Below are positions 1 to 64,000 of a DNA stretch of 64,000 nucleotides, piece after piece. The notes below the pieces were generated by a model. That model searched no databases. It was not told the origin of the DNA and saw only the letters and a list, made by a program, of their open reading frames with translations. Every line of letters begins with the position of its first letter. The first letter of the stretch is position 1. The stretch comes from Verrucomicrobiales bacterium (GTDB taxonomy: Bacteria > Verrucomicrobiota > Verrucomicrobiia > Verrucomicrobiales > DEV007). The stretch lies in the NCBI GenBank assembly GCA_002726915.1, contig PBSY01000038.1, forward strand, positions 62,001-126,000. The letters are read 5' to 3'. Both the position numbers and the translations under genes were made by a program.

Positions 1-91
1 TGATCCAGCTAGGCAGACTGAAACATTTGCCCCACTCTTCGCTGATCTGATTGTTGAAGAGGTCGTCCCGCGGGACAACCTCTTCCACTGA
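1..91 (+). CDS. C-terminal end of an unidentified CDS (partial)
   Basis: A reading frame is open from base 2 to a TGA at 89-91 and would encode the last 29 residues of a rightward gene that starts outside the window. The residues (acidic and hydrophobic, including FADLIVEEVV) look protein-like, but the piece is too short to assign to a family. The stop lies just past a strong palindrome, and the next gene faces it, which fits the end of a transcription unit. The frame could be open by chance. Confidence 0.35.
   Translation, partial: DPARQTETFAPLFADLIVEEVVPRDNLFH
56..85. repeat. Near-perfect palindrome, possible bidirectional terminator
   Basis: Two 15-base arms (56-70 and 71-85) are reverse complements with one mismatch and are centred on CCGCGG. 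In RNA this folds into a long GC-rich hairpin. It sits between the end of the partial rightward frame and the 3' end of the leftward sigma factor gene, where a shared terminator would be expected. Neither side has a clear U-tract, so a protein-binding palindrome is an alternative. Confidence 0.5.
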
Positions 92-116
92 TCACTCGAG
101 AATTTGTTTCGCCGCT

Positions 117-629
117 TTAAAGCTCTATCTCAAGCCGCTCTAGGGACAGGCTCCGGCGCAACGCCTCCATACCATATCGATATCGAGAAGCAGCAGTGTT
201 TGGCGATATCGTCAGGGCCTTGCCAACCTCTTCGAATGTCTGCTCTCCCCAGATCTTTAATGTAATAACCTCGCGGAATTTTTTCGGAATCTTAGAAAGC
301 GCCACCTGCAGTGCTCTCGAGGTGTCATCCTCAGGCAACTCAAACCAGGTTACCATCTCACCTGTTTGACGATGAGATTCGTCTTCACGCCTCCGGCGAC
401 TGTCCGTGCTGCGGGCGAGGTCGATCGCACAACGTTTTATGTTCGTGTAGGCCAAGCTCAATACTTTTTGATCTGGGGCTCCAAGATGGGTCTTCCAGGT
501 TTTCACCAAAGCCACCTGAAGCACATCTTCGGCATCAGCTTCACTGCGGGTCTGCTGACGCGCAAAGAGCATTAGCCGATTTCCGTATTCAGCCAACCAT
601 GTTCGCCATAGTTCAGAGGAATCCTGCAT
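117..629 (-). CDS. ECF-type RNA polymerase sigma-70 family factor
   Basis: This is an alternative sigma factor of the extracytoplasmic-function group, which directs core RNA polymerase to a small regulon. The 170-residue product has an N-terminal sigma region 2 (YGNRLMLFARQQ, then DAEDVLQ and a following helix) and a C-terminal region 4 helix-turn-helix (ITLKIWGEQTFEEVGKAL, then SPNTAASR). It has no zinc-binding anti-sigma domain and no clear anti-sigma gene beside it. I chose the ATG at 629; a GTG at 665 would add 12 residues, and neither start has a convincing ribosome-binding site. Its target promoters cannot be told from this window. Confidence 0.88.
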   Translation of the reverse strand: MQDSSELWRTWLAEYGNRLMLFARQQTRSEADAEDVLQVALVKTWKTHLGAPDQKVLSLAYTNIKRCAIDLARSTDSRRRREDESHRQTGEMVTWFELPEDDTSRALQVALSKIPKKFREVITLKIWGEQTFEEVGKALTISPNTAASRYRYGMEALRRSLSLERLEIEL

Positions 630-731
630 TACTGTAATAGACGTTCGAGATGACCTTTCGTTCACATTTTACACACAAAGTTTAAGTGGTCACTGTTGAA
701 ATTGCCTGACAAGCCCTCCTCTCACCGGCAA

Positions 732-2084
732 CTATTCGGGGAAGTCCGCCTCATATTTTTCGCGAATCTCAAGGAAACGCTCCACCACTTCAGGATGCTC
801 GATTCGAAGATTTGTCGTCTCACCCGGGTCTGATTTCAAGTCAACAAGGAACAACTCCTTGTCTTCTTGACTAAGTTCAGAAATCCCTTCAGGACGAACC
901 GTTTCACGAATATTTCCAAGGATTTTCCAATCTCCTTCTCTCACCGACCACTTTGCATTATTCCCTTTGCCCATTCTCCAGTAAAGCTCTCGATGTGGGG
1001 AAGGCAAATCACCTGATTTCAACAACGATACCAAGGACTTACCATCGACAGGATGGGCGTCGGGAATCTCAGCCCCTGCCAACTCCGCCAGGGTTGGATA
1101 CCAGTCAATACCACAGGCCAACTGATCTCTCACTTCACCTTCAGGCAATCCTGCTGGCCAACTGGCGATCGAAGGAACTCGAAGCCCACCTTCCCACAAG
1201 GTCCCCTTATGTCCTCGATACGGACCGGCGGAACCGCCACCGCTGAAAGTACGCTCTTCAACCGAATGGCCGTGATCCGACTGAAAAATGACAAGTGTGT
1301 TTTCTCTCAGTCCTTTTTCTTCTAAATGACTTAGCAACTCGCCGATCAGGTCATCCGTTGAGGACATGAATGCGGCATACATGTTTCGTGGAGATGGGAG
1401 ATCCTTGTAATACTCGCGCCACCTCTCGGTTCCCTGCAGTGGATAGTGTGGCCAGTTAATCGCCCAATAAACAAAAAAGGGACCTTTTTCATTGCGATCA
1501 ATGAAGCCACGCAACTCGTCCATCATACCCGTCCCAAAAAACTTTCCATCCTCCCAGATTTCCTCACCGTTGCGCCACAGGTCATGCCGATTCGGACCAT
1601 TCCAATAAAAGAAATGGGAATAGTTGTCAATGCAGCCACCCATATGTCCATAGGAGTAGTCAAAGCCCTGGGCATTGGGCATTGTTTCCGGCGTGTAACC
1701 TAAGTGCCATTTACCGATATGTCCGGTAGCATAACCCACCCCTTTAAGCATCTCAGCTATCGTCACTTTTTCGGTCGGCATACCAGCTACACCCTGGGCT
1801 GAAGAAACGTTTCCAGGAACGCCTGCGCGGGCCGGAAACTGTCCTGTCAGGAGCCCGGCACGCGACGCCGAACAGATCCCCGAAGGCGCCATCATCTGAG
1901 TGAAGCGAACACCAGTCTCTGCCAGCAGGTCAATATGAGGCGTCACGAGATCCTTCGAGCCGTAACAATTCGCATCAACAGATCCTTGGTCGTCCGTATA
2001 AATGATGATCACATTGGGCGGCACCGTTTCTGCATTAAGGAAACTTGCAGCAATGAAAAATAACGCACCCAGAACCTTGCCCAT
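732..2084 (-). CDS. Secreted arylsulfatase-type sulfatase (Cys-type, CSASR motif)
   Basis: A formylglycine-dependent sulfatase of 450 residues that hydrolyses sulfate esters. Residues 1-18 form a signal peptide, so the enzyme acts in the periplasm or outside. The calcium-site aspartates are at 31-32 (YTDDQG). The nucleophile motif C71-S-A-S-R75 has Ala where most family members have Pro, which is allowed in the C-x-[PA]-x-R consensus. GKWHLG and later HRELYWRMGKGN are further family blocks. Cys71 needs oxidation by a formylglycine-generating enzyme, and none is in this window. The substrate, probably a sulfated glycan, is unknown. The gene diverges from ribD across 130 bp. Confidence 0.93.
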   Translation of the reverse strand: MGKVLGALFFIAASFLNAETVPPNVIIIYTDDQGSVDANCYGSKDLVTPHIDLLAETGVRFTQMMAPSGICSASRAGLLTGQFPARAGVPGNVSSAQGVAGMPTEKVTIAEMLKGVGYATGHIGKWHLGYTPETMPNAQGFDYSYGHMGGCIDNYSHFFYWNGPNRHDLWRNGEEIWEDGKFFGTGMMDELRGFIDRNEKGPFFVYWAINWPHYPLQGTERWREYYKDLPSPRNMYAAFMSSTDDLIGELLSHLEEKGLRENTLVIFQSDHGHSVEERTFSGGGSAGPYRGHKGTLWEGGLRVPSIASWPAGLPEGEVRDQLACGIDWYPTLAELAGAEIPDAHPVDGKSLVSLLKSGDLPSPHRELYWRMGKGNNAKWSVREGDWKILGNIRETVRPEGISELSQEDKELFLVDLKSDPGETTNLRIEHPEVVERFLEIREKYEADFPE

Positions 2085-2214
2085 GGTTTAACCCTACCCG
2101 CTTCCGCTCTACCTCACAATGGCATGACCAAGTATCTTCTAAATCCATTCGTTACCGAAGAAATGCGAGCATTTTTCGTTTCCTCCCCTTCCGCTCTGAC
2201 CTAACTTAAATCGG

Positions 2215-3252
2215 ATGCCTACCCAAACTGCTGATGACGAACGCTTCATGCGCGAAGCAATTACCGAGGGAGAAAAGGGACTTGGTCTCACCAGCCCCAA
2301 CCCGCCGGTCGGCGCCATTATCATTCAGGACGGTGAGATCATTGGAAGGGGCCACCACCGTAAAGCCGGTGGCCCGCACGCAGAGGTCAACGCCATAGTC
2401 GACGCCGCCGACACTGAAGGTTCTACCATTTACGTGACCTTGGAACCTTGTTCGACTCATGGCCAAACACCTCCCTGCGTAGAAGCCATCAAGAATGCCG
2501 GCATCAAACGCGTCGTCGTAGGAGCCACTGACCCAAACCCTGAACACGTCGGCGCTGGCTTCCAACAGCTCCGCGACGCAGGAATTGAGGTCACCTCAGG
2601 CCTACTTGAAGAAGAAGCAAATCACCTTATTCGATTTTTCACCAAGCGCATTACCACCGGACTGCCCTGGGTCATCGCAAAAACCGCCACGACCCTCGAC
2701 GGACGCACCTCTCTAAATTCCAGTGAAAGCCAATGGATCTCCAGCGAGGAGTCGCGTGAGGATGTGCAAAACTGGCGGCAGCAATGCGATGCCATTCTGA
2801 TAGGAGGTGAAACCTTCCGACGTGATAATCCCTCCCTTACGCTTCGAGGCCGCTACGCTGAAGAAGGCAGACAACCGCTGAGGGTTGTCTTAACATCTAG
2901 TGAAGACATTCCTTCTGAGCATCACCTGTTCACGGATGAACATGCAGCGCTCACCCGGATCCACCAGGGATTCACCTTCCAAGAATCTTTAGAAACACTT
3001 GCTAACGAAGGCGTCAGCGCTGTCCTGCTTGAGTCTGGTGGTCGTCTGTTAGCTCACGCATTGAAACTCGGTTTTGTTGATGAGATAGTGCTCTACCTCG
3101 CACCACGACTAGGAGGAGGAGATACGTCATTGATCCCTTCGCCCGACCTCGGCGTTCATCTGGAAAATATGCAGGTCGATTTTATAGGGCCAGACATCCG
3201 CATTGTCAGTCGGGTAAAATCTTCCGAGCAGTCTCATCAATCTCTGGGTTAA
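2215..3252 (+). CDS. ribD: Riboflavin biosynthesis bifunctional deaminase/reductase RibD
   Basis: This enzyme carries out the second and third steps of riboflavin synthesis: deamination of the diaminohydroxypyrimidine ribosyl phosphate, then NADPH-dependent reduction of the ribosyl side chain. The N-terminal cytidine-deaminase-like domain shows the zinc ligands H55-A-E57, C79 and C88 (EPCSTHGQTPPC). The C-terminal reductase domain begins near residue 155 (AKTATTLDGRTSL) and contains ILIGGETFRRDNP. Its 345 residues are a normal length. No FMN riboswitch pattern was recognised in the 130 bp upstream, and the other rib genes are not nearby. Confidence 0.96.
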   Translation: MPTQTADDERFMREAITEGEKGLGLTSPNPPVGAIIIQDGEIIGRGHHRKAGGPHAEVNAIVDAADTEGSTIYVTLEPCSTHGQTPPCVEAIKNAGIKRVVVGATDPNPEHVGAGFQQLRDAGIEVTSGLLEEEANHLIRFFTKRITTGLPWVIAKTATTLDGRTSLNSSESQWISSEESREDVQNWRQQCDAILIGGETFRRDNPSLTLRGRYAEEGRQPLRVVLTSSEDIPSEHHLFTDEHAALTRIHQGFTFQESLETLANEGVSAVLLESGGRLLAHALKLGFVDEIVLYLAPRLGGGDTSLIPSPDLGVHLENMQVDFIGPDIRIVSRVKSSEQSHQSLG

Positions 3253-3309
3253 CTTTGGTAGCTATGTTGATTTAAATCTCTTTCCCTCCGCCGCACGGGC
3301 GACTGGTGA

Positions 3310-4152
3310 CTAAGGCTTTGCGGGCCATTCATCAGAGACGACAAAGACCCTCTCAATCTCGGACCCATCCTCATCTTTCAAACTCAAAAGCAGCGGATGG
3401 CGGCGCTTTTCAAAGTGCTCCTGCACTGCCCGCACTGCGGTTGCGGGAGATTTAGAATATGGGATCCCGGAAAGCCAAAAAGGCTTTTCCAAAAGACTTG
3501 CTCCGCAGATTCCCGGAACCGTTTCAATCCAACCTACCTCGGATTCGTGGACCCAGCGGCCGCGGCGATGCCCCGGATTCAATCCTTCGGGATAGACGAT
3601 CATATCCTCAATTATGGGAGGATAGAAGATCATACCTTTCATCATAATTTCGCTACAAGTCACTTCAGAGAACTGCTCGCGCCCCAAGGGTAATTGATGT
3701 TGGAAGAACCGGTCCCGCTTACGCTCAAACGTGTCAGCAGAGTTTGGGCCCACAAGGTGACTTCCTGTATCATTTTCCTCGGGACAGTAGAGGTAAAACT
3801 TCAACGCTACTTCGAGGTGGTGAAAGACCGATCCGATTCGATAGAGAAAATCAAGTTCTCCCACCGTCTTATTGCCCTCATGAATCTGAACGCTTCGCTT
3901 GATCTCATCAGGAGAGACTAATGACTCTAACCAAACATTAACCAATGCCTCAGCATAGTAGCCGACGCGATAGGCAGCTTTACTCCCCAAGAATTCCTCC
4001 ACCGGGTTAAAATCGAGTTTCGAATGATCCCAAGGCTCACTTGTCCCCTTGACTTCCGGGTCCATCAATAATGACGGGCAGGACATGAGCCACGAAAAGT
4101 CACGCCGATACTGTGCGAGATCAGGAAAAGTTGCTCCTCGCAAACCTGCCAT
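3310..4152 (-). CDS. DUF1853 family protein
   Basis: A cytoplasmic protein of 280 residues matching the DUF1853 family by its core GELDFLY...HLEVALKFYLY block (about residues 98-121). The acidic residues D101 and E114 with K118 are spaced roughly like a PD-(D/E)XK nuclease active site, so a nuclease-like fold is possible; that is an inference. There is no signal peptide or membrane segment. It follows the TPR gene by 9 bp on the same strand, so the two are probably cotranscribed. The function is unknown. Confidence 0.75.
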   Translation of the reverse strand: MAGLRGATFPDLAQYRRDFSWLMSCPSLLMDPEVKGTSEPWDHSKLDFNPVEEFLGSKAAYRVGYYAEALVNVWLESLVSPDEIKRSVQIHEGNKTVGELDFLYRIGSVFHHLEVALKFYLYCPEENDTGSHLVGPNSADTFERKRDRFFQHQLPLGREQFSEVTCSEIMMKGMIFYPPIIEDMIVYPEGLNPGHRRGRWVHESEVGWIETVPGICGASLLEKPFWLSGIPYSKSPATAVRAVQEHFEKRRHPLLLSLKDEDGSEIERVFVVSDEWPAKP

Positions 4153-4161
4153 AAGATTTAT

Positions 4162-6039
4162 TCAGGCAGCGGGCTGAACTGGCTTTGAAACCTCGGGCGT
4201 TGAAGACTTTACCGGAGCAGCCTCTTTGATGGGTGCTTCCAACTTCTCGTCACCGGAGTTTTTGACTTCTTCCAAGTTGCTCGAATACTCCGGATTCTCC
4301 GGGTCAAGTTCGACTGCCTTACCCAAATACTCGAGTGCCTTCTCCCGTTCGCCAAGCTTGTAAAATACTTGGCCAATATGGTCGAAAATCTCAGCCTCGT
4401 CCTTACCTGGTTCTCCCATAAGTTCCTCAGCACGGAGTAATTCATCTCGCGCTTTCTCGAAGTCGCCTTTTTTGAAGTAAAACCAGCCAAGACTGTCTGC
4501 GATAGCTTCGCTCTCTGGATCGAGGTCGGCCGCTGTCTTGATCAACTCACCAGCTTCGTCGACATTCATGTCGTTCTCTATCCACATATACCCGAGGTAG
4601 TTGTAAGTCGTTGCAGTGAACTGCTGAACCTCCTTGTCAGGGTTCAACTTGGAAAGTAATTCGATCGTTTTCTGGAACAACTTCTCCGCTCTCTTTATGT
4701 TGCCCTTTCGCTCAGTAGCCGCAGCGAACCGGAAATAAAAAGATTCGTTAAACATTTCCGGCTTACTTTCTTCTCCAAGCTTCAATGCTTTTTCGAACTG
4801 CTTTACGGCCTCGCCCCACTGTTCTTCAAAGGAATACGGATAGGTCAGCAAGAGTGGGAAATCGGGGGACTCCGGAAAAAGATAGGCCGCTTCCTTGATA
4901 AAATCGATAGCCGCCTCACTTTGCCGCTCCTCGATCATGACACCGGCAACCGCTTTGTATTCATCAACTGTTCCTTTTGCGATCGCGAGAGCTTTCTGAA
5001 AATACGGCACCGCCACTGCGTAATCGCGACGCTGGATATAGATCGCTGCGATCTGCCGAAGGATCGTCGCGTTCTGGGTATCGATCTCAGCGATACCTAG
5101 CAACGTTTCGAGCAATTTCTCTTCGTCACCCATCGCCGCATAAACTCGGGCGAGTTTCTCGCGAGTGACCAATTGGTCAGGATTACTGGCGATCACCGTC
5201 TCGTAGGCCTCAACTGCACCCGGAAATTGGCGCGTCGCATGATAAAAATCTCCAACCGTTTCGATGACCTCCCAGTCTTCGCCGGCAAGAGAAATTGCTT
5301 TGGCATATATCTGATTGACCAACTCCGAGTCTTTTGACGGGCCGTTAGGTCTTACCGCCCATGAGCGCCCAACAATTTTCCCAATCCCGAGCCAGTATTG
5401 AGGATCCTTATTGTTACGGGCTGCCGCCCGCTCCATAACAAGCTTGGCGTCGTCGCGTCGATTCTCAGCAATAAGGAGCCGCACCAAATGCTCGTAGACG
5501 GCAGGCTCATCAGGAAACCTCTGAGCCGCTGCTTCTATAATCTCTAATGCCCGCGCGCGACCCTTTGGGTCGTTCCCTTGGTAAGTTGCTAGATATTCGG
5601 AAAGCGCGATGTGAGAAAAGGGAATCTCAGGATTCGCGCTTAGATTTTTTTTTAGGAGTTGCACCGCCTCCTCGTTATTGCCCGATCTGGCCAACAGGTA
5701 AGCCGTCTTGCGAGCAAGGAAATACTGGCCAGGCTGTGAATCCAGAACCCTTTTGTAGGATTTGATTGCTTCGGAAATTCGGCCGTTTGACTCAAAAAGA
5801 TGCCCCCGTGAGTAGTGAGCCAAAGCCTGGCTCTTTTTCCTGCCTTCCTCCGAAAGGAGTAAAGCCTCGTCCGGTTCGAAATATTGATCAATGTAGACCT
5901 CGGCAAAATCTTCCAATTCTAGATTCTCTTGGCCCTCTAGATTTCCCGGCGGCGTTAGGGAGAAAAGAATAAGAACAGGGTACAAAACAAGGCAGCGGTG
6001 TGCACCTAAAGAGGGGTGACAACGCTGCTTCGCTTTCAT
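4162..6039 (-). CDS. Exported tetratricopeptide-repeat protein
   Basis: A 625-residue protein built almost entirely of TPR units, about 15 by eye. Clear ones include EIFDHIGQVFYKLGEREKAL followed by EYLGKAVELDPENPEY near the C terminus. An N-terminal hydrophobic stretch after a basic start (about residues 18-33) suggests export to the periplasm. The tail is rich in Pro, Ala, Glu and Lys. TPR arrays are protein-binding scaffolds; the partner is not indicated. The gene lies 16 bp downstream of the mS38-like gene and 9 bp upstream of the DUF1853 gene. Confidence 0.85.
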   Translation of the reverse strand: MKAKQRCHPSLGAHRCLVLYPVLILFSLTPPGNLEGQENLELEDFAEVYIDQYFEPDEALLLSEEGRKKSQALAHYSRGHLFESNGRISEAIKSYKRVLDSQPGQYFLARKTAYLLARSGNNEEAVQLLKKNLSANPEIPFSHIALSEYLATYQGNDPKGRARALEIIEAAAQRFPDEPAVYEHLVRLLIAENRRDDAKLVMERAAARNNKDPQYWLGIGKIVGRSWAVRPNGPSKDSELVNQIYAKAISLAGEDWEVIETVGDFYHATRQFPGAVEAYETVIASNPDQLVTREKLARVYAAMGDEEKLLETLLGIAEIDTQNATILRQIAAIYIQRRDYAVAVPYFQKALAIAKGTVDEYKAVAGVMIEERQSEAAIDFIKEAAYLFPESPDFPLLLTYPYSFEEQWGEAVKQFEKALKLGEESKPEMFNESFYFRFAAATERKGNIKRAEKLFQKTIELLSKLNPDKEVQQFTATTYNYLGYMWIENDMNVDEAGELIKTAADLDPESEAIADSLGWFYFKKGDFEKARDELLRAEELMGEPGKDEAEIFDHIGQVFYKLGEREKALEYLGKAVELDPENPEYSSNLEEVKNSGDEKLEAPIKEAAPVKSSTPEVSKPVQPAA

Positions 6040-6055
6040 GCGTCAAGATCAACGA

Positions 6056-6160
6056 CTAGCTCTTGTAACGCAAACGCTTCTTATGGCGGTTAGCCTTCAT
6101 GCGCTTACGTCGCTTGTGCTTATTGATCTTGGTTTTCCGCTTTTTCTTAAGGGATCCCAT
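6056..6160 (-). CDS. AURKAIP1/COX24 (mS38-like) small basic ribosomal-type protein
   Basis: A 34-residue, extremely basic protein read from ATG at 6160 to TAG at 6058-6056. It starts MGSLKKKRKTKINKHKRRKR and goes on with MKANRHKKRLRYKS. The KxNKHKRRKRxKxNRHKKR pattern is that of the AURKAIP1/COX24 domain, known in bacteria as a tiny ribosome-associated protein and in mitochondria as small-subunit protein mS38. It very likely binds the decoding region of 16S rRNA. It is short enough to be missed by standard gene callers. It lies between hisG and the TPR gene on the same strand. Confidence 0.85.
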   Translation of the reverse strand: MGSLKKKRKTKINKHKRRKRMKANRHKKRLRYKS

Positions 6161-6180
6161 ATCAAAAATTTCAGTGTTCA

Positions 6181-6215
6181 GCCCGCTCTCCGAATTAGCC
6201 CGGAACTTAGCGGGC
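6181..6215 (-). promoter_or_regulatory. Structured leader hairpin before the mS38-like gene
   Basis: Seven-base arms 6181-6187 and 6209-6215 are perfectly complementary (GCCCGCT/AGCGGGC). Inside them a second 4-bp stem pairs TCCG at 6189-6192 with CGGA at 6201-6204. The hairpin ends about 20 nt upstream of the start codon and is not followed by a U-tract on the minus strand, so it is a poor terminator for hisG. It could be a translational control element, as in many ribosomal-protein mRNAs; this is an inference. Confidence 0.4.
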
Positions 6216-6227
6216 CGCGACCATCGG

Positions 6228-7115
6228 TCATCCAATGACTTTATTCAAGGGGTATTCGATGATTCCTTCCGCACCGAGCTCTTTCAGTTGGGGGATCATC
6301 TCACGAGCCTGCCGTTCCGTGAGCACCACTTCGAGGGCCACCCAACCATCCTGAGCCAATCGTGAAACCGTCGGCTTTCGCAATGAAGGCAGCTTTTCAA
6401 GCACCGCCTCCCGCTTGTCATCAGGTAGGTTCATCTTCAAACCAACCATATCGCGGGCGGTCAAAGCTCCCTGAAGGAGAACTGCCATGCGCTCGATCTT
6501 CTCACGCTTCCAAGGATCTTCCCAAGATTCCTTCTTCGCCACAAACTGAGGATAACTTTGCATCAGCTCGTCCACTATTCTTAAGTTATTGGCTCTAAGT
6601 GAGTTACCGGTTTCCGTAATGTCCACGATAGCGTCGACCAATTCGGGCACCTTAACTTCGGTGGCGCCCCAGCTGAATTCAACCTCAGCATTCACTCCAT
6701 TTTCCTCGAGATATTTCTCCACGATACCGATGGCCTCGGCCGCAATGCGTTTACCTTCTAGGTCTTTGACTGTTTTGATCGGGGAATCATTTGGCACTAC
6801 AAGCACCCAGCGGGTCGGATTGGAGGTCGCACGGCTGTAGGGCAAATCACATACCACATGGACATCAGCTCCGTTTTCCGCGATCCAGTCCTTTCCCGTG
6901 ATACCACAGTCTAGGAATCCATGGTCAGTGTAGCGGCCGATTTCCTGCGCCCGGATCAAGCGGACTTGAAGCTCTGGGTCGTCGATAGACGGTCGGTAGG
7001 AGCGGGAGGCTCCAGTGATGTTATATCCTGCCTTCTCGAACAGATCGAGCGTAGGCTCGAAGAGGCTGCCCTTCGGTAAGCCGATTTTGAGGATCTGATT
7101 TGTGTCTTTAGCCAT
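6228..7115 (-). CDS. hisG: ATP phosphoribosyltransferase HisG (long form)
   Basis: Catalyses the first step of histidine synthesis, joining ATP and PRPP to give phosphoribosyl-ATP. The N-terminal catalytic part shows [26 protein letters not shown] and [10 protein letters not shown]-like blocks (here [12 protein letters not shown]). The C-terminal 75 residues ([15 protein letters not shown] to the end) match the ACT-like histidine-feedback domain of the long form, so HisZ is not needed. I chose the ATG at 7115 (MAKDTNQ; 295 residues); an upstream in-frame start at 7157 adds an unlikely 14-residue extension. No other his genes are in the window. Confidence 0.96.
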
Positions 7116-7286
7116 GTTTGCCGCTACATTGCCGCGAAATGCCCGTCTGTCCAGCACCGGTCATATGAGATTTCCCGATACAAGTGACGGAAGTTTTGCT
7201 CGTTTCTCCCGCAATGACCACTTGATTCAGTATCCAGATGCGCCAAAAGTGGACGCCCTTAAGAAATAGGAACCGAGAGAGAAAAT

Positions 7287-9275
7287 ATGAGCGAACTCAA
7301 CAAAGAAGCCCTGTCCCAAGCCGCTACCGAAGCCCGAGGGCTCGCCATCGACGGCGTTCACGCCTGCAGCTCAGGCCACCTCGGTCTACCGCTTGGTGCT
7401 GCCGACATTGGTGCCGTTCTCTACGGCCACGCCCTTCGCTACAATCCTGAAGCCCCCAAATGGCTTAATCGCGACCGCTTCATACTCTCTGCGGGACACG
7501 GATCGATGTTTCTTTACAGCTGGCTGCACCTTTCCGGCTACGATCTTTCACTCAACGAGGTGAAGAACTTCCGCCAACTCCACAGTAAGACCCCAGGGCA
7601 CCCGGAATTCGACGAAACTGATGGTGTTGAGGCTACGACCGGTCCCCTCGGCCAAGGAATCGCCAATGCGGTTGGCTATGCGCTCTCTGCCAAGATGGCG
7701 GCTGCGAAGTACAATACTGCCGACCATACCATCTTTGACCAACGCATTTTTGCTCTCGCTGGGGACGGCTGTCTCCAAGAGGGCGTCGCGTCCGAAGCTA
7801 TTGCCTTTGCCGGTCATAACAGACTGGATAACCTTGTCCTCATTTACGATTCCAACGATGTCACTCTCGACGCTATGGCTGATTTGACGCAGAGTTATGA
7901 CGCCTGCGCCCGCTTCGAAGCGTTCGGCTGGGACGCCGTCAAAGTCGATGGTCACGATCTCGATGCCATAGCCGAGGCCATTGCTGATGCCAAGGCCAGC
8001 AACAACGGCAAGCCAACGCTAATCGAAGCCAAGACCACCATTGGTAAGGGAATCCCGGAGGTTGAAGGCACCGCTGCCGGTCACGGTGAAGGCGGAGCCA
8101 AATTCGCCGAAAGTGCTCGCGCCGCTCTTGGACTTCCCGAAGAAACCTTCTTCGTTTCCGAAGGCACCAAGTTATTCTTCGCCGACCACAAAGCCGCTCT
8201 CGAAGCTGAATATGTTAACTGGGAAGCCACCTACACTGACTGGAAAACCGCGAACCCTGAGTTGGCTTCAGAACTTGAGAACAGTGTTGCCGGAAACACT
8301 CCCGAGAACCTGCTCGACCTCATCCCGGAGTTCGATGCCGATTACAAAAACGCCACCCGTGCCGCCGGAGGCGAAGTAATTCAGGCCGTGGCCAAGGCAA
8401 TACCTAACCTAATTACCGGCTCGGCTGACCTCTTCGGCTCCACCAAGAACTATATCAAGGACGCCGGCGACTTCGGTAAAGACGACTTCGCTGGAAAGAA
8501 CGTCTGGTACGGAATTCGCGAGCACGCCATGGGCGCAATCTGCAATGGTATCGCTTATGATGGACTCTTTTTGGCTACCGGCGCCACCTTCGCCGTCTTT
8601 GCTGATTACCTTCGCCCCTCCATCCGACTCGCTGGTTTGGCAAATCTCCAGGTAGGATATATCCTCACGCACGACTCTGTCGGAGTGGGTGAAGACGGCC
8701 CGACCCACCAGCCGGTTGAAACTGTGAGCGGTCTCCGCGTGATTCCAAACCTGGACGTGATTCGACCCGGTGATCCGGAGGAAACTGCCGGTGCTTTCGC
8801 CGCCTTTGCCGAGCGCAAGGACGGACCTACCGCTCTGTTCCTTACGCGACAGGGCGTGGCGACTCTCAACGAAGTTCCCGCCAAGACTAGGCGCGAAGGG
8901 GTCCTCAAGGGCGGCTATGTTGCCAAGCAGGAAAAGGACGATCTCACTACGATCCTCATTGCAACTGGTTCCGAACTTCAGCACGCCATGGACGCGGCGG
9001 AGAAACTCGGCAACGGTGTTCGCGTCGTGTCAATGCCCTGCATGGAACGCTTCGATCGTCAGTCTAACGACTACAAAGAATCAGTTCTTCCAGCAGCCTG
9101 CACCAAGCGGGTTGCCATCGAAGCCGGTGTTTCTGACCCATGGTGGAAATACGTCGGCACTGCAGGAGCTGTCATTGGCATCGACTGCTTCGGCATCAGC
9201 GCTCCAGGCGCCACAGTCATGAGCGAGCTCGGCATAACACCAGAAAATCTCGTCGAAGTAGCTAACAATCTTTAA
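7287..9275 (+). CDS. tkt: Transketolase
   Basis: A thiamine-diphosphate enzyme of the non-oxidative pentose phosphate pathway that moves two-carbon units between sugar phosphates. The 662-residue protein has the usual three domains. An N-terminal ThDP domain carries [18 protein letters not shown] and [14 protein letters not shown] middle domain carries [19 protein letters not shown], with the cofactor-activating glutamate in REHAM, and [14 protein letters not shown]. The C-terminal domain has [11 protein letters not shown]. An AGAGAG-type purine-rich stretch lies just before the ATG. The gene diverges from hisG and is followed by a strong hairpin at 9333-9358. Confidence 0.97.
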
Positions 9276-9332
9276 GCCTCAACCGTATAAACTTTGACTT
9301 AACTGGGGTCCTCCTCCTTTTAGGTCACTTCA

Positions 9333-9358
9333 AAGGCGGGACCGGAAGGTCCCGCCTT
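9333..9358 (+). terminator. Intrinsic terminator-like hairpin after tkt
   Basis: A perfect 11-bp GC-rich stem (9333-9343 with 9348-9358, GGAA loop) lies 58 bp past the tkt stop. It is followed by a T-rich but interrupted tract (attcattt). Its position between tkt and the next rightward gene fits transcription termination. Confidence 0.7.
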
Positions 9359-9427
9359 ATTCATTTCTCCAGAAAAGCCGTGATCAGAAGGTGGATCTTT
9401 CGCAGGCTTTTGGTTATCCTTCCGGCC

Positions 9428-10177
9428 ATGAAGCGTCTTAGCTTTCTTCTCGTTGCGCTTGTTTTCCTCATCTTCTTCTCTCCGGCTCAGGAAGCCAACG
9501 ACTTTGAAATTCCAGCTAAAAGCAGGCAATGCCTCGTCGGCATCGCCTCGGGCTGGAACTCCTCCTATGTTACCCTGACGCTCTACGAGCGCGGTGTCGG
9601 TGGTAGCTGGAAGCAGAAAGGAGGCTCCTGGAAGGGCCGACTCGGTCGCAACGGCCTCGTCTGGGGGAAGGGCCTCCACCCGGTGCCTTCCGGTGCCCTA
9701 ACCAAGCGCGAAGGCGACGGGCAGGCCCCTGCTGGGGTTTTCTACACCGGTGGAGCCTGGGGATACGCGCCATCCATTAAAAAATCCCCCAACCTCAACT
9801 ACGTTCAGGTCACCCCCCGCGATCTTTGGTACGAGGACGTCAATTCTCCCTACTACAACCAATACCGCCGCATCGAACACGACCCGCGCACCACGGCCGA
9901 GAAAAAGGCTCAGATGAAACAAGGAGACTACGCACACTCACTCAAGCTCTTCATCGCCCACAACGCCTACCCCAACATCACCGCCGGTCACGGCTCTTCG
10001 ATCTTCTTTCACATCTGGCGAAATGGTGGCAATTCTCCTACCGCCGGCTGCACCACGATGCCCGAAGGCAACCTCAAGGCTCTCATCGCCGCCCTCGAAC
10101 CAACCGAGGTTCCTGTCTATGTGCTGCTGCCGCGGGCGGAATACAATCAGTATCGGGAAGCTTGGAAGCTGCCTTAG
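9428..10177 (+). CDS. L,D-transpeptidase (YkuD-fold) family protein
   Basis: An exported enzyme expected to form 3-3 cross-links in peptidoglycan or to attach proteins to it. From ATG 9428 it is 249 residues. Residues 1-20 are a signal peptide (MKRLSFLLVALVFLIFFSPA). The catalytic block FFHIWRNGGNSPTAGCTTM contains the His and the nucleophilic Cys of the YkuD-type HxxxNGGxSPTxGC arrangement. The alternative start at 9380 would place 16 basic and hydrophobic residues before the signal peptide and is less likely. It is the only gene here on the L,D-transpeptidase route. Confidence 0.85.
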   Translation: MKRLSFLLVALVFLIFFSPAQEANDFEIPAKSRQCLVGIASGWNSSYVTLTLYERGVGGSWKQKGGSWKGRLGRNGLVWGKGLHPVPSGALTKREGDGQAPAGVFYTGGAWGYAPSIKKSPNLNYVQVTPRDLWYEDVNSPYYNQYRRIEHDPRTTAEKKAQMKQGDYAHSLKLFIAHNAYPNITAGHGSSIFFHIWRNGGNSPTAGCTTMPEGNLKALIAALEPTEVPVYVLLPRAEYNQYREAWKLP

Positions 10178-10230
10178 GAGGGGCCACCAATGGTGAGCTC
10201 CCCAGCGCACCAACTACCACTCAGTTTTCT

Positions 10231-11931
10231 TCACCGCCCAAAACGAGCCCGGTCGGGAACCTGCATCAGGTAGCTATCCTGGATGCGATCTTCACGCTGC
10301 TCGAGAATACGAAGCACATCACGATAGGCATTGCGAGATGACCAGGCTTCGGCAGCGAACTGGAAGACAGGTTGATCATCCTCGATTGCCCCCGCAAACC
10401 GCTGTCTTTGTTGGTCGTCGATGAACGCGGAATACTTAGACAGGAACTCGTATCCACGGCGGGTGTAATAGCGCCAGCAGAGCTCATACTGGCCATCCCC
10501 ATAGAGAGGTGCGGCCTGCTCCAACGTTTCCTGCACAAATTCAATGGCGTCGACCGTGGAGATATCGCCTTCAGGAAGTTCCATCGGGTCATCAATGACC
10601 GCCTCGATCGCATTGATGAGCCCGTTGAAGGCTTCCGTATCTGTCTCATTAATGGCCACTTCGCTGATTCGACGATCCTCACCATCGCGAGTCAGGTAGA
10701 TCGGAGCCCCATGAATGGTGCGCAGCTTTTCGTATGCGATACTGTTCTCACTGACGTGTTTACCCGTGATGACATGACGGGCAAGGATACCAAACAAAGC
10801 TTCCCGGTTGAGTCCTGTGGGATCGTTGATCAGCTCCGCATACGGTGACTTTTCCCAAGCTTCATTGATTGGAGCGAAGATGGTGAATTCAGACGAGGAC
10901 GCGACGGGCAGATCAAGCCCGGTAGCTTCCAACAGTGATACCAGCGTGGTGAAACGCTCCTCCTCTCGCAACAGGTCGAGCAGACTTTTCTCCACCGGAG
11001 GGATCACAGAATCAATTACGTGGACAATGCCGTTGGCGCAGGGAAGGTCGGCTTCAATGACAGCCGCACCATCAATGGTGGGCCCGTCCGCGGTTGCCTT
11101 GAAATTAATCTGCTGGCCGAAAGCCGACCGAGGCACAACATCCGCAACGCCAAGGCTGCGATAGCCAGGCACTTTCCCCGCCGCGACGATTCCCTGCACA
11201 ATGTGATGCTTGATGATGTCTTCGAGGCGTTCATCGTTCTCCGGCTTGAAGAGCGATTCCACCAATTCGGGAGGCAGTTTTTCAAAGGCTTCGTCTGTCG
11301 GAGCAAAGGTCGTGTAGAGCCCGTGCATGTTCTGGAAGAGCTTGCCCTGGCGGCTGGCGGTGATCGCGCGGGTAAAGATGCTGAAGCGTCCGTCCTTTTG
11401 AAGCCGCTGAAACAGGTCATCGGTCGACGGTGTAAGAACCGTGTCGATCAGGTAAATCACACCATTGGAACAAGAAATCGCCTTTCCGGTGAAACTGGCC
11501 TCGCCGATCTTTCCCGCCGGATAGTCGATGGAAACAAACTGTCCGGTAAGCATTCGCAGTAGCGCGTATTTCTCGAGGGCGAAAGCCGGCTCGGAGCGCC
11601 CCAGCACGTGAAAGCGAAGCACCTCCTCCAGTCGGTCGTCATTGCGGGGATCCAGAAGCGTCGTCACCGCGCCCTCGGGGAGCTTTTCAAACGCGCCGTT
11701 CACCGGAGCGAAAACCGTAAAACGACTTCTCGTATTTTCCGAAAGATCCGAAATGATCTCACTCTTCTCAAGGACCTCGAGGAATTGGGACAACTCCGGC
11801 TGCTCACGAATGGTGCGACCGATCGTCTTCGCTTCAGCCGGATCAGCGGCATGAACTTCGACAGCAACGAGGGCAACCAACATCGTAGAAACGATGACCG
11901 ACAGGGAGATCCATGGATAAAGCGTCTTCAT
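10231..11931 (-). CDS. Exported protein with three fasciclin (FAS1) domains
   Basis: A 566-residue protein with an N-terminal signal peptide (cleavage near residue 28, VEVHA). Three FAS1 repeats follow, each marked by an FT(V/I)FAP or TTFAP box and a later RFHVLG / KHHIVQG / RHVITG box. The second ends with the typical CANGIVHVIDSVIPP. The last 110 residues are rich in Tyr, Arg and Glu and match no family I recognise. FAS1 domains mediate cell-surface adhesion or matrix binding. The gene faces the L,D-transpeptidase gene across 53 bp and diverges from alaS. Confidence 0.92.
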   Translation of the reverse strand: MKTLYPWISLSVIVSTMLVALVAVEVHAADPAEAKTIGRTIREQPELSQFLEVLEKSEIISDLSENTRSRFTVFAPVNGAFEKLPEGAVTTLLDPRNDDRLEEVLRFHVLGRSEPAFALEKYALLRMLTGQFVSIDYPAGKIGEASFTGKAISCSNGVIYLIDTVLTPSTDDLFQRLQKDGRFSIFTRAITASRQGKLFQNMHGLYTTFAPTDEAFEKLPPELVESLFKPENDERLEDIIKHHIVQGIVAAGKVPGYRSLGVADVVPRSAFGQQINFKATADGPTIDGAAVIEADLPCANGIVHVIDSVIPPVEKSLLDLLREEERFTTLVSLLEATGLDLPVASSSEFTIFAPINEAWEKSPYAELINDPTGLNREALFGILARHVITGKHVSENSIAYEKLRTIHGAPIYLTRDGEDRRISEVAINETDTEAFNGLINAIEAVIDDPMELPEGDISTVDAIEFVQETLEQAAPLYGDGQYELCWRYYTRRGYEFLSKYSAFIDDQQRQRFAGAIEDDQPVFQFAAEAWSSRNAYRDVLRILEQREDRIQDSYLMQVPDRARFGR

Positions 11932-12073
11932 ATGTCGCTAACAACTTCGTGGAAATTCCGGAACTGGATTTAGAAAAATGAAAAACCTTTCCTCGCTACC
12001 GGCCCATTTTCACAGTCTCAGCCCCCCCAGGTCGACTTGCGTCCGCGAAATCGCGGAGTAAGCTCCCCGCGCT

Positions 12074-14896
12074 ATGACCTCACGTGAAATACGGCAGTCC
12101 TTTCTCGATTTTTTCGCTGAAAAGCAGCACACCATAGTGCCCTCTGCCAGCCTGATGCCAACTTCCCCGAACCTGTTGTTCACCAACGCGGGGATGAATC
12201 AGTTTATCCCGTATTTCCTAGGAACCGATGCCTCCCCCTTCGATCCGCCACGTGCCGCCGATACGCAGAAGTGCATTCGCGCCGGAGGCAAACACAACGA
12301 CCTCGAGGATGTGGGCTACGACACCTACCACCACACGCTCTTCGAGATGCTGGGCAACTGGAGCTTTGGCGACTACTTCAAGAAAGAGGCCATCGAGTGG
12401 GCCTGGGAATTGATCAACAAGCGCTGGGGCATTCCTGCCAACCGACTCTACGCGACCGTCTACGCTCCAGCCGAGGGCGACCCGGCCGAATTCGACCAGG
12501 AAGCTTACGACTTCTGGGCGGCTATCTTCGAAGCCGAAGGCCTCGATCCAAAGATCCACATCGTCAACGGCAACAAGAAGGACAACTTCTGGATGATGGG
12601 CGAAACCGGCCCCTGCGGTCCCTGTTCAGAGCTGCACATCGACCTCACGTCTGAGGGCGACACCAAGGGCAGACTCGTCAACGCTGACGACTCCCGCTGC
12701 ATCGAAATCTGGAACCTCGTGTTCATCCAGTTCAACGCGAACGAAGACGGCACCTTCCGTCCGCTCCCAGCCTGTCACGTCGATACCGGCATGGGCTTTG
12801 AACGCGTCGCTTCCATTATCCAGTGCACCAAGGGTCTCACCGACTTCTCGACGCTCGCCTCCAACTACGACACCGACGTCTTCTCTCCTATCTTTGATAA
12901 GCTCTCCGAGTTGACCGGGAAGAAATACACCTCCACCGTCCCCAAAGGCGGTGCCCGCGCCGGCCTTAGCGAGCAGGAGCAAATCGACATCGCTTTTCGC
13001 GTCATCGGCGATCATATCCGCACGACCAGCTTCGCCATCGCCGACGGTATTGAGCCTGGCAACGGCGGCCGCAACTATGTGATCCGCAATATCCTCCGCC
13101 GCGCCGTCCGTTTCGGACGTGTCCTCGGTTTCGATGCCGAGAATCCCTTCCTCCACCAGCTCGTTCCTGTGTTGGTTCAGGAAATGGGCGACGTCTTTCC
13201 CGAGCTCGCCAGCCGGCAGGAGAAAATTGAAGCCATTCTCAAGGCCGAAGAAGAGCAATTCAACCGCACCCTCGACCGCGGCTTGAAGCTTTTCGAAGAT
13301 GCGGCTGCCAAGGTCGAAGCCGGCAACAACTTCCCCGCCGACACCGTCGTTAAGCTCTGGGAAACTTACGGCTTTCCTACGGACCTCACTCAGCTGCTGC
13401 TCGATGAACGTTCCCTGAGCGCTGATCAAGAGGAAGTTGAGCGACTTGTCGAAGCCCACAAGAATACGGGTTCCGTGGGTCAAAAGAACCAGGTCGTCGA
13501 AGCGGTCTCCATCGAAACTGATGTGGTCACCGAATACGTCGGATTTGATCTAGACGAGACCGACGCCAGAATTGTCGAGATTATCGAAAACGACAACGGC
13601 GTTTTCGCGATCGTTGACAAGAGCCCCTTCTACATAGAGAAAGGCGGCCAGGTTGGCGATACTGGCACCCTCGTTGACAACGGTAGCGAAATCGAGGTGC
13701 TGTCCGTCCTTGGCGTCGGCGAAGCCACAGTGCTGCAACTTGCCGAAAAGCCCAATACCGATGCGGTTTACCTCAAGGTCGATGCTGACCGTCGCCGCGA
13801 GATTGAAAAGCATCACACCGCGACCCACCTTTTCCACTGGGCCCTTCACCAGATTGTCAGTCCTGACGCGACCCAGCAGGGTTCGCTCGTGGCCGCCGGC
13901 CGTTTGCGCTTTGACTTCAACTCCAAGGCGCTCGACGCCGACCAGATCAACCGGATTGAGGCCGAAGTGAACAGCTGCATCGCATCCGACGACCCCGTCA
14001 GTATTTCCGAAGTGCCTCACGGTGAGATCAAAAACCACCCCGATATCATGCAGTTCTTCGGCGACAAATACGGCGACCTCGTCCGTGTCGTTCAGATCGG
14101 CGGGAAAGACGGAGCATTCGACGGCTATTCGATGGAGCTCTGCGGGGGCACCCACGTTCCATCAACCAAGTCGATCGGATACTTCAAGGTGAAGAGCGAA
14201 GGAGCTGTCGCCGCCGGTATTCGCCGAATTGAAGCGGTCTGTGGCTCAGCGGCATGCGAACTTATTTCAAGTCAAAGAGCAGCTATTGCCTCCGAGTTGG
14301 AGGAGCTCACCGCAAAACTCACTTCAGCCAATGAAAAGCTGGCAGCTCTCGAACAGGTTACGCTTAGCGTTGAGTCTGATAACGACTTCGTTAACAGGAT
14401 CAACAAAGCCCTCGAAGCCGGCGATCCCGCTAACGCTAACACACTGCTAAAGAACTTAAGGGAACACCGCGACGCGACGAAGGCTACCGCGATCGAGGCT
14501 GAAAAGAACGTCAAGAAAGCTTCCGCCGGAGCCGCCGCTCAAATCGCAGCCCAGTGGTATGATGACACCCTCGCCAACTACGACGGCCGAACCTACGCTG
14601 GTCTGCTTCCAGGCGACAACCCGGCCCTACTTCAGGAGGCTATGAATGTTATTAAAGCGCGCCAGTTTAGCGGCGTAGTCGCTCTTGGTGTCGCGTCTGG
14701 CGACACGCTTCACTTTGGTTCAGTAGTCTCAGCTGACTGCACCGACAAGGTCAAAGCCGGCGACGTCGTTCGCGAGTCTCTCGCGGTCGCGGGCGGCAAA
14801 GGTGGCGGCAAACCTGAGATGGCCCGCGGCGCTGCTCCCAACGCAACCGATCAAGCCAAAGCTGTGATAGCTAAAGCTCAGGAACTAATCAGCTAA
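12074..14896 (+). CDS. alaS: Alanine-tRNA ligase
   Basis: Charges tRNA-Ala. The 940-residue protein has the full bacterial architecture. The class II catalytic core shows FTNAGMNQF and ETGPCGPCSELH. The tRNA-recognition region shows RNYVIRNILRRAVRFGR. The editing domain carries zinc ligands HHTATHLFHWAL and CGGTHV, and the C-terminal part is a coiled coil plus a glycine-rich C-Ala domain (VAGGKGGGKPEMARG). A short hairpin (CCGCG arms at 12043-12056) lies 17 bp before the ATG. The gene converges with the suf operon. Confidence 0.98.
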   Translation: MTSREIRQSFLDFFAEKQHTIVPSASLMPTSPNLLFTNAGMNQFIPYFLGTDASPFDPPRAADTQKCIRAGGKHNDLEDVGYDTYHHTLFEMLGNWSFGDYFKKEAIEWAWELINKRWGIPANRLYATVYAPAEGDPAEFDQEAYDFWAAIFEAEGLDPKIHIVNGNKKDNFWMMGETGPCGPCSELHIDLTSEGDTKGRLVNADDSRCIEIWNLVFIQFNANEDGTFRPLPACHVDTGMGFERVASIIQCTKGLTDFSTLASNYDTDVFSPIFDKLSELTGKKYTSTVPKGGARAGLSEQEQIDIAFRVIGDHIRTTSFAIADGIEPGNGGRNYVIRNILRRAVRFGRVLGFDAENPFLHQLVPVLVQEMGDVFPELASRQEKIEAILKAEEEQFNRTLDRGLKLFEDAAAKVEAGNNFPADTVVKLWETYGFPTDLTQLLLDERSLSADQEEVERLVEAHKNTGSVGQKNQVVEAVSIETDVVTEYVGFDLDETDARIVEIIENDNGVFAIVDKSPFYIEKGGQVGDTGTLVDNGSEIEVLSVLGVGEATVLQLAEKPNTDAVYLKVDADRRREIEKHHTATHLFHWALHQIVSPDATQQGSLVAAGRLRFDFNSKALDADQINRIEAEVNSCIASDDPVSISEVPHGEIKNHPDIMQFFGDKYGDLVRVVQIGGKDGAFDGYSMELCGGTHVPSTKSIGYFKVKSEGAVAAGIRRIEAVCGSAACELISSQRAAIASELEELTAKLTSANEKLAALEQVTLSVESDNDFVNRINKALEAGDPANANTLLKNLREHRDATKATAIEAEKNVKKASAGAAAQIAAQWYDDTLANYDGRTYAGLLPGDNPALLQEAMNVIKARQFSGVVALGVASGDTLHFGSVVSADCTDKVKAGDVVRESLAVAGGKGGGKPEMARGAAPNATDQAKAVIAKAQELIS

Positions 14897-14917
14897 ACAA
14901 TCCAAACTCTTAGGCAC

Positions 14918-14943
14918 AAAAAAAGGCCCCGAACGTCGGGACC
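14918..14943 (-). terminator. Intrinsic terminator of the suf operon
   Basis: On the minus strand an 8-bp stem (GGTCCCGA/TCGGGGCC, one T-G wobble, CGT loop) is followed directly by seven T residues (14924-14918). On the plus strand the wobble becomes a C-A mismatch and the tract after the stem is shorter, so it should stop leftward sufD transcription better than rightward alaS transcription. Confidence 0.8.
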
Positions 14944-14984
14944 CTTTGCTGTTTCGGTTAGTAACCAAATTTCGGGAGCCGGCA

Positions 14985-16328
14985 CTACGACAGGCTCTTG
15001 AACTTGCGCGCAACCCGATCAAACAGATAGTTCTGAACCGATTCACTCTTGAGTCGGGTGATCGATTCGTTGAGGAACCCAAGACTAATGATCTGTCGCG
15101 CCTGCTCAGCAGGAATGCCTCGGGCTTGCAAGTAGAAGATCTCTTCATCACTGATCTGTCCGGAAGTCGATCCGTGAGAGCATTTTACCTGATCGGCATC
15201 GATTTCAAGGCCAGGCATCGCGTTGGCTTCTGCCTGATCACTGCCGAGCAGATTCCGGCAGGTCTGGTATGAGTCCGTGTGGTGAGAACCAGCCTGGACC
15301 TCTATGAGACCGGCAAAAATTGTTCGAGCCTGATCGTAAAGCGCATTCTTAAAAAGCAGATCACTGGTCGTATGCTGCGCCTCATGCGACTGCAGGGTCC
15401 GCTGATCATATTCCTGAATCCCGTTAGCTAGATTCGCGCTGAAGACTTGGCAATCCGAACCCTCTTCCATCATACGTGCGATCGCTTCCTGACGAACCCA
15501 CGCAGCTCCGAGATTTACAAATGCTGCCTTTATGTTGGCATCGCGCCCAACTCGCGAACTGTTAAGTTGGATGTGCTTGGGTCCGTGATCACTCTCATCC
15601 TGAAGCGCAACATATTGCAGGTTAGCGCCGTTATTCGCTATCAGATCAGTGTTCGCGAAGAAGAATGTCTGCTCGTCATCAGCAGCTGTCTCAAAGGTCT
15701 CGAGGACAGACACTTCCGCCTGATCCTCTGCAACAACTAACATGTGAGGGAAAACACAATTAAAGTCACCGGAGGCAAAGTGATGCGTAAGGATGGGCGA
15801 ATTACAGGTGCTACCCTGTGGAAAGTAAATGAATAGACCGCTCAAAGTGGCTGCTGCATGCAAAGCCGCAAACTTGGCACCACCAAGGGAGCCTTCCTCT
15901 TTCATAAAATGATTCCTTACCAAATCACCGCACTCCACCAATGCTTCATTTAGGGGAAGGCAAATAACACCGGCGGGCAATTCATTTATTTCCGAGTGAA
16001 CGAGACGGTTGTTGACGAACACAAAGTGAGCCGCAAAGTCCTCAGCTCGTTCGGCCTTAGCGCGCTGCACTAAGGCTTCAGCGTTCTCAGCAGGCCGAGC
16101 TGCTTGAAGCTCAGAAAAACGAACTTTTTTTAGGTCAGAGAAACGCCAATTCTGGTCAGTGCGAGCCGGCTCCGGCAGGGTAAGGAACGTCTGCCACGAT
16201 GTCTCTTGTAGCTTGAGATACCAGTCAGGAAGCTCCAGTCCAAGATCAAATACAGGCGGGGCGGCAAACCAGGAAACTGGGCTTTCTTCTGCCATCGAGC
16301 TAGTAGTAGGCGTGAGTGTCGTAGCCAT
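14985..16328 (-). CDS. sufD: Fe-S cluster assembly protein SufD
   Basis: A subunit of the SufBCD scaffold, on which Fe-S clusters are built. The 447-residue protein has the variable N-terminal helical part and the C-terminal beta-helix core (DANIKAAFVNLGAAWVRQEA). It ends with the conserved CSHGSTSGQISDEEIFYLQARG and GFLNE segments near residues 385-430. The ATG at 16328 is preferred to a TTG one codon upstream. It is the last gene of the operon, 28 bp after sufB, and is followed by a terminator, so no cysteine desulfurase gene follows. Confidence 0.94.
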   Translation of the reverse strand: MATTLTPTTSSMAEESPVSWFAAPPVFDLGLELPDWYLKLQETSWQTFLTLPEPARTDQNWRFSDLKKVRFSELQAARPAENAEALVQRAKAERAEDFAAHFVFVNNRLVHSEINELPAGVICLPLNEALVECGDLVRNHFMKEEGSLGGAKFAALHAAATLSGLFIYFPQGSTCNSPILTHHFASGDFNCVFPHMLVVAEDQAEVSVLETFETAADDEQTFFFANTDLIANNGANLQYVALQDESDHGPKHIQLNSSRVGRDANIKAAFVNLGAAWVRQEAIARMMEEGSDCQVFSANLANGIQEYDQRTLQSHEAQHTTSDLLFKNALYDQARTIFAGLIEVQAGSHHTDSYQTCRNLLGSDQAEANAMPGLEIDADQVKCSHGSTSGQISDEEIFYLQARGIPAEQARQIISLGFLNESITRLKSESVQNYLFDRVARKFKSLS

Positions 16329-16356
16329 CAAATATCGTTTTGCTAGGGCAAAGGCC

Positions 16357-17772
16357 TCAACCTACACTGCCCTCCATTTCCATGTCGATGAGGCGCTTTA
16401 ACTCGACGCTATATTCCATAGGGAACTCGCGAACGAGGTCATTCACAAATCCGTTCACACTGAGACTCATCGCTTCACCTTCCGAGAGGCCGCGCTGCTG
16501 CATGTAGAAAATTTGATCCTCACTAACCTGACTGACACTCGCTTCGTGTTGGGTGGCGTGCTGGTTGCCACGGACAGTGATTGCTGGATAAGTGTCCGTG
16601 CGGCTGTTCGAATTGATCAGCAGCGCGTCACATTCCGTGTTGTTTTTGCATCCCTTGAGATGCTTGGGAATGTGCACTTGGCCGCGGTATGTGGAACGGC
16701 CTTCGCCGACGGAGATCGACTTGGAGACCACATTGGAGGTTGTTTCGTCCGCCGCATGAATCATTTTCGCGCCTGTATCTTGATGCTGTCCATCATTCGC
16801 CAAGGCGATAGAAATGACCTCCCCACGAGCTTTGCGACCCTTCATGATCACTCCTGGATACTTCATCGTGAGGCGCGAACCGATATTACAGTCGATCCAC
16901 CGGATCTCGGCATTCTCATGCGCCATGCCACGCTTCGTCACCAGATTAAAGACGTTGTTCGACCAATTCTGAACTGTGATATATTGGATCTTAGCATCTT
17001 TCATTGCAACCAACTCAACAACCGCACTATGCAGAGTTGCGGTCTCAAATTTAGGGGCGGTGCATCCCTCCATGTAGGTCACTTCAGCGCCTTCATCGAC
17101 AATGATGAGCGTTCGCTCAAACTGACCAAAATTTTCTGCATTAATCCGAAAGTAGGCTTGCAATGGATGGGCCACTTTGACGCCCGGGGGCACGTAGATG
17201 AAACTGCCGCCGGAAAAGACGGCGCTGTTCAATGCGGAAAACTTATTGTCGCCCGTCGGAATCACCTTCCCGAACCACTTCTTGAAAAGTTCAGGGTGCT
17301 CACGGAGACCTTCCGTGGAGTTGACGAAGATGACACCTTCCTTCTCAAGACTCTCCTTGACGTTGGAGTATGCTGCCTCTGAATCGAACTGTGCCTCCAC
17401 ACCAGCGAGGAACTTACGTTCCTTTTCAGGAATACCAAGCCGCTCAAACGTCTCTTTCACGTCATCTGGAACTTCATCCCAGCTGCGGGTCGGCTTTTGA
17501 CCCTTCGAGAGATAATATCGAATGTTATCGAAAACGATATTTTCAAGATCCTTACTCGCCCAGTGAGTAGGCATCGGCTTCTTGTTAAAAATTTTCAGAG
17601 CCTTATGACGAAACTCGCGAATCCAGTCAGCCTCCTTTTTAATATCGGAAATATAATCAATGGTATCGGGCGTCAAGCCATACCCCGCATCGTATTCGTA
17701 GTCTTCGGGGTAGGTAAAGTTCCCGGCTTCGTTGTCGATATTAACCGCTTCGAGTGTTGCGCTATCAGCCAT
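16357..17772 (-). CDS. sufB: Fe-S cluster assembly protein SufB
   Basis: The main scaffold subunit of SufBCD, which receives sulfur and iron and holds the nascent cluster. The 471-residue protein matches SufB from end to end: an N-terminal helical region ([19 protein letters not shown]), then [29 protein letters not shown], and the core [18 protein letters not shown]. The C-terminal [16 protein letters not shown] and [20 protein letters not shown] complete it. The order after the regulator is sufC, sufB, sufD. Confidence 0.97.
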
Positions 17773-17813
17773 GATCCGTTCTTTCCTTTAAGGGTTTCCC
17801 ATTCAAATTTGAT

Positions 17814-18572
17814 TTACACAGCAACCAGCTCATTGGTGAGCCAGTCATACCCTTTTTCCTCGAGCTCATGGGCGAGCTCTTTACCGCCGGTCTTAATGAT
17901 TTTGCCGTCAAAAAGCACGTGGACCACATCTGGAACAATATAGTCAAGAAGACGCTGATAGTGGGTGATGACTAGGAAGCCTCGCTCAGGACAACGCATG
18001 CGATTGACTCCTTCGGCAACGATCTTCAGTGCGTCGATATCGAGACCCGAATCCGTTTCGTCAAGGATGGCATAGCTTGGTTCGAGCATCATCATCTGAA
18101 GAATTTCGTTTCTCTTCTTCTCGCCTCCTGAGAATCCATCATTCACGGCGCGGCCTGTGAACTTCCGATCCATACTCAGCGCATCCATCTTCGCGTACAT
18201 TTCCTTGTAGAAGCCTACTGCATCAATCTCTTCGCCCTTAGGGAGACGGGCCTGAAGGGCCGCACGAAGAAAGTTGGCGTTGCTCACTCCTGGGATCTCA
18301 TGGGGATACTGAAAGGCGAGAAAAAGCCCTTCACGAGAACGCTCATCGATTTCAAGGTCCATCAAGTCGATGCCGTCCATCATGACCTGACCGTCAGTCA
18401 CCTCATAGTCCTCATGGCCTGCCAAAACCTTGGAGAGAGTAGATTTACCAGAACCGTTCGGCCCCATGATCGCGTGAACTTCGCCTTTGGGAACCTCCAG
18501 ATCGAGTCCTTTGAGTATTTCGTTTCCGTCAACGGAAGCGTGGAGATTCTGTATATTGAGTGTTTGGCTCAT
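17814..18572 (-). CDS. sufC: Fe-S cluster assembly ATPase SufC
   Basis: The ABC-type ATPase that drives conformational change in SufBCD. The 252-residue protein has Walker [12 protein letters not shown] (about residues 38-48), the signature [14 protein letters not shown] typical of SufC, Walker [13 protein letters not shown], and a switch His in VITHYQRLL. It lies 9 bp downstream of the Fur-family gene and 41 bp upstream of sufB. Confidence 0.97.
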
Positions 18573-18581
18573 GTCTGAAAA

Positions 18582-19025
18582 TCAATCGTTACAGTCGTCT
18601 GCTTCGCGACAAGTAGGGCAGATTCCGCGCATGGCGACGTTCATCTGCTCAATCCGCGAGCCATCAGGAAGATTCCAAGGCTCGGCGGCATTGGCGTGCT
18701 TATGAAGGTCTACATCAAAAACGGAATCACACTTGTCACAAAAGAAGTGCGCATGCGGGTGCAAATTCGGGCAAAATCGCGAAGCTTCGCGATCGATATT
18801 AACTTGAGTGATGATTTCCGCATCGGTGAGCGTCTCTAAGACGTTATACACTGTCGCCAGCGAAATAGACGGCATGCGCTTTTTGGCAAGTTCGTAAACC
18901 GCTGAAGCTGTCGGGTGAGTAGGGGAAAGTTCCTTCACCACGTCGAACACGAGACGACGCTGTTTGGTCATCCGCTGGCCGCCGAGCATTTGAGCCATAG
19001 TTGTTTCTGTCAGCTGTTGTTCCAT
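18582..19025 (-). CDS. Fur-family (PerR-like) metalloregulator
   Basis: A 147-residue DNA-binding repressor of the Fur/PerR family. The winged-helix part includes RRLVFDVVKELSPTHPTASA and SLATVYNVLETL. The metal and zinc part has HPHAHFFCDKC and a C-terminal CPTC, giving a structural Zn(Cys)4 site. PerR-like features are the HPTA histidine and the H-x-H pair in place of Fur's HHHDH cluster; the PerR Asp85 position appears to be Arg, so peroxide sensing is uncertain. I chose the ATG at 19025; an in-frame ATG at 19076 would add 17 residues and overlap the operator-like palindrome. As first gene of the suf operon it probably controls it and itself. Confidence 0.88.
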   Translation of the reverse strand: MEQQLTETTMAQMLGGQRMTKQRRLVFDVVKELSPTHPTASAVYELAKKRMPSISLATVYNVLETLTDAEIITQVNIDREASRFCPNLHPHAHFFCDKCDSVFDVDLHKHANAAEPWNLPDGSRIEQMNVAMRGICPTCREADDCND

Positions 19026-19073
19026 CGTTCTATCGATTATTACGCCCACAAGTAGCTCACAGGTTATTGAGAT

Positions 19074-19088
19074 CAAGAATTATTCTAA
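19074..19088. promoter_or_regulatory. Fur/PerR-box-like palindrome upstream of the suf operon
   Basis: CAAGAATTATTCTAA has a perfect 5-1-5 core (AGAAT-T-ATTCT) and matches 5 of 7 positions when read as a 7-1-7 Fur/PerR box. It lies about 50 bp upstream of the chosen regulator start and about 70 bp from the divergent DUF4159 gene. Autoregulation by the Fur-family protein is an inference. Confidence 0.4.
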
Positions 19089-19158
19089 AAAAGGGCTGAA
19101 ACGTATTTGCGGAGTGCTTTTCGTTGCCCAGAACCCTTTAAGAACGTAGAAAGCGAGC

Positions 19159-20043
19159 ATGCGGAAAAGCCTGCAGTCCCTGTTTTTAGTCGTTGGAGTC
19201 AGCGGTGTTTTGCTACTCGGAGTCGCTCAGGACAGCCGAAACACAATCTCTCCAACCTATTTCGGTGTTAAAGATGGTCAAATGCCTGAGGATCCCCGCG
19301 AATGGAGGGGAGGGCGTTTCTACAATTTTCCAACTTGGGATATCGACCAAGATCTTCCTAACGACGTCTTCACGTTTGCAAGACTCCGCTACAATTCAGG
19401 CACCTGGATGGGCCAGCGAGCAAAGTGGATGATCGATTATCCAGATTCAGAGCTTAATTTCTCTTATCGACTCAACGAACTCACCTCGCTCGAGGTTAAT
19501 CCCAAGAGCGCCATTGTTGATATTGATGCCGAACAGATGCGCCATTACCCGTTCATTTACATGATCGAGCCCGGCGATATCTGGATCACAGATGAAGAGG
19601 CCACTATCATGCGAGACTACATGCTCAATGGGGGATTTATCATGGTCGATGATTTCTGGGGCGCCTATGAGTGGAAAAACTTTTACCGCGCTCTCAAGCA
19701 GATTTTTCCTGACCGTGACTATGTCGAACTAGAGCTTGATCACCCCATTTTTCATCTCGTCTTCGATCTAGAGATCAAACCACAGATTCCAGCAGTCGGA
19801 ATGGCCCAGATGGGAAGAGAGCAAGGAATCACTTACGAGTGGAACAAGCCAGGATCAGAAACACCTCACTACCGCGCGATCCATGACGACAGTGGCCGAA
19901 TCTGCATGATGATCTGCTTCAACACTGATCTCGGTGACGGTTGGGAGGAAGAAGGAACCGATCCTTGGTATTTTGAAAATTTCTCCGAACCTTATGCTTA
20001 TCCCCTGGGCATCAATATCGTCTTTTATGCTCTGACGCACTAG
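19159..20043 (+). CDS. DUF4159 domain-containing exported protein
   Basis: A 294-residue protein with an N-terminal signal peptide (residues 1-22). The rest is one DUF4159 domain: RLRYNSG near residue 75, FIYMIEPGDIWITDEEA, then YMLNGGFIMVDDFWG and a C-terminal NTDLGDGWEEEG. The family is common in Planctomycetota and Verrucomicrobiota, often beside MoxR/DUF58 genes, which are absent here. The fold resembles a glutamine-amidotransferase-like Rossmann domain without a clear catalytic triad. Its function is unknown. It diverges from the suf regulator. Confidence 0.83.
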   Translation: MRKSLQSLFLVVGVSGVLLLGVAQDSRNTISPTYFGVKDGQMPEDPREWRGGRFYNFPTWDIDQDLPNDVFTFARLRYNSGTWMGQRAKWMIDYPDSELNFSYRLNELTSLEVNPKSAIVDIDAEQMRHYPFIYMIEPGDIWITDEEATIMRDYMLNGGFIMVDDFWGAYEWKNFYRALKQIFPDRDYVELELDHPIFHLVFDLEIKPQIPAVGMAQMGREQGITYEWNKPGSETPHYRAIHDDSGRICMMICFNTDLGDGWEEEGTDPWYFENFSEPYAYPLGINIVFYALTH

Positions 20044-20122
20044 AAGGACAAACTTCGAAATCACTTCTTTCCGAAATTAGGGGCCAACGCTTGAGTTACC
20101 CACCGCAAAGGCAGCACTTACT

Positions 20123-20761
20123 TCAGGGTTTTGGTGGAAATTTCGGCAGTGGCACAGCCTTGGGAACAGCTCCAGATCGAGGTCTCTCCAAGGGCACTGG
20201 AGCAACCGGTTGAGGCACCCGCGGAGCAACAGGGGCTCGGACTGCTGGGGCAGGAGGCTTCACACCACCCGTTTTCAAGGGTTGGACTGAAGTAGGTTTT
20301 ATGGTCGAAGCGTCGGTTGCACCCGACGCTGCCGCGGCCTTTGGTTCAACAGGCGCAACAACGGCCGCAATCGGTTCCGTATTCTTAGCAGCGGTTTCTT
20401 CAGCCTTGTCAATAGACTCAATTAAATCTTCAACAGGAGATCCTGCGAGATCCTCAGCGGACACCAAGTAGGCAAGGGCGGTTTCGCCAAAAACCATTTT
20501 ACTTTTCGAAGCAAGTTCAACTCCACCTTCTTCGACAGATTCACCGTTCGCCTTGGTTCCATTGGTAGAACCTAAATCGGAGATCGAGACAGAATTACCG
20601 TCAATCTTCAACTCGGCATGCTTGACAGAAACTTCAGAGACAAGAATTTGAATATCGTTGTCAGGCCCGCGGCCTACACTGACGGAGTCACCGCTCAACT
20701 CGTGGGTGACTGGAGCCTGCTTAGAAATACTAACAATTAGAGAAAATAATTTAGAAGACAT
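20123..20761 (-). CDS. FHA domain protein with Pro/Ala-rich tail
   Basis: A 212-residue protein with one forkhead-associated domain at about residues 20-90: VSVGRGPDNDIQI, then SVKHAEL and DLGSTNGTKANG, the phosphothreonine-binding signature. A low-complexity Ala/Pro/Val-rich tail of about 100 residues follows, probably disordered. There is no signal peptide or membrane segment. FHA domains read phosphorylation by Ser/Thr kinases; no kinase gene is in the window. It lies 35 bp downstream of the alpha/beta hydrolase gene on the same strand. Confidence 0.85.
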   Translation of the reverse strand: MSSKLFSLIVSISKQAPVTHELSGDSVSVGRGPDNDIQILVSEVSVKHAELKIDGNSVSISDLGSTNGTKANGESVEEGGVELASKSKMVFGETALAYLVSAEDLAGSPVEDLIESIDKAEETAAKNTEPIAAVVAPVEPKAAAASGATDASTIKPTSVQPLKTGGVKPPAPAVRAPVAPRVPQPVAPVPLERPRSGAVPKAVPLPKFPPKP

Positions 20762-20795
20762 GCTCTGGAGATGGTGAAAAATTCTTATCCGGATG

Positions 20796-21653
20796 TCAAT
20801 CTGATGTCATCGGACTCTTTTTAGCCTGATGACACAACCAGGCCCTTATCGCACCCATAATAGAGCGGGCATCCGAATGACCAAGAGGCTCGTGTCTCGC
20901 GCCGCTTACATGAAGCATCGTCTTCTCCCGAACTGCGAGACTGTTGAAAAAACGGCATGAATAGGGTGGGGGACAGACAGAATCGAGGTCACCCTGAACT
21001 ACAAGTATATGGGCATCTGTCGCAATAGCTCCAGACAGCACCTCCGGTTCCCGGCTTGCCGATAAAAGCTCCATACCAAAACGCACGGAAAACCGGTTAT
21101 GAACTCCTTCCGGAAACTCCTGTTTATCGTCATAACAATCCTGCGGCTTAACTCCCGTTCTCATGGTCATTCCGGGAGCGATCTTAGCCAATAATTTGGC
21201 CAGAATCACCTTTACTGGGGCCTGCCCATGCTGCGGATAAATCAGCGGGGCATTCAACCAGACCCAGTCAAGTTGTTCAAAGGCCTTGAGTTTAGATCCG
21301 AGCAACTTAATCGCAATAAAGGCCCCCGTGGAATGAGCTAATAAGCCAATTAACTTGCAACCAGTGACCGCCAATACCTCTTCAATTAACTCTCCACCCT
21401 TTGTAATTGTCGGCATGTCACCGCGGATCCCCTCAGAATTCCCATTTCCCGGCCAATCCACTCCCACCACCGAGTAACCCGCCGCACACAGTAGGGAAAT
21501 GGCCCAATCAAATCGGCCAATATGATCTCCGAGCCCATGAAGGAGAAGAACTGTCCCACGATTCCCACCCTCTGGTTTCGCCTGCACGATATGAACGACC
21601 TGACCGACTGAATCAGCTTGAATTGTCTTTTCACTTCGAACCACTCCTTGCAC
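20796..21653 (-). CDS. Alpha/beta hydrolase (serine aminopeptidase S33 / lysophospholipase-like)
   Basis: A 285-residue cytoplasmic hydrolase. The oxyanion block LLLHGLGDHIGRF is near residue 37 and the nucleophile elbow is in LLAHSTGAF. The acid appears in VVQGDLDSVCPP and the catalytic His in GARHEPLGH. The arrangement matches monoacylglycerol lipase / lysophospholipase PldB relatives, suggesting a lipid ester substrate, but specificity cannot be read. The start is GTG at 21653 with GAGG about eight bases upstream. The gene runs toward the FHA gene. Confidence 0.85.
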   Translation of the reverse strand: MQGVVRSEKTIQADSVGQVVHIVQAKPEGGNRGTVLLLHGLGDHIGRFDWAISLLCAAGYSVVGVDWPGNGNSEGIRGDMPTITKGGELIEEVLAVTGCKLIGLLAHSTGAFIAIKLLGSKLKAFEQLDWVWLNAPLIYPQHGQAPVKVILAKLLAKIAPGMTMRTGVKPQDCYDDKQEFPEGVHNRFSVRFGMELLSASREPEVLSGAIATDAHILVVQGDLDSVCPPPYSCRFFNSLAVREKTMLHVSGARHEPLGHSDARSIMGAIRAWLCHQAKKSPMTSD

Positions 21654-21688
21654 AAGAAAACCCTCGCTCTGACCCCAAAATATTCCAG

Positions 21689-21717
21689 TTGCGAATGCGA
21701 CACGGTATGGTTAAATT
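21689..21717 (+). promoter_or_regulatory. Candidate sigma-70 promoter for tRNA-Val
   Basis: TTGCGA (21689-21694) and TAAATT (21712-21717) are separated by exactly 17 bp and point at the tRNA gene, with a start expected near 21724. The hexamers match four of six consensus positions each. Confidence 0.4.
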
Positions 21718-21718
21718 C

Positions 21719-21743
21719 GCCCCCCTCTCAGGGGCCTTTTTTT
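21719..21743 (+). terminator. Terminator-like hairpin with T7 tract abutting tRNA-Val
   Basis: GCCCC (21719-21723) pairs with GGGGC (21731-21735) across a 7-nt loop and is followed by seven T residues ending one base before the tRNA 5' end. No rightward gene lies upstream, so it is not an obvious terminator of anything. It may block read-through into the tRNA or be part of its leader. Confidence 0.55.
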
Positions 21744-21818
21744 GCGCGGTTAGCTCAGGGGTAGAGCATCACCTTGACACGGTGGGGGTCACTGGTTCAA
21801 ATCCAGTATCGCGCACCA
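21744..21818 (+). tRNA. tRNA-Val (anticodon GAC)
   Basis: A 75-nt cloverleaf with encoded CCA. The acceptor arms GCGCGGT and ATCGCGC pair with one G-T wobble. The D arm is TAGCTCAGGGGTAGAGC-like. The anticodon loop TTGACAC has anticodon GAC at 21776-21778. The T arm contains GGTTCAAATCC. GAC reads the valine codons GUC and GUU. Confidence 0.97.
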
Positions 21819-21834
21819 TTCTCCATTTCCAAAC

Positions 21835-22887
21835 TTGAAAGGGTCAACAATCCGTCTTGCTGTCCTTAATCCAAAGGGAACTGACCCCTTTGTCGATTAC
21901 ACCCATGGTCCCGGGTCCTACCACTCAGGTATTCACCCTCCTATTAATTATCACGCTTTTGCCGCGGCAACCTTCGGCGCATTTTACGATTCCACCGAAC
22001 AGGTTATCGACAATCTAGATCGCTATGATGCCGTCCTAGTTCTAATCCGGAAGCGGACATGGATATCCCTTGCGGCCGCAGAAGCACTCAAAGATGCCGG
22101 AGCGACTGTTATCATCGCTTGGAAAGAATGCGGTGATGAGCAAATCAACCAGCAACTGAGGGGTTTTCGGGCGCGCAAGGCCTACGGAAAAATACTTTCA
22201 CTAGCTGACGGGATCCTATCACCCACCTCAAACCTGCCTCCCCGGCACGGGGAATGTGACGAAGAAGCCTTCCAAGCTAAAGCTAGATTTCTACCCACTC
22301 CTTATCCTCTGGAACATAGCCAATGGGATTTCTCGCCTCCAGTCGAAAGAAGAGGAATCCTGCTGGGCACGAGGGAATTTAAGAATCCGGCGCGCAACCA
22401 CCTTCGGGCCCTAGAGCTCATCGCTTCTGCCGCCCGTGAGCTGAATCTCACACGAGTCACCGTCATCAACTCGGAAAAGGCCAGAGGGCTCTCCCAACTC
22501 AAGCGACTCGCCTCCAAGTTCCCAGCAGACTGTCTCGAGATTTTCGATAAACCTCTTCCCTACTTAGATTACATTTCCCTTCTTGCATCTCACCGTCTCG
22601 TTTTTCAGATGGACCAAAGTAATGTTCCAGGGCAAGTGGCAGGGGATTGTCTGCTTGCTCGAAACTTGTGCTGCGGGGGAAACTCAGCGATTGAAAAAAT
22701 CGTTTTTCCCAACCTATGCGACGATGGTAACCGAAGCCGAGAGGAATGGATCCAGATGTTCTCGCGACTATTAGGAGAGGATCACACTTACGAACGAACC
22801 CGACTCGAAGCACAATCAATTGCGAAGCAGCACCTAAGCTACTCCGCCGTGTCTCGCAAGCTTGGCGACTGGAATGTGTTACAGTAA
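21835..22887 (+). CDS. Uncharacterised protein, possible GT-B-like glycosyltransferase
   Basis: A 350-residue soluble protein with no family I can name. The first half has Rossmann-like strands (RLAVLNPKG, YDAVLVLIRK, GATVIIAWKE). The second half (GILLGTREFKNPARNHL, then VTVINSEKA, YISLLASHRLVFQMDQS, and VAGDCLLARNLCCGG) has the layout of a GT-B glycosyltransferase C-terminal domain; this is inference. The start is TTG at 21835, 16 bp past the tRNA, with no ATG or GTG nearby and no clear ribosome-binding site. Its 3' end overlaps the converging ROK gene by 9 bp. Confidence 0.6.
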   Translation: MKGSTIRLAVLNPKGTDPFVDYTHGPGSYHSGIHPPINYHAFAAATFGAFYDSTEQVIDNLDRYDAVLVLIRKRTWISLAAAEALKDAGATVIIAWKECGDEQINQQLRGFRARKAYGKILSLADGILSPTSNLPPRHGECDEEAFQAKARFLPTPYPLEHSQWDFSPPVERRGILLGTREFKNPARNHLRALELIASAARELNLTRVTVINSEKARGLSQLKRLASKFPADCLEIFDKPLPYLDYISLLASHRLVFQMDQSNVPGQVAGDCLLARNLCCGGNSAIEKIVFPNLCDDGNRSREEWIQMFSRLLGEDHTYERTRLEAQSIAKQHLSYSAVSRKLGDWNVLQ

Positions 22888-23808
22888 ATCTGCCGCGATC
22901 GCCGAGCAACCAATTATACCTGCGGTACTTCCAAAGCGAGCATGCAACACACTGAGGTGATCGAAACATTCGTCCGCTAACGAGTCGCGAAGCTTCCGTT
23001 TAAGTGGATCAAAAAGCAGGTCTCCAGCATGCGCCACTCCGCCACCAATGACGACAGCGTCAGGATTCAAAAGGTAAATGGTGCTCATAAGATTCGCTGC
23101 GAGATAGGTCGTCACGCGGTCCCAGACCTCCAGAGCCACGGGATCCCCATCCTGAGCTAAACCAGTAAGACCTTCAGGCGTGTGATCCTCAGGAAGATTC
23201 ACCCCTTTCTCGCGATAGATACCAGCAGCCATCTCCTCGATCTGCCGGTTACCAATGTAACGCTCAAGCGAACCCGAGTTACCGTAGGGGCCTTCAATGC
23301 CGTTAAAGTCGATGCTCATCTGGCCGATCTCACCTGCGGCGTGCTGGCTGCCACGATAAAGCTCACCGTTGAGAATTAATCCTCCACCGACACCCGTACC
23401 GAGCGTTACGCAGACTATATTTCGAAAACCCTGACCAGCGCCGTATTTAAACTCAGCGTAGGCCATGCAATTCGCGTCGTTATCCATTGCTGTGGGAAGG
23501 CCTGATTTCTCGCAAATCAAATCGCGAAGAGGAACTGAACTCCAACCCTTCACATTGGTCAGGTTGTAGGTAACGCCCTTGGAAATATCCACTGCTCCCG
23601 GCACGCCAATGCCGATTGCAACCACCTGTGGGAACGACTGGCGCAACTCCCATGCCTTTTTTACGATCGCCTCGATCAATGGCTCCGAACCCTCAAACTC
23701 CTGAGTGGGAATCCTAATCACGTTGGTCAGCAATTCTGACCCCTCGATGACGGCCAACTTGACGGAGGTTCCGCCAAAATCGATACCGATAACTTGTGGT
23801 GTGCTCAT
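22879..23808 (-). CDS. ROK-family sugar kinase (glucokinase-like)
   Basis: Phosphorylates a hexose, probably glucose, with ATP. From ATG 23808 it is 309 residues. It shows the phosphate-1 loop GIDFGGTSVK, the catalytic DNDANCMAY, the second phosphate block LGTGVGGGLILNGELYRG, and HAAGEIGQM. The usual ROK zinc signature CxCGxxGCxE is absent: the aligned stretch reads GPYGNSGSLERY with no cysteine, so the structural zinc is probably lost. The start overlaps the coaX stop by 4 bp (ATGA), so the two are translationally coupled. A longer open frame upstream to 23940 overlaps coaX and is unlikely. Confidence 0.88.
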   Translation of the reverse strand: MSTPQVIGIDFGGTSVKLAVIEGSELLTNVIRIPTQEFEGSEPLIEAIVKKAWELRQSFPQVVAIGIGVPGAVDISKGVTYNLTNVKGWSSVPLRDLICEKSGLPTAMDNDANCMAYAEFKYGAGQGFRNIVCVTLGTGVGGGLILNGELYRGSQHAAGEIGQMSIDFNGIEGPYGNSGSLERYIGNRQIEEMAAGIYREKGVNLPEDHTPEGLTGLAQDGDPVALEVWDRVTTYLAANLMSTIYLLNPDAVVIGGGVAHAGDLLFDPLKRKLRDSLADECFDHLSVLHARFGSTAGIIGCSAIAADLL

Positions 23809-24551
23809 GATGAGAAGTTGAGTCGCGCGATCCGCAGGAGCCCCTGCATGGTCAAGGAAGGCTCGACAGATTGGATCTCCGGCAAACCGTCGGCTATCAA
23901 AGCCGCATATCCTCCTGTCGCAATCACTTTTGCAGGGCAATCCATCTCCTCAATCACACGGGCAAGAATTTCGCGGGTCAAGCCACGGTAACCATGAAAA
24001 GCGCCCGACTGCATGGCATGAATCGTCGAACGTCCGACTGCTGTTTCAGGACGCTCCAGGTCAATTTTAGGTAATAATGCCGTCTTCTGATGGAGGTAAT
24101 GCCTCATCGCATCCAATCCGGGAGCGATGACCCCACCAATATATGCCGGACGGGAATCCACAATGTCGAAAGTCACGGCTGTTCCAAAGTCCACCACCAC
24201 AACCCCTCCAGCCCTATTCGGTTCGGCTACTGCTGCCGCATTCGCGAGGCGGTCTGCGCCAACTGTCGAAGGATCTGGGAAATCAATTTCGATGCCCAAC
24301 TCGATTTCATGATTCACCTGAATCGTTTTGCGCCCCTTCTGCGAAGCCATCAAAACGGACAAACTAGAGGGAACAACCGAAGCCAGAACAACATTTTCGT
24401 AGTCCCAATCCTCTAACACGGTAGTGATCCCATCATCCGTTAGATCTTTCGACATAACCGAAGCGTGCGCCAGCAAGGCTTCACGATCAGCCAAGGCAAA
24501 CTTGGTCCGCGTATTGTTATTGTTGATTAGCAGAAACTCTCCTTCCGGCAT
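23805..24551 (-). CDS. coaX: Type III pantothenate kinase
   Basis: Carries out the first step of coenzyme A synthesis, ATP-dependent phosphorylation of pantothenate, with the CoaX enzyme type that is insensitive to CoA feedback. The 248-residue protein has an N-terminal NNNNTRTKFAL phosphate loop that has Asn where CoaX usually has Asp-x-Gly-Asn-Thr. GADRLANAAA, VVDFGTAVTFDIV and GGVIAPGLDAM follow, and VIATGGYAAL is near the C terminus. The substituted first Asp is notable because that residue usually helps bind metal. It is 3 bp downstream of a small membrane-protein gene and overlaps the ROK gene. Confidence 0.9.
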   Translation of the reverse strand: MPEGEFLLINNNNTRTKFALADREALLAHASVMSKDLTDDGITTVLEDWDYENVVLASVVPSSLSVLMASQKGRKTIQVNHEIELGIEIDFPDPSTVGADRLANAAAVAEPNRAGGVVVVDFGTAVTFDIVDSRPAYIGGVIAPGLDAMRHYLHQKTALLPKIDLERPETAVGRSTIHAMQSGAFHGYRGLTREILARVIEEMDCPAKVIATGGYAALIADGLPEIQSVEPSLTMQGLLRIARLNFSS

Positions 24552-24554
24552 AAC

Positions 24555-25037
24555 TCACTCCGGTAGTTCGGCTTTTAACTTCTCTCCCTGAAACTCCAGC
24601 CAGACAATTTGACTCGGTTCTGCCAACCAAAGTTTCACTGTTGCGAGAGACTTCTCGTCACCTGCAAGCGACCCGAACTGACGGAAAGGTTCGAAAAAGA
24701 ACCCAACCGGCTTACCCCCCTCTGTTTTTGCGATGACGGTGGAATCATCGAGGACAACCTCATTCCCCTTCGGCGTCGTTCCAAACAGGGTAACTTCCAC
24801 GATCCGACCCTCTTGGGCGGACCTCACGTCAACCTTTTCAACAACAACTAAATCTCGCTCAGATTCGGCGGGAACTTGGGGTGCCATCGAGTCACTTTCA
24901 TGAGATAAGACCACCGGTTCTAAATCAGCTGGATCAGCGATCTCTTCCGGAGTCTTCGACGCAAAAACTATCAAGCCAATCATAACGATGAGGAGCAGCC
25001 AGATCTCGATGCGCTTAAAGATGATGAGGGTTCTCAT
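24555..25037 (-). CDS. Single-pass membrane protein of unknown function in mla operon
   Basis: A 160-residue protein with one N-terminal membrane helix (about residues 12-26, IWLLLIVMIGLIVFA) and a periplasmic beta-rich domain of about 115 residues (VVLDDSTVIAKTEGG, WLAEPSQIVWLEF). I do not recognise the family. It lies 9 bp after mlaD and 3 bp before coaX on the same strand, so it is probably made with the lipid-transport proteins and could be an accessory to them. Confidence 0.7.
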   Translation of the reverse strand: MRTLIIFKRIEIWLLLIVMIGLIVFASKTPEEIADPADLEPVVLSHESDSMAPQVPAESERDLVVVEKVDVRSAQEGRIVEVTLFGTTPKGNEVVLDDSTVIAKTEGGKPVGFFFEPFRQFGSLAGDEKSLATVKLWLAEPSQIVWLEFQGEKLKAELPE

Positions 25038-25046
25038 GTTGGCGTG

Positions 25047-26123
25047 TCAGGTTTCCTTTTTTTTAAGGAAGTGAAACAGCCCCTTTTTCTCGGGGCTTGT
25101 TTTTGAGTCAAAACCCGACGGCGGCAAGGGAGTTGCCTTGGAAGGCTCCCGCAGTGGAGCCGCGACCTGTTTCTCTCTGGGATAAAGCAATACGCCATTC
25201 CGGTTCAGTTTGTCGGCAAAACTTGTGAGATCATTTCGCAGTTCCGAGTCATTCACTAGGGCAGCAGCGAGGCCATCCCCATGATTCAGCTTATCCATTA
25301 GGCGATTCGCCGAGTCAAGAGTGGCCCTAAGATCGTCCAGCGTCCCGTCCAGCTCTGTCACTACCGGATTCACCATCTCAAGGGTCTCCGTGAACCCTTC
25401 AACGCCGACCTGAACTTCATTAAAAGCTGAATTAACATTCTTAGCAGCATTCTTTACTCCAACCATAGCCTCTTCCGTCGTGCGCAGAAGTGGATCCAGA
25501 TTCTCAGTCGCTATCTCAATTCGTTCTGAAGAAACCCGCAGTGAACTCAGCATCGCATTTAAGTTGTCAGCATTCTCGCTGCCGAGGAAGTTCTCTTCCA
25601 ATCCTTTAAACATCTCATTTAAATCCTTTATCGTAAGGCTAATCTCCTCAAGCACTTCGCTGGTGCGCAACAGAGTTTGACCCGCAGTCCCAGCAAGATC
25701 ATTGATTGATCCTGTGCGCTTTGCTTCGATCCGCTCCCCTTCTTGGTAAAACCGCCCATCGTATTCGGTCGGTGGAATCACGCGAATAAAACTGTCTCCC
25801 ATAAGCCCGTTCGTGCCCACAGTCACAGCGGAACCAATGGGAATACGGCGGCCCTCAAAGATACTCAATTCAATCCTCAACCCCGTATAGTCCTCCTGTA
25901 GTTGAGGCTCGCCCGCGACATACCCAATATCGACCCCGCCAAGACTGACCGGCACCCCGGATCGCACTCCAGTGGCATCGCTGACTTCCACAAAGAGAGG
26001 GTAGCCACCCCTAGGGCCTGAAGCTACACCCCCAAAATGTGACAAAAGCCAACCCAAGAGAATAATCCCCAGGATTACAAAAAGACCTACATAGACCTCC
26101 ACTGGCTGCCGGCGTTCGCTCAT
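25047..26123 (-). CDS. mlaD: MlaD-like MCE-domain lipid-transport protein
   Basis: The periplasmic substrate-binding component of the Mla phospholipid transporter. The 358-residue protein has one N-terminal membrane helix (VGLFVILGIILLGWLLSHF), then an MCE domain (about residues 40-125) with VEVSDATGVRSGVPVSLGGV. A long helical, Asn/Leu-rich region to about residue 310 probably forms the MCE needle or coiled coil. The tail is Lys/Pro-rich. It is longer than the E. coli protein (183 residues), as is common outside Proteobacteria. It lies 91 bp downstream of mlaF. Confidence 0.9.
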   Translation of the reverse strand: MSERRQPVEVYVGLFVILGIILLGWLLSHFGGVASGPRGGYPLFVEVSDATGVRSGVPVSLGGVDIGYVAGEPQLQEDYTGLRIELSIFEGRRIPIGSAVTVGTNGLMGDSFIRVIPPTEYDGRFYQEGERIEAKRTGSINDLAGTAGQTLLRTSEVLEEISLTIKDLNEMFKGLEENFLGSENADNLNAMLSSLRVSSERIEIATENLDPLLRTTEEAMVGVKNAAKNVNSAFNEVQVGVEGFTETLEMVNPVVTELDGTLDDLRATLDSANRLMDKLNHGDGLAAALVNDSELRNDLTSFADKLNRNGVLLYPREKQVAAPLREPSKATPLPPSGFDSKTSPEKKGLFHFLKKKET

Positions 26124-26214
26124 CGTGTTTACAGATTTATTATGTTCTCGTTTCCCTTTGTCGGCAACGGCTTAAGCACTGTCTCAACATAGCACCAATC
26201 GACACAATATAGAC

Positions 26215-26976
26215 CTAACCACCGCCCCCTTTGGCTGAAAAAAAAGCTCGAATGACGTCGTCTTCGCACTGTTCTAAACCAGCAAGATCACCGGCATATC
26301 TCACCTTTCCCTCCAGCAAAAAGATCACATGGTCCGCAATTAATCGCATGACTTCAAGATCGTGAGACACCACAACAGAAGTGAGACGGTGCTCTTCTGT
26401 CATTCTGCGTATTAAGAGCGAAATGGTCTGCGATAAGACTGGATCCAAACCAGCGGTCGGCTCATCGCAAAGCAGGCATTCCGGTCGGCTCACCAAAGCT
26501 CTCGCTAAAGCCACGCGTTTCCTCATGCCGCCAGATAAAGTTGAAGGCATTTTCGCTTGTTCTCCCGGCAACTCGACTTCCTCGAGCACCTCCGCAACTG
26601 CTGAGGTAATTTGGGCGCGATCCCGAACCCCGCGCTCTTGGAGGGGGAAGGCAATATTCTCACCTACCGTAAGGGAGTCGAAGAGCGCTCCATCCTGAAA
26701 CAGAATCCCAATCTTTCGTCGCACCGGAACCAACTGACGCTCACTGAGGGTGGTAATCTCTTCCCCGCAGATGCGAACGCTGCCGCTGTCGGGTCTGAGT
26801 AAACCGTTAAGGTGCTTGAGGAGGACGCTCTTACCCGCACCACTGCATCCCAGAATCACGGTGGTTTGGCTTTGTGGAATCTGCAGAGTAACTCCACGCA
26901 AAACCTTCTTTATCCCGTAGCGAGTTTTGACCTCGTTCAGAGAAAAAAATGGTTGGTTGGAAAATGCTGCACTCAT
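26215..26976 (-). CDS. mlaF: MlaF-like ABC transporter ATPase
   Basis: The ATPase of the Mla phospholipid transport complex. The 253-residue protein shows Walker A ILGCSGAGKS, signature LSGGMRKRVALARAL with the family Met-Arg-Lys-Arg variant, Walker B CLLCDEPTAGLD and switch VVSHDL. Its ATG shares one base with the mlaE stop (TGATG), so the two are translationally coupled. A GTG one codon earlier is an alternative start. Confidence 0.94.
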   Translation of the reverse strand: MSAAFSNQPFFSLNEVKTRYGIKKVLRGVTLQIPQSQTTVILGCSGAGKSVLLKHLNGLLRPDSGSVRICGEEITTLSERQLVPVRRKIGILFQDGALFDSLTVGENIAFPLQERGVRDRAQITSAVAEVLEEVELPGEQAKMPSTLSGGMRKRVALARALVSRPECLLCDEPTAGLDPVLSQTISLLIRRMTEEHRLTSVVVSHDLEVMRLIADHVIFLLEGKVRYAGDLAGLEQCEDDVIRAFFSAKGGGG

Positions 26977-27776
26977 CACAATGAGAGAGACACGATTGGA
27001 AGAAACTGATTGAGGATGAGTGTCAGGATAAGATTGACGATCAAGATTGCGAGTGAGGCATCGACCACTGCCTTTGTTGTAGATCTTCCTACACCAGCTG
27101 CGCCCTGAGTTGTTTTCAAACCTTGGTTGCAGCAGATCAGGACGATAAGCACCGAAAAAACGAGTCCTTTAATCAGGCCGGTCAATAAATCGCCCGCACC
27201 CGTCGCTAGGATCACCTGGTGGCGAAACCACGCCTGCGGCAATCCAAAGCCGTGCACAGTCAGCAAGTCAGCCGCAAGGATACCAAAAGTAATCGCTTCA
27301 CCCACGAGAATAGGCAGTGAAATCACCATCGCAATCATTCGAGGAACTACAAGGTAATCTACGGGGTAGACCCCCATGGAGCGCAAGGCATCGACCTGCT
27401 CGTAGATGCGCATCGTCCCAATCTCAGCAGTCATTGCTGACCCAACGCGACTGGTGACCATGAGCGCTGCTAAAACCGGGCCCAACTCTCGGCATAAGGC
27501 AACTGAAACGACAGGCCCCGTGGCACTGCCTAACCCTAGTTCGCTAAATTTAAAGTAGGCTTGCGCAGCAAACACCGCCCCCGTGAACGCTCCCGTCACA
27601 ATGACCACTAATTGTGAGCCGATACCGATCTTAACGATCTGCTGGCCCACAAGCCCCCATCGAACCTTGCTTGTAACAATCGTCAAAAGCACCTCGAAGA
27701 ACAGATTGCCGACCTGCCCGAAGAGAGCCACCAAATTAAGTGCCCAAGATCCAGATTTTTGAATGATTTGCGTCAT
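26976..27776 (-). CDS. mlaE: MlaE-like ABC transporter permease
   Basis: The inner-membrane permease of the Mla complex. The 266-residue protein has about six membrane helices and the MlaE blocks GAFTGAVFAAQAYFKF, CRELGPVLAALMVTSRVGSA, EIGTMRIYEQVDALRSMGV and DYLVVPRMIAM. It is the first gene of a six-gene leftward set (mlaE-mlaF-mlaD-membrane protein-coaX-ROK). The ATG at 27776 is preferred to a TTG one codon upstream. Confidence 0.93.
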   Translation of the reverse strand: MTQIIQKSGSWALNLVALFGQVGNLFFEVLLTIVTSKVRWGLVGQQIVKIGIGSQLVVIVTGAFTGAVFAAQAYFKFSELGLGSATGPVVSVALCRELGPVLAALMVTSRVGSAMTAEIGTMRIYEQVDALRSMGVYPVDYLVVPRMIAMVISLPILVGEAITFGILAADLLTVHGFGLPQAWFRHQVILATGAGDLLTGLIKGLVFSVLIVLICCNQGLKTTQGAAGVGRSTTKAVVDASLAILIVNLILTLILNQFLPIVSLSL

Positions 27777-28352
27777 CAATCTTCTTTCCCACTATGTCGC
27801 AAAATCCTGATAGCTCCGACAAGATTTTTCCGCTTCTGCCGAAGCGACTGTTATAACTAAAACGCCGCCTCGCAGAGATCACTAAGGTTTCAGAAACTTT
27901 ACGCCTCCGAGATGAAGTTGACGGTTAGGGGAGTCCAGATCCTCTCCTGCACGCATATAATTTTACAAAACATACCTGATCTTTCTCAGGTCATCAGACA
28001 AATAAACATGACCGCATCTTCAAAATTAATCCAAAGATCTGGTCGCACATTAACGCCATAATACCGGCGAATTGGAGCCCGGGGAAGGGGGGGTGTATTT
28101 CTGGAAAAGGCCCCGTCAATAAAAACGGCAAGTGTTCGATCGTTGCGACCCCTCTTTCAGCCTCATTCGAACCGAGTACAATGACAGGGATTTCCATTAA
28201 TCTAACAACGAACTGCGATGGCCCCAACCGGCCGGCCAACATCTTTCCGCAGTTTGCTGAGCGGAAAAACGCCCAAGAGCTTGCCTTGACCCTCCTCAGC
28301 CAAATACTAGACTCGACTAACTTTCTATCATCAACCCACGAGGAACTGTCAT
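27777..28352. other. Intergenic region with no convincing gene
   Basis: This 576-bp divergent gap separates mlaE from the NRAMP-like gene, so promoters for both should lie here. A perfect TATAAT is at 27956-27961 without a good -35 partner. A 6-bp hairpin ACCTGA/TCAGGT (27974-27991) follows and has no U-tract. A leftward 82-codon frame at 27994-28242 is not protein-like enough to accept. Confidence 0.5.
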
Positions 28353-30053
28353 ATGAGCCAAATCGAAAACGAGTCTGATTCCACTTTAGCAGAGATTGCC
28401 GAACTGGAAGAGATCAACCAGCAACCCTTGCCCCAACGGGCAAGTTACTACGCCAAGAAATCCGGGCCTGGCTGGTTGCAGGGTGCCATCACTCTTGGGG
28501 GCGGATCGCTTGCCGGAGCCCTCTACTTGGGAGTTTTCATGGGTTACAACATGATGTGGCTGCAGCCGCTGGCTATGATCCTCGGGGTCATCATGCTGAG
28601 CGCTATTTCCTACGTCACTCTCTCCACCGGGAAACGCCCCTTTCAGGCAATCAAGACCCATGTCAGCCCGGTGCTAGCATGGGCCTGGATCATCGCGACG
28701 CTCATGGCCAATGTGGTCTGGTGTATGCCTCAATTCGCGCTCGGGACAGCTGCCGTACAACAGAACCTGATGGACGGTGAATCCTCCGGCACTGCGTCCA
28801 CCGTCCTTATCTGTGTCTGCCTCCTAATCGTCGGACTGGTCATCAACTATTTCTACGAAAGCGGCAGTAAAGGCATCAAAGTTTTTGAAATCGTCCTCAA
28901 GATTATGGTCGGAATCGTAGTGCTTTCCTTCTTTGGTGTTGCTGTGGCCCTCGCCACTTCCGGCTCACTTGACTACAAGGCGATCTTTGCTGGATTCATC
29001 CCCAACCCGTCCATGCTGGGGGCTCCCGCGCCAACCTTTTCGGAAGCCATCGCTGCAACCGGAGGTTTTGCTGATTTTTGGAACAAGGAAATCACTTCAA
29101 GTCAGCGCGACGTCATGATGACTGCATTCGGCACCGCTGTCGGTATTAACATGACTTTCCTATTGCCCTACTCCATGCTTAAAAAGAGATGGGGCAAGTC
29201 TCACCGAAGTCTCGCGATCTTTGACCTTTCTATTGGTCTCATCGTCCCTTTCGTCCTCGCCACCGCGTGCGTTGTGATCGCAGCTGCTTCCCAATTCCAC
29301 AGTCAGTTTGGCGACGTCCTCAACGAGGATGGCACTGTTAATGAGGCCATGGCCGGCGCTTTCGCTGATCAAGCCAACAAACGGGTCGCTTTTGAAGTCG
29401 GCGAAGATTTCGCCACGATGAGCAACGAAGAAAAAGCAGCTGCTCGCGATGCCCTGCCGCAAGCTGATCGTGAACTGGCCGCCATGCTGGCAAAGCGTGA
29501 CAACATGAATCTGGCTCAGTCGCTCGAACCGCTTACCGGTCCGCGGATCGCTCAAGATATATTTGGTATCGGTGTTCTGGGGATGGCTGTTTCCACCATT
29601 ATCATCCTGATGCTGATCAATGGCTTCACTCTCTGTGAAATGTTCAATAGGCCGGGCAACAAGACCCTGCACCTCATCGGCACACTAATCGCCGGCCTCG
29701 GCGGTTTCCTTGGGCCTCTCTACTTCTGGGTGGATAAGAGCTCCAAAGCAGCGCTCGCGATTCCTACTTCCGTGATTGGCGGCGCAATGATCCCGATTGC
29801 CTATTTTACCTTTCTTCTCCTGATGAACTCGAAGAGCCTTCTCGGTCATGCCCGCCCTCAGGGTCATCAAAAGCTGAGGTGGAATATCCTTATGACAATC
29901 GCCACGGTGATCGCCACCTCCGGCTCGATCTGGGTTCTGCTCGGCAAGGGCACGCCCGGGAAGATCGGTATCGCCATTCTCGCTGTCCTCTTTATTCTCG
30001 GCCTCGTCGGATTTCTTTCCAAATCTTCCAAAGAGGACAGGAACGAAGCTTAA
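28353..30053 (+). CDS. NRAMP-superfamily-like membrane transporter without DPGN motif
   Basis: A 566-residue integral membrane protein with about 11-12 helices in an NRAMP/APC-fold arrangement: SGPGWLQGAITLGGGSLAG in helix 1, VVWCMPQFALG in helix 3, and TAFGTAVGINMTFLLPYSML further on. The helix-1 metal-binding motif DPGN of true NRAMP proteins is replaced by GGGS, so manganese/iron transport should not be assumed. A soluble loop of about 70 Ala/Glu-rich residues lies at about 325-395. Its stop is 26 bp before the Gfo/Idh/MocA gene, suggesting one transcript. Confidence 0.78.
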   Translation: MSQIENESDSTLAEIAELEEINQQPLPQRASYYAKKSGPGWLQGAITLGGGSLAGALYLGVFMGYNMMWLQPLAMILGVIMLSAISYVTLSTGKRPFQAIKTHVSPVLAWAWIIATLMANVVWCMPQFALGTAAVQQNLMDGESSGTASTVLICVCLLIVGLVINYFYESGSKGIKVFEIVLKIMVGIVVLSFFGVAVALATSGSLDYKAIFAGFIPNPSMLGAPAPTFSEAIAATGGFADFWNKEITSSQRDVMMTAFGTAVGINMTFLLPYSMLKKRWGKSHRSLAIFDLSIGLIVPFVLATACVVIAAASQFHSQFGDVLNEDGTVNEAMAGAFADQANKRVAFEVGEDFATMSNEEKAAARDALPQADRELAAMLAKRDNMNLAQSLEPLTGPRIAQDIFGIGVLGMAVSTIIILMLINGFTLCEMFNRPGNKTLHLIGTLIAGLGGFLGPLYFWVDKSSKAALAIPTSVIGGAMIPIAYFTFLLLMNSKSLLGHARPQGHQKLRWNILMTIATVIATSGSIWVLLGKGTPGKIGIAILAVLFILGLVGFLSKSSKEDRNEA

Positions 30054-30079
30054 TTCTCTGGACCACTGATTGATACATC

Positions 30080-31126
30080 ATGAAATTCGGAATCATCGGA
30101 GCCGGCATGATTGCCAACTTCCACGCGAAGGCCATTCAGGCCATGGACGGGGGAGAACTACATTCTTTCTGTGGCCGGCGCCAGGAGGCCATCGATGAGC
30201 TCGTCGCTGAAAACGGAGGCAAAGGCTACACTGACCTTGATCAGTTTCTGGCCGACCCCGAATTGGACATCGTCACAATCGCGACACCCAGCGGAGCCCA
30301 CCTCGAGCCCGCTCTCGCTGCCGCGAAAGCCGGTAAACATATCATCTGCGAAAAGCCTCTTGAGGTTACCCCAGAACGCATTGATCTGATGATCTCTGCT
30401 TGCGAAGACGCCGGCGTGACTCTCTCGGGGATCTTTAATCGTCGCTTCCACCCCGCCATGGACGCCTTCAAAAAGGCCGTCGGCAACGGACGCTTCGGGA
30501 CACTGACCATGTGCGATGCCTACGTGAAATGGTATCGCGACCAGGCTTACTATGACTCAGGCGCTTGGCGCGGCACCTGGAAGCTGGACGGGGGGGGAGC
30601 CCTGATGAATCAATCCATTCACCTCATCGACCAACTGATTTATCTCGCTGGTGATGTGGAATCCGTTTCCGCGTCTGTAGCGTGTCTCGCCCACGAAGGG
30701 ATTGAAGTGGAAGACACCGCCGTAGCTATTCTCGAATTCAAGAACGGCGCTCGCGGCGTGATCCAAGGATCCACCGCCTGCTGGTCCTCAACGGGACATC
30801 CCGCGGAGGTGCATCTATGCGGAGACAAGGGTTCTGCCTTCCTCGCCGATGAAAAATTTCGTGTTTGGGAATTTGCCGAGCCTGCACCCGAGGACGCTTT
30901 GGTTCTCGAAGGGCTCATGCAGGGCAGCGAAGCCAAGGGCCTCGGAGCGAATGATCCCTCGGCCATTAACTACACCGGCCACCAGCTCAATTTCGAAGAT
31001 GTCGTTCAGGCGATCCAAGATGGCCGCCAGCCCAGCGTGGGAGGTCAAGAAGCTCGTCGTGCAGTAGCTCTAATCTGTGCCATCTACGAAAGTGCCAAGA
31101 ATGCGGGCACCAAAGTCTTTCTATAA
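30080..31126 (+). CDS. Gfo/Idh/MocA-family NAD(P)-dependent oxidoreductase
   Basis: A dehydrogenase of 348 residues, of the family that oxidises sugars, inositols and related polyols. It has an N-terminal Rossmann fold with GIIGAGMIANFH, then TPSGAHLEPALAAAKAGKH and the signature CEKPLEVT with its catalytic Lys. The C-terminal part has GGGALMNQSIHLIDQLIYL with the active-site His. The substrate is not readable. It is probably cotranscribed with the transporter upstream, which may supply its substrate. Confidence 0.93.
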   Translation: MKFGIIGAGMIANFHAKAIQAMDGGELHSFCGRRQEAIDELVAENGGKGYTDLDQFLADPELDIVTIATPSGAHLEPALAAAKAGKHIICEKPLEVTPERIDLMISACEDAGVTLSGIFNRRFHPAMDAFKKAVGNGRFGTLTMCDAYVKWYRDQAYYDSGAWRGTWKLDGGGALMNQSIHLIDQLIYLAGDVESVSASVACLAHEGIEVEDTAVAILEFKNGARGVIQGSTACWSSTGHPAEVHLCGDKGSAFLADEKFRVWEFAEPAPEDALVLEGLMQGSEAKGLGANDPSAINYTGHQLNFEDVVQAIQDGRQPSVGGQEARRAVALICAIYESAKNAGTKVFL

Positions 31127-31134
31127 TCCAACCA

Positions 31135-31227
31135 ATGCCTGAACTTCTCCTTGCGACTGAGGGGGGACAAGTCATCTCCTTTAATCCAGACACTGATCAA
31201 CACAAATGCGTGTTTTTGAGTTCTTAA
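31135..31227 (+). pseudogene. Possible truncated gene start (30 codons)
   Basis: Nine bases after the dehydrogenase stop, an ATG opens a 30-codon frame (MPELLLATEGGQVISFNPDT, then DQHKCVFLSS) ending at TAA. LLATEGGQVISFNPDT resembles the first blade of a beta-propeller of the SMP-30/gluconolactonase type, but no continuation was found in any frame. It may be the remnant of a deleted third gene of this operon, or chance. Confidence 0.35.
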
Positions 31228-31588
31228 AAAGAGGCCATGATGGGAATCGAGCAGGTGGGCGATTTTTTATCTGTCGTCAGCCTAAGCAGGATCTACAAGC
31301 TTTCGCTCTCAAAATTCTAATTCTGTCATTTACATGCTCGATCGCTCGGATTTTTCTCTCATTCGAACTTTTGAGAGCGAAGCCATCAAGGCCGTCAAGG
31401 GAGCCATTCTGCGATCTTCCGTCACATAAAAACGGCACTAGTCACTGCCTCCGTTAGCTTGATCGGCAATCGACTTGCCTAACTTTTACTCGACGGGGAA
31501 CCACAGGTAGATCTCGACGAAGGTCTCGACAAGACGACTGACTAGTATCTTCAGAATCTCGCTTGGATCACAGATGAAGAGCACTAAC
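31228..31588. other. Gene-free stretch containing a long inverted repeat
   Basis: No frame here looks coding. The rightward frame at 31206-31457 has no family resemblance. The region holds the inverted repeat at 31302-31381 and then AT-rich sequence up to the converging hydrolase gene. It reads like decayed sequence. Confidence 0.5.
31302..31381. repeat. 13-bp inverted repeat with 54-bp spacer
   Basis: TTCGCTCTCAAAA (31302-31314) and TTTTGAGAGCGAA (31369-31381) are exact reverse complements. Pairing continues three bases further inward after a one-base bulge (TTC/GAA). The 54-bp spacer is AT-rich and non-coding. It could be a strong RNA hairpin, a terminator region between converging units, or the ends of a very small decayed element; no target-site duplication is evident. 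Confidence 0.55.
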
Positions 31589-33583
31589 TCACTGCTCGGC
31601 CAAATAGCGCAGTCCGGCAACATCCCCATATTTTATCGACCCTGGAACCATGAAGTCATCCCAGTGACTGTCCACAGATTGGAATCGAAAATCACCGAGA
31701 TCGGCCGCTACAGAATGAATCTGATCACCAAGGATCACTTTTGCCGCCAGTGCCACGGCGGCTAACGCACCTTTCGCTTCGATCTCGATCTCTTTGACAT
31801 CCCACTTGGGATGATCTCGCACCATCGCTGCGGTAGAAACAACGTCGTGGACTCTTCTAACGAAGACTGAATCATTATATCCGTAGAAATAGACAGGCGA
31901 CCTCCGCCAACTGTCAGCAGTCACCTCTTTTTTTCCAGAGTGACTGGTTGCAGCATTCACCGCCAGTTCGTCATTCTGACCATACAGATTCGGTATTAGC
32001 ACAACATTGCCGCCCACCTCATCGACGCTTGCCTCGATTCCATTGTCTTCCAGTCTTATCACCACCTTGCCACTCCAGTTTGACGGGTAATGCGCCTGGA
32101 TCCAAAACGTATCACCATCAGAATCCCGCGATATAGTCCCATTCATTCTTACGACATCTCCATCCATCGTCTTATCCTTCAATTCAAAGGAAGCCGCAGT
32201 ATCCCTTACCTTTTCTGTCCGCAGAATAATATCCCACCCTTCAGCCAACCAGTCGCCTTCTCCACCAAGGGCTGCCCGAAGCGCTCGGTCAGAATCATCG
32301 GCCCAGACCCCGTTTAAAGCGCGTTCGTGGTCATCGCCGGCTTGGTAGCCTTCCATCACAGGGGCACCATCAGTAAAAATGGTCAGGTCCTCTTCCAACA
32401 ATCTTTCATAGTCCCGCTCCAAAACAGGTGGCTTCAGTCCTAACTCAAAATGCTGGTTCACAAAGTCATACATCTGCGCCCTCGAAACTTGATTAAAGTT
32501 ATGTTTGAAGTGTGTATTAAAGTGCGCTGAGTAATTTCCCGGAACCTTCAATTGCTCATAGAGCGCTTTGAGATTGGGATGCCCCTTGATTTCCAACTCA
32601 ATAGTCCAATCATCAGCGGAAGTAATTCCCAGTGGCTTCGGAGCGAAGGCGGCACCGATATCTACGTTCCCCTGATCGATCCTAAGGTAATGCGAATTCT
32701 CACAGGTGCAGCCACCCTGCATAGCCGTCGAGAGCATCACTGCTGGAAAGGCTGCGTCGACTCTTTTATCAATCGCTGCTAGAACCATGGTTTGCGTCGC
32801 ACCCCCGCTGGCACCGGTCACGAGTAAGCGATCAGGATCTACCCCTTGAATCCCAGTAAGGTAATCTAATGCCCTGACACTATTCCAAGTATGAAGACCA
32901 AAATTAGTCTGGAGCCGCAAGGTCGCTTGAGGGCTGACAAATCCCCATTGACCCGGTTCGGGAGAGTTCATCTTTTCGCGCGATCCATGCCGGTGCTCCT
33001 CCAATTGCACGGAATCGGCGTAGCCGATCATATCATAGACCAATACAACACAACCCATTCGGGCGAGGTGAACGCACCGGGCGATGATGGGATTATGAGC
33101 TGCCGACTGGAAACGCTCTGCTCCTATCGCTAATTCCCGACGGACGCCTTCACTACCACTGCGTTGTTCCTGATCAAAAAAGCGACCATCCGTCCAGTGG
33201 CCGTGGGGGCAAAGAACTCCCGGGCGCTTGCCATCGACCAGGCCAATCGCCAACGAATCGCCCGTTGGAGTGAAGAGGCTGCCGGTCACAAAGTGGCCCG
33301 GAAACGACTCGAAGAAGACGCGCTCCACTTGAAACCCCTTTCGTTGCACCGCTCCAAAACGCTGCGCGTTGAGCGGAGTTCTTTCAGGAAATGGCAGAAG
33401 CCCGGCCGCCAACTGAATACGGGAACGAATCTCTTGTTTACGCGCTTCCCAATTCTTGCCGTCATCGATTGATCGAAACGGATGGTAATCATGCAAGGTC
33501 ACAGGTTCAGTGAAGCGTGTTTCTTGCGCCAGAAGAAGACTCTGAGTCAAACCCAAAAGAAGGACCACATAGACAGCTCTCAT
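31589..33583 (-). CDS. Exported acetylxylan-esterase-like alpha/beta hydrolase
   Basis: A 664-residue secreted protein of a type common in Planctomycetota and Verrucomicrobiota and often annotated as acetylxylan esterase or dienelactone-hydrolase-like. Residues 1-19 are a signal peptide. The hydrolase core shows GVLCPHGHW, VLVYDMIGYADSV and the nucleophile elbow VTGASGGATQT. GGCTCENSHYLR follows, and the likely catalytic His is in FKHNFN. The C-terminal 180 residues form a second domain of unknown role. It lies 17 bp downstream of a sulfatase gene on the same strand, a pairing that suggests breakdown of decorated polysaccharides. Confidence 0.8.
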   Translation of the reverse strand: MRAVYVVLLLGLTQSLLLAQETRFTEPVTLHDYHPFRSIDDGKNWEARKQEIRSRIQLAAGLLPFPERTPLNAQRFGAVQRKGFQVERVFFESFPGHFVTGSLFTPTGDSLAIGLVDGKRPGVLCPHGHWTDGRFFDQEQRSGSEGVRRELAIGAERFQSAAHNPIIARCVHLARMGCVVLVYDMIGYADSVQLEEHRHGSREKMNSPEPGQWGFVSPQATLRLQTNFGLHTWNSVRALDYLTGIQGVDPDRLLVTGASGGATQTMVLAAIDKRVDAAFPAVMLSTAMQGGCTCENSHYLRIDQGNVDIGAAFAPKPLGITSADDWTIELEIKGHPNLKALYEQLKVPGNYSAHFNTHFKHNFNQVSRAQMYDFVNQHFELGLKPPVLERDYERLLEEDLTIFTDGAPVMEGYQAGDDHERALNGVWADDSDRALRAALGGEGDWLAEGWDIILRTEKVRDTAASFELKDKTMDGDVVRMNGTISRDSDGDTFWIQAHYPSNWSGKVVIRLEDNGIEASVDEVGGNVVLIPNLYGQNDELAVNAATSHSGKKEVTADSWRRSPVYFYGYNDSVFVRRVHDVVSTAAMVRDHPKWDVKEIEIEAKGALAAVALAAKVILGDQIHSVAADLGDFRFQSVDSHWDDFMVPGSIKYGDVAGLRYLAEQ

Positions 33584-33600
33584 TTTTCTTTATCGTTGGC

Positions 33601-35079
33601 TTACCAAAGCTGTGGGGGCTCCGCCCCCGTCTTCTCATTCCTCTTTAATGGCCTCGCCTTCATCTGCTTGCGCCAGCTGTTTAGCGCTCGAGCCATCTCC
33701 TCGGTTCGCTCGACTTCAAGTTGTTCTAGATTGTTATGTTCTGAAGGATCAGTCTCAAGGTTGTAGAGCTCATAAGCTCCGTCTTCCAGGTCCTGAATCA
33801 ACTTGTATTCGCCTTCCCGGACCGCACTGGCAGGAAAGCCGCCCTGATTCGAGTAGTGGGGGTAGTGAAAGAAAATCGGGGCACGATCAAACTTCGCGAA
33901 AGGATTGCGCAGCAGGGGCATCAAGCTGACTCCGTCTTCGTGCTGATCCGGCAGCAAAGGCAATCCCGCCGCTTCTAGGAAGGTGGGATAAAAATCGGTG
34001 CTCACCGCCGGGCTCGTGCAACTCGTTCCCGGAGGAGTTACACCCGGCCAGCGAAAAATCACTGGCTCACGGATTCCACCTTCGTAGATCCATCCTTTGC
34101 CGCCCCGCAAGGGAAGATTAGAAGTAGGCCATCCTTCCGAAGTCGAAAGCCCTCCATTATCGGACATGAAGACTACCAGGGTATTGTCCCGCAGTCCCGA
34201 CTGATCAAGCTGGTTCAGGACTCGCCCGACACCAGCGTCCATGCTCTCAACCATAGCCGCATAGATCGCATGATCCTGACGCACCCTAATCTTGCGACGC
34301 CGCTCCTCTCCCGGCCAGACCTGCCTGACTCCCTCATCATCGAAACTACCTTCTTCTTCCGCGATTCCAAGGCTGACGGCTTTTTGTTCATACTTCTCCA
34401 CGAGTCGCTTCGGTGCCTGCAGCGGAGTATGCACGCTATAAAACGACAAATAGAGGAGGAACGGCCTCTCTTCATTCGCACTGCGCCGAATAAAAGCTGC
34501 CGATTCTTTGGAAAGGCGATCAGTCAGAAACTCTCCGTCCGGTCCGGGCGTGAGATTTTGAATGTTCTTGTAAGGAGAAAAGTAACTCCGGGGACCTCCG
34601 TTTTCACCTCCGCCGCAGTTCTCCTCAAACCCTTGGTCAGTGGGAAGGTGGCCGTCCCCTCCAAGGTGCCACTTTCCGGCAAAAAAAGTAGCATAGCCAG
34701 CGTCCCTAAACGTTTCCGTAAAGGTCACCTCATCCAACTCCATGATGGTGTTGAAGGCGGCTGGTGCGTAGGTGCCGGAGCGGCGTCCTGAGGCAAAGTT
34801 TGTTGTCGCAGTCCTCGCTGGATACTTGCCGGTGAAGATGCTGGCACGGGTCGGAGAACAGACCTGCGAAGCCGCATAAAAGTCGGTGAAAACCATCCCG
34901 CTTTTGGCCAGACCATCAAGGTTTGGCGTCTCATAGAAGGTGTCGGGATTGTTGAAGCCCACATCCATGTATCCGAGATCGTCGGCGAGTAAAAAAATAA
35001 TATTAGGGCGCTCCTGCGCACCCAACCACGCGCTGGAAAGGAAGAGGGTAGAAAGCCAGGAAAACAAGCGGATTATCAT
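33601..35079 (-). CDS. Secreted sulfatase (Cys-type, CSPTR motif)
   Basis: A 492-residue sulfatase with a signal peptide (about residues 1-21, cleaved after LGAQ). Metal-site aspartates are at 33-34 (LLADDLGYMDVG), and the formylglycine motif is C74-S-P-T-R78 followed by ASIFTGKYPAR. GKWHLGG and FMSDNGGLS are the other conserved blocks. The C-terminal tail is basic. Several family members with this layout act on sulfated algal or host glycans, but specificity cannot be assigned. It is probably cotranscribed with the esterase-like gene. Confidence 0.93.
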   Translation of the reverse strand: MIIRLFSWLSTLFLSSAWLGAQERPNIIFLLADDLGYMDVGFNNPDTFYETPNLDGLAKSGMVFTDFYAASQVCSPTRASIFTGKYPARTATTNFASGRRSGTYAPAAFNTIMELDEVTFTETFRDAGYATFFAGKWHLGGDGHLPTDQGFEENCGGGENGGPRSYFSPYKNIQNLTPGPDGEFLTDRLSKESAAFIRRSANEERPFLLYLSFYSVHTPLQAPKRLVEKYEQKAVSLGIAEEEGSFDDEGVRQVWPGEERRRKIRVRQDHAIYAAMVESMDAGVGRVLNQLDQSGLRDNTLVVFMSDNGGLSTSEGWPTSNLPLRGGKGWIYEGGIREPVIFRWPGVTPPGTSCTSPAVSTDFYPTFLEAAGLPLLPDQHEDGVSLMPLLRNPFAKFDRAPIFFHYPHYSNQGGFPASAVREGEYKLIQDLEDGAYELYNLETDPSEHNNLEQLEVERTEEMARALNSWRKQMKARPLKRNEKTGAEPPQLW

Positions 35080-35156
35080 CCCTCATAGCATGCCACAAAG
35101 GTTGGCTATCTGGCCATCCCCTCAATGCGCCGCAATCGAAGAGGAGGCGTTGAAAA

Positions 35157-35180
35157 ATGAAGAAAGCTTATTACCTTTGA
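35157..35180 (+). CDS. Leader mini-ORF (7 codons) before hsp20
   Basis: An ATG at 35157 preceded by a strong Shine-Dalgarno stretch GAGGAGG (35141-35147) opens MKKAYYL and stops at 35178-35180, four bases before the hsp20 start. The hsp20 ATG itself has no ribosome-binding site, so ribosomes finishing this mini-ORF could restart on hsp20. Translation of the peptide is not proven. Confidence 0.35.
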   Translation: MKKAYYL

Positions 35181-35184
35181 AATC

Positions 35185-35595
35185 ATGTCCCGAAAGGTTC
35201 GTCTAACCCGTATAATCGGAAAAACTGAAGATGTCGCTCGCGATTTGAGCAGTCTGCATTTTTCTGGCTTCCAAGCTATCCAAGGCTGGACTCCTGACAT
35301 CAATGCCTACAGATACGATGACCGGATTGAAATCTGGGTGGATCTTTCGGGAGTCGAGAAATCCGACATTCACGTTGACGTCCTCCCCAATCAGATTCGT
35401 ATTTCTGGGCAACGCAAGCGCCCATTGCCGACTCGTGATTCCTCGGGCCAGTGCCGACAGGTCTTGACCATGGAAATTGAGAGTGGTCAATTTGGGAGAG
35501 AAATCAAACTTCCTGTCGACATCGATCGTAATCGGGTTACGGCGAAACAGGAAAACGGCCTCCTCTGGATCATACTTCCCCTGGCAGAGAGCTAA
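35185..35595 (+). CDS. Small heat-shock protein (Hsp20/alpha-crystallin family)
   Basis: A 136-residue ATP-independent chaperone that holds unfolding proteins. The alpha-crystallin domain occupies about residues 48-134: YDDRIEIWVDLSGVEKSDI, VLPNQIRISGQRK and ENGLLWIILPL. The C-terminal extension with an I-x-I motif is nearly absent, so higher oligomer assembly may be weak. It lies 59 bp upstream of lon on the same strand, a natural pairing of a holding chaperone with a quality-control protease. Confidence 0.9.
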   Translation: MSRKVRLTRIIGKTEDVARDLSSLHFSGFQAIQGWTPDINAYRYDDRIEIWVDLSGVEKSDIHVDVLPNQIRISGQRKRPLPTRDSSGQCRQVLTMEIESGQFGREIKLPVDIDRNRVTAKQENGLLWIILPLAES

Positions 35596-35654
35596 ATTCC
35601 CAACACAATTTTCACGGCACCCGACTATGAAGAAATGCCGCCGCCCTATCCTCA

Positions 35655-38063
35655 ATGGAAGACTTTGAACAAATGCTAAACGAATCCTCCGGTGAGATCA
35701 TAGAGATCTCCACCAGCCTCCCTGATACGGAGATGCCGGAGTGGCGCAGTGATCTACCCAACGTGCTGCCAGTGATGCCGCTGCGTGGCGTCGTCCTTTT
35801 CCCGGGAACCGTCGCTCCGCTGACCGTCGAGCGCACTCCCAGCCAGCAACTTCTCGAAGAGTTGTTACCCACCGGGCGCCTGCTGGGACTTGTGACACAG
35901 AAAGATACCGGTGTCGATGACCCGGCCCCCTCAGACGTCTATCGCGTTGGCGCGCTCGGCAACGTTCTTCGCATGGTGCGCCAAGACGATGGTCAGACCC
36001 TCGTCCTCGTTCAGATCGTGGAACGCATCAAGCTGACTAAGTTTCTCTCCAAGAAGCCTTACCTTAAAGCTCGGTTCAAGATTCTTGAAAATGTCTTCCC
36101 TAAGCAAAACGACATGTGGGAAGCAACGCTCCGTAATCTCCGCGAATCAGCTGAGAAGTTTATCGAAACTAATCCAGCCATCCCGGACGAGGCCACTGAT
36201 GCACTCAGCTCAATCGAGTCCCCCTCTATTCTGACAGATTTTCTCGCGACTAACCTCAGCCTGGAGCTGAAACAAAAGCAGTCACTACTTGAGGAAACTA
36301 GTGTTGCTGCTCGTGCCGAGGAAGTTCAGCAGATTCTCAACAACCAACTCCACATTGCCGAGTTGCAGAACAAGCTTCGTGCTAATGTTGAAGATGAATT
36401 CTCCGATGCTCAGCGCCGCGCTTACCTGCGCGAGCAACTTCGCGCCATCCAGCGCGAGTTGGGACAAGGCGATGGCACTGAAGAGCAAAGTGAAGAACTC
36501 CGGGACCGTCTCGAAACTGCCCAACTTCCCGAGGATGTAATGGAGGCCGCCAATCGTGAACTCAAACGTCTCGATGTAATACCTCCCGCAAGTCCTGAAC
36601 ACTCAGTCATCGTGAGCTACCTCGAAACCGTCGCTGAGCTACCTTGGAATAATCTTTGTAAAGATAACCGGAACCTCAAACGGGCTCGCGAGATCCTCGA
36701 CCGGGATCATTTTAGTCTCGAGAAGGTGAAGCAACGTCTCCTCGAATACCTCGCTGTGCGAAAACTCAACCCTGACGGGCGTGGTCCGATCCTTTGTTTA
36801 CTCGGTCCTCCTGGAGTTGGTAAGACCAGCCTTGGCCATTCCATCGCAGAAGCTCTCGGTCGTGAATTTGCCCGCATTAGTGTCGGCGGCATTCGTGACG
36901 AAGCCGAAATCCGCGGACATCGCAGAACCTATGTTGGATCAATGCCGGGGCGCCTCATCCAGGAATTGCGCCGTGTCGGCACTCGCAATCCAGTGATCAT
37001 GCTCGACGAAGTTGATAAGATCGGAGCAGACTTTCGTGGCGATCCTGCGAGCGCTTTACTCGAGGTGCTCGATCCTCGACAGAACCATGGATTTGTCGAT
37101 CGCTACCTCGATGTTCCTTTCGATCTGAGTCAGGTGATCTTCATCGCAACGGCCAACACAATTTACCCCGTGCCAGCGCCGCTTCGAGACCGGATGGAAA
37201 TTATCAGCATCCCGGGATATACCGGAGAGGAAAAACTCGAAATTGCCACCCGCCACCTCGTGAAGCGCCAACTTAAGGAGAACGGACTCACCCGGAAGCG
37301 ATGCACGTGGTCCCGATCGGCACTCCGGCATATCATTGAGGAATATACTCGCGAAGCCGGAGTTCGAAACCTCGAGCGAGAAATCGGAAGCGTGTGCCGC
37401 TCCGTCGCTGCGAAAGTGGCAGTCCGAAAGTCAACCGTCGTGAAGGTCACTCCCGAGTATGTCGAAAAAGTGCTCGGCCCCCCGAAGTTTTCCCGCGAAA
37501 CGATGATGCGGAAAAGCCGGCCCGGCGTCGTCAACGGACTCGCTTACACCCCTTTTGGTGGGGAAGTGCTCAATATTGAAGCCCTGCGCTACCCTGGCAA
37601 GGGTTCGATAAAGCTGACCGGCCAAATTGGTGAAGTGATGAAGGAATCAATGCATGCCGCGTGGAGTCTCGTTCAGCACAATGCCTGCGAACTCGGAATC
37701 AATACCGAAGACTTCGACAAATACGACGTTCACGTGCACGTACCAGCCGGTGCCGTGCCGAAAGACGGCCCATCAGCTGGGTGCGCCATGTATACTGCGC
37801 TGGCCTCTCTCTTCGCCAATCGGCGGGTCAATAAGGACATTGCCATGACTGGCGAAATCAATCTTCGTGGATCAGTTCTGCCCATTGGGGGTCTCAAAGA
37901 AAAAGCGCTTGGTGCTCTCCAAGCTGGAATTAAAACAATCCTCGTTCCGGCCGAGAACATCAAAGACGTTCCGGACATTCCGGAATCAGCTCGCAAGAAA
38001 CTCAAGATTTTGCCGATATCAAAACTCGAAGATATTCTGGAGGCCGTGCTACTAAAGCGATAA
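35655..38063 (+). CDS. lon: ATP-dependent protease Lon
   Basis: Degrades misfolded and regulatory proteins in the cytoplasm. The 802-residue protein has the LON substrate-binding domain (VLPVMPLRGVVLFPGTVAPL, about residues 37-57) and a helical linker. An AAA+ module follows with Walker A GPPGVGKTS at 384-392 and Walker B VIMLDEVDKIG. The C-terminal protease domain has catalytic S707 in PKDGPSAGCAM and K750 in GGLKEKALG. It follows hsp20 and converges with recJ across 5 bp. Confidence 0.97.
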   Translation: MEDFEQMLNESSGEIIEISTSLPDTEMPEWRSDLPNVLPVMPLRGVVLFPGTVAPLTVERTPSQQLLEELLPTGRLLGLVTQKDTGVDDPAPSDVYRVGALGNVLRMVRQDDGQTLVLVQIVERIKLTKFLSKKPYLKARFKILENVFPKQNDMWEATLRNLRESAEKFIETNPAIPDEATDALSSIESPSILTDFLATNLSLELKQKQSLLEETSVAARAEEVQQILNNQLHIAELQNKLRANVEDEFSDAQRRAYLREQLRAIQRELGQGDGTEEQSEELRDRLETAQLPEDVMEAANRELKRLDVIPPASPEHSVIVSYLETVAELPWNNLCKDNRNLKRAREILDRDHFSLEKVKQRLLEYLAVRKLNPDGRGPILCLLGPPGVGKTSLGHSIAEALGREFARISVGGIRDEAEIRGHRRTYVGSMPGRLIQELRRVGTRNPVIMLDEVDKIGADFRGDPASALLEVLDPRQNHGFVDRYLDVPFDLSQVIFIATANTIYPVPAPLRDRMEIISIPGYTGEEKLEIATRHLVKRQLKENGLTRKRCTWSRSALRHIIEEYTREAGVRNLEREIGSVCRSVAAKVAVRKSTVVKVTPEYVEKVLGPPKFSRETMMRKSRPGVVNGLAYTPFGGEVLNIEALRYPGKGSIKLTGQIGEVMKESMHAAWSLVQHNACELGINTEDFDKYDVHVHVPAGAVPKDGPSAGCAMYTALASLFANRRVNKDIAMTGEINLRGSVLPIGGLKEKALGALQAGIKTILVPAENIKDVPDIPESARKKLKILPISKLEDILEAVLLKR

Positions 38064-38068
38064 CGCCA

Positions 38069-39772
38069 CTAAAATTTACTGGCCTTGCGAATTGCTTGAA
38101 TCACCATATTTAGCTTCACCCGACCTCGCCACTCATTGCGGTCGATCGTGTAAGCAATATCCCAGCCTGGTTTGGGGATATCTTTTTCCAACCCGTTAAA
38201 GTAAATCCCTTCCAGCTCAATTCCGTTCTGGTAAAAGCGATATTTAAGATGCTTCTCTTTGATCACTCGAGGCTCCTGCACCGGTTCAACGCCGCGTGAC
38301 ATAAACAAGGGCTGTGGGTTGCCGGCCCCAAAAGGTCGCAGCAACTCGTAGCTGTCAAGCAGGTCTAAGTTAAGATCCTTAAACATAATTTCGCGATCAA
38401 TGACAAGCTTCGGGATCAGTGTGTCATTATCGACCTGTTCGGCAACGTTCTTCACGAAAGCGATACGGAATTCCTCCAATTTCTCTTCCCTAACACTTAC
38501 ACCTGCCGCCATTTCATGGCCTCCACCAGCTTCGATTACATCGCGAGCTGAATCCAAGGCTCGTACAAGAGAAACCCCCTTCACACTGCGGCCACTCCCC
38601 TTACCAAGGCCATCCTCAGCGATGCCTACGACGAAAGTAGGACGATGATACTGACGCGAAATTCTCGAAGCCACGATTCCGACAACTCCAGGATGCCACC
38701 CGCGTGAGCCCACAACAATAGCATGACTCCGCTGCTCGGAAGGTAAATCGTGGATCATCTGCTCGGCTTCCTCACGTGTCTTAAGTTCGAGAGCCTGACG
38801 GTCCCGATTCTGCTGATCAAGCCCCTCTGCTAGAACTTGAGCATCACTAGAATCCCTACACAATAATAGTTCTAGCGAGGCTGATGCCTTGTCGAGTCGG
38901 CCCGCTGCATTGAGACGGGGGCCGAGCTTAAAACCGACATCATGAGCCCGCGCCGGGGTGCTCACTCCGGCCACCTTCTTCAAGGCGGCCACTCCTGAAT
39001 GAATCGTGCAATCCAATTGGGCGAGGCCTCGACGTGCAACAATCCGGTTTTCATCCTTAAGGGGAACAATATCAGCAATCGTACCAAGCGCGACGAGGTC
39101 GAGCTGGTCCTTGAGATCAAAATCTGGAAGGGGACGTGACTTCAAGAGAGCGTGCACCACCTTGAAAACGACACCTGCAGTACAGAGGTAATGGTAGTCA
39201 TCACCTAACTTGGGATTCACCAGTGCGACGCACTCCGCTGTGCCTGCAGAATCGGGCTCATGGTGATCAAGAATAATCAGGTCAATACCCTGTTCTTTCA
39301 AAATTACCGCTTCGTCGCGAGAATTCGTGCCGCAATCGGCCGCGATAAGCAAATCTGGAACCGAGCCGTTCAGGCTGGTCTCGATACCCTTAGCGCTCAA
39401 ACCGTAGCCCTCCTCCATTCTTGTTGGTAGGAAAGGTAGTGGCTCTAAGCCGAAAGCCCTCAAAGTATTACTGAGGAGAGCCACTGAGGTAACACCATCG
39501 ACATCATAGTCGCCGTAGAGAACAACCGACTCTCTCCCGTCGATCGCTTGGATTAGTCTGAGAACCGCTTTTTCAACACCGGGCAACTTAAAAGGGTCGC
39601 TCAAGTCCTTGAGGCGAGGGTAGAAAAACCTCTCCAAAGACTCTCTCTCATAAAATCCTCGCTGCAATGCCAGTGAAACAACCACGGGAGCAAGTCCAAG
39701 CGCGTCCGAGTATTCGCGGACGAGTTCTGGGTCTGGAGGAGGTTCCACCACCCATTTCTGCTTGGCAGGCAT
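38069..39772 (-). CDS. recJ: Single-stranded-DNA-specific exonuclease RecJ
   Basis: A 5'-3' ssDNA exonuclease used in recombination and mismatch repair. The 567-residue protein carries the DHH phosphoesterase motifs: VVLYGDYDVDGVTS, ADCGTNSRDEA, the name-giving LDHHEPDS, and a later GFKLGPRLNAAGRLDKA. The DHHA1 domain includes VVGSRGWHPGVVGIVASRIS and GGGHEMAAGVSV. The C-terminal OB-like domain has RPFGAGNPQPLF. Length and order match the family. Confidence 0.96.
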   Translation of the reverse strand: MPAKQKWVVEPPPDPELVREYSDALGLAPVVVSLALQRGFYERESLERFFYPRLKDLSDPFKLPGVEKAVLRLIQAIDGRESVVLYGDYDVDGVTSVALLSNTLRAFGLEPLPFLPTRMEEGYGLSAKGIETSLNGSVPDLLIAADCGTNSRDEAVILKEQGIDLIILDHHEPDSAGTAECVALVNPKLGDDYHYLCTAGVVFKVVHALLKSRPLPDFDLKDQLDLVALGTIADIVPLKDENRIVARRGLAQLDCTIHSGVAALKKVAGVSTPARAHDVGFKLGPRLNAAGRLDKASASLELLLCRDSSDAQVLAEGLDQQNRDRQALELKTREEAEQMIHDLPSEQRSHAIVVGSRGWHPGVVGIVASRISRQYHRPTFVVGIAEDGLGKGSGRSVKGVSLVRALDSARDVIEAGGGHEMAAGVSVREEKLEEFRIAFVKNVAEQVDNDTLIPKLVIDREIMFKDLNLDLLDSYELLRPFGAGNPQPLFMSRGVEPVQEPRVIKEKHLKYRFYQNGIELEGIYFNGLEKDIPKPGWDIAYTIDRNEWRGRVKLNMVIQAIRKASKF

Positions 39773-40057
39773 CGGTGCATTTTAGGCGGTTCGATTCAAG
39801 TGTAAAGGCAGCCCTTCGGTTTCGCACTCCGCGTTCGTGTATTCAGCTGATTCACTAACTCTCTGTTAGATTATGTCCGCGAGCCTTTGCCTCCAAGAGA
39901 GAACAAAAGTTTTGGGCAAAACAACCTTTCTGGGTCTTTTCCGTTTACCAAGCCGACACCCCTTCAATGCCTCCACCAAGCGAATTCACTTTACTCAACT
40001 CTTCGAAAAGCTTATCAGGACTCTCCGGTAAGACTTACCCGTCAAGCTTTTGGATCC

Positions 40058-41683
40058 ATGAATCTACCGCTGACTTTCTTCACCATTTGGTGTGTTGTTT
40101 TATCTGCCACAACTCATGCTGCTGATAAGCCGAACATCCTCTACATCCTAGCTGACGACCTCGGCTTCAGTGATCTTAGCTGCTTCGGTGGGGAAATCGA
40201 AACCCCGGTTCTCAACTCGCTCGCAAAAGGAGGAGTTCGCTTAACCCAATTCTACAACACGGGCCGTTGCTGCCCGTCGCGAGCTGCCCTCCTTACTGGT
40301 CAATACCCACATCGAGTTGGACTCGGACACATGACCACGAACGATCTTGGTCGTCCGGGCTATCGCGGTGTGGTTTCCCCAGAAGCGCAGACAATCGGGC
40401 AAGTGCTGGGGCCGGCCGGTTACCGCTCTTTTATCTCAGGTAAGTGGCACCTCGGCACGCCAGATCCTACTAAAAACGGATTCGAAGAATTTTACGGCAC
40501 CCTTGTCAGCGCCAAGCGCTTCTTTGACGCCGATCACCTAATCCGATTGCCGGAGGACCGCGTGGCTCGCCAGTATCCCGAGGGCGATTTTTACGCTACT
40601 GACGCTGTCACTGATCACGCTCTGGACTTCTTGAAATTAGCTCGCGAAACACCTGACCAACCCTGGTTCCTCTACCTCGCCTACCATGCTCCACACTTCC
40701 CGCTGCATGCTCCCAAAAAAGACATCGCCAAATACGCCGAACGCTATCACGGCGGGTGGGACCAGCTTCGCGACGAGCGTCTCGAGCGTATGAAAAACAT
40801 GGGCATCGTGACGGCCGACACCAAGCTCACGCCACGTTCGACCTGGCAAAATTATGGTGAAACCAAAACCGGGACCAACCCCACCTGGGACGATCTGTCC
40901 GAGGATCGCCGCCTCGACCTCAGCCGCCGCATGGCAATCTTCGCTGCGATGGTCGACCGCATGGACGCCCAACTTGGTAGAGTCATCGACGATCTCAAGG
41001 CAGCAGGAGAATTTGAGAACACCCTGATCGTCTTCACTTCCGACAACGGCGCCTGCTTCGAGTGGGATCCCTTCGGCTTCGACATCAAGTCCAGTAATGA
41101 GAATATTCTCCACACCAGAGACATGCTCGATGAGATGGGCGCCCCCGGCACCTTCCACAGCGTCGGCTCCGGCTGGGCCAACGCTAGTAACACACCCTGG
41201 CGGATGTACAAACACTTCGTCCATGAAGGGGGCATCGCTTCTCCCGGAATCGTCCACTGGCCGGACGGGTTGAAGGTTAAGAACGGGGCCATCGTTCACG
41301 ATCCGTCTCACATCATTGACTTGCTTCCCACGGCTATTGCTGTGAGTGGGGCCGAATACAACGGCACGCTCTCACTTCCAGGCGTCGACCTGATCGAGCA
41401 GCTCAATAACGGCGGAACAGAACGCACTCTTTTCTTCGAGCACCAAGGCCATCGCGCCGTCCGTGAAGGAAACTGGAAACTCGTCGCCTTCGATAACAAG
41501 CCATGGGAACTCTACGATTTCAGCGTCGATCGCACCGAGCTGAACGACCTTTCCACAACTTACCCCGAAAAAGTAGAGATCATGGAAACCGCCTGGGACA
41601 AGTGGGGCGAAGAGAACAACGTCACCCCGCTGCCCGATGATCTCGGGGTGGGCTACCTCAAGCCTAACACAACAGCGGAATAG
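40058..41683 (+). CDS. Secreted sulfatase (Cys-type, CCPSR motif)
   Basis: A 541-residue arylsulfatase-A-like enzyme. From ATG 40058 it has a signal peptide (about residues 1-21, ending THAA). Metal-site aspartates are at 33-34 (ILADDLGFSD), and the formylglycine motif is C71-C-P-S-R75 followed by AALLTGQYPHR. GKWHLGTPD and VFTSDNGACFEWDP are further blocks. The longer frame from a TTG at 39887 adds 57 residues before the signal peptide and is rejected. It diverges from recJ across 285 bp and ends 7 bp before the converging opcA. Confidence 0.94.
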   Translation: MNLPLTFFTIWCVVLSATTHAADKPNILYILADDLGFSDLSCFGGEIETPVLNSLAKGGVRLTQFYNTGRCCPSRAALLTGQYPHRVGLGHMTTNDLGRPGYRGVVSPEAQTIGQVLGPAGYRSFISGKWHLGTPDPTKNGFEEFYGTLVSAKRFFDADHLIRLPEDRVARQYPEGDFYATDAVTDHALDFLKLARETPDQPWFLYLAYHAPHFPLHAPKKDIAKYAERYHGGWDQLRDERLERMKNMGIVTADTKLTPRSTWQNYGETKTGTNPTWDDLSEDRRLDLSRRMAIFAAMVDRMDAQLGRVIDDLKAAGEFENTLIVFTSDNGACFEWDPFGFDIKSSNENILHTRDMLDEMGAPGTFHSVGSGWANASNTPWRMYKHFVHEGGIASPGIVHWPDGLKVKNGAIVHDPSHIIDLLPTAIAVSGAEYNGTLSLPGVDLIEQLNNGGTERTLFFEHQGHRAVREGNWKLVAFDNKPWELYDFSVDRTELNDLSTTYPEKVEIMETAWDKWGEENNVTPLPDDLGVGYLKPNTTAE

Positions 41684-41690
41684 GCAGCGA

Positions 41691-42809
41691 CTATACCGTC
41701 AGAAGCTCCTGCAATCGCGGCAGAGCGAGCGAGAAAGTGCGGTTTCGACCAGCTCTGTTAAGTACGTCTTTTACTAACGTCACATCGGTCAGTTTCTTCG
41801 CGGGGAGCCAATCTTCAGTCGTCGGACAATCCGGCGAATAGGTCAGCGTACGAATAAAGTCCCTCGTCTGACAGCGGCTGATCTCAACGCGCGCTCCTTT
41901 AAGTTGGAAGTCTACTTCCACGGTGCCAAGGCGACCGTCCTTAAGCGGTTCGATGGTGACCACGAAATTTTCCGGAACACCGGGACAATTCCCAACAAAC
42001 CCATATCGCCCATTTTTCGATCGGGAAAAATCAATCTCGGCGCCGAGGCGGACCGATAGCCAGGCCGCAAGGTAAATCGCGCTCATGCGGTAGCCAGGTG
42101 CGTAGCGCATCGAGATTTCACCCAGTGATGCAAGTTGTTGATTTACTCCGGGCCGGTCAAAGGCGTTCGCGATCGCATGACGAATCGAGTTCATACGCGT
42201 GAAAGCCAAATCATGCATCACAAAAGGAGAAGAGTGGCCCGCCTGAGCAGACTGCAAACGCAGGAATTGGTCCCGCGGTGAATCCCAAGTCTCGCTGTCA
42301 AACATGAGGCGATCAATTCTCGAATAAAGCCCCTCCTCGAAGGCATCCGAAAAGTCACCGCGCCACCAGAACGCCAACGGTAAATCCGAGTCGAGATGAG
42401 AAAAAACCATGTTCCTCAACATGCCGGGCGAATTCCCGGTCAGGTAAAAACTAATCTGCTCAGTGCAAACCGTCTTGCGACCACTGCGATCTATCTGGCA
42501 GTGAACCTGAACCCAGGCTTGAGCCGTTATCTCGGTTGCCGTCAGATCGGCGTTAATGAGTAAAGATCGGCAGGACGCCTCACTGGTCAACTCGGCGAGA
42601 ATTGAAGCGTCCTCTTCCAGGCCGCTCTGCTTCTCGTTGTAGAGCGCCAAATTGATAAGCGAAGCTCGGGCCGCCCCAACCGCATCAGAACCTTCGGTTG
42701 CCCCCTCAAAAAATAACTGCTGCAACTCTTTCTCAACGCGTGGAATCTCGACGGGTTGGCCGAGGAGTTGAAATGCCGGAAGGATAGGGAGAGAGTTAAC
42801 GATGCTCAT
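41691..42809 (-). CDS. opcA: Glucose-6-phosphate dehydrogenase assembly/activator protein OpcA
   Basis: A 372-residue protein matching OpcA, which activates glucose-6-phosphate dehydrogenase in cyanobacteria and actinobacteria and is common in Verrucomicrobiota. The signature block LPLAFWWRGDFSDAF...RIDRLMFDSETW lies about residues 145-175, and a C-terminal region about 270-330 binds the partner in homologues. Its usual neighbour zwf is not in the window; transketolase is 33 kb away. There is no signal peptide. Confidence 0.85.
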   Translation of the reverse strand: MSIVNSLPILPAFQLLGQPVEIPRVEKELQQLFFEGATEGSDAVGAARASLINLALYNEKQSGLEEDASILAELTSEASCRSLLINADLTATEITAQAWVQVHCQIDRSGRKTVCTEQISFYLTGNSPGMLRNMVFSHLDSDLPLAFWWRGDFSDAFEEGLYSRIDRLMFDSETWDSPRDQFLRLQSAQAGHSSPFVMHDLAFTRMNSIRHAIANAFDRPGVNQQLASLGEISMRYAPGYRMSAIYLAAWLSVRLGAEIDFSRSKNGRYGFVGNCPGVPENFVVTIEPLKDGRLGTVEVDFQLKGARVEISRCQTRDFIRTLTYSPDCPTTEDWLPAKKLTDVTLVKDVLNRAGRNRTFSLALPRLQELLTV

Positions 42810-42891
42810 GTCTGTGGAAACATAGACGGAATATTCCGACTAGAAAACCGAAACGGTTTGAAGCAAGTTCTCTTCTTCTTCTCTGCAAAAA

Positions 42892-44169
42892 ATGTCAGCA
42901 ACTACTCAACTGCATCAACTCGATAATGGTGTCCGCCTCGCCACCGTATCCATGGCTCACATGGCGAGTGTTTCCGTCGGTCTCTGGGCCAACGTCGGCA
43001 GCCGCCACGAACGGGCTTGCGACCACGGGATGGCTCACCTCGTCGAACACATGTTGTTTAAGGGCACTCCAACCCGTTCTGCCGAAGAAATTTCGCGTCA
43101 AATCGAAGGCCTCGGTTCTTCTATCGACGGTTTTACAGTTGAGGACCATACCGCTTACCACGCCAAAGCTCCGTCGCAACAATTTGAAAAGCTTTTCCAC
43201 ATCCTCGCTGATTTCTATCGCAACCCGACCATTGATCCGGGCGAACTAAAATCGGAGAAGCAGGTTATCCACGAGGAAATTGCTATGGTGCGAGATCAAC
43301 CGTCACAATTCCTCGAAGATCTAATCAGCGAAGCGACTTGGGGCATCACCCACCCTCTAGGTCGATCCATCACCGGCACCGACGACAGTCTTAAATCCTT
43401 CCAGAGAAACGACGTCCTCCGCTTTTTTCAAGCGGGATACTGCGGTGCCAATACTGTTATTTCTGTGGCAGGAAATATCGATCATGACCAGGTCACTAAA
43501 CAAGTTACGGATATTTTTGATTCTCTCGCGATCGGCCACGTTGCAGGCTACGAAGGTGCGATCAAACCACTGGCGGATCACCGTTTCCGCGAGGAATCAG
43601 ACCAAGAACAAGTTCACGTAGCTCTCTCATTTCCCAGCGTTGCCCGTCATGACGATCGGCGTTTCGCTCACAAACTGCTCAACGTAATTCTGGGTGAAAA
43701 CATGAGCTCACGCCTCTTTCAAGAGTTGCGCGAACAACGCGGGCTGTGCTACGAGGTGCAAAGCGACTTTGTCTCCTTCGCCGATGCAGGGCTTATCCAG
43801 ATTTACGTAGCGCTGAATCCTTCTCAATTGCAATCTGCGCTTGAAACTATCGACCAGATTGCCCGTGACCTCGTGACTAACGGAGTAAGTAAAGAAGAAC
43901 TGGAAGCTGCCAAAGCTTTCATCGTTGGTCAGAGTCATATCAGTCTCGAAAACACATCATCCCAGATGATGTGGGCCGGCGAATGTCTGCTCTTTTTCGA
44001 CGACTGGCGCGATCCTGAGTTGGCTCATTGTGCGATCGAGGACACGACCGCCGGTCAAGTTCACCAAGCGGCTCGTGAAATCTTTTCCCAACGTCGGTTC
44101 GCTTCCGCACTGATTGGCACCGCCGAGAGTAACACCATTATGGAAAAATGGCGGTCCGCGGCTGTCTAG
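42892..44169 (+). CDS. M16-family zinc metallopeptidase
   Basis: A 425-residue processing-peptidase-like protease. The inverted zinc motif H49-L-V-E52-H53 lies in MAHLVEHMLFKGTPTRSAEE, and the second glutamate is about residue 129 (EEIAMVRDQP). The C-terminal half keeps the paired non-catalytic M16 domain with SSRLFQELREQRGLCY. It has no signal peptide. The nearest known relatives are bacterial PqqL/MPP-beta-like proteins, which act in the cytoplasm or periplasm. It diverges from opcA and converges with the HTTM-like gene across 5 bp. Confidence 0.93.
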   Translation: MSATTQLHQLDNGVRLATVSMAHMASVSVGLWANVGSRHERACDHGMAHLVEHMLFKGTPTRSAEEISRQIEGLGSSIDGFTVEDHTAYHAKAPSQQFEKLFHILADFYRNPTIDPGELKSEKQVIHEEIAMVRDQPSQFLEDLISEATWGITHPLGRSITGTDDSLKSFQRNDVLRFFQAGYCGANTVISVAGNIDHDQVTKQVTDIFDSLAIGHVAGYEGAIKPLADHRFREESDQEQVHVALSFPSVARHDDRRFAHKLLNVILGENMSSRLFQELREQRGLCYEVQSDFVSFADAGLIQIYVALNPSQLQSALETIDQIARDLVTNGVSKEELEAAKAFIVGQSHISLENTSSQMMWAGECLLFFDDWRDPELAHCAIEDTTAGQVHQAAREIFSQRRFASALIGTAESNTIMEKWRSAAV

Positions 44170-44174
44170 CCACA

Positions 44175-45836
44175 TCAGTGGGTGCAGCACATCGGTTCCT
44201 CCAGAGAGGCTAGACGACGGAACCACATCAACTTGTACTGAAAATAAGGTAACGGCTTAAACGCCGCCTCATCTCCATAGATCTGGCCATTCTTGCGACC
44301 AAGATTCAGCGTTTCGCCATCCCGGAGGTAAACCACTTCAAGATCGACATCTTCAGGCCATTCACTAACAAGGCGACGGAACTCAAAAAAGGGAATAATT
44401 CGATGCCCGATGTTGGCAAAGTTTCCAATACCTTTCGGTTTTTCCAAAGGGTCGAGAATGTTCGGCTTCGCTTCCAGCACCTCGATCATATCTTCCTGAA
44501 ACTGAAAGATATCGACGCGCTTTAAGAACATATGGTTACTCTCTCCCTCAGAACGCAGGTTACTATACATCGAAAACGATGTCTGCGTTCGTGCGCCCAT
44601 CCAAGGTATAAAACCGTTCATGATAACTGGGATCAACCCAATCCAGGCAAGATTCCATTTTGCTTTATTAGGCAGGGTAAGGTCAGCACCACGACCTCTC
44701 CATCCGGCGATCAAATAGTTTGCCGAAATCCATAGACCCCAAATGAAGAAGGCCACCCACCCGATCCGGTTGGCGACCCAGAAGACCTCGTAACTTTTGG
44801 CAATGGTGAGATAGAGTATTCCCTGGACAGCAAGCGTGACGAAAAAAAACACGACTACAATCCAAGTAGCAATCTTACGGCCCTTTTGCAGATCCGCCCT
44901 GCCCAACCAACTGAGCTGGGCTTCCCAGATCGCTTGCAATTCCTCTCCCCATTTCACCGGTAAAAACAAGGCAAGTAAGCCAAGAATAAGCGAACTGAAA
45001 CTGAAGATGCCTGCCGCTGGATGAATGGAGAGCCACAGGTGGAAAAGGATCGCAACATAAAAACCGATGAAACGGGTCCGCCGAAAGACAAGCAGCAAGG
45101 GAATCCCTGCCTCAAAAAAGTAGGAACCCCAGATCGCCGCATGCAATGCCCAAGTATCTGTGGGAACCAACTTACCGAAGTAAGCGGCGATTTCAGTATG
45201 CAACAACGCCGCGCAGGAGATCTCAGGGTTGACGTAATCCCAGTTCAACTTCTGTACCACTGCCCAGAAATACATAATTATAATGGCGACTCGAATCACT
45301 GGGGCAAACCTCGCCAGATAGATATCGCCACCACCCATTGTCGGAGCCTTGGCCAGCATCCGAATGAAACTAATTAGGAGAACCAGCGTGGTGAGAGCAC
45401 CGAAAAGCGGCCCCTTCGGCACCAATTCAAAATTGAAATAAGCCCACTTCAATACGATCGCCAGAAGCAGCAATGGAAGGTGACGTTTCCACCCGGCTCC
45501 TATCTGGCGCCACTCGTCCTGCCCCCGCTTACTGATAAAAAAGCCTAGCAGAGCAAGCAACATGATGAGATGCAGCATGCCCTCATAGAGAATATGGTTC
45601 GGCACAAAAGGCAGTTTATTGTAGAGATTGATCACCGAAGTAATTACCAGTATGGAGAACCGGGCCACGCAGTTGGGCTGAAAAAGCGACGCCGATGCTG
45701 CTATCACCAACAACCATCCTTGCCAAGACTGAGCCCAGAAAGTAAACGCCAGCTGGTGGCACAAGGAAGTGACCGCCCAAATCAGAGCGAACGTAGCGAA
45801 CGGGCGATAGGAGGAAGCGGCAGCGCTTTGTGTCAT
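44175..45836 (-). CDS. HTTM-like polytopic membrane protein
   Basis: A 553-residue inner-membrane protein with about 10-12 helices. The middle section (RVAIIIMYFWAVVQKLNWDY, then HAAIWGSYFFEAGIPLLLVF, and YVAILFHLWLSIHPAAGIFSF) follows the HTTM domain layout related to vitamin-K-dependent gamma-carboxylase and bacterial HTTM proteins. A cytoplasmic or periplasmic tail of about 130 residues follows. The last residues end CCTH. Its catalytic role, if any, is unknown. The ATG at 45836 is preferred to an in-frame TTG three codons upstream. Confidence 0.72.
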   Translation of the reverse strand: MTQSAAASSYRPFATFALIWAVTSLCHQLAFTFWAQSWQGWLLVIAASASLFQPNCVARFSILVITSVINLYNKLPFVPNHILYEGMLHLIMLLALLGFFISKRGQDEWRQIGAGWKRHLPLLLLAIVLKWAYFNFELVPKGPLFGALTTLVLLISFIRMLAKAPTMGGGDIYLARFAPVIRVAIIIMYFWAVVQKLNWDYVNPEISCAALLHTEIAAYFGKLVPTDTWALHAAIWGSYFFEAGIPLLLVFRRTRFIGFYVAILFHLWLSIHPAAGIFSFSSLILGLLALFLPVKWGEELQAIWEAQLSWLGRADLQKGRKIATWIVVVFFFVTLAVQGILYLTIAKSYEVFWVANRIGWVAFFIWGLWISANYLIAGWRGRGADLTLPNKAKWNLAWIGLIPVIMNGFIPWMGARTQTSFSMYSNLRSEGESNHMFLKRVDIFQFQEDMIEVLEAKPNILDPLEKPKGIGNFANIGHRIIPFFEFRRLVSEWPEDVDLEVVYLRDGETLNLGRKNGQIYGDEAAFKPLPYFQYKLMWFRRLASLEEPMCCTH

Positions 45837-45960
45837 CTTCAACAATTCAGATCGCGAAGAGTTACTTTAGATCCTCCCGCAACCAATCAGCAACTCGGAA
45901 AATCACCCCATTCCGAAAATCTTCCTGTTTTGTGACTCTAGCCAACTAGCGACCGCTTGT

Positions 45961-46854
45961 TCAGTGCTTCTGACCTGAAACTTTAGAATGCTGGCGCAAC
46001 ATTTTCATCCAGCGATCCTGCCGTTGCACCGGGGGACGCGCCTTTAAGTATTGTTCGGCTTCCTTCTTCGAAATGACTCCTTCGTTCTCCATCCGGCGAA
46101 TCGTGCTTCGCATTTCACGAAGCGCTGTTTCGTAGTGTCGAAAAGGAGAGAATCCATTAGGGGCACGTATCACGCCGGCAATCATCGCTGCCTCCGGAAG
46201 GGTTAATTCGGCAGCCGACTTCGCGAAGTAACCCTGCGCCGCCTGCTCAATCCCATTCATCCCGGTACCCAGGAAAACCCGATTCACATAATGAGATAAA
46301 ATCTCTTCTTTCGAATACCACTTCTCAATGCGACGGGCGATCGCCATTTCAAGCAGCTTGCGCTCCATTGTTTTTCCAGTTAACCCGTAGGTCATTCGGG
46401 AGAGCTGCATCGAAATTGTGCTGGCACCTTGCACGGCGCGCTTCTCCTTGACATTCCTGATCCACGCGCGCACCACGCCAAACTGATCGATACCATGATG
46501 ACGATAGAATCTGGAATCCTCCCGCGCGAGCAGTGCCTCGATGAAGTAGGGTGAGATTGATTCCAAAGGGACCAGTCTGCCCACATTCTCACCATACAGA
46601 TTACCAATCAAACTGCCGTTCGCATCGAGAACACGGGTTTCCATGGGAATGCGCCCCACCGCCTCCATATCATAGCGTGCAGCACGGAGATCATACTGGA
46701 AGAAGATAATTCCTCCAGTCAGCGTGATAATGCAGAACGCCCCCAATACGACAATACCGAAAAAGCGAAAGAGAGAATGGCAAAACCATCCCTCCTGCTT
46801 CTTTCTGGACTTAAAGCGGCTACGCTTGCGCGGAGCCCTGCGTGAGCGAGTCAT
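45961..46854 (-). CDS. Monofunctional biosynthetic peptidoglycan transglycosylase (GT51)
   Basis: Polymerises lipid II into glycan strands. The 297-residue protein has a basic cytoplasmic N terminus, one membrane helix (FFGIVVLGAFCIITLTGGII) and a GT51 domain. The domain shows the catalytic Glu in LLAREDSRFYRHHGID, then QGASTISMQLSRM, YLNRVFLG-like YVNRVFLGTGMNGIE, and YFAKSAAELTLPEAAMIAG. It lacks the transpeptidase domain of class A PBPs. It lies 80 bp downstream of rapA on the same strand. Confidence 0.92.
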   Translation of the reverse strand: MTRSRRAPRKRSRFKSRKKQEGWFCHSLFRFFGIVVLGAFCIITLTGGIIFFQYDLRAARYDMEAVGRIPMETRVLDANGSLIGNLYGENVGRLVPLESISPYFIEALLAREDSRFYRHHGIDQFGVVRAWIRNVKEKRAVQGASTISMQLSRMTYGLTGKTMERKLLEMAIARRIEKWYSKEEILSHYVNRVFLGTGMNGIEQAAQGYFAKSAAELTLPEAAMIAGVIRAPNGFSPFRHYETALREMRSTIRRMENEGVISKKEAEQYLKARPPVQRQDRWMKMLRQHSKVSGQKH

Positions 46855-46934
46855 CAATAGGTGAAACTGAGCCGATCTTGCCGCAATTCAAAAAAAATTC
46901 AACCCGTCGCCGCTGCGCAAAGCGAACTGGCGGA

Positions 46935-49730
46935 TCAGGTCATAGCAAGGATAAGGCGCACAGAATCCATCCGAAGAGGCGCGTCGGTTAGATACCGTTT
47001 CAATTCTGCCTTCTCATTCTTCGCAGTCTCTATTTCTGATTCCCGCACCGGGTGTCCCATTTCCTTGAGACGAACGAGACGATCTATCTCGTGACCATAT
47101 TGCTCCTCCATCATTTCGATCGCTTCCTTTCGGTACTCGTCGGCAATGTCTTCAGAAAAGTTATTCGCCACTTCCAGCAAACCCGGGACAGTCGCTTTTA
47201 ACGCGGTCGATTTCTCTCGCAAAAATGTGGAAGGCCCCGGGCGTCCCTCACGACGGATCCGCTCCACCGTGAAATCTTCTGTACGGTTGCCGCCTTTCTG
47301 ATCCACAATCTGACGAATAGGCTTGGCGGGAAGGTAACGATCAGCATGAAGATAATCTGGAGCGACACATTCGAGCACTGATACCGACTCCACCATCAAC
47401 AACTGCTCTCCTGCCTTTTCGAGGCGAAAGAAAGCTGAATTTCCGTGATCTGTAGAGAGAAAGCTGTCTATCGCGCTCACGACCATAGGGTGATCCGACG
47501 TCAAGAAAGTAATATCTTCACGGGTCAGGGCTACCTCGCGGTCAAAGGTGACTGACATCCCATCTTCAGGCAAATTAGGAAACGCCTCGGCAGAGAAAAG
47601 GTGTTCCGGCAGAATTACGTAAGAGCGCTCAGCGAGATCCTCCACGGTGACACCGAAGTGATCGAACAATTTTAACATTAAGTATTCGAGGCGAGTGTCC
47701 TCATCAAGATCTTCAATCTGGCGAACCAGAGCCTGCCCCTGATCACGATCGAAGGAACTCAGTTCAAGCAAATGATCACGACCCTCTTCGAGTTCTCGGT
47801 CGATCTTAAGCTTGAACTCTCGAGTGCGATTAAGCAGTGCAGGCAAGGCTGACTCACGATCTTTGGCGGAGGCTAATTCTAATGCTTCGATCTCCTCATG
47901 AAATTCACAATAGACCGCACTTGATCCATGAAGCGTGAGCTCAAAAGCGCCGAGCCCGTTATGATACCAGAGCGCTTTTAATGCCTCGCCCGTGGCTTCA
48001 ACAAAAGGCACATGAATGTGGATATCCTGAAGCTGACCAATCCGGTCGAGACGACCAATTCTTTGCTCCAGAAGCCCGGGATCAGACGGCAGATCGAAGA
48101 GCACCATGTGATGAGCAAACTGAAAGTTGCGGCCCTCTGATCCAATTTCCGAACAGATAAGAAGGCGCGCGCCTTCTTCCTCAGCGAACCAGGCAGCATT
48201 CTTATCCCTCTGCAGGAGGCTGAGGCCTTCGTGGAACATCGCTGCTTGCGAACTGATGCGCTCACGCAAGGCGGCTTCAATCGCTTCAACAGTATCGCGA
48301 GCGTGGGTGATTAGGAGAAACTTTTCCTCAGGCCGCGACTTGAGTAGGTCGACCATCCAATCCACCTTCGAGTCAAACGCCCGCTCCTCCTCGCAAGAGA
48401 GAGGGCTCAAATGCGCCTTTCGCTCGGGAAAGGTATCAAGCACGATTCTACGGTTTCTAAAGAGAACGCGGCCCGTCCCGTGCAGGTCGATCAGGCCAGC
48501 GCGACAAGCTTCGCGCTCAGAAGGATTATCGTTCTTCTCAAATTTGAGGGCCACTTCTGAACCAAGAAGCTTATCGATCTGCTCTAGGTCAGCCTTATTC
48601 AATTTTTCTTCGCCACTGAGGCGATCGGCAAGATCAGAAACTTCCTGGTAATGCTCCGACTCTTTTATGAATTCATTCAGGTCACAAAAGCGAGCTGGAT
48701 CGAGTAACCGCAAGCGGGCGAAGTGTCCTTCGCGACCGAGCTGCTCGGGAGTCGCGGTGAGCAACAGTAATCCCAATGACTTTGCGGCGATTGCTTCCAC
48801 CGTGTTGTATTCCGGACTGGAAGCCGCAACCGACCATTCGAGGTGGTGGGCCTCATCCACGATTGTGAGATCCCACTCTCCAGCCGCAGCCTGTTCGGCA
48901 CGCTTCGGATGGTTAGACAACCAAGACGTTGCACAAAGAATCAGCTGATCATCGAAGAAAGGATTCACTTCTTTATCTTCATCAGCCCCCCCCTCAATCG
49001 AGTTTGCGCGCTCCTCATCGTAGATCGCGAAGGAGAGGGCAAAGCGACGATAGAGCTCCACAAACCACTGATTTACAAGTGCGTCAGGCAGCAAAATAAG
49101 GATGCGCTTGGCCCGACCACTCATATGGAGACGATGAAGAATCAAGCAGGCCTCAATCGTCTTGCCAAGCCCGACCTCATCTGCCAAGAGCACGCGAGGC
49201 GCCTGACGATTGGCCACTTCCTCCGCGATAAAGAGTTGATGGGGAATGAGAGAGACCCGCCCTCCAACTAGACCGCGCACATCACGGGTCCTTGCTTCGT
49301 TCTGATTCCGAATCGCCGACTGACGCAAACTCCAAAGGCGGGGATCATCACTTACACCCGAGAGGAGTCGCTGTTCCGGGCGCTGGACATTCATAGTATC
49401 GGAGAGACCACTCTCGAGAAGCTCCTTGCCATCGGCATTTACGTAAACGAGGCATTTGTCTTTTTCCCGCACATCGACCACAACAAAGGAATTGCCCTCC
49501 TGGTCCTTCACTGTATCGCCCGGCTCAAAAGCGACGCGTCGAAGGGGTGCATTGCGCGACGCATAGGAAATAGTTTCTCCAACGGCCGGGAAGAAAGCCT
49601 GAACAATCGTCTGGTCGGCCTGAAGGATCAGCGCGAGTCCAAATTCGGCCTGAGTTTCACTTATCCAGCGCTGGCCAGGAGCAAACTGGGACGGATCGGC
49701 AGTATCAGTCTGATAACGAGAGGCTCTCAT
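46935..49730 (-). CDS. rapA: RNA polymerase-associated SNF2-family ATPase RapA
   Basis: Recycles RNA polymerase by remodelling stalled or post-termination complexes. The 931-residue protein has N-terminal Tudor-like segments, then a SNF2 helicase: Walker A LLADEVGLGKTIEACLIL (about residue 190), Walker B TIVDEAHHLEWS and a C-terminal helicase half with ICSEIGSEGRNFQFAHHMVLF and QRIGRLDRIGQ. The C-terminal RapA_C region follows. The ATG at 49730 is preferred to a TTG one codon upstream. It is the first gene of a pair with the GT51 gene. Confidence 0.94.
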   Translation of the reverse strand: MRASRYQTDTADPSQFAPGQRWISETQAEFGLALILQADQTIVQAFFPAVGETISYASRNAPLRRVAFEPGDTVKDQEGNSFVVVDVREKDKCLVYVNADGKELLESGLSDTMNVQRPEQRLLSGVSDDPRLWSLRQSAIRNQNEARTRDVRGLVGGRVSLIPHQLFIAEEVANRQAPRVLLADEVGLGKTIEACLILHRLHMSGRAKRILILLPDALVNQWFVELYRRFALSFAIYDEERANSIEGGADEDKEVNPFFDDQLILCATSWLSNHPKRAEQAAAGEWDLTIVDEAHHLEWSVAASSPEYNTVEAIAAKSLGLLLLTATPEQLGREGHFARLRLLDPARFCDLNEFIKESEHYQEVSDLADRLSGEEKLNKADLEQIDKLLGSEVALKFEKNDNPSEREACRAGLIDLHGTGRVLFRNRRIVLDTFPERKAHLSPLSCEEERAFDSKVDWMVDLLKSRPEEKFLLITHARDTVEAIEAALRERISSQAAMFHEGLSLLQRDKNAAWFAEEEGARLLICSEIGSEGRNFQFAHHMVLFDLPSDPGLLEQRIGRLDRIGQLQDIHIHVPFVEATGEALKALWYHNGLGAFELTLHGSSAVYCEFHEEIEALELASAKDRESALPALLNRTREFKLKIDRELEEGRDHLLELSSFDRDQGQALVRQIEDLDEDTRLEYLMLKLFDHFGVTVEDLAERSYVILPEHLFSAEAFPNLPEDGMSVTFDREVALTREDITFLTSDHPMVVSAIDSFLSTDHGNSAFFRLEKAGEQLLMVESVSVLECVAPDYLHADRYLPAKPIRQIVDQKGGNRTEDFTVERIRREGRPGPSTFLREKSTALKATVPGLLEVANNFSEDIADEYRKEAIEMMEEQYGHEIDRLVRLKEMGHPVRESEIETAKNEKAELKRYLTDAPLRMDSVRLILAMT

Positions 49731-49975
49731 CAATTTGGAAGGGGGAGATCTTAACTCGTTTCGACGATTGCGCCACCTTTCCGCGAGGATATTTATGTAA
49801 TCGCTTCAAAGCCCTGATTTAGCAGTAAGAAGTCGGTCATCTAATCCCGTTGGCTCAAGCTTGGCACCGCACCAATTCTCACGTTGAGTTGACTTTCGCG
49901 GGCGATGGCTCTCACTTTAGCAGCGATGGCTCGTCCCACTCTAAATTCTGTCGGAAGCGTGATGAAGTAGAGTAG

Positions 49976-50611
49976 ATGATGAAACGAGAAGTATTGCCGG
50001 AGATCCTTGACTCTCTGCCTCCAGACGATCCGCGCGCTATCCGCAGCCGCCGCGATTTAAAGCGACTTAACTTCTGCATGGGAAACGATCGCTGGATCCG
50101 GTCGGTTCTTGCGCGGAATGTTAAATTTGCACAAAAAGGCATCGTTGAAATCGGCGCGGGCAACGGTGATCTGCTGAAGACGCTCGCGCCACTTGCCCCA
50201 ACGGCAGGCCTGGATCTTCAACCTCGCCCCGAAGGTTTGCCGGCCGAGATTAAGTGGTATTCAGGAAACCTCCTTGAACAGCCTTCGCTTCCACCTGGTG
50301 GAGTGCTGCTCGCTAACCTGTTTCTCCACCACTTCGAAGCTGACGATCTTAAAACCATAGGGGCACTCATAGAACCTTTCGAGCTTTTGATCTTCTCAGA
50401 ACCTCTGCGTTTACGCCGCGTCCTCACTCTCAGCCAATGCGTCACACCTTTAGTTGGAAGCGTAACCCGCCACGACATGTCCGTAAGTATTCGGGCAGGG
50501 TTTAATATGGGCGAACTTCCCACATATCTTGGCCTCTCCGATTCTTGGCGGGTGACAGAAACGACCTCAGGTCTAGGTGCCATCCGAACCATCGCCAAGA
50601 GGCGACCATGA
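49976..50611 (+). CDS. Class I SAM-dependent methyltransferase of the T3PKS cassette
   Basis: A 211-residue methyltransferase with the SAM-binding glycine motif VEIGAGNGDLLKTL (about residues 59-72), followed by GLDLQPRP and the motif II-III region GGVLLANLFLHHFEADDL. Its last bases overlap the FAD oxidoreductase start (ATGA), and the T3PKS gene follows, so it probably methylates the polyketide product. Two adjacent ATG codons (49976 and 49979) could both serve. A TTGACT at 49889-49894 with TCACTT 17 bp on is a weak promoter candidate. Confidence 0.82.
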   Translation: MMKREVLPEILDSLPPDDPRAIRSRRDLKRLNFCMGNDRWIRSVLARNVKFAQKGIVEIGAGNGDLLKTLAPLAPTAGLDLQPRPEGLPAEIKWYSGNLLEQPSLPPGGVLLANLFLHHFEADDLKTIGALIEPFELLIFSEPLRLRRVLTLSQCVTPLVGSVTRHDMSVSIRAGFNMGELPTYLGLSDSWRVTETTSGLGAIRTIAKRRP

Positions 50612-51621
50612 AAACTGTTCGTATCATAGGTGGTGGGCTCGCCGGGCTGTCACTTGCAACTGGACTCGCCAAACGCAGGATTCCGGTCGAAGTAATTGAG
50701 GCGGGAAGCTATCCGAGGCACCGCGTCTGCGGTGAGTTCATTTCAGGTGTAGACTATTCCACTCTAGAGAAATTGGGTATCGCTGCGGATCTGCATGATG
50801 CCAAACTTCATACCACCGGCCACTGGTATCGCCAAGGCCGCAAGATCATGACGACGGAACTCCCTGATCCCGCTCGTTCCATCTCCCGCTGGCGGCTCGA
50901 CGCTCGTCTACAGCAACGAGTCGAAGGACTTGGCGGTAAAGTAGTGACTGAAACTAGAGCCGGACGCGACCCGGCGGAAGGAACTGTTCTTGCCGCCGGC
51001 CGACCCCTAGAAAAAAGCCGCTGGCTGGGCCTCAAATGCCATGTCAAAGGGTTTCGCATGGAGTCTGGGTTGGAGATGCATCTCGGGAGTAATGGCTATG
51101 TTGGTCTAACTCCAGTCGAAGAGGATCGCTTCAACATTTGCGGCCTCTTCCAGCTTCAGCCTAGCTGCCGAGGTAAGGGTAGCGATCGCTTGATGGCATA
51201 TCTTGACGAAGGTGGTCATCGTGAACTCATAGAACGCCTAAGAGATTCAGAAATCGACGAAAGCTCAGTCAGCGGGGTCTCCGCTCTCTCGCTCGGTTGG
51301 CAAAAAAAAGAAGATGGCGCGTTTGTCGTCGGTGATGCGGGCAGTGTCATTCCTCCATTTACCGGAAACGGCATGAGCATGGCCTTCGAGTCCGCATTGG
51401 GCTCCATCGAGCCACTCACCGCTTGGAGTTTCGGCGCCGAATCGTGGAGCTCAGCCACCCGGCGGTCCATGGCTATTCAACGCCAATTATTCCGAAAGAG
51501 AATCCGGACATCATTAGCATTACAGCGGGCGCTCCTTAACCCAAGGGGACAAAGCGTGTTCGAATTTCTCTCGAGTCGCAACATGGTTCCTTTCAATACT
51601 CTCCTCTCTCTCGTCCGCTGA
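50608..51621 (+). CDS. FAD-dependent oxidoreductase (geranylgeranyl-reductase/hydroxylase-like)
   Basis: A 337-residue flavoprotein. The ATG at 50608 starts MKTVRIIGGGLAGLSLATGL, the Rossmann FAD-binding GxGxxG loop. The RHRVCGEFISG block (about 34-46) is the one seen in geranylgeranyl-reductase-family and squalene-monooxygenase-like flavoproteins. The second FAD motif FVVGDAGSVIPPFTGNGMSMA is near residue 245. It probably hydroxylates or oxidises the polyketide. It overlaps the methyltransferase by 4 bp and ends 3 bp before the T3PKS gene. Confidence 0.88.
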   Translation: MKTVRIIGGGLAGLSLATGLAKRRIPVEVIEAGSYPRHRVCGEFISGVDYSTLEKLGIAADLHDAKLHTTGHWYRQGRKIMTTELPDPARSISRWRLDARLQQRVEGLGGKVVTETRAGRDPAEGTVLAAGRPLEKSRWLGLKCHVKGFRMESGLEMHLGSNGYVGLTPVEEDRFNICGLFQLQPSCRGKGSDRLMAYLDEGGHRELIERLRDSEIDESSVSGVSALSLGWQKKEDGAFVVGDAGSVIPPFTGNGMSMAFESALGSIEPLTAWSFGAESWSSATRRSMAIQRQLFRKRIRTSLALQRALLNPRGQSVFEFLSSRNMVPFNTLLSLVR

Positions 51622-51624
51622 CTC

Positions 51625-52665
51625 ATGTTTCTAGAATCCATCGCCACAGCCGTGCCTCCTAACAAGTACACTCAAGTCGATTGCCTTGCAGCCTTGCAGC
51701 AGTCACCTACTGCGAGTCAACTTCGTCCCGGATCAATGAGACTCTTGAAGCGCATTCTCGGAAGTGATAGTTCGGGAATTGATCAACGTCACTTTTGTGT
51801 CGATGAATTGACCCCCATTTTTGAACTGGATGCCCAAAGGCTCAACGAAACCTTTGAGCAACAGGCTCCAAAACTTGCTGCCTCGGCCCTCACGCCCGCC
51901 CTTGAGGAGGCAGGTATCCATGCGGGCGATCTCGATGCACTCTTTGTTTGCACCTGCACGGGCTACCTTTGTCCCGGAATCTCGAGCTACCTAGCCGAGA
52001 ATCTTGGAATGAATCCTTCCACTTACCTTCAGGATCTGGTCGGCCTTGGCTGCGGAGCTGCCATCCCAACGTTGCGGGCCGCCAAAGGCTTCCTCGCCGC
52101 ACATCCCGGCGCAAAAGTTGCCACGGTGGCCGTCGAAGTCTGCTCAGCAGCTTTCTACGCTGATGATGATCCCGGCGTGCTTGTCTCCCTTTGCCTCTTC
52201 GGTGACGGCGCCGCGGCGGCGGTCTGGTCCAATGATTACACTCCAGAAAGATGGCAGGCGAACCACTTTACCACGATCCACCAACCAAAGAATCGAGAAG
52301 AGATCCGCTTTGTCAATGCGGGCGGAAAACTTAAGAATAAGCTCGCAAAAACGGTGCCTGGTCTTGCAGCGGAGGCCGTGAAGAATCTTTTCCAAAATCG
52401 CCATTCCGATCCCGATAGGATTCTCTCTCACGCCGGCGGTCGCGAAGTTATTGAGGAAATTGAGAGACATCTCGATTGTAGTCTCAACGAGACGCGGGCT
52501 GTCCTTTCCGAATGCGGCAACATGAGCAGTCCATCAGTTCTCTTCGCCCTGGCGAAGGCGCTTGAAAAGCCAAGAGAAGACCGCCACTGGTGGCTTACCT
52601 CTTTCGGCGCTGGCTTTGCAGCGCACGCGTTCGAATTAAATCGCGATTTAGTCACCGCGACCTAA
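51625..52665 (+). CDS. Type III polyketide synthase (chalcone/stilbene synthase family)
   Basis: A homodimeric iterative ketosynthase that extends an acyl-CoA starter with malonyl-CoA and cyclises it. The 346-residue protein keeps the Cys-His-Asn triad: C143 in VGLGCGAA, H269 in LSHAGG and N299 in ECGNMSS. CTGYLCPGISSYL and LFGDGAAAAV are further family blocks. The product is probably an alkylpyrone or alkylresorcinol; the starter cannot be read. It is the third gene of a compact operon, and its 3' end overlaps the converging membrane-protein gene by 14 bp. Confidence 0.95.
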   Translation: MFLESIATAVPPNKYTQVDCLAALQQSPTASQLRPGSMRLLKRILGSDSSGIDQRHFCVDELTPIFELDAQRLNETFEQQAPKLAASALTPALEEAGIHAGDLDALFVCTCTGYLCPGISSYLAENLGMNPSTYLQDLVGLGCGAAIPTLRAAKGFLAAHPGAKVATVAVEVCSAAFYADDDPGVLVSLCLFGDGAAAAVWSNDYTPERWQANHFTTIHQPKNREEIRFVNAGGKLKNKLAKTVPGLAAEAVKNLFQNRHSDPDRILSHAGGREVIEEIERHLDCSLNETRAVLSECGNMSSPSVLFALAKALEKPREDRHWWLTSFGAGFAAHAFELNRDLVTAT

Positions 52666-53131
52666 TAAATGCTGCAAGAAGGGCAACCGAGATTACCAAT
52701 TTTCCCTGCCATAACCAAAATCGGATCCAGTTACCGCGTATCAGATTTTCAATGACCTCAGCATCGTAGCCGCTTGCGAGTTGATTGTGCTGAGGCACCT
52801 GAGCAAGGCCTGTTACAGCCCAAAGGGCGATTACAAACCCTGCGCCAACCGCTGCCAGATACTGCCATCGTCTCGCTGCGAATACCGCCAGCGAAAGAAG
52901 AGTCGCTCCCAACTCAATCACCATAAGAGGGCCGACAATCTTGGTAATTTGCTCCGAATACCACTGGTGATAAGCCACAAAAGAGTCATCGGGAATATCG
53001 AGGAAAGAAGGGTAGATGATCAGCTGCACCGCCGCAATAACACCAGCCATCGCCGCGCTGGAAACCAACGCCGTGAACACAACCAAAATCCCTCCAAGGC
53101 GGCTGGTTTCTTCTACTGCATTACCATTCAT
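52652..53131 (-). CDS. Four-helix membrane protein of unknown function
   Basis: A 159-residue protein with four membrane helices (about residues 12-35, 65-82, 90-108 and 135-155) and a polar loop holding YPSFLDIPDDSFVAYHQWYSEQI. It resembles DUF1772-like small membrane proteins but I cannot place it firmly. It overlaps the T3PKS 3' end by 14 bp on the opposite strand. The chosen ATG at 53131 gives a shorter N terminus than the frame from 53164. Confidence 0.7.
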   Translation of the reverse strand: MNGNAVEETSRLGGILVVFTALVSSAAMAGVIAAVQLIIYPSFLDIPDDSFVAYHQWYSEQITKIVGPLMVIELGATLLSLAVFAARRWQYLAAVGAGFVIALWAVTGLAQVPQHNQLASGYDAEVIENLIRGNWIRFWLWQGKLVISVALLAAFIRSR

Positions 53132-53193
53132 TCTGGATCGATTGGAAAAACAAAATAGATACAATGCGAATAATTGTTAAGAGTGAGATGCGA

Positions 53194-53482
53194 CTACTCG
53201 CGATGACAACGCCAAAAGCCCAGCCTCCTTATCACTGACCAGAGTTTCATGTAATTGGCCTTTATGTTCCAGTATTGCCGCCTGAGGGTAAGCCCATTAA
53301 TTTGCGCAAAGAAAATAAAAAGCGTGCCTATATCGACCTTTTCACCACCCTTGAGATACACAAACCCGCTCGGCAGCATAGATATTGGCCGCGTTTCCAA
53401 ATCCTTTAAGCGAAACTTGACCACAAGCCCAAAAGAGGAAGCGATAGAGTCAAAAAAATACCTTTCTATCTAACTGCACCAT
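53194..53482 (-). pseudogene. Small gene apparently split by a frameshift in a T7 run
   Basis: An ATG at 53482 reads MVQLDRKVFF and stops at TGA just after seven T residues (53458-53452). Removing one T joins it to an open frame that continues DSIASSFGLVVKFRLKDLET and then RPISMLPSGF, GTLFIFFAQINGL and WSVIRRLGFWRCHRE, about 95 residues in all. The joined sequence is protein-like. It matches no family I know. It precedes the four-helix protein gene by 62 bp on the same strand. A sequencing error, a real lesion or slippage could explain it. Confidence 0.42.
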
Positions 53483-53562
53483 ATGGCAATAAGCCCGTAA
53501 CAGCAATACTGAAACGACCTCACCGCTTGAGTTCCTGTCCAGCCGCGCCACCGTTCCCGTCC

Positions 53563-54183
53563 ATGCCGAAAAAGAAAAAGCAAGAACCCTATCCGCTCCC
53601 AAATGAGTTGATCCCTGGGGACTGGTTTGCACGACTCACCCGCGAAGAAGTCTTTAACGACGACAAGCCCATTGAGATTGACCTCGGCTGCGGCGACGGT
53701 TCATTTCTCATCCGCATGGCCGAGCATTACTCTGATCGTAACTTTCTCGGTGTTGAACGCCTTCTCGGGCGCATCCGCAAAGTTAGCCGGAAACTCAGCC
53801 ACGCCGAACTGACCAACGCAAAAGCCCTTCGTATCGATTCCAACTACGCTGTCAACGAACTGCTGCCCCATGGATTCGCCAGCCGTATTCACTTTCTCTG
53901 CCCCGACCCGTGGCCCAAGAAAAAGCACGCTCGCCGCCGCCAAATGTGTCAGCTGCACTTTTTAAAAGCGCTTCACAGCTTGCTTGAAGAAAACGGTGAA
54001 CTGCTTTTTATGACCGATGACCTACCCTACTACGAGGAGGCGCTAGAAGCTCAACGAAAATGTGACTTCTTTGAGCCGTTGCTGTGGAAAGAGGGGGAAT
54101 TCTTTTATCCGAAAACTGATTTCGAGGAGCAATGGGTCGCACAGGGAAAAAGCATGAATCGCCTGCGTCTGCGAAAGCGTTGA
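53563..54183 (+). CDS. trmB: tRNA (guanine-N7-)-methyltransferase TrmB
   Basis: Makes m7G at position 46 in the variable loop of tRNAs using SAM. The 206-residue protein shows IDLGCGDGSFLIRMAEHY, FLGVERLLGRIRKV and the signature FLCPDPWPKKKHARRR. The ATG at 53563 (MPKKKKQEPYPL) is preferred; 12 extra codons upstream are possible. The 250-bp gap after it holds no gene. Nothing else for tRNA modification is adjacent. Confidence 0.95.
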   Translation: MPKKKKQEPYPLPNELIPGDWFARLTREEVFNDDKPIEIDLGCGDGSFLIRMAEHYSDRNFLGVERLLGRIRKVSRKLSHAELTNAKALRIDSNYAVNELLPHGFASRIHFLCPDPWPKKKHARRRQMCQLHFLKALHSLLEENGELLFMTDDLPYYEEALEAQRKCDFFEPLLWKEGEFFYPKTDFEEQWVAQGKSMNRLRLRKR

Positions 54184-54433
54184 GACTCAGCCTTGCGCAA
54201 AGAAGCCGCCACTGTTTTTCGACGCTCCGCATCATGTGAACACCACAAGAAAGGGCTCATGGTAAACTAATTTGAAGTCCTCCCAACTATCCGAGGTCAT
54301 TGCCAATCGAGTGAAGGCACAAAACGAATCACTCTTCTCAACCCTCGGCTTTACACTGCTTACTTTGAGTTGATCAGTCTATTACAATTCAACCGTGGCT
54401 TTGTTAACGAGCAAACAGAGGTAATCGCTAATT

Positions 54434-55057
54434 TCAAGAAGACAAAATCATGATTGCCTCCTCTACCTCCTCAAACAAACGCACCTTGCCCAGGTGTTGG
54501 CGCAAGACCCTTGCATTCGTCGTGCGAGATACATCCTCTCCGACCTCTCCGAAAGTATTTAACAACACACCCACACATTCCAAGCCGGCCGCTTGAACGG
54601 CTGCCACCGACAGCAGCGTATGATTCATTACCCCAAGCCGATTCGCCGCCACGACCAAAACAGGTTGCCCTAACTGAACCGCTAAGTCGACCATCGTCCG
54701 AGTTTCATCTACTGGAACGACCCAACCGCCAGCTCCTTCGATGATAACAAGTTCACTCTTAGCGGCGAGCTCATGATAGGCCCCGCAAAGAAATTCGAAA
54801 TCAATTGTAACTCCATCCATGGAAGCAGCTGGTGCAACGGCCTCGGTCAGATTTACCGGGTTAACTTCCTCTCGCGTAAGATCATCACGACCCGAAGCAG
54901 CGAGCAGCGCATCGGAATCGAACGTGCTACCGCTCTCAATCGGTTTCATCCCAACGGCATCAATACCATGCCTGCGCAACACTTCAATCAAGCGAACGGC
55001 CACCCACGTCTTGCCAACATTGGTGTCGGTCCCGGTGATAAATAATCCACCCTTCAT
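54434..55057 (-). CDS. bioD: Dethiobiotin synthetase BioD
   Basis: Closes the ureido ring of dethiobiotin from DAPA and CO2 with ATP in biotin synthesis. The 207-residue protein has the P-loop GTDTNVGKT (residues 9-17), MKPIESG, and EGAGGWVVPVDE. The start codon shares its first base with the glmM stop (TAATG), so it is coupled to glmM. No other bio genes are in the window. Confidence 0.95.
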   Translation of the reverse strand: MKGGLFITGTDTNVGKTWVAVRLIEVLRRHGIDAVGMKPIESGSTFDSDALLAASGRDDLTREEVNPVNLTEAVAPAASMDGVTIDFEFLCGAYHELAAKSELVIIEGAGGWVVPVDETRTMVDLAVQLGQPVLVVAANRLGVMNHTLLSVAAVQAAGLECVGVLLNTFGEVGEDVSRTTNARVLRQHLGKVRLFEEVEEAIMILSS

Positions 55058-56421
55058 TAAACTCCAATCTCTTCCTCAATGGCAGCAGCCAGTTCGTTAA
55101 TTTTTGTTTTGATCTGCTCGGTATCACGACCTTCAACAAGAATTCGCAAAAGAGGTTCAGTGCCGGAGTAGCGGATCAAAACTCGTCCACCGTCACCAAG
55201 TTCACTCTCAATTTCAGCGACTTTCACAGATGCTTTCATCTCTTTGAGCTCTGGTTTCTTTTTAACCCTTAAATTGCGCTGAATCTGTGGGGATTTGGTC
55301 AACACCTTCCGCAGTTCACTGAGGGGCTTCCCCGTCTCCTTTATGATGCGGAGCAATTGCAGTGCCGAGACAAGACCGTCTCCAGTAGTATTGTGATCCA
55401 GAAAGATAAAATGACCACTCTGCTCACCACCAAGGTTGTAACCTCGCTCTTTCATCTTCTGAAGGACGTAGCGATCACCGACGCCAGTGCGAATAACCTG
55501 ACCGCCAACTTGACTGACCGATTCTTCAAGCCCGGCGTTACTCATCACCGTCGCTACAAGTGTGTTATCCTTAAGGGAGCCTTCTCCAATCATGTGAACG
55601 GCGGCGATAGCCAATACTTCATCGCCGTCGAGCGCGGAACCGTTTTCATCACAGAACAGGGCGCGGTCCGCATCCCCATCGTGTGACACCCCAATATGGG
55701 CGCCAGTTTCTTTGACTAGCCCTTCGATTACATCGGTATGAGTGCAGCCGCAGTGAGCGTTGATATTGGTGCCATTTGGCTGGTCGTGAAAGCTTATAAC
55801 TTTCGCACCTAAAGAGCGAAATGCGGCAGCACTGGTTAGGTGGCTCGCACCATTAGCAGCATCGAGAGCAATCGTCAGGCCGTCCAACAAAGTCTCGTCA
55901 TTACCGACACTTTCCCGGACAAAAGACACGTAATCCTCAGCAGCATTTTTGAGTGGAAAACCGCGCCCCGTCGCTCCGTTATAAGCGTTTGGATCAGAGA
56001 GAACGCAACGTTCGATATTAACCTCTAAAGAATCGTCAAACTTGAACCCATCAGACCCGAAAAATTTGATACCATTATCCTCGAAAGGATTGTGGGAGGC
56101 GGAAATAACAACGCCAAGGATCGCGCCGCACCGCCGGGTCAACATCGCGACAGCCGGGGTCGGAACCACTCCGGCAAAGAAGGTATTAACGCCACGGGAA
56201 TTGAACCCAGCGGCTATGGCCTGCTCCAGCATGTCACCGGACTGGCGAGTGTCCTTGCCGATGACAACGGATGGCCACTCCTCGCTGTGTTCGCTTTTCC
56301 TGAGAAGCACCTCAGCCACTACCTGTCCAAGGCGCACTGCAAACTCAGGCGTGAGAGGATAATGGTTGGCCTTTCCGCGAATGCCGTCAGTTCCGAAGAA
56401 CTGTCTCTTAATGTCACTCAT
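55057..56421 (-). CDS. glmM: Phosphoglucosamine mutase GlmM
   Basis: Converts glucosamine-6-phosphate to glucosamine-1-phosphate, leading to UDP-GlcNAc and peptidoglycan. The 454-residue protein shows FFGTDGIRG at the N terminus, phosphoserine S109 in VISASHNPFEDNGIKFFG, the metal loop DGDADR, and the sugar-binding GEQSGH. The phosphate-binding RYSGTEPLLR is near the C terminus. It follows the mini-cdaR gene by 12 bp in the cdaA-cdaR-glmM arrangement known from Firmicutes. Confidence 0.97.
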   Translation of the reverse strand: MSDIKRQFFGTDGIRGKANHYPLTPEFAVRLGQVVAEVLLRKSEHSEEWPSVVIGKDTRQSGDMLEQAIAAGFNSRGVNTFFAGVVPTPAVAMLTRRCGAILGVVISASHNPFEDNGIKFFGSDGFKFDDSLEVNIERCVLSDPNAYNGATGRGFPLKNAAEDYVSFVRESVGNDETLLDGLTIALDAANGASHLTSAAAFRSLGAKVISFHDQPNGTNINAHCGCTHTDVIEGLVKETGAHIGVSHDGDADRALFCDENGSALDGDEVLAIAAVHMIGEGSLKDNTLVATVMSNAGLEESVSQVGGQVIRTGVGDRYVLQKMKERGYNLGGEQSGHFIFLDHNTTGDGLVSALQLLRIIKETGKPLSELRKVLTKSPQIQRNLRVKKKPELKEMKASVKVAEIESELGDGGRVLIRYSGTEPLLRILVEGRDTEQIKTKINELAAAIEEEIGV

Positions 56422-56433
56422 GTTGCGTGAAAG

Positions 56434-56664
56434 TCAGTTGCCGGAGTTATCGCCGGGAACCGGAGCCGTTAAGGGAGCAAGCATGGCTTCCTCAAGACCT
56501 GGAACCGCCGACGTTCGCGCTGGCGGAGGCGTACCCGTTCCGGGGACTGGGAATGTAGGATTATCACGGTCGAGATGAGATTTGATCACGTACCAGATCG
56601 CCGTCGCGATGACAAGGGACAGGAGTTTGGCAAGCCAGCTTTCTACGAAAAAGGTTTTAATCAT
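56434..56664 (-). CDS. Mini-CdaR: membrane anchor of a YbbR-like protein without YbbR repeats
   Basis: A 76-residue protein. Residues 3-29 (KTFFVESWLAKLLSLVIATA then IWYVIK) are the membrane anchor typical of CdaR/YbbR proteins, which regulate CdaA. The rest is a Pro/Ala-rich, probably disordered periplasmic tail; the three or four YbbR repeats of normal CdaR (about 400 residues) are missing. It overlaps the cdaA 3' end by 8 bp and precedes glmM, exactly the cdaR place. It may still contact CdaA through its helix. Loss of the repeats by truncation is the alternative. Confidence 0.7.
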   Translation of the reverse strand: MIKTFFVESWLAKLLSLVIATAIWYVIKSHLDRDNPTFPVPGTGTPPPARTSAVPGLEEAMLAPLTAPVPGDNSGN

Positions 56665-57466
56665 CGCTTTCTTCCTCCTCCTCTTCAGCCTCTGCCTCAG
56701 GATTGCTCAACAACTCGACGAGACGGTTGTAGAGCTCTTTCTCTTCTAGATCGCGCTCCAGTTTCCCTCCGATCGCAATCGAGATCGCCCCAGTTTCTTC
56801 TGAAACCACCAGAGCAATCGAGTCGGACTCTTCAGTAATGCCCATCGCTGCGCGGTGGCGCAAGCCGATCCCTGGGTCTTTTAATTCCCGTTGAATCACG
56901 GGAAAGAGGCAACCGGCTCCGGAAATCCGCTCGTCCGCCATACGAACGATCAACCCACCATCATGGAGCGTGGTGCCACTATGAAAAATCGTGTAGACAA
57001 GGGCAGGGGACAATTCACTGTCCATTCGCGTTCCAGTATCTAGATACTGCTTTAAATCAATACCGCGCTCAATCGCAATCAGCGCACCAACCCTTCGACC
57101 CGAAAGTGTTTCCATGATCTCGATAAGAGTCTCAGCGAAGTGCATCCGCGAACTCTCGTTCATCGAAGAAAAGAACCGGTGGCTGCCAAGCTCGGCCAAG
57201 GCTCGGCGCAGCTCTGGCTGGAAAATGATGACGAGTGCAATAGCAAGAAAGACGGATACATACTTTAAGAGCCAACCAATCACAGTGAGATCGAGTGACT
57301 CCGACAACAAGGTCATGCCTATGTAGATGCCGATCAGCGCAGTGAAAATCCGCGCTCCACGAGTGGCTCGAAAGTAGCGGTAGGTATTGTAGATAATCAA
57401 CCACAGGATGAGGACCTCGAGGGCCTGCCTCCAGTGTTGATTAATAAATTGTCCTACCACATCCAT
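56657..57466 (-). CDS. cdaA: Diadenylate cyclase CdaA
   Basis: Makes the second messenger c-di-AMP from two ATP. The 269-residue protein has three N-terminal membrane helices (about residues 13-27, 38-56 and 62-82) and a DAC (DisA_N) domain. The catalytic DGG (D169-G-G171) in LHDGGLIV stands for the usual DGA, and the RHR block R203-H-R205 is in GLRHRAAMG. The acidic tail (EAEEEEEESDD) is unusual. It is followed by mini-cdaR and glmM, a well known functional trio. Confidence 0.94.
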   Translation of the reverse strand: MDVVGQFINQHWRQALEVLILWLIIYNTYRYFRATRGARIFTALIGIYIGMTLLSESLDLTVIGWLLKYVSVFLAIALVIIFQPELRRALAELGSHRFFSSMNESSRMHFAETLIEIMETLSGRRVGALIAIERGIDLKQYLDTGTRMDSELSPALVYTIFHSGTTLHDGGLIVRMADERISGAGCLFPVIQRELKDPGIGLRHRAAMGITEESDSIALVVSEETGAISIAIGGKLERDLEEKELYNRLVELLSNPEAEAEEEEEESDD

Positions 57467-57540
57467 AGGGTCGTCCGCGACCGGAACGTTGCCAACCTAC
57501 TACGTGATCTACTGGTTTGCACCTGCCGCGCCCAGATTTT

Positions 57541-58029
57541 TTACTTCCTGTCAGGTAGAGCGATCGAAGCAGTGGCAAGAGCGGCGATGCCTTCCTCGCG
57601 TCCAATGAATCCCATCGTCTCATTGGTAGTCGCTTTAATCCCGATATCAGTGGCATCCATGCCGAGCGCTTCGGCAATCTTTTCTTTCATCGCCGAGACG
57701 TGTTTCATCACCTTCGGCGCCTCGGCAATAAGGGTGGAATCAATATTCTCAATATTTCCCCCTTTCTCTCCGACCAGCTCGGCCGCTTTCTCCAGAATCT
57801 TCAGGCTGTTAATGCCTTCGATACTGTCATCGGTTGGAGGAAACCAGTAGCCGATGTCTGGTTCCCCGATTGCACCAAGAATCGCGTCGGCTACCGCATG
57901 AGCCAGAACATCGGCATCGGAATGTCCAGACAGTCCTCTGGGATGAGGAACTTTGACGCCACCCAGAATCAGGGGCCGCCCTTCTGCGAACTGATGCACA
58001 TCGTATCCAATGCCACTGCGGTATCTCAT
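57541..58029 (-). CDS. ispF: 2-C-methyl-D-erythritol 2,4-cyclodiphosphate synthase IspF
   Basis: A step of the MEP isoprenoid pathway, forming the cyclic diphosphate. The 162-residue protein has zinc ligands D10 and H12 (GYDVHQF) and H44 in SGHSDADVLAHAVADAILGA, and ends with the conserved GIKATTNETMGFIGREEGIA. It lies 12 bp after the IMPase-like gene and 74 bp before cdaA on the same strand. The other MEP genes are elsewhere. Confidence 0.97.
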   Translation of the reverse strand: MRYRSGIGYDVHQFAEGRPLILGGVKVPHPRGLSGHSDADVLAHAVADAILGAIGEPDIGYWFPPTDDSIEGINSLKILEKAAELVGEKGGNIENIDSTLIAEAPKVMKHVSAMKEKIAEALGMDATDIGIKATTNETMGFIGREEGIAALATASIALPDRK

Positions 58030-58041
58030 ATCTAAGGGTAA

Positions 58042-58794
58042 TTAGAGGATATCCTCAAAGTCGAGTTTTCCATTACTGGAAACAATCGAAGATTTATTAG
58101 GATTTGAAGAGGAAGTAGCCAGCTTTACCGTCCCACCCCCGCGCTCAAGCATGAGGCGACCGGCAGCAATATCCCAGAGGCTGATCTGCTCTTCGATATA
58201 GGCATCGAGACGACCGCAGGCAATATAAGCCATCGCCAGCGCGGCACTACCCAGCATACGGGTTTTGCGAACCCGATGAGCAATCCGGCTGTATCGGGCA
58301 ATGCCCGCCTCAATAGCGTCCTGACTCTTGGAGAAACCAATCGTAACCACGGCGTCGCTCAGTTTCTCACGATCGCTAGGTCGGATTAACTGACCGTTCC
58401 GCGTCGCCGAGCCTTCAAAATCGACCGCAAACATTTCATCCAGCATCGGATCATAGATGGCCCCTATTTTGAGCTCGTCTCCCTGCCGCATCGCAATTGA
58501 AACGCAAAAGTGAGGGAGGCCGAAGAAGAAGTTCACAGTCCCATCGATCGGGTCCACAATCCATTGAGTCTCCGAGGTCTGATCGCCGGCGATGCCTTCC
58601 TCACCGTAAATAGCATGATCCGGAAAGGTCTTTAGAATTTTGGTCTCAATGAGTTTCTGGCTCTCCACATCCAGCGCCAACTTGATATCGTGATCGTGCA
58701 TTTCGTTCACATGGAGATCCGCTTCAAAATTTTTACGCAGCAATGACCCTGCCTCACGGGCAGCTGCCATTGCCAGTTCCAGTTCCGGAGACAT
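58042..58794 (-). CDS. Inositol monophosphatase family protein
   Basis: A Mg-dependent phosphatase of 250 residues from ATG 58794. Conserved blocks are AIYGEEG, then IVDPIDGTVNFFFGLPHF (the metal-binding DPIDGT, about residue 83) and a C-terminal SLWDIAAGRLMLERGGG. Family members act on inositol-1-phosphate, PAP or sugar phosphates. Upstream in-frame codons to 58890 are unlikely because the first 32 residues do not match the family. It is first in a leftward set with ispF, cdaA, mini-cdaR, glmM and bioD. Confidence 0.93.
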   Translation of the reverse strand: MSPELELAMAAAREAGSLLRKNFEADLHVNEMHDHDIKLALDVESQKLIETKILKTFPDHAIYGEEGIAGDQTSETQWIVDPIDGTVNFFFGLPHFCVSIAMRQGDELKIGAIYDPMLDEMFAVDFEGSATRNGQLIRPSDREKLSDAVVTIGFSKSQDAIEAGIARYSRIAHRVRKTRMLGSAALAMAYIACGRLDAYIEEQISLWDIAAGRLMLERGGGTVKLATSSSNPNKSSIVSSNGKLDFEDIL

Positions 58795-58948
58795 AGGCTT
58801 CAGCCATCGGGTTGATTGAACTATTTGGCAAGTAACTGTTCTTTCAGTTTGCTGGAAAATTGCAGACCTCAACCCGAGAAATATCCCCAATGCCTTTGTA
58901 GGGAAGATCTACCTCAAAGAACTTTTTTTCGTAAATATATAACGATCC

Positions 58949-59008
58949 GTTCACAGCTTTCTCCAAGAGTGGTGAACATTGGGCCGAGCGATTCACGCGG
59001 CCCTTTTT
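58949..59008 (+). ncRNA. Candidate orphan small RNA with two hairpins
   Basis: About 60 nt on the plus strand fold as two stem-loops. GTTCAC (58949-58954) pairs with GTGAAC (58972-58977). GGGCCG (58981-58986) pairs with CGGCCC (58998-59003), followed by five T residues, a standard terminator. A TATATAA element (58936-58942) ends just upstream at the right distance for a start near 58949; the -35 is poor (CTCAAA). The nearest genes run leftward, so this terminator has no known upstream rightward gene. Confidence 0.45.
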
Positions 59009-59100
59009 GGTGCAAGGCAACTCGCGCCTCGACGACCTAATGAGTAATTTAGAACGTTTTTACGTGTCAGGAGTGAACACGCCAGATAATTAAACTCAGA

Positions 59101-59130
59101 AAAGAAGCCGACAGTCAAAACTGTCGACCT
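59101..59130 (-). terminator. Terminator of the aminotransferase gene
   Basis: On the minus strand a 7-bp perfect stem (CGACAGT/ACTGTCG, TTTG loop) extends with wobble pairs and is followed by TTCTTTT. It lies 57 bp past the aminotransferase stop codon. Confidence 0.7.
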
Positions 59131-59186
59131 CCAAAACCTCTTGAGTGCCAGGCGACCCGAAAGGAAGATCGGCAAAATCACTAAAA

Positions 59187-60353
59187 TCAATGCGCGAGGC
59201 AGAACTCCTCAAAGCGATCCAAGCCCTCCTTAATGATATCAAGGCTGGTTGCGTAGCTGAGACGCAGCGACTGATCATAACCGAATGCCGCGCCCGGAAC
59301 TGCTGCTACGAGGTAGCGGGAGAGAAGTTTTTCGGTCAGGTTCATGGAGTTCAGGCCGATCTTGGTTGTATCGACGAGGAAGTAAAATGCACCCTCCGGT
59401 TCGATCACCTCAATGTTGTTGATTTTCTGTAGACGGCTCAACATGTATTGACGACGCATGTCATACTCCTCGACCATGTCATTGATCATGTTTTGCGGGC
59501 CCTGAAGAGCAGCGAGAGCACCATACTGAGCAAATGTGGTCGGATTGGAAGTGGTATGGCTCTGAATAATACTGATGGCCTTCGCAATTTCCGGGGGAGC
59601 CGCGGTGTAGCCTAGACGCCAACCCGTCATAGCGTAAACCTTGGAAAGACCGTTAATCGTGATCGTTAAATTCTTGGCAGCCTCGCTAACAGAGGCCGTG
59701 CTAACGTGCTTCTTGTCGTTATAGATCAGTTTCTCGTAGATCTCATCGGAAAGGATAATGATGTCTTCTGACTCAGCCACTTCGACAAGGGCTTCAATCT
59801 CTTCCTTGGAGTAAACCGCACCGGTCGGATTATTAGGGCTGTTGAGAATGAACATTCGAGTACGACCACTGATCGAATCTTCAAACTCGTCAGGCGTCAT
59901 TTTCCAACCGTTCTCTCGCTTGGTTTCGACGATGTAGGGCTCGGCTCCGGCTAGGCGAACCATCTCTGGATAACTAGTCCAGTAAGGAGACGGAATGATC
60001 ACTTCGTCCTCGGGGTCACAGCAAGCTACGATCGCGTTGTAGCAGGAGTGCTTAGCTCCACAATTAACGGAAATCTGGCTGACATCATATTCGAGACCGT
60101 TATCGAGAAGCAGCTTCTCTTGGATCGCTTCCCTCAATTCAGGGATACCGGTAGCGGCAGTATACTTGGTCTTACCCTCTTTGAGTGCCTCGATACACGC
60201 ATCCTTAATGTGTTGGGGTGTATCAAGGTCGGGCTCTCCAGCACCAAAGCTGACGATATCTTGACCTTCGTCGCGCATCTTCTTGGCTGCTGCGGTGATA
60301 GCAAGGGTCTGGGACGGAGAAATGTCGGAGAATTTTTCGGCAATGAAACTCAT
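59187..60353 (-). CDS. Pyridoxal-phosphate aminotransferase (aspartate aminotransferase family)
   Basis: A class I aminotransferase of 388 residues from ATG 60353. Blocks include FGAGEPDLDTPQHI, GAKHSCYNAIVA, LNSPNNPTGAVY and ILSDEIYEKL, and the PLP Lys in INGLSKVYAMTGWRLGY. RLSYATS near the C terminus holds the carboxylate-binding Arg. It resembles the thermophile-type aspartate/prephenate aminotransferases (AspB-like), so aspartate is the likely substrate. Neighbours give no pathway hint. It ends at a terminator and has its own promoter region. Confidence 0.93.
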   Translation of the reverse strand: MSFIAEKFSDISPSQTLAITAAAKKMRDEGQDIVSFGAGEPDLDTPQHIKDACIEALKEGKTKYTAATGIPELREAIQEKLLLDNGLEYDVSQISVNCGAKHSCYNAIVACCDPEDEVIIPSPYWTSYPEMVRLAGAEPYIVETKRENGWKMTPDEFEDSISGRTRMFILNSPNNPTGAVYSKEEIEALVEVAESEDIIILSDEIYEKLIYNDKKHVSTASVSEAAKNLTITINGLSKVYAMTGWRLGYTAAPPEIAKAISIIQSHTTSNPTTFAQYGALAALQGPQNMINDMVEEYDMRRQYMLSRLQKINNIEVIEPEGAFYFLVDTTKIGLNSMNLTEKLLSRYLVAAVPGAAFGYDQSLRLSYATSLDIIKEGLDRFEEFCLAH

Positions 60354-60661
60354 GTCTGTGTTAATGCTGGTGGGGTTGGGGCCCTGACTGCAACGGGCAT
60401 CCAAAGTGACTGAGTCGCCAGAAACTTCGGAGTGCGTCGCCTAAAACCGGGCCTTCTCGATACAAATGTCCCGCATCGACGGGAATTTGGTGATATGGCT
60501 CAGCCGCAACTCCGTGAACAATGCGGGTGTCTCATGTACCCGATCTCAAGTTTCTTTCAAGCGAAATGCTCGCCTGATAACAAATTCCTGCCGCAATCCG
60601 GATCAATCACACACCATTCAGCATTGCACAACGTCGTCGGACGATTTACTTCTCATAAACC

Positions 60662-61762
60662 ATGGCGGCAAAATCGAACATATACGCCTTCTTCGGCAAC
60701 GACGAAGCGCAGGTCAAAGAAGCGGCCCTAAAACTCTCCCACAAGATTGCGCCAAAGGATGATGAATTTGGCCTCGAAATTATCTCCGGTGGCGCAGACA
60801 ACTCCGATCACGCTGTTCGGATCGTTGGCCAGACCATTGAAGCCATCCAGACTCTCCCTTTTTTTGGCGGCGAAAAGGTTGTCTGGCTGCAGGGCGCTAA
60901 TTTTTTCAGTGATAATCAGACCGGGAAGTCCGAAACCACACTTGCCGGCGTCGAGAGTCTCACGGAGGTACTGGCCGCCGGATTCCCGCCCGAGGTCAAT
61001 GTCATCATCAGCGCTACTGACGTCGACAAGCGACGCACCTTCTACAAAAAAGTGACCAAGCTGGCCGAAGTGAAGACCTTTGAAAAAGTCGATGTTACCA
61101 AGGCTGGCTGGGAGACTGCTGTCATGGGGCAGGTTGCGAGCAAAGCGGAAGCGATGGGCCTAAGCTTCGAAGGTCAAGCTATGGAGCGTTTTGTGGTTAT
61201 GGTCGGTGCAGAGACACGCGTGCTCGACAGCGAACTCGAGAAACTTTCTCTCTACGTCGGTGACCAACCTGCAAATGAAAAGGATATCTCAGAAATCGTA
61301 GCGGCCAGCCACACTGGAGTGATTTTTGCGATTGGCGATGCAATCGCAAAGAAAGATCTTCCGAAAACGCTTAGCCTTATCGATAAACAACTCCGCCGCG
61401 GCGAGAGCCCCGTGGGGATTCTGCTTGCCGCGATCGTACCGAAGGTTCGCAGCCTGCTGCACGCGCGTGACTTGATCGAACGCCATACCATTCGAGCCGG
61501 TCGAAACTACCAAGGATTTCAGCGCGAGATTGATCGGCTGCCGGCTTCGGAAACAGCTCATCTGCCACGCAAAAAAGACGGCGGCATTTCAGCTTACCCC
61601 CTTTTCCTCGCGGCCCAGATATCCAATCGCTTCAGTGTCGCCGAACTGAAAAATGCGCTCGAGGCCTGCCTCGAAGCCAACGAGCGACTTGTCACGACTC
61701 AGCTCGAACCAAATCTAGTCTTGAACCAGCTCGTGACTAAGATTCTGGCCAAGCCAACCTAA
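60662..61762 (+). CDS. holA: DNA polymerase III subunit delta HolA
   Basis: A clamp-loader subunit that opens the beta ring. The 366-residue protein starts KSNIYAFFGNDEAQVKEAAL and has the family block TLPFFGGEKVVWLQGANFF, then SATDVDKRRTFYKK, and GAETRVLDSELEKLSLYVGD. The C-terminal helical domain has LPKTLSLIDKQLRRGESPVG. Length and layout are those of HolA. No other replication genes are adjacent. Confidence 0.9.
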   Translation: MAAKSNIYAFFGNDEAQVKEAALKLSHKIAPKDDEFGLEIISGGADNSDHAVRIVGQTIEAIQTLPFFGGEKVVWLQGANFFSDNQTGKSETTLAGVESLTEVLAAGFPPEVNVIISATDVDKRRTFYKKVTKLAEVKTFEKVDVTKAGWETAVMGQVASKAEAMGLSFEGQAMERFVVMVGAETRVLDSELEKLSLYVGDQPANEKDISEIVAASHTGVIFAIGDAIAKKDLPKTLSLIDKQLRRGESPVGILLAAIVPKVRSLLHARDLIERHTIRAGRNYQGFQREIDRLPASETAHLPRKKDGGISAYPLFLAAQISNRFSVAELKNALEACLEANERLVTTQLEPNLVLNQLVTKILAKPT

Positions 61763-61799
61763 GTCTTTCAATACCAAACCCTTCAAACTTCTCTGACCC

Positions 61800-62162
61800 A
61801 TGAAACTCATTCTTATTTCTGTAGGCATCGGGTTGTTCGCAGGGCTAATGGCAGGACTCTGCGGCGTTGGCGGCGGCATCGTGATGGTGCCTGCGTTTGT
61901 CTATTTTCTTGGTATGGATCAGAAAGCCGCCGTTGCCACAAGCATGGCCGTGATTGTTCCTACTGCCATTATGGCTCTGACTCGATTCAGCCAAACGGGC
62001 CTCGTGCAATGGGGTGTGTTCTGGCCTACCGCCATCGCCTCCATCGCCACCGCTTACCTTGCGACCGGTTGGCTCAAGAAACTAAGCAACGAACAACTTA
62101 CGAAAATCTTTGCCGTGCTCATGATCCTGGTTGGGATCAGTATGTTCTTTAAGAAAGCTTGA
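61800..62162 (+). CDS. Half-size TauE/SafE-family membrane permease
   Basis: A 120-residue protein with four membrane helices, containing one TauE/SafE repeat: GLFAGLMAGLCGVGGGIVMVP, then ATSMAVIVPTAIMALTRF, and a C-terminal IFAVLMILVGISMFF. Typical family members have two such repeats (about 250 residues) and export sulfite, sulfoacetate or other organosulfur anions. A half-size copy would have to work as a dimer. It is complete, with an ATG right after a CC-rich leader and a natural stop, and its stop touches the converging lipoprotein gene. Confidence 0.85.
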   Translation: MKLILISVGIGLFAGLMAGLCGVGGGIVMVPAFVYFLGMDQKAAVATSMAVIVPTAIMALTRFSQTGLVQWGVFWPTAIASIATAYLATGWLKKLSNEQLTKIFAVLMILVGISMFFKKA

Positions 62163-62906
62163 TCAATATTTTGCGTTGGCGCGTGGGAATTTCCTTACCA
62201 CCGAATTCGACATATTGTCCATCACATCCGCAGCAGCAGGTGGAGCGGGGTGAGGTGGCGGCATTGGATACCCAAATTCGGAACAAGCGGAGCGACTGTT
62301 TGTCTCGCAGTGCTTACTCGAGCACGCCCAGACCTTTTTCCCGGTCGATAAATCATAGAGGAGGTAATTCGCATTCATGGAACGATGCGCTCGTGACGTT
62401 GTTGTATATTCCGTCCAGTGACGGCAACCGACCTCATTGCCTTTTTTATCATAAATCGGCTCTTCGTGGTGACTGCAGGACTCGCCTACATCGCACCATA
62501 CATTGATTTTGTTCACTACCACCACAAGAGCAAACTGCGCCTTGAACTTCTTCGCTTTGGCAATCTGCGATGGCGTCAGGGCATAGGAAAGAGATCCAGT
62601 CGAACCACTGCCTACAGATCGAGTCCGGCCCACGAGACCTTCAAAAGTAAGATGACTGACAACTTCTTTTTTGCGACGCTTCTGAGCCAGTTTCTTTTCT
62701 AACCGATGTAGGATATTTCCACGCTCAATCTGCGAAATAGCACAGTTGGAATCTCCCGCTACCAATCCCGCCACCACTACAGTGCCCGGATTAGCGATGG
62801 CGGGAGCGACTTGAGCATCGAGATACTCTACCCGCGACGTGGCACAACTAGTCAGGAGGGCCGTGGAAATAACGGTAAGAATCAGGAAAGATCGAATTAC
62901 ATTCAT
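62163..62906 (-). CDS. Predicted lipoprotein of unknown function
   Basis: A 247-residue protein from ATG 62906 with a lipoprotein signal ending LLTSC (C21), so it is probably lipid-anchored in the outer membrane. The rest has about eight cysteines, a central FKAQFALVVVVNKINVW strand and a C-terminal Pro/His-rich stretch (PMPPPHPAPPAAADV). I recognise no family; it somewhat resembles exported lipoproteins with a CsgG-like or DUF4136-like strand. The in-frame TTG at 62915 is a less likely start. Confidence 0.75.
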   Translation of the reverse strand: MNVIRSFLILTVISTALLTSCATSRVEYLDAQVAPAIANPGTVVVAGLVAGDSNCAISQIERGNILHRLEKKLAQKRRKKEVVSHLTFEGLVGRTRSVGSGSTGSLSYALTPSQIAKAKKFKAQFALVVVVNKINVWCDVGESCSHHEEPIYDKKGNEVGCRHWTEYTTTSRAHRSMNANYLLYDLSTGKKVWACSSKHCETNSRSACSEFGYPMPPPHPAPPAAADVMDNMSNSVVRKFPRANAKY

Positions 62907-63236
62907 CGGTAGCAAGCGGGTGATTGACCGCGTTCATTAGACGCGCCGGCTCCACCCCTTATGCAGAGGAATGCTTTTTAACGGCCGTTACACGCTCCAA
63001 CGAATTTTACCTCATGCTCAATGCCGAGGAATCTGATTCAAGTCATTTAATACCAATTGGTTAAATCTAGTTAACGAGGGGTGATTACGTGAATCATCTG
63101 ACGATGGAAATTGTAAGATAAGGGTATGGGTCGATCTAGCTCCATATAGAATCGATGTTCCGGATTGTGGGACACTGGCTTTATCATGGCAGAATTCATG
63201 TGGGCATTTTTTTAAGACTGCGCCAGTATCGTCTGC
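62907..63236. other. Divergent gap with no convincing gene
   Basis: This 330-bp stretch separates the lipoprotein and cytochrome genes and probably holds both promoters. It is AT-rich around 63040-63140. No hairpin-plus-T-tract or regulator site stands out. Confidence 0.5.
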
Positions 63237-64000
63237 ATGAAGCTTTGGCTACTGATCGCTTCGTCTTTCCTCTTAATCGCCTCGGTTCCGACGGCCTTAA
63301 CAAAGGAAAATCCAAATTCTGTGGATCATGCTGGTATCCTTCAATCGCTGGGTGACAAAGACTTCGCAGCAGGTGAAGTAATCTACAAAAACCTTTGTGC
63401 GAACTGTCATGGTGCCGACGGGCTCACCCCGCCGCTTCCGACGGCGCGTGCTTTCGGAACAGGGGAACTCAAGTTTGGTCTTGATCCCTATTCCATGTTC
63501 CTGACTCTGACAAATGGTAACGGCCTCATGGGTCCGCAAACATGGATGACGGACCACGAACGCTACCAAGTTATCCATTACATCCGGGAATCCTTCATGC
63601 GCCCGATGCGCGATGACTTTGAAGAAATTAACGATGGTTATCTTGAAAGCCTTCCAACCGTGAACGTCGCCGTGAGCGAGAAAGACCTTCGCCAACGCGA
63701 CTTCGGACCCGCACTGGCTTCGCAGCTTGGGAGAGATATTTCCAGCGTCCTGACGATCAAGCTAAATCCTAAAACCAGCATTTCCTATGATCTACACAGC
63801 ATGGACCAAGCTGGTATCTGGAGTGGTGGATTCCTTGATCTTCTCGCCACACAGCACTACCGCGAACGAGGAGGGGGCGTTGCAAATATCGGAGGAATTG
63901 CCATCACAGAACTTAAAGGGTGGGCGTGGGGGCATAACGGAACCCTTGACTACCCCACTGAGGGCCTACTTCCTCGCGGCCCTATGCCCGACACATGGAT
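63237..64000 (+). CDS. Cytochrome c / DUF6797-like heme-binding protein, N-terminal part (runs off the window)
   Basis: From ATG 63237 the frame is open to the window end (254 residues read). A signal peptide (about residues 1-20, ending PTALT) is followed by a c-type cytochrome domain with heme motif C54-A-N-C-H58 and a distal-methionine candidate in GLMGPQTWM. After about residue 150 comes a second domain (TIKLNPKTSISYDLHSM, then AGIWSGGFLDLLATQHY) matching the large DUF6797-type proteins of Planctomycetota and Verrucomicrobiota. It acts in the periplasm, probably in electron transfer. Its 3' end lies outside. Confidence 0.8.
   Translation, partial: MKLWLLIASSFLLIASVPTALTKENPNSVDHAGILQSLGDKDFAAGEVIYKNLCANCHGADGLTPPLPTARAFGTGELKFGLDPYSMFLTLTNGNGLMGPQTWMTDHERYQVIHYIRESFMRPMRDDFEEINDGYLESLPTVNVAVSEKDLRQRDFGPALASQLGRDISSVLTIKLNPKTSISYDLHSMDQAGIWSGGFLDLLATQHYRERGGGVANIGGIAITELKGWAWGHNGTLDYPTEGLLPRGPMPDTW

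Follow-up and report, generated by a model that had tools for sequence, protein, structure and literature searches.

The window analyzed here, a stretch of 64,000 nucleotides, contains three contiguous plus-strand genes that, judging from the DNA and its open reading frames, encode a methyltransferase (MT), an FAD-dependent oxidoreductase (FAD enzyme) and a synthase resembling type III polyketide synthases (T3PKSs). These genes and their minus-strand neighbors are listed in Table 1. The MT and FAD genes share an ATGA overlap at 50608-50611, the FAD and synthase genes are separated by a 3-bp gap, and the gene for a membrane protein converges on the synthase gene and overlaps its 3′ end by 14 bp. 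A sequence-only reading of this DNA had described the tight coupling of the three enzyme genes and a converging four-helix gene with this overlap. Both descriptions hold, and the structure model of the membrane protein has four long helices (mean pLDDT of 94). An in-frame TTG upstream of the membrane gene would move its start to 53164. At E ≤ 0.01, the MT and the products of both minus-strand genes gave zero Pfam matches.

Table 1. Genes and other features at the locus, numbered by position in the window
Feature	Position	Strand	Remarks
Class I SAM methyltransferase (MT)	49976-50611	+	Operon gene 1; distant relative of NCBIfam PRK06202
FAD-dependent oxidoreductase	50608-51621	+	Operon gene 2; group A monooxygenase/geranylgeranyl-reductase/flavin-halogenase superfamily
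Type III PKS-like synthase, clade A	51625-52665	+	Operon gene 3
Four-helix membrane protein	52652-53134	-	Far resemblance to Anthrone_oxy (PF08592); bystander outside the operon
Decayed D-Ala-D-Ala dipeptidase (Peptidase_M15) remnant	53137-53424	-	Large internal deletion; contains the small ORF
Small ORF	53194-53424	-	Inside the dipeptidase remnant

Conservation of the trio and its neighbors

Of 69 related verrucomicrobial loci carrying a synthase of the same clade (clade A), 56 have the order MT-FAD-synthase, mostly with short gaps or overlaps between the genes. One further locus (genome G028) has the order synthase-MT-FAD, and a complete same-strand trio was missing in 12 of the 69. A search of plasmids yielded a single clade member, from Caballeronia, in which the order synthase-MT-FAD is followed by ACP and KS genes. 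A tblastn search of plasmids with the MT returned no match, and no HidC or planctomycetal synthase was found in viral contigs. The genes of the trio are inherited together: across 57 loci, the pairwise distances measured on any one of the proteins parallel those measured on the other two (Mantel r 0.78-0.86), and 0 of 999 permutations reached values as high. Together with the conserved order, this indicates that the arrangement exceeds chance. Genome-wide, 34 of the 42 relatives that have any T3PKS show a strong MT match, as against 1 of the 14 that have none (Fisher p 1.2e-6), and the association persisted when six genomes of genus g4 were dropped (p 4e-4). The trio is thus a real, old and widespread operon of Verrucomicrobia, and a defined, class-wide unit is now available for testing.

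The sequence-only reading had also placed the membrane gene and the small gene in the cassette, and had proposed checking whether all five genes travel together in Verrucomicrobiota. The trio does so; the other two genes do not. Among 19 cassette loci of relatives, only 4 have the membrane gene beside the synthase gene, and homologues of the membrane gene, present in 29 of 56 relatives, lie away from the synthase except in those four genomes, several of them sharing a neighborhood with a symporter-like gene. The small gene is broken, as had been suspected. It belongs to the remnant of a dipeptidase gene, an intact 249-aa version of which occupies the same place in one relative (G031, L094:560-1309; PF01427, 162.7 bits). 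Remnants were seen in the window, in UBA1506 (L032) and in G014 (L005), and the M15 domain of the window copy is not intact, being internally deleted. Linkage of the membrane gene to the dipeptidase elsewhere was not seen in 20 loci. No fourth cassette gene was found either: among 68 cassette loci, any other gene is shared by 7 at most. On this evidence (4/19 linkage, homologues elsewhere, a decayed small gene and no recurrent extra gene), a five-gene cassette was rejected. The membrane gene and the dipeptidase remnant are bystanders of the trio, and two genes are thereby removed from the cassette proposed earlier.

Properties of the three enzymes

The synthase scored 58.6 bits against Pfam Chal_sti_synt_N (cut-off 27) and 26.2 bits against Chal_sti_synt_C, just under the cut-off of 27, and it exceeded the cut-off for ACP_syn_III_C (35.2 versus 26.6 bits). 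All 19 of 19 clade A members matched ACP_syn_III_C, and all 19 matched Chal_sti_synt_N. Its best PDB sequence matches are T3PKSs, headed by the RppA-like 1u0m (E 2.4e-26), and among NCBIfam models DpgA (124 bits) outscored fabH (53.4 bits, with a cut-off of 292.1). The catalytic triad, Cys143-His269-Asn299, is intact, and Cys-His-Asn was kept in 68/68 clade A rows and in every synthase aligned. Residues 327-331 read FGAGF where a GFGPG-type loop would be expected. This FGAGF motif is present in all 68 aligned clade A synthases, in 3/3 clade C sequences and in Caballeronia, whereas GPG was found in 27/27 other verrucomicrobial T3PKSs (clade B) and in 9/9 plasmid reference type III PKSs. Of the three KAS III rows aligned alongside, two read FGAGL, and in the tree clade A is separate from the canonical T3PKSs that were included. 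PMC3036156 describes the GFGPG-type loop as important for cyclisation in CHS/STS-type enzymes. Given the missing proline and a C-terminal half that scores as KAS III, the chemistry of the clade A synthase may differ, and the question arises whether lipid-making T3PKSs require the loop proline to form the ring.

The sequence-only reading had called the MT a soluble class I enzyme, and our profile comparisons agree: among PDB entries its profile hits SAM methyltransferases of the soluble class I type, and it scores 29.3 bits (E 5e-7) against NCBIfam PRK06202, short of the cut-off of 243. The MTs that accompany T3PKSs in the trios of Deinococcus (334 bits), locus L163 (172 bits), Microvirga (109 bits) and Caballeronia (51 bits) also match this family, on which our literature search found no papers. 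Residues G60, G62 and G64 are invariant among 29 aligned MTs. The FAD enzyme exceeded the cut-off of Pfam FAD_binding_3 (32.9 versus 22 bits) and scored 62 bits against the geranylgeranyl reductase family TIGR02032, under the cut-off of 158.8. Its structure model (mean pLDDT of 94.5) has ChlB4, PqsL, Mpy16 and PltA as closest folds. These folds, together with the fact that hierridin C is chlorinated, hinted at a halogenase; the flavin-dependent halogenase motif WxWxIP was absent in 45/45 sequences, and this candidate was rejected. FAD enzymes of the canonical trios tested look UbiH/PRK08244-like, and the one here is of a different type.

Lone MT-FAD pairs and the proposed pathway

In related genomes lacking a clade A synthase, the MT-FAD pair often persists alone, together with an unlinked GPG-type synthase of clade B. 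Such lone pairs arose in several lineages and sit at several separate places among the cassette FAD enzymes and MTs. Only 2 of the 56 genomes have both a clade A and a clade B synthase (Fisher p 2e-4), and of the 14 relatives that lack T3PKSs altogether, 13 have neither MT nor FAD enzyme. These data suggest that the synthases are interchangeable around one tailoring pair, with clade A swapped several times for the GPG type, and they offer a natural comparison of GAG-type and GPG-type synthases alongside the same pair.

We consider it probable, with moderate confidence, that the trio is a biosynthetic operon for a methylated, oxidised phenolic lipid, akin to hidABC and the planctomycetal mtr-fdo-t3pks operon. 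As to what the enzymes act on, which reactions they carry out in which order and what they finally make, we infer the following. The T3PKS-like synthase would take a long-chain acyl starter, bound to CoA or ACP, add malonyl units and release a phenolic lipid of the resorcinol or pyrone type. Methylation of its ring or of an oxygen would fall to the MT, and the FAD enzyme would oxidise the lipid, most likely by ring hydroxylation toward a hydroquinone or quinone.

It is doubtful that clade A is instead a KAS III-like single-step condensing enzyme, making a beta-ketoacyl-CoA or -ACP without iteration or cyclisation, while the MT and FAD enzyme act on a non-aromatic lipid. The KAS III-like loop, the ACP_syn_III_C matches and the ACP and KS genes of the Caballeronia operon would fit this explanation. 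The T3PKS matches in the PDB, the higher DpgA score, the Chal_sti_synt_N match in every member and the pairing of MT and FAD enzyme with GPG-type T3PKSs where clade A is absent all argue against it. A related idea, which we hold only tentatively, places clade A between KAS III and type III PKS as a separate kind of polyketide-forming synthase. Its front half would be chalcone-synthase-like and its loop and C-terminal half KAS III-like; it would cyclise by a chemistry of its own, may use ACP-bound substrates, and would have given way repeatedly to canonical T3PKSs while the MT-FAD pair stayed constant. If so, evolution has run swap experiments with two synthase types for one lipid.

That the two synthases yield different products, the lone MT-FAD pair serving an unrelated substrate, appears quite unlikely. 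The lone pairs are indeed unlinked to the clade B gene, an ECF-sigma-like gene lies 3′ of the FAD gene in five loci, and of the 23 relatives with clade B only, a strong MT is missing from 7 and the FAD enzyme from 12. Set against this are the absence of both enzymes from nearly all relatives without a T3PKS, the rarity of synthase co-occurrence and the scattered positions of the lone pairs. It is highly improbable that all five genes act together, with the four-helix protein holding the lipid, as the sequence-only reading had suggested, or, as a plausible anthrone-oxygenase-like oxidase, oxidising it. The membrane gene does converge on the synthase gene in all four closest genomes, several polar residues are invariant in its family (Q37, Y41, H56, Q112, H116, N135 and R138), and 8 of 16 members weakly match Anthrone_oxy (best E 0.0012). 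The protein itself, however, scored 12 bits against this family (formerly DUF1772; gathering cut-off 27.3), a fold search returned no PDB match at E ≤ 0.001, and the gene lies on the opposite strand, in addition to the linkage data and the pseudogene described above.

Comparison with known systems

The srsABC genes of Streptomyces encode a synthase, a methyltransferase and a flavin enzyme, of which SrsB is a membrane-type (ICMT-like) methyltransferase. The parallel to srsABC drawn in the sequence-only reading stands as to the three enzyme kinds, but the MT here is soluble and class I and the gene order differs. Deinococcus plasmids also carry three such genes in a row, and in D. radiodurans the trio's MT belongs to PRK06202; the order there is T3PKS-MT-FAD, the synthase is of the GPG type, and the D. 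radiodurans FAD enzyme is UbiH/PRK08244-like.

T3PKS clusters in Verrucomicrobiota are listed by antiSMASH, for example in PMC9865893 and PMC11427321. Judged from its listings, our literature search found no work on the product of such clusters. The hidABC genes for hierridin in cyanobacteria form a trio of the same order, and both arrangements given in PMC8086630 also occur here: 56 + 1 of the 69 loci have the hidABC or hidCAB order, and Caballeronia is hidCAB-like. The phylum is another one and the synthase here has GAG, not GPG; the kinship with hid is one of architecture. The planctomycetal mtr-fdo-t3pks operon (Milke et al. 2024, PMC10896814) has the same order in PVC relatives and contains 58 of 96 planctomycetal T3PKS genes. 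The G. maris synthase produced C15/C17 alkylresorcinols, to which co-expression of mtr and fdo added one methyl, and long-chain alkylresorcinols were obtained with synthases of three strains having the operon or a two-gene variant, and of S. ferox (PMC10896814). The synthases of this operon cluster with HidC according to the text of that paper, whereas clade A lies apart from the canonical T3PKSs compared here. Judged by analogy of gene order, the trio resembles hidABC and the planctomycetal alkylresorcinol operons more than srsABC.

Gene content of the cassette locus

The tight arrangement of methyltransferase (MT), FAD-dependent oxidoreductase (FAD) and type III polyketide synthase (T3PKS)-like synthase (PKS) genes proposed in the sequence-only reading was borne out by the ORFs and DNA of the window, which lies on contig C38 in a draft genome of 3.5 Mb. 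A divergent RapA gene lies upstream of this cassette and TrmB downstream; a near relative is Akkermansiaceae bacterium UBA1506 (87% in the synthase).

Features of the cassette locus in the window
Feature	Position	Strand	Remark
MT	49976-50611	+	first of three cassette genes
FAD enzyme	50608-51621	+	ATGA overlap with MT
Synthase	51625-52665	+	3-bp gap after FAD gene
Four-helix gene	end at 52652	-	14 bp inside synthase
Small ORF, 76 codons	53194-53424	-	

That reading had also placed a four-helix membrane gene and a broken small gene next to the cassette, as possible members. "Broken" was correct, since the small ORF can be aligned to a portion of a D-Ala-D-Ala dipeptidase gene of 249 aa. A relative (G031) has this gene intact at the same place, with an ATGA overlap with the membrane gene; in the window, UBA1506 and G014 most of it has been lost and remnants are left. 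Nothing evident ties the dipeptidase gene to the cassette, and we do not count its remnant as a part of it. Nor did membership hold for the membrane gene, which has the synthase as its neighbour in 4 of the 19 cassette loci of relatives; its family is present in 29/56 relatives and, outside those four genomes, lies away from the synthase, often among a common set of other genes. In the conserved neighbourhood of the family (L196-L204) there are a sodium/solute-symporter-like gene, named by eye and present in 8/20 loci, and an aminotransferase-like gene. The structure model of the four-helix protein is confident and gave no significant match to known folds; its resemblance to Anthrone_oxy is far under the cut-off.

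To survey the cassette, we used the synthase as a query against 56 genomes of relatives and ran the NCBIfam DpgA model on a phylum sample of 387 genomes (102 with a match); stretches around many matches were fetched and scored with MT, FAD and PKS profiles. The synthases sort into clade A (69 loci, including the window), clade B and clade C (three loci). MT>FAD>PKS on a single strand was found in 56 of the 69 clade A loci, PKS>MT>FAD in one, and FAD on the opposite strand in two; the incomplete loci comprise two without MT, two without FAD and six without either nearby, and at least two (L099, L110) are at contig ends. Across 57 loci the MT, FAD and PKS protein distances are correlated (Mantel r 0.78-0.86; 0/999 permutations as high). 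When a fourth recurrent gene was looked for in 68 loci, every other family occurred in at most seven. The MT of G033 (L107) and the synthase of G200 (L192) are each in two pieces in different frames, through sequencing errors or decay.

An unusual synthase

Every aligned synthase row has the Cys-His-Asn triad. Residues 327-331 read FGAGF in all 68 clade A rows, in clade C (3/3) and in a Caballeronia synthase; GPG stands at this position in clade B (27/27) and in plasmid T3PKSs (9/9). PMC3036156 describes the GFGPG loop as important for cyclisation in CHS/STS-type enzymes. Two KAS III rows have FGAGL, and a Beijerinckia gene annotated as KAS III has FGPGL. In Pfam, the front half of the window's synthase clears the cut-off for chalcone synthase; its back half clears the one for KAS III and narrowly misses the one for chalcone synthase. 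All 19 members of the clade that were compared match both Chal_sti_synt_N and ACP_syn_III_C. The Pfam result agrees with a synthase of mixed chalcone synthase/KAS III nature. The nearest PDB relatives by sequence are nonetheless T3PKSs, 1u0m first. Clades A and C and Caballeronia are separate from the canonical T3PKSs (97/87 support) in a 111-row tree, in which the program flagged several long branches. The window's synthase clusters there with loci of family f2 (10 rows, 100/96), not with most others of its own genus, g1, and this grouping suggests either transfer or a wide genus definition.

Proposed exchange of synthases around the tailoring pair

Among the 56 relatives, 19 have clade A (two of them with both synthases), 23 only clade B and 14 neither. 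Strong clade-A-type MT and FAD were detected in 18/19 and 18/19, 16/23 and 11/23, and 1/14 and 1/14 of these groups, respectively, statistics that are weakened by draft assemblies and shared ancestry. In the clade-B-only genomes with fetched stretches that contain both tailoring genes, the MT>FAD pair has no adjoining synthase, and such lone pairs take several separate positions on quick FAD and MT trees. The two genomes with both synthases (G023, G029), in which FAD is divergent from the clade A gene and MT on another contig, look like intermediates. The pattern is most simply read as a constant tailoring pair around which one synthase has repeatedly been exchanged for the other. In five lone-pair loci (L227, L230, L232, L235, L236), the gene after FAD, in the same orientation, looks by eye like an ECF sigma factor; it occupies the position of the synthase in cassette loci.

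Relation to known systems

The MT is distantly related to PRK06202; methyltransferases of this family also occur in the T3PKS trios of Deinococcus radiodurans, Microvirga, Caballeronia and one clade B locus. The fold of the FAD enzyme resembles those of group A monooxygenases and halogenases, and its type differs from that of the FAD enzymes in the D. radiodurans and L163 trios, which are UbiH/PRK08244-like; the halogenase motif WxWxIP was absent from 45/45 FAD enzymes. On Deinococcus plasmids (L218, L220) a GPG-type T3PKS is followed by a methyltransferase and an FAD oxidoreductase, and in Microvirga (L224) by a methyltransferase and a gene annotated NAD-binding protein; our literature search found no paper on these T3PKS-methyltransferase arrangements. 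One Caballeronia plasmid carries the window's synthase clade in the order PKS>MT>FAD, with genes for ACP and a FabF-like ketosynthase next in line (L133:11192-12708), hinting at ACP-bound substrates for the clade.

Verrucomicrobial genome papers, in the portions available, list T3PKS clusters without products (PMC9865893, PMC11427321). An open literature search, with most subscription papers outside its scope, found no study of the MT-FAD-PKS operon or the GAG clade. The closest parallels are a planctomycetal operon (PMC10896814) and hidABC (PMC8086630); the likeness is one of architecture, and by analogy would suggest an alkylresorcinol-type product. The cassette has a known architecture; what sets it apart is its unusual synthase and an exchange pattern that was not expected.

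Follow-up and report, generated by a model that had tools for sequence, protein, structure and literature searches.

The stretch of DNA analysed here (the window, 64,000 nucleotides of a contig from a Verrucomicrobiales bacterium) carries a cdaA operon on its minus strand, in which the order cdaA, mini-CdaR gene, glmM proposed by the initial annotation was borne out. The features are as follows:

57541..58029, minus strand: ispF (TIGR00151, PF02542), upstream of cdaA and co-directional with it
56657..57466, minus strand: cdaA, membrane-bound diadenylate cyclase of 269 aa with HDGG and RHR motifs (TIGR00159, PF02457, PF19293)
56669..56682, minus strand: 3' codons of the acidic tail of CdaA, GAG GAG GAG GAA GAA (from the sequence)
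56434..56664, minus strand: anchor-only (mini) CdaR gene, 76 aa (frame conserved, purifying selection, anchor profile E 5.7e-14 in a search of the whole genome)
56569..56664, minus strand: membrane anchor of the mini protein, residues 1-32, motif W10-x2-K13-x6-A20-x3-W24 (alignment of 108 minis)
56437..56568, minus strand: Pro-rich, predicted extracytoplasmic tail of the mini protein, residues 33-76 (alignment, pN/pS 0.44)
55057..56421, minus strand: glmM, phosphoglucosamine mutase of 454 aa (TIGR01455, 545 bits)

The mini gene lies between cdaA and glmM here and in relatives; its first 8 nt overlap the end of cdaA and its stop codon lies 12 nt ahead of glmM. A further gene, bioD (54434-55057), begins at the end of glmM, which gives an operon ispF-cdaA-mini-glmM-bioD. 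The full matches claimed for the two flanking proteins also held, as both passed the cut-offs of the curated models (CdaA: TIGR00159, 212 bits, cut-off 189; GlmM: TIGR01455, 545 bits, cut-off 448). CdaA has all the features of its family, i.e. the CdaA_N membrane domain (PF19293, E 2e-8), the DAC domain (PF02457, E 2e-34), DG[AG] and RHR. Two peculiarities had been ascribed to it. The replacement of DGA by DGG was read correctly but is not peculiar to this protein, HDGG being present in 95 of the 100 CdaAs of the phylum sample, including the outgroup with full-length CdaR. The acidic tail was confirmed; it differs from family to family, and its codons just upstream of the mini start may double as the Shine-Dalgarno sequence of the mini gene.

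The mini product begins MIKTFFVESWLAKLLSLVIATAIWYVIKSHL and consists of one hydrophobic helix (about residues 13-29) followed by the Pro-rich tail (10 Pro in 46 residues). It found no family match in Pfam or NCBIfam, even at E<=1, in keeping with its first description as a CdaR anchor with a Pro-rich tail and no YbbR repeats. Among the 108 anchor-only proteins aligned, 97 show an N-in charge bias, and fusions of CdaA with the anchor (see below) place the start of the helix after the cytoplasmic DAC domain; the predicted topology of the mini protein is N-in, C-out.

A full-length cdaR elsewhere in the genome was searched for with two profiles and was not found. The Pfam YbbR model had no match at E<=10 in the whole genome (92% complete). 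This model alone is an insufficient test of absence, since CdaRs with one YbbR domain from sister families mostly score below its cut-off, and for this reason a class-specific YbbR profile (A1) was built from 20 such one-YbbR CdaRs. Profile A1 found no match in the genome under study and just four weak partial matches across the 142 genomes of the order (best E 0.003), none of them credible. In the class, it matched 49 of the 286 genomes, none of which belongs to an anchor-only family. The cut-off of the Pfam model was passed by 207 of the 388 genomes of the phylum sample, and among the matches listed one falls in the bacterium's own class. In five class genomes (G626, G565, G569, G266 and G527) a stop codon lies inside the YbbR or CdaA match, probably because the match extends past the true end.

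The gene between cdaA and glmM was collected across relatives (188 loci examined), and an alignment was built from 108 separate anchor-only proteins, which represent 22 families. Their length ranges from 41 to 118 aa (median 57), and the anchor is strongly conserved at profile positions W9 (90%), K12 (98%), A19 (94%) and W23 (99%), which correspond to W10, K13, A20 and W24 of the mini protein in the window. Within the class, at least 22 families have the anchor-only gene. With an anchor profile for whole-genome searches (A2), matches were obtained in 119 of the 142 genomes of the order: 119 of the 133 CdaA-positive genomes had the anchor, compared to none of the 9 CdaA-negative ones (Fisher p 1.6e-8), and every one of the 119 best matches was on the same strand as the CdaA match and directly 3' of it (gap -29 to 326 nt). 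The anchor is not universally required, as it was undetectable in 14 CdaA-positive genomes of the order, and some lineages have lost the mini gene altogether. CdaA-positive lineages in which no anchor was detected comprise f82 and some genera of f1 (L111, L112, L113, L114, L115-L117, L119, L121) and are natural controls for what CdaA needs. In families f4, f6 and f86, many genomes, several of them complete, had no anchor and either no CdaA match or a marginal one (E about 1e-4 to 1e-7); CdaA seems to have been lost in many of them or replaced by another cyclase.

Among single-contig genomes, one of 8,220,857 bases was taken to be Verrucomicrobium spinosum, and an anchor-only gene was also found in one of 2,664,102 bases, which we take to be Akkermansia muciniphila. 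In Akkermansia-like genomes the mini gene stays with cdaA, though the downstream DNA that was sampled yielded no glmM, and in one family (L192) it sits before glmM with cdaA elsewhere. That the mini gene follows cdaA, and sometimes glmM, is as expected for a part of the CdaA/GlmM complex.

Several architectures of CdaR could be distinguished. Full-length CdaR occurs outside the class (L001, L002), one-YbbR CdaRs of about 120-165 aa in families of the class such as f17, f89, f91 and f99, and the anchor-only form in the bacterium's own order and many other orders. Four changes between YbbR and no YbbR were counted on the CdaA tree (a quick tree with some long branches), so that YbbR was probably lost more than once. 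In three lineages (L083, L086 and L122) the anchor is found in frame at the C-terminus of CdaA, after a linker. The fusion of L083 recurs as the same 329-residue open frame in two more genomes of its genus, and on the CdaA tree the fusions take 3 changes, at least 2 of which are forced by the starred branches. A joint MAFFT alignment of fusions and separate minis misplaced the minis.

In addition, at 28 sampled loci the final 65-135 nt of cdaA also encode the anchor, in a different frame (L023 was excluded, its overlap being an artefact caused by a secondary match), and when cdaA was recoded synonymously the observed anchor score was reached in 0 of 5,600 trials. Judged from the sequences, these overlaps appear to be a clear case of a transmembrane helix that is dual-coded with the C-terminal tail of an enzyme. 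In Opitutales-type and other families (L130-L134, L136, L138-L140, L143, L144, L183, L185, L186) the whole anchor helix occupies the second frame of the last ~90-135 nt of cdaA, and the CdaA proteins end in a tail that recurs among them, '..L(V)(S/P)(D/H)'.

The 76-residue frame of the window is conserved: it is kept in every sampled member of the genus that holds the region, and no broken copies were seen in the genus. Nineteen genus-level sequences gave a pN/pS of 0.37 for the anchor part and of 0.44 for the tail, and in a close pair (L005/L006) 22 of about 57 synonymous sites had changed compared to 3 of about 168 nonsynonymous ones. The mini gene is under purifying selection and not in decay. 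The disappearance of the YbbR repeats and the complete loss of the gene in some lineages might suggest a cdaR remnant in decay or a frame that arose by chance, but these pN/pS values, the lack of broken copies in the genus, the occurrence in at least 22 families and the anchor frames kept inside cdaA against all synonymous recodings refute this reading, to which we give practically no credence. The initial suggestion that the regulator has decayed does not hold for the whole gene: the loss is confined to the YbbR part and took place long ago, probably several times.

Homology to CdaR is indicated by the anchor-only profile, which matched the N-termini of one-YbbR and of some full-length CdaRs at about 20-38 bits (best 37.6), with a best background score of 9.0 bits; several full-length CdaRs from outside the phylum matched weakly (11-16 bits). 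Conservation repeats along the helix every 100-105 degrees both in proteins without YbbR (p 0.003) and in those with it (p 0.0008), and the two conservation profiles correlate (r 0.76). One face of the helix (K12, S/C15, L16, A19, W23, I/V26) is conserved with or without YbbR, and a face that is invariant regardless of the sensor domain that follows is best read as a putative protein contact in the membrane. The alternative that an unrelated small membrane protein took the place of cdaR draws on the shortness of the homology evidence that a single helix can offer and on the low scores of the CdaRs outside the phylum; we consider it improbable, because intermediates exist that carry the same anchor together with one YbbR domain, the operon slot is the same, several CdaR N-termini score 25-38 bits over a background of at most 9, and the invariant K, A and W lie on the same helix face.

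When the anchor and CdaA were compared by paired mutual information, 19 of the top 60 pairs fell in the CdaA membrane region (20 expected), i.e. there was no enrichment. An AlphaFold2 model of a natural fusion, built on a four-row alignment, reached a pLDDT of 53, at which the secondary structure alone is usable (helix 284-316). No solved CdaR anchor was found in the PDB, where entry 9G69 contains CdaA with GlmM.

The short overlap with cdaA and the distance of 12 nt to glmM would also suit an inert leader peptide that couples translation to glmM. This is very improbable, given that the gene persists where no glmM follows, that anchors are fused to CdaA, and that conservation acts at the amino-acid level on one helix face.

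In known systems, CdaA is reported to be contacted in its membrane region by CdaR and in its catalytic domain by GlmM (PMC6368335, PMC8573169, PMC8316131), and the binding of CdaR to that region alters c-di-AMP (PMC8573169, PMC12422730), while the mode of this control has been called unclear (PMC8573169). In Chlamydia, a relative within the PVC group, YbbR is needed for DacA activity, i.e. it activates (PMC12422730); in Porphyromonas, CdaR/YbbR represses (PMC9259658); and in S. aureus YbbR is without clear effect on DacA (PMC6368335). The mini protein shares with the CdaR / YbbR family (PF07949; Firmicutes, Chlamydia and others) the slot between cdaA and glmM, the N-terminal helix (predicted to be N-in), the K-x6-A-x3-W face and the co-occurrence with CdaA, but it has no YbbR domain, measures 41-118 aa across its relatives, and in some of them forms a fusion with CdaA or shares its coding DNA with the 3' end of cdaA. 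Sister families of the class have one-YbbR CdaRs (for example L152, L153, L162 and L179) with the same anchor and the same operon order, which differ from it in their length (about 120-165 aa) and in having one YbbR domain that mostly scores under the Pfam cut-off. As it lacks the defining domain, the mini protein is not counted as a member of the YbbR family.

We favour, as fairly probable, the reading that in the mini protein CdaR has been cut down to its membrane anchor and that this helix is a small transmembrane subunit of CdaA. Against it stand the 14 CdaA-positive genomes of the order with no detectable anchor, the missing enrichment in the mutual information, the poor model of the natural fusion and the absence of a clear YbbR effect on DacA in S. 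aureus. The earlier proposal that CdaA control depends on the anchor alone draws support from the purifying selection, from the presence in at least 22 families and from the co-occurrence and adjacency with cdaA, and it is further backed by the in-frame fusions and the one conserved helix face; the physical binding to CdaA, the topology, and the effect on its assembly or activity are what we infer from these patterns. The single N-in/C-out helix would use its invariant face to pack onto the CdaA membrane region and would assemble, position or activate the cyclase (activation is favoured, though the helix may instead stabilise or restrain CdaA), and GlmM would act separately on the cytoplasmic catalytic domain. 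The extracytoplasmic YbbR repeats would be accessory, probably sensory, and would have been lost several times in Verrucomicrobiota with the helix kept.

Alternatively, the helix may just hold the Pro-rich tail, which as a tethered envelope sensor would bind a periplasmic partner or the wall and so replace the YbbR input. Purifying selection acts on the tail within the genus, where it keeps two motifs (FPVPGT and L-E/D-D/E-x-L/I-L-x-P-L...PVPG, ending P(V/I)PG). Outside this group, however, tails are short and unlike this one (a median of about 27 residues beyond the helix and a minimum of 7), although the helix motif is unchanged, and we regard a sensor role of the tail as unlikely, though less so than the other alternatives. 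On the favoured reading of the CdaR helix, YbbR would be a dispensable add-on, and in this bacterium, as in most Verrucomicrobiia, the part that does the work is probably the helix. A broader version, to which we give somewhat less than even weight, is that the ancestral, essential function of CdaR is to provide a fourth transmembrane helix for CdaA and not YbbR sensing, and that in most Verrucomicrobiia the enzyme works with this helix alone, as a separate micro-protein, an overlapping gene or a fusion.

KdpF, CydX and AcrZ are examples of small subunits with a single helix that may stabilise or tune the membrane enzymes to which they belong. Like them, the mini protein is a short helix whose gene adjoins that of a large membrane protein, but it has no homology to them and its partner is a diadenylate cyclase. 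The full texts searched, with few subscription papers among them, yielded no report of a CdaR without YbbR or of CdaA-anchor fusions. The class offers a natural truncation experiment performed many times over, in which the sensor domains are gone and the helix is kept, even fused to the enzyme, and this points to the contact between helix and CdaA as the core of control. Anchor-only systems are minimal, cloneable test cases for CdaA control, and one important gut genus, Akkermansia (as we take the genome to be), has anchor-only genes. Gene callers may miss the minis, owing to their size (41-118 aa) and their frequent position within cdaA or at its end. Finally, at L108 (family f83) the anchor 3' of cdaA is preceded by an N-terminal extension of ~100 residues rich in Ala, Lys and Arg, unlike all others.
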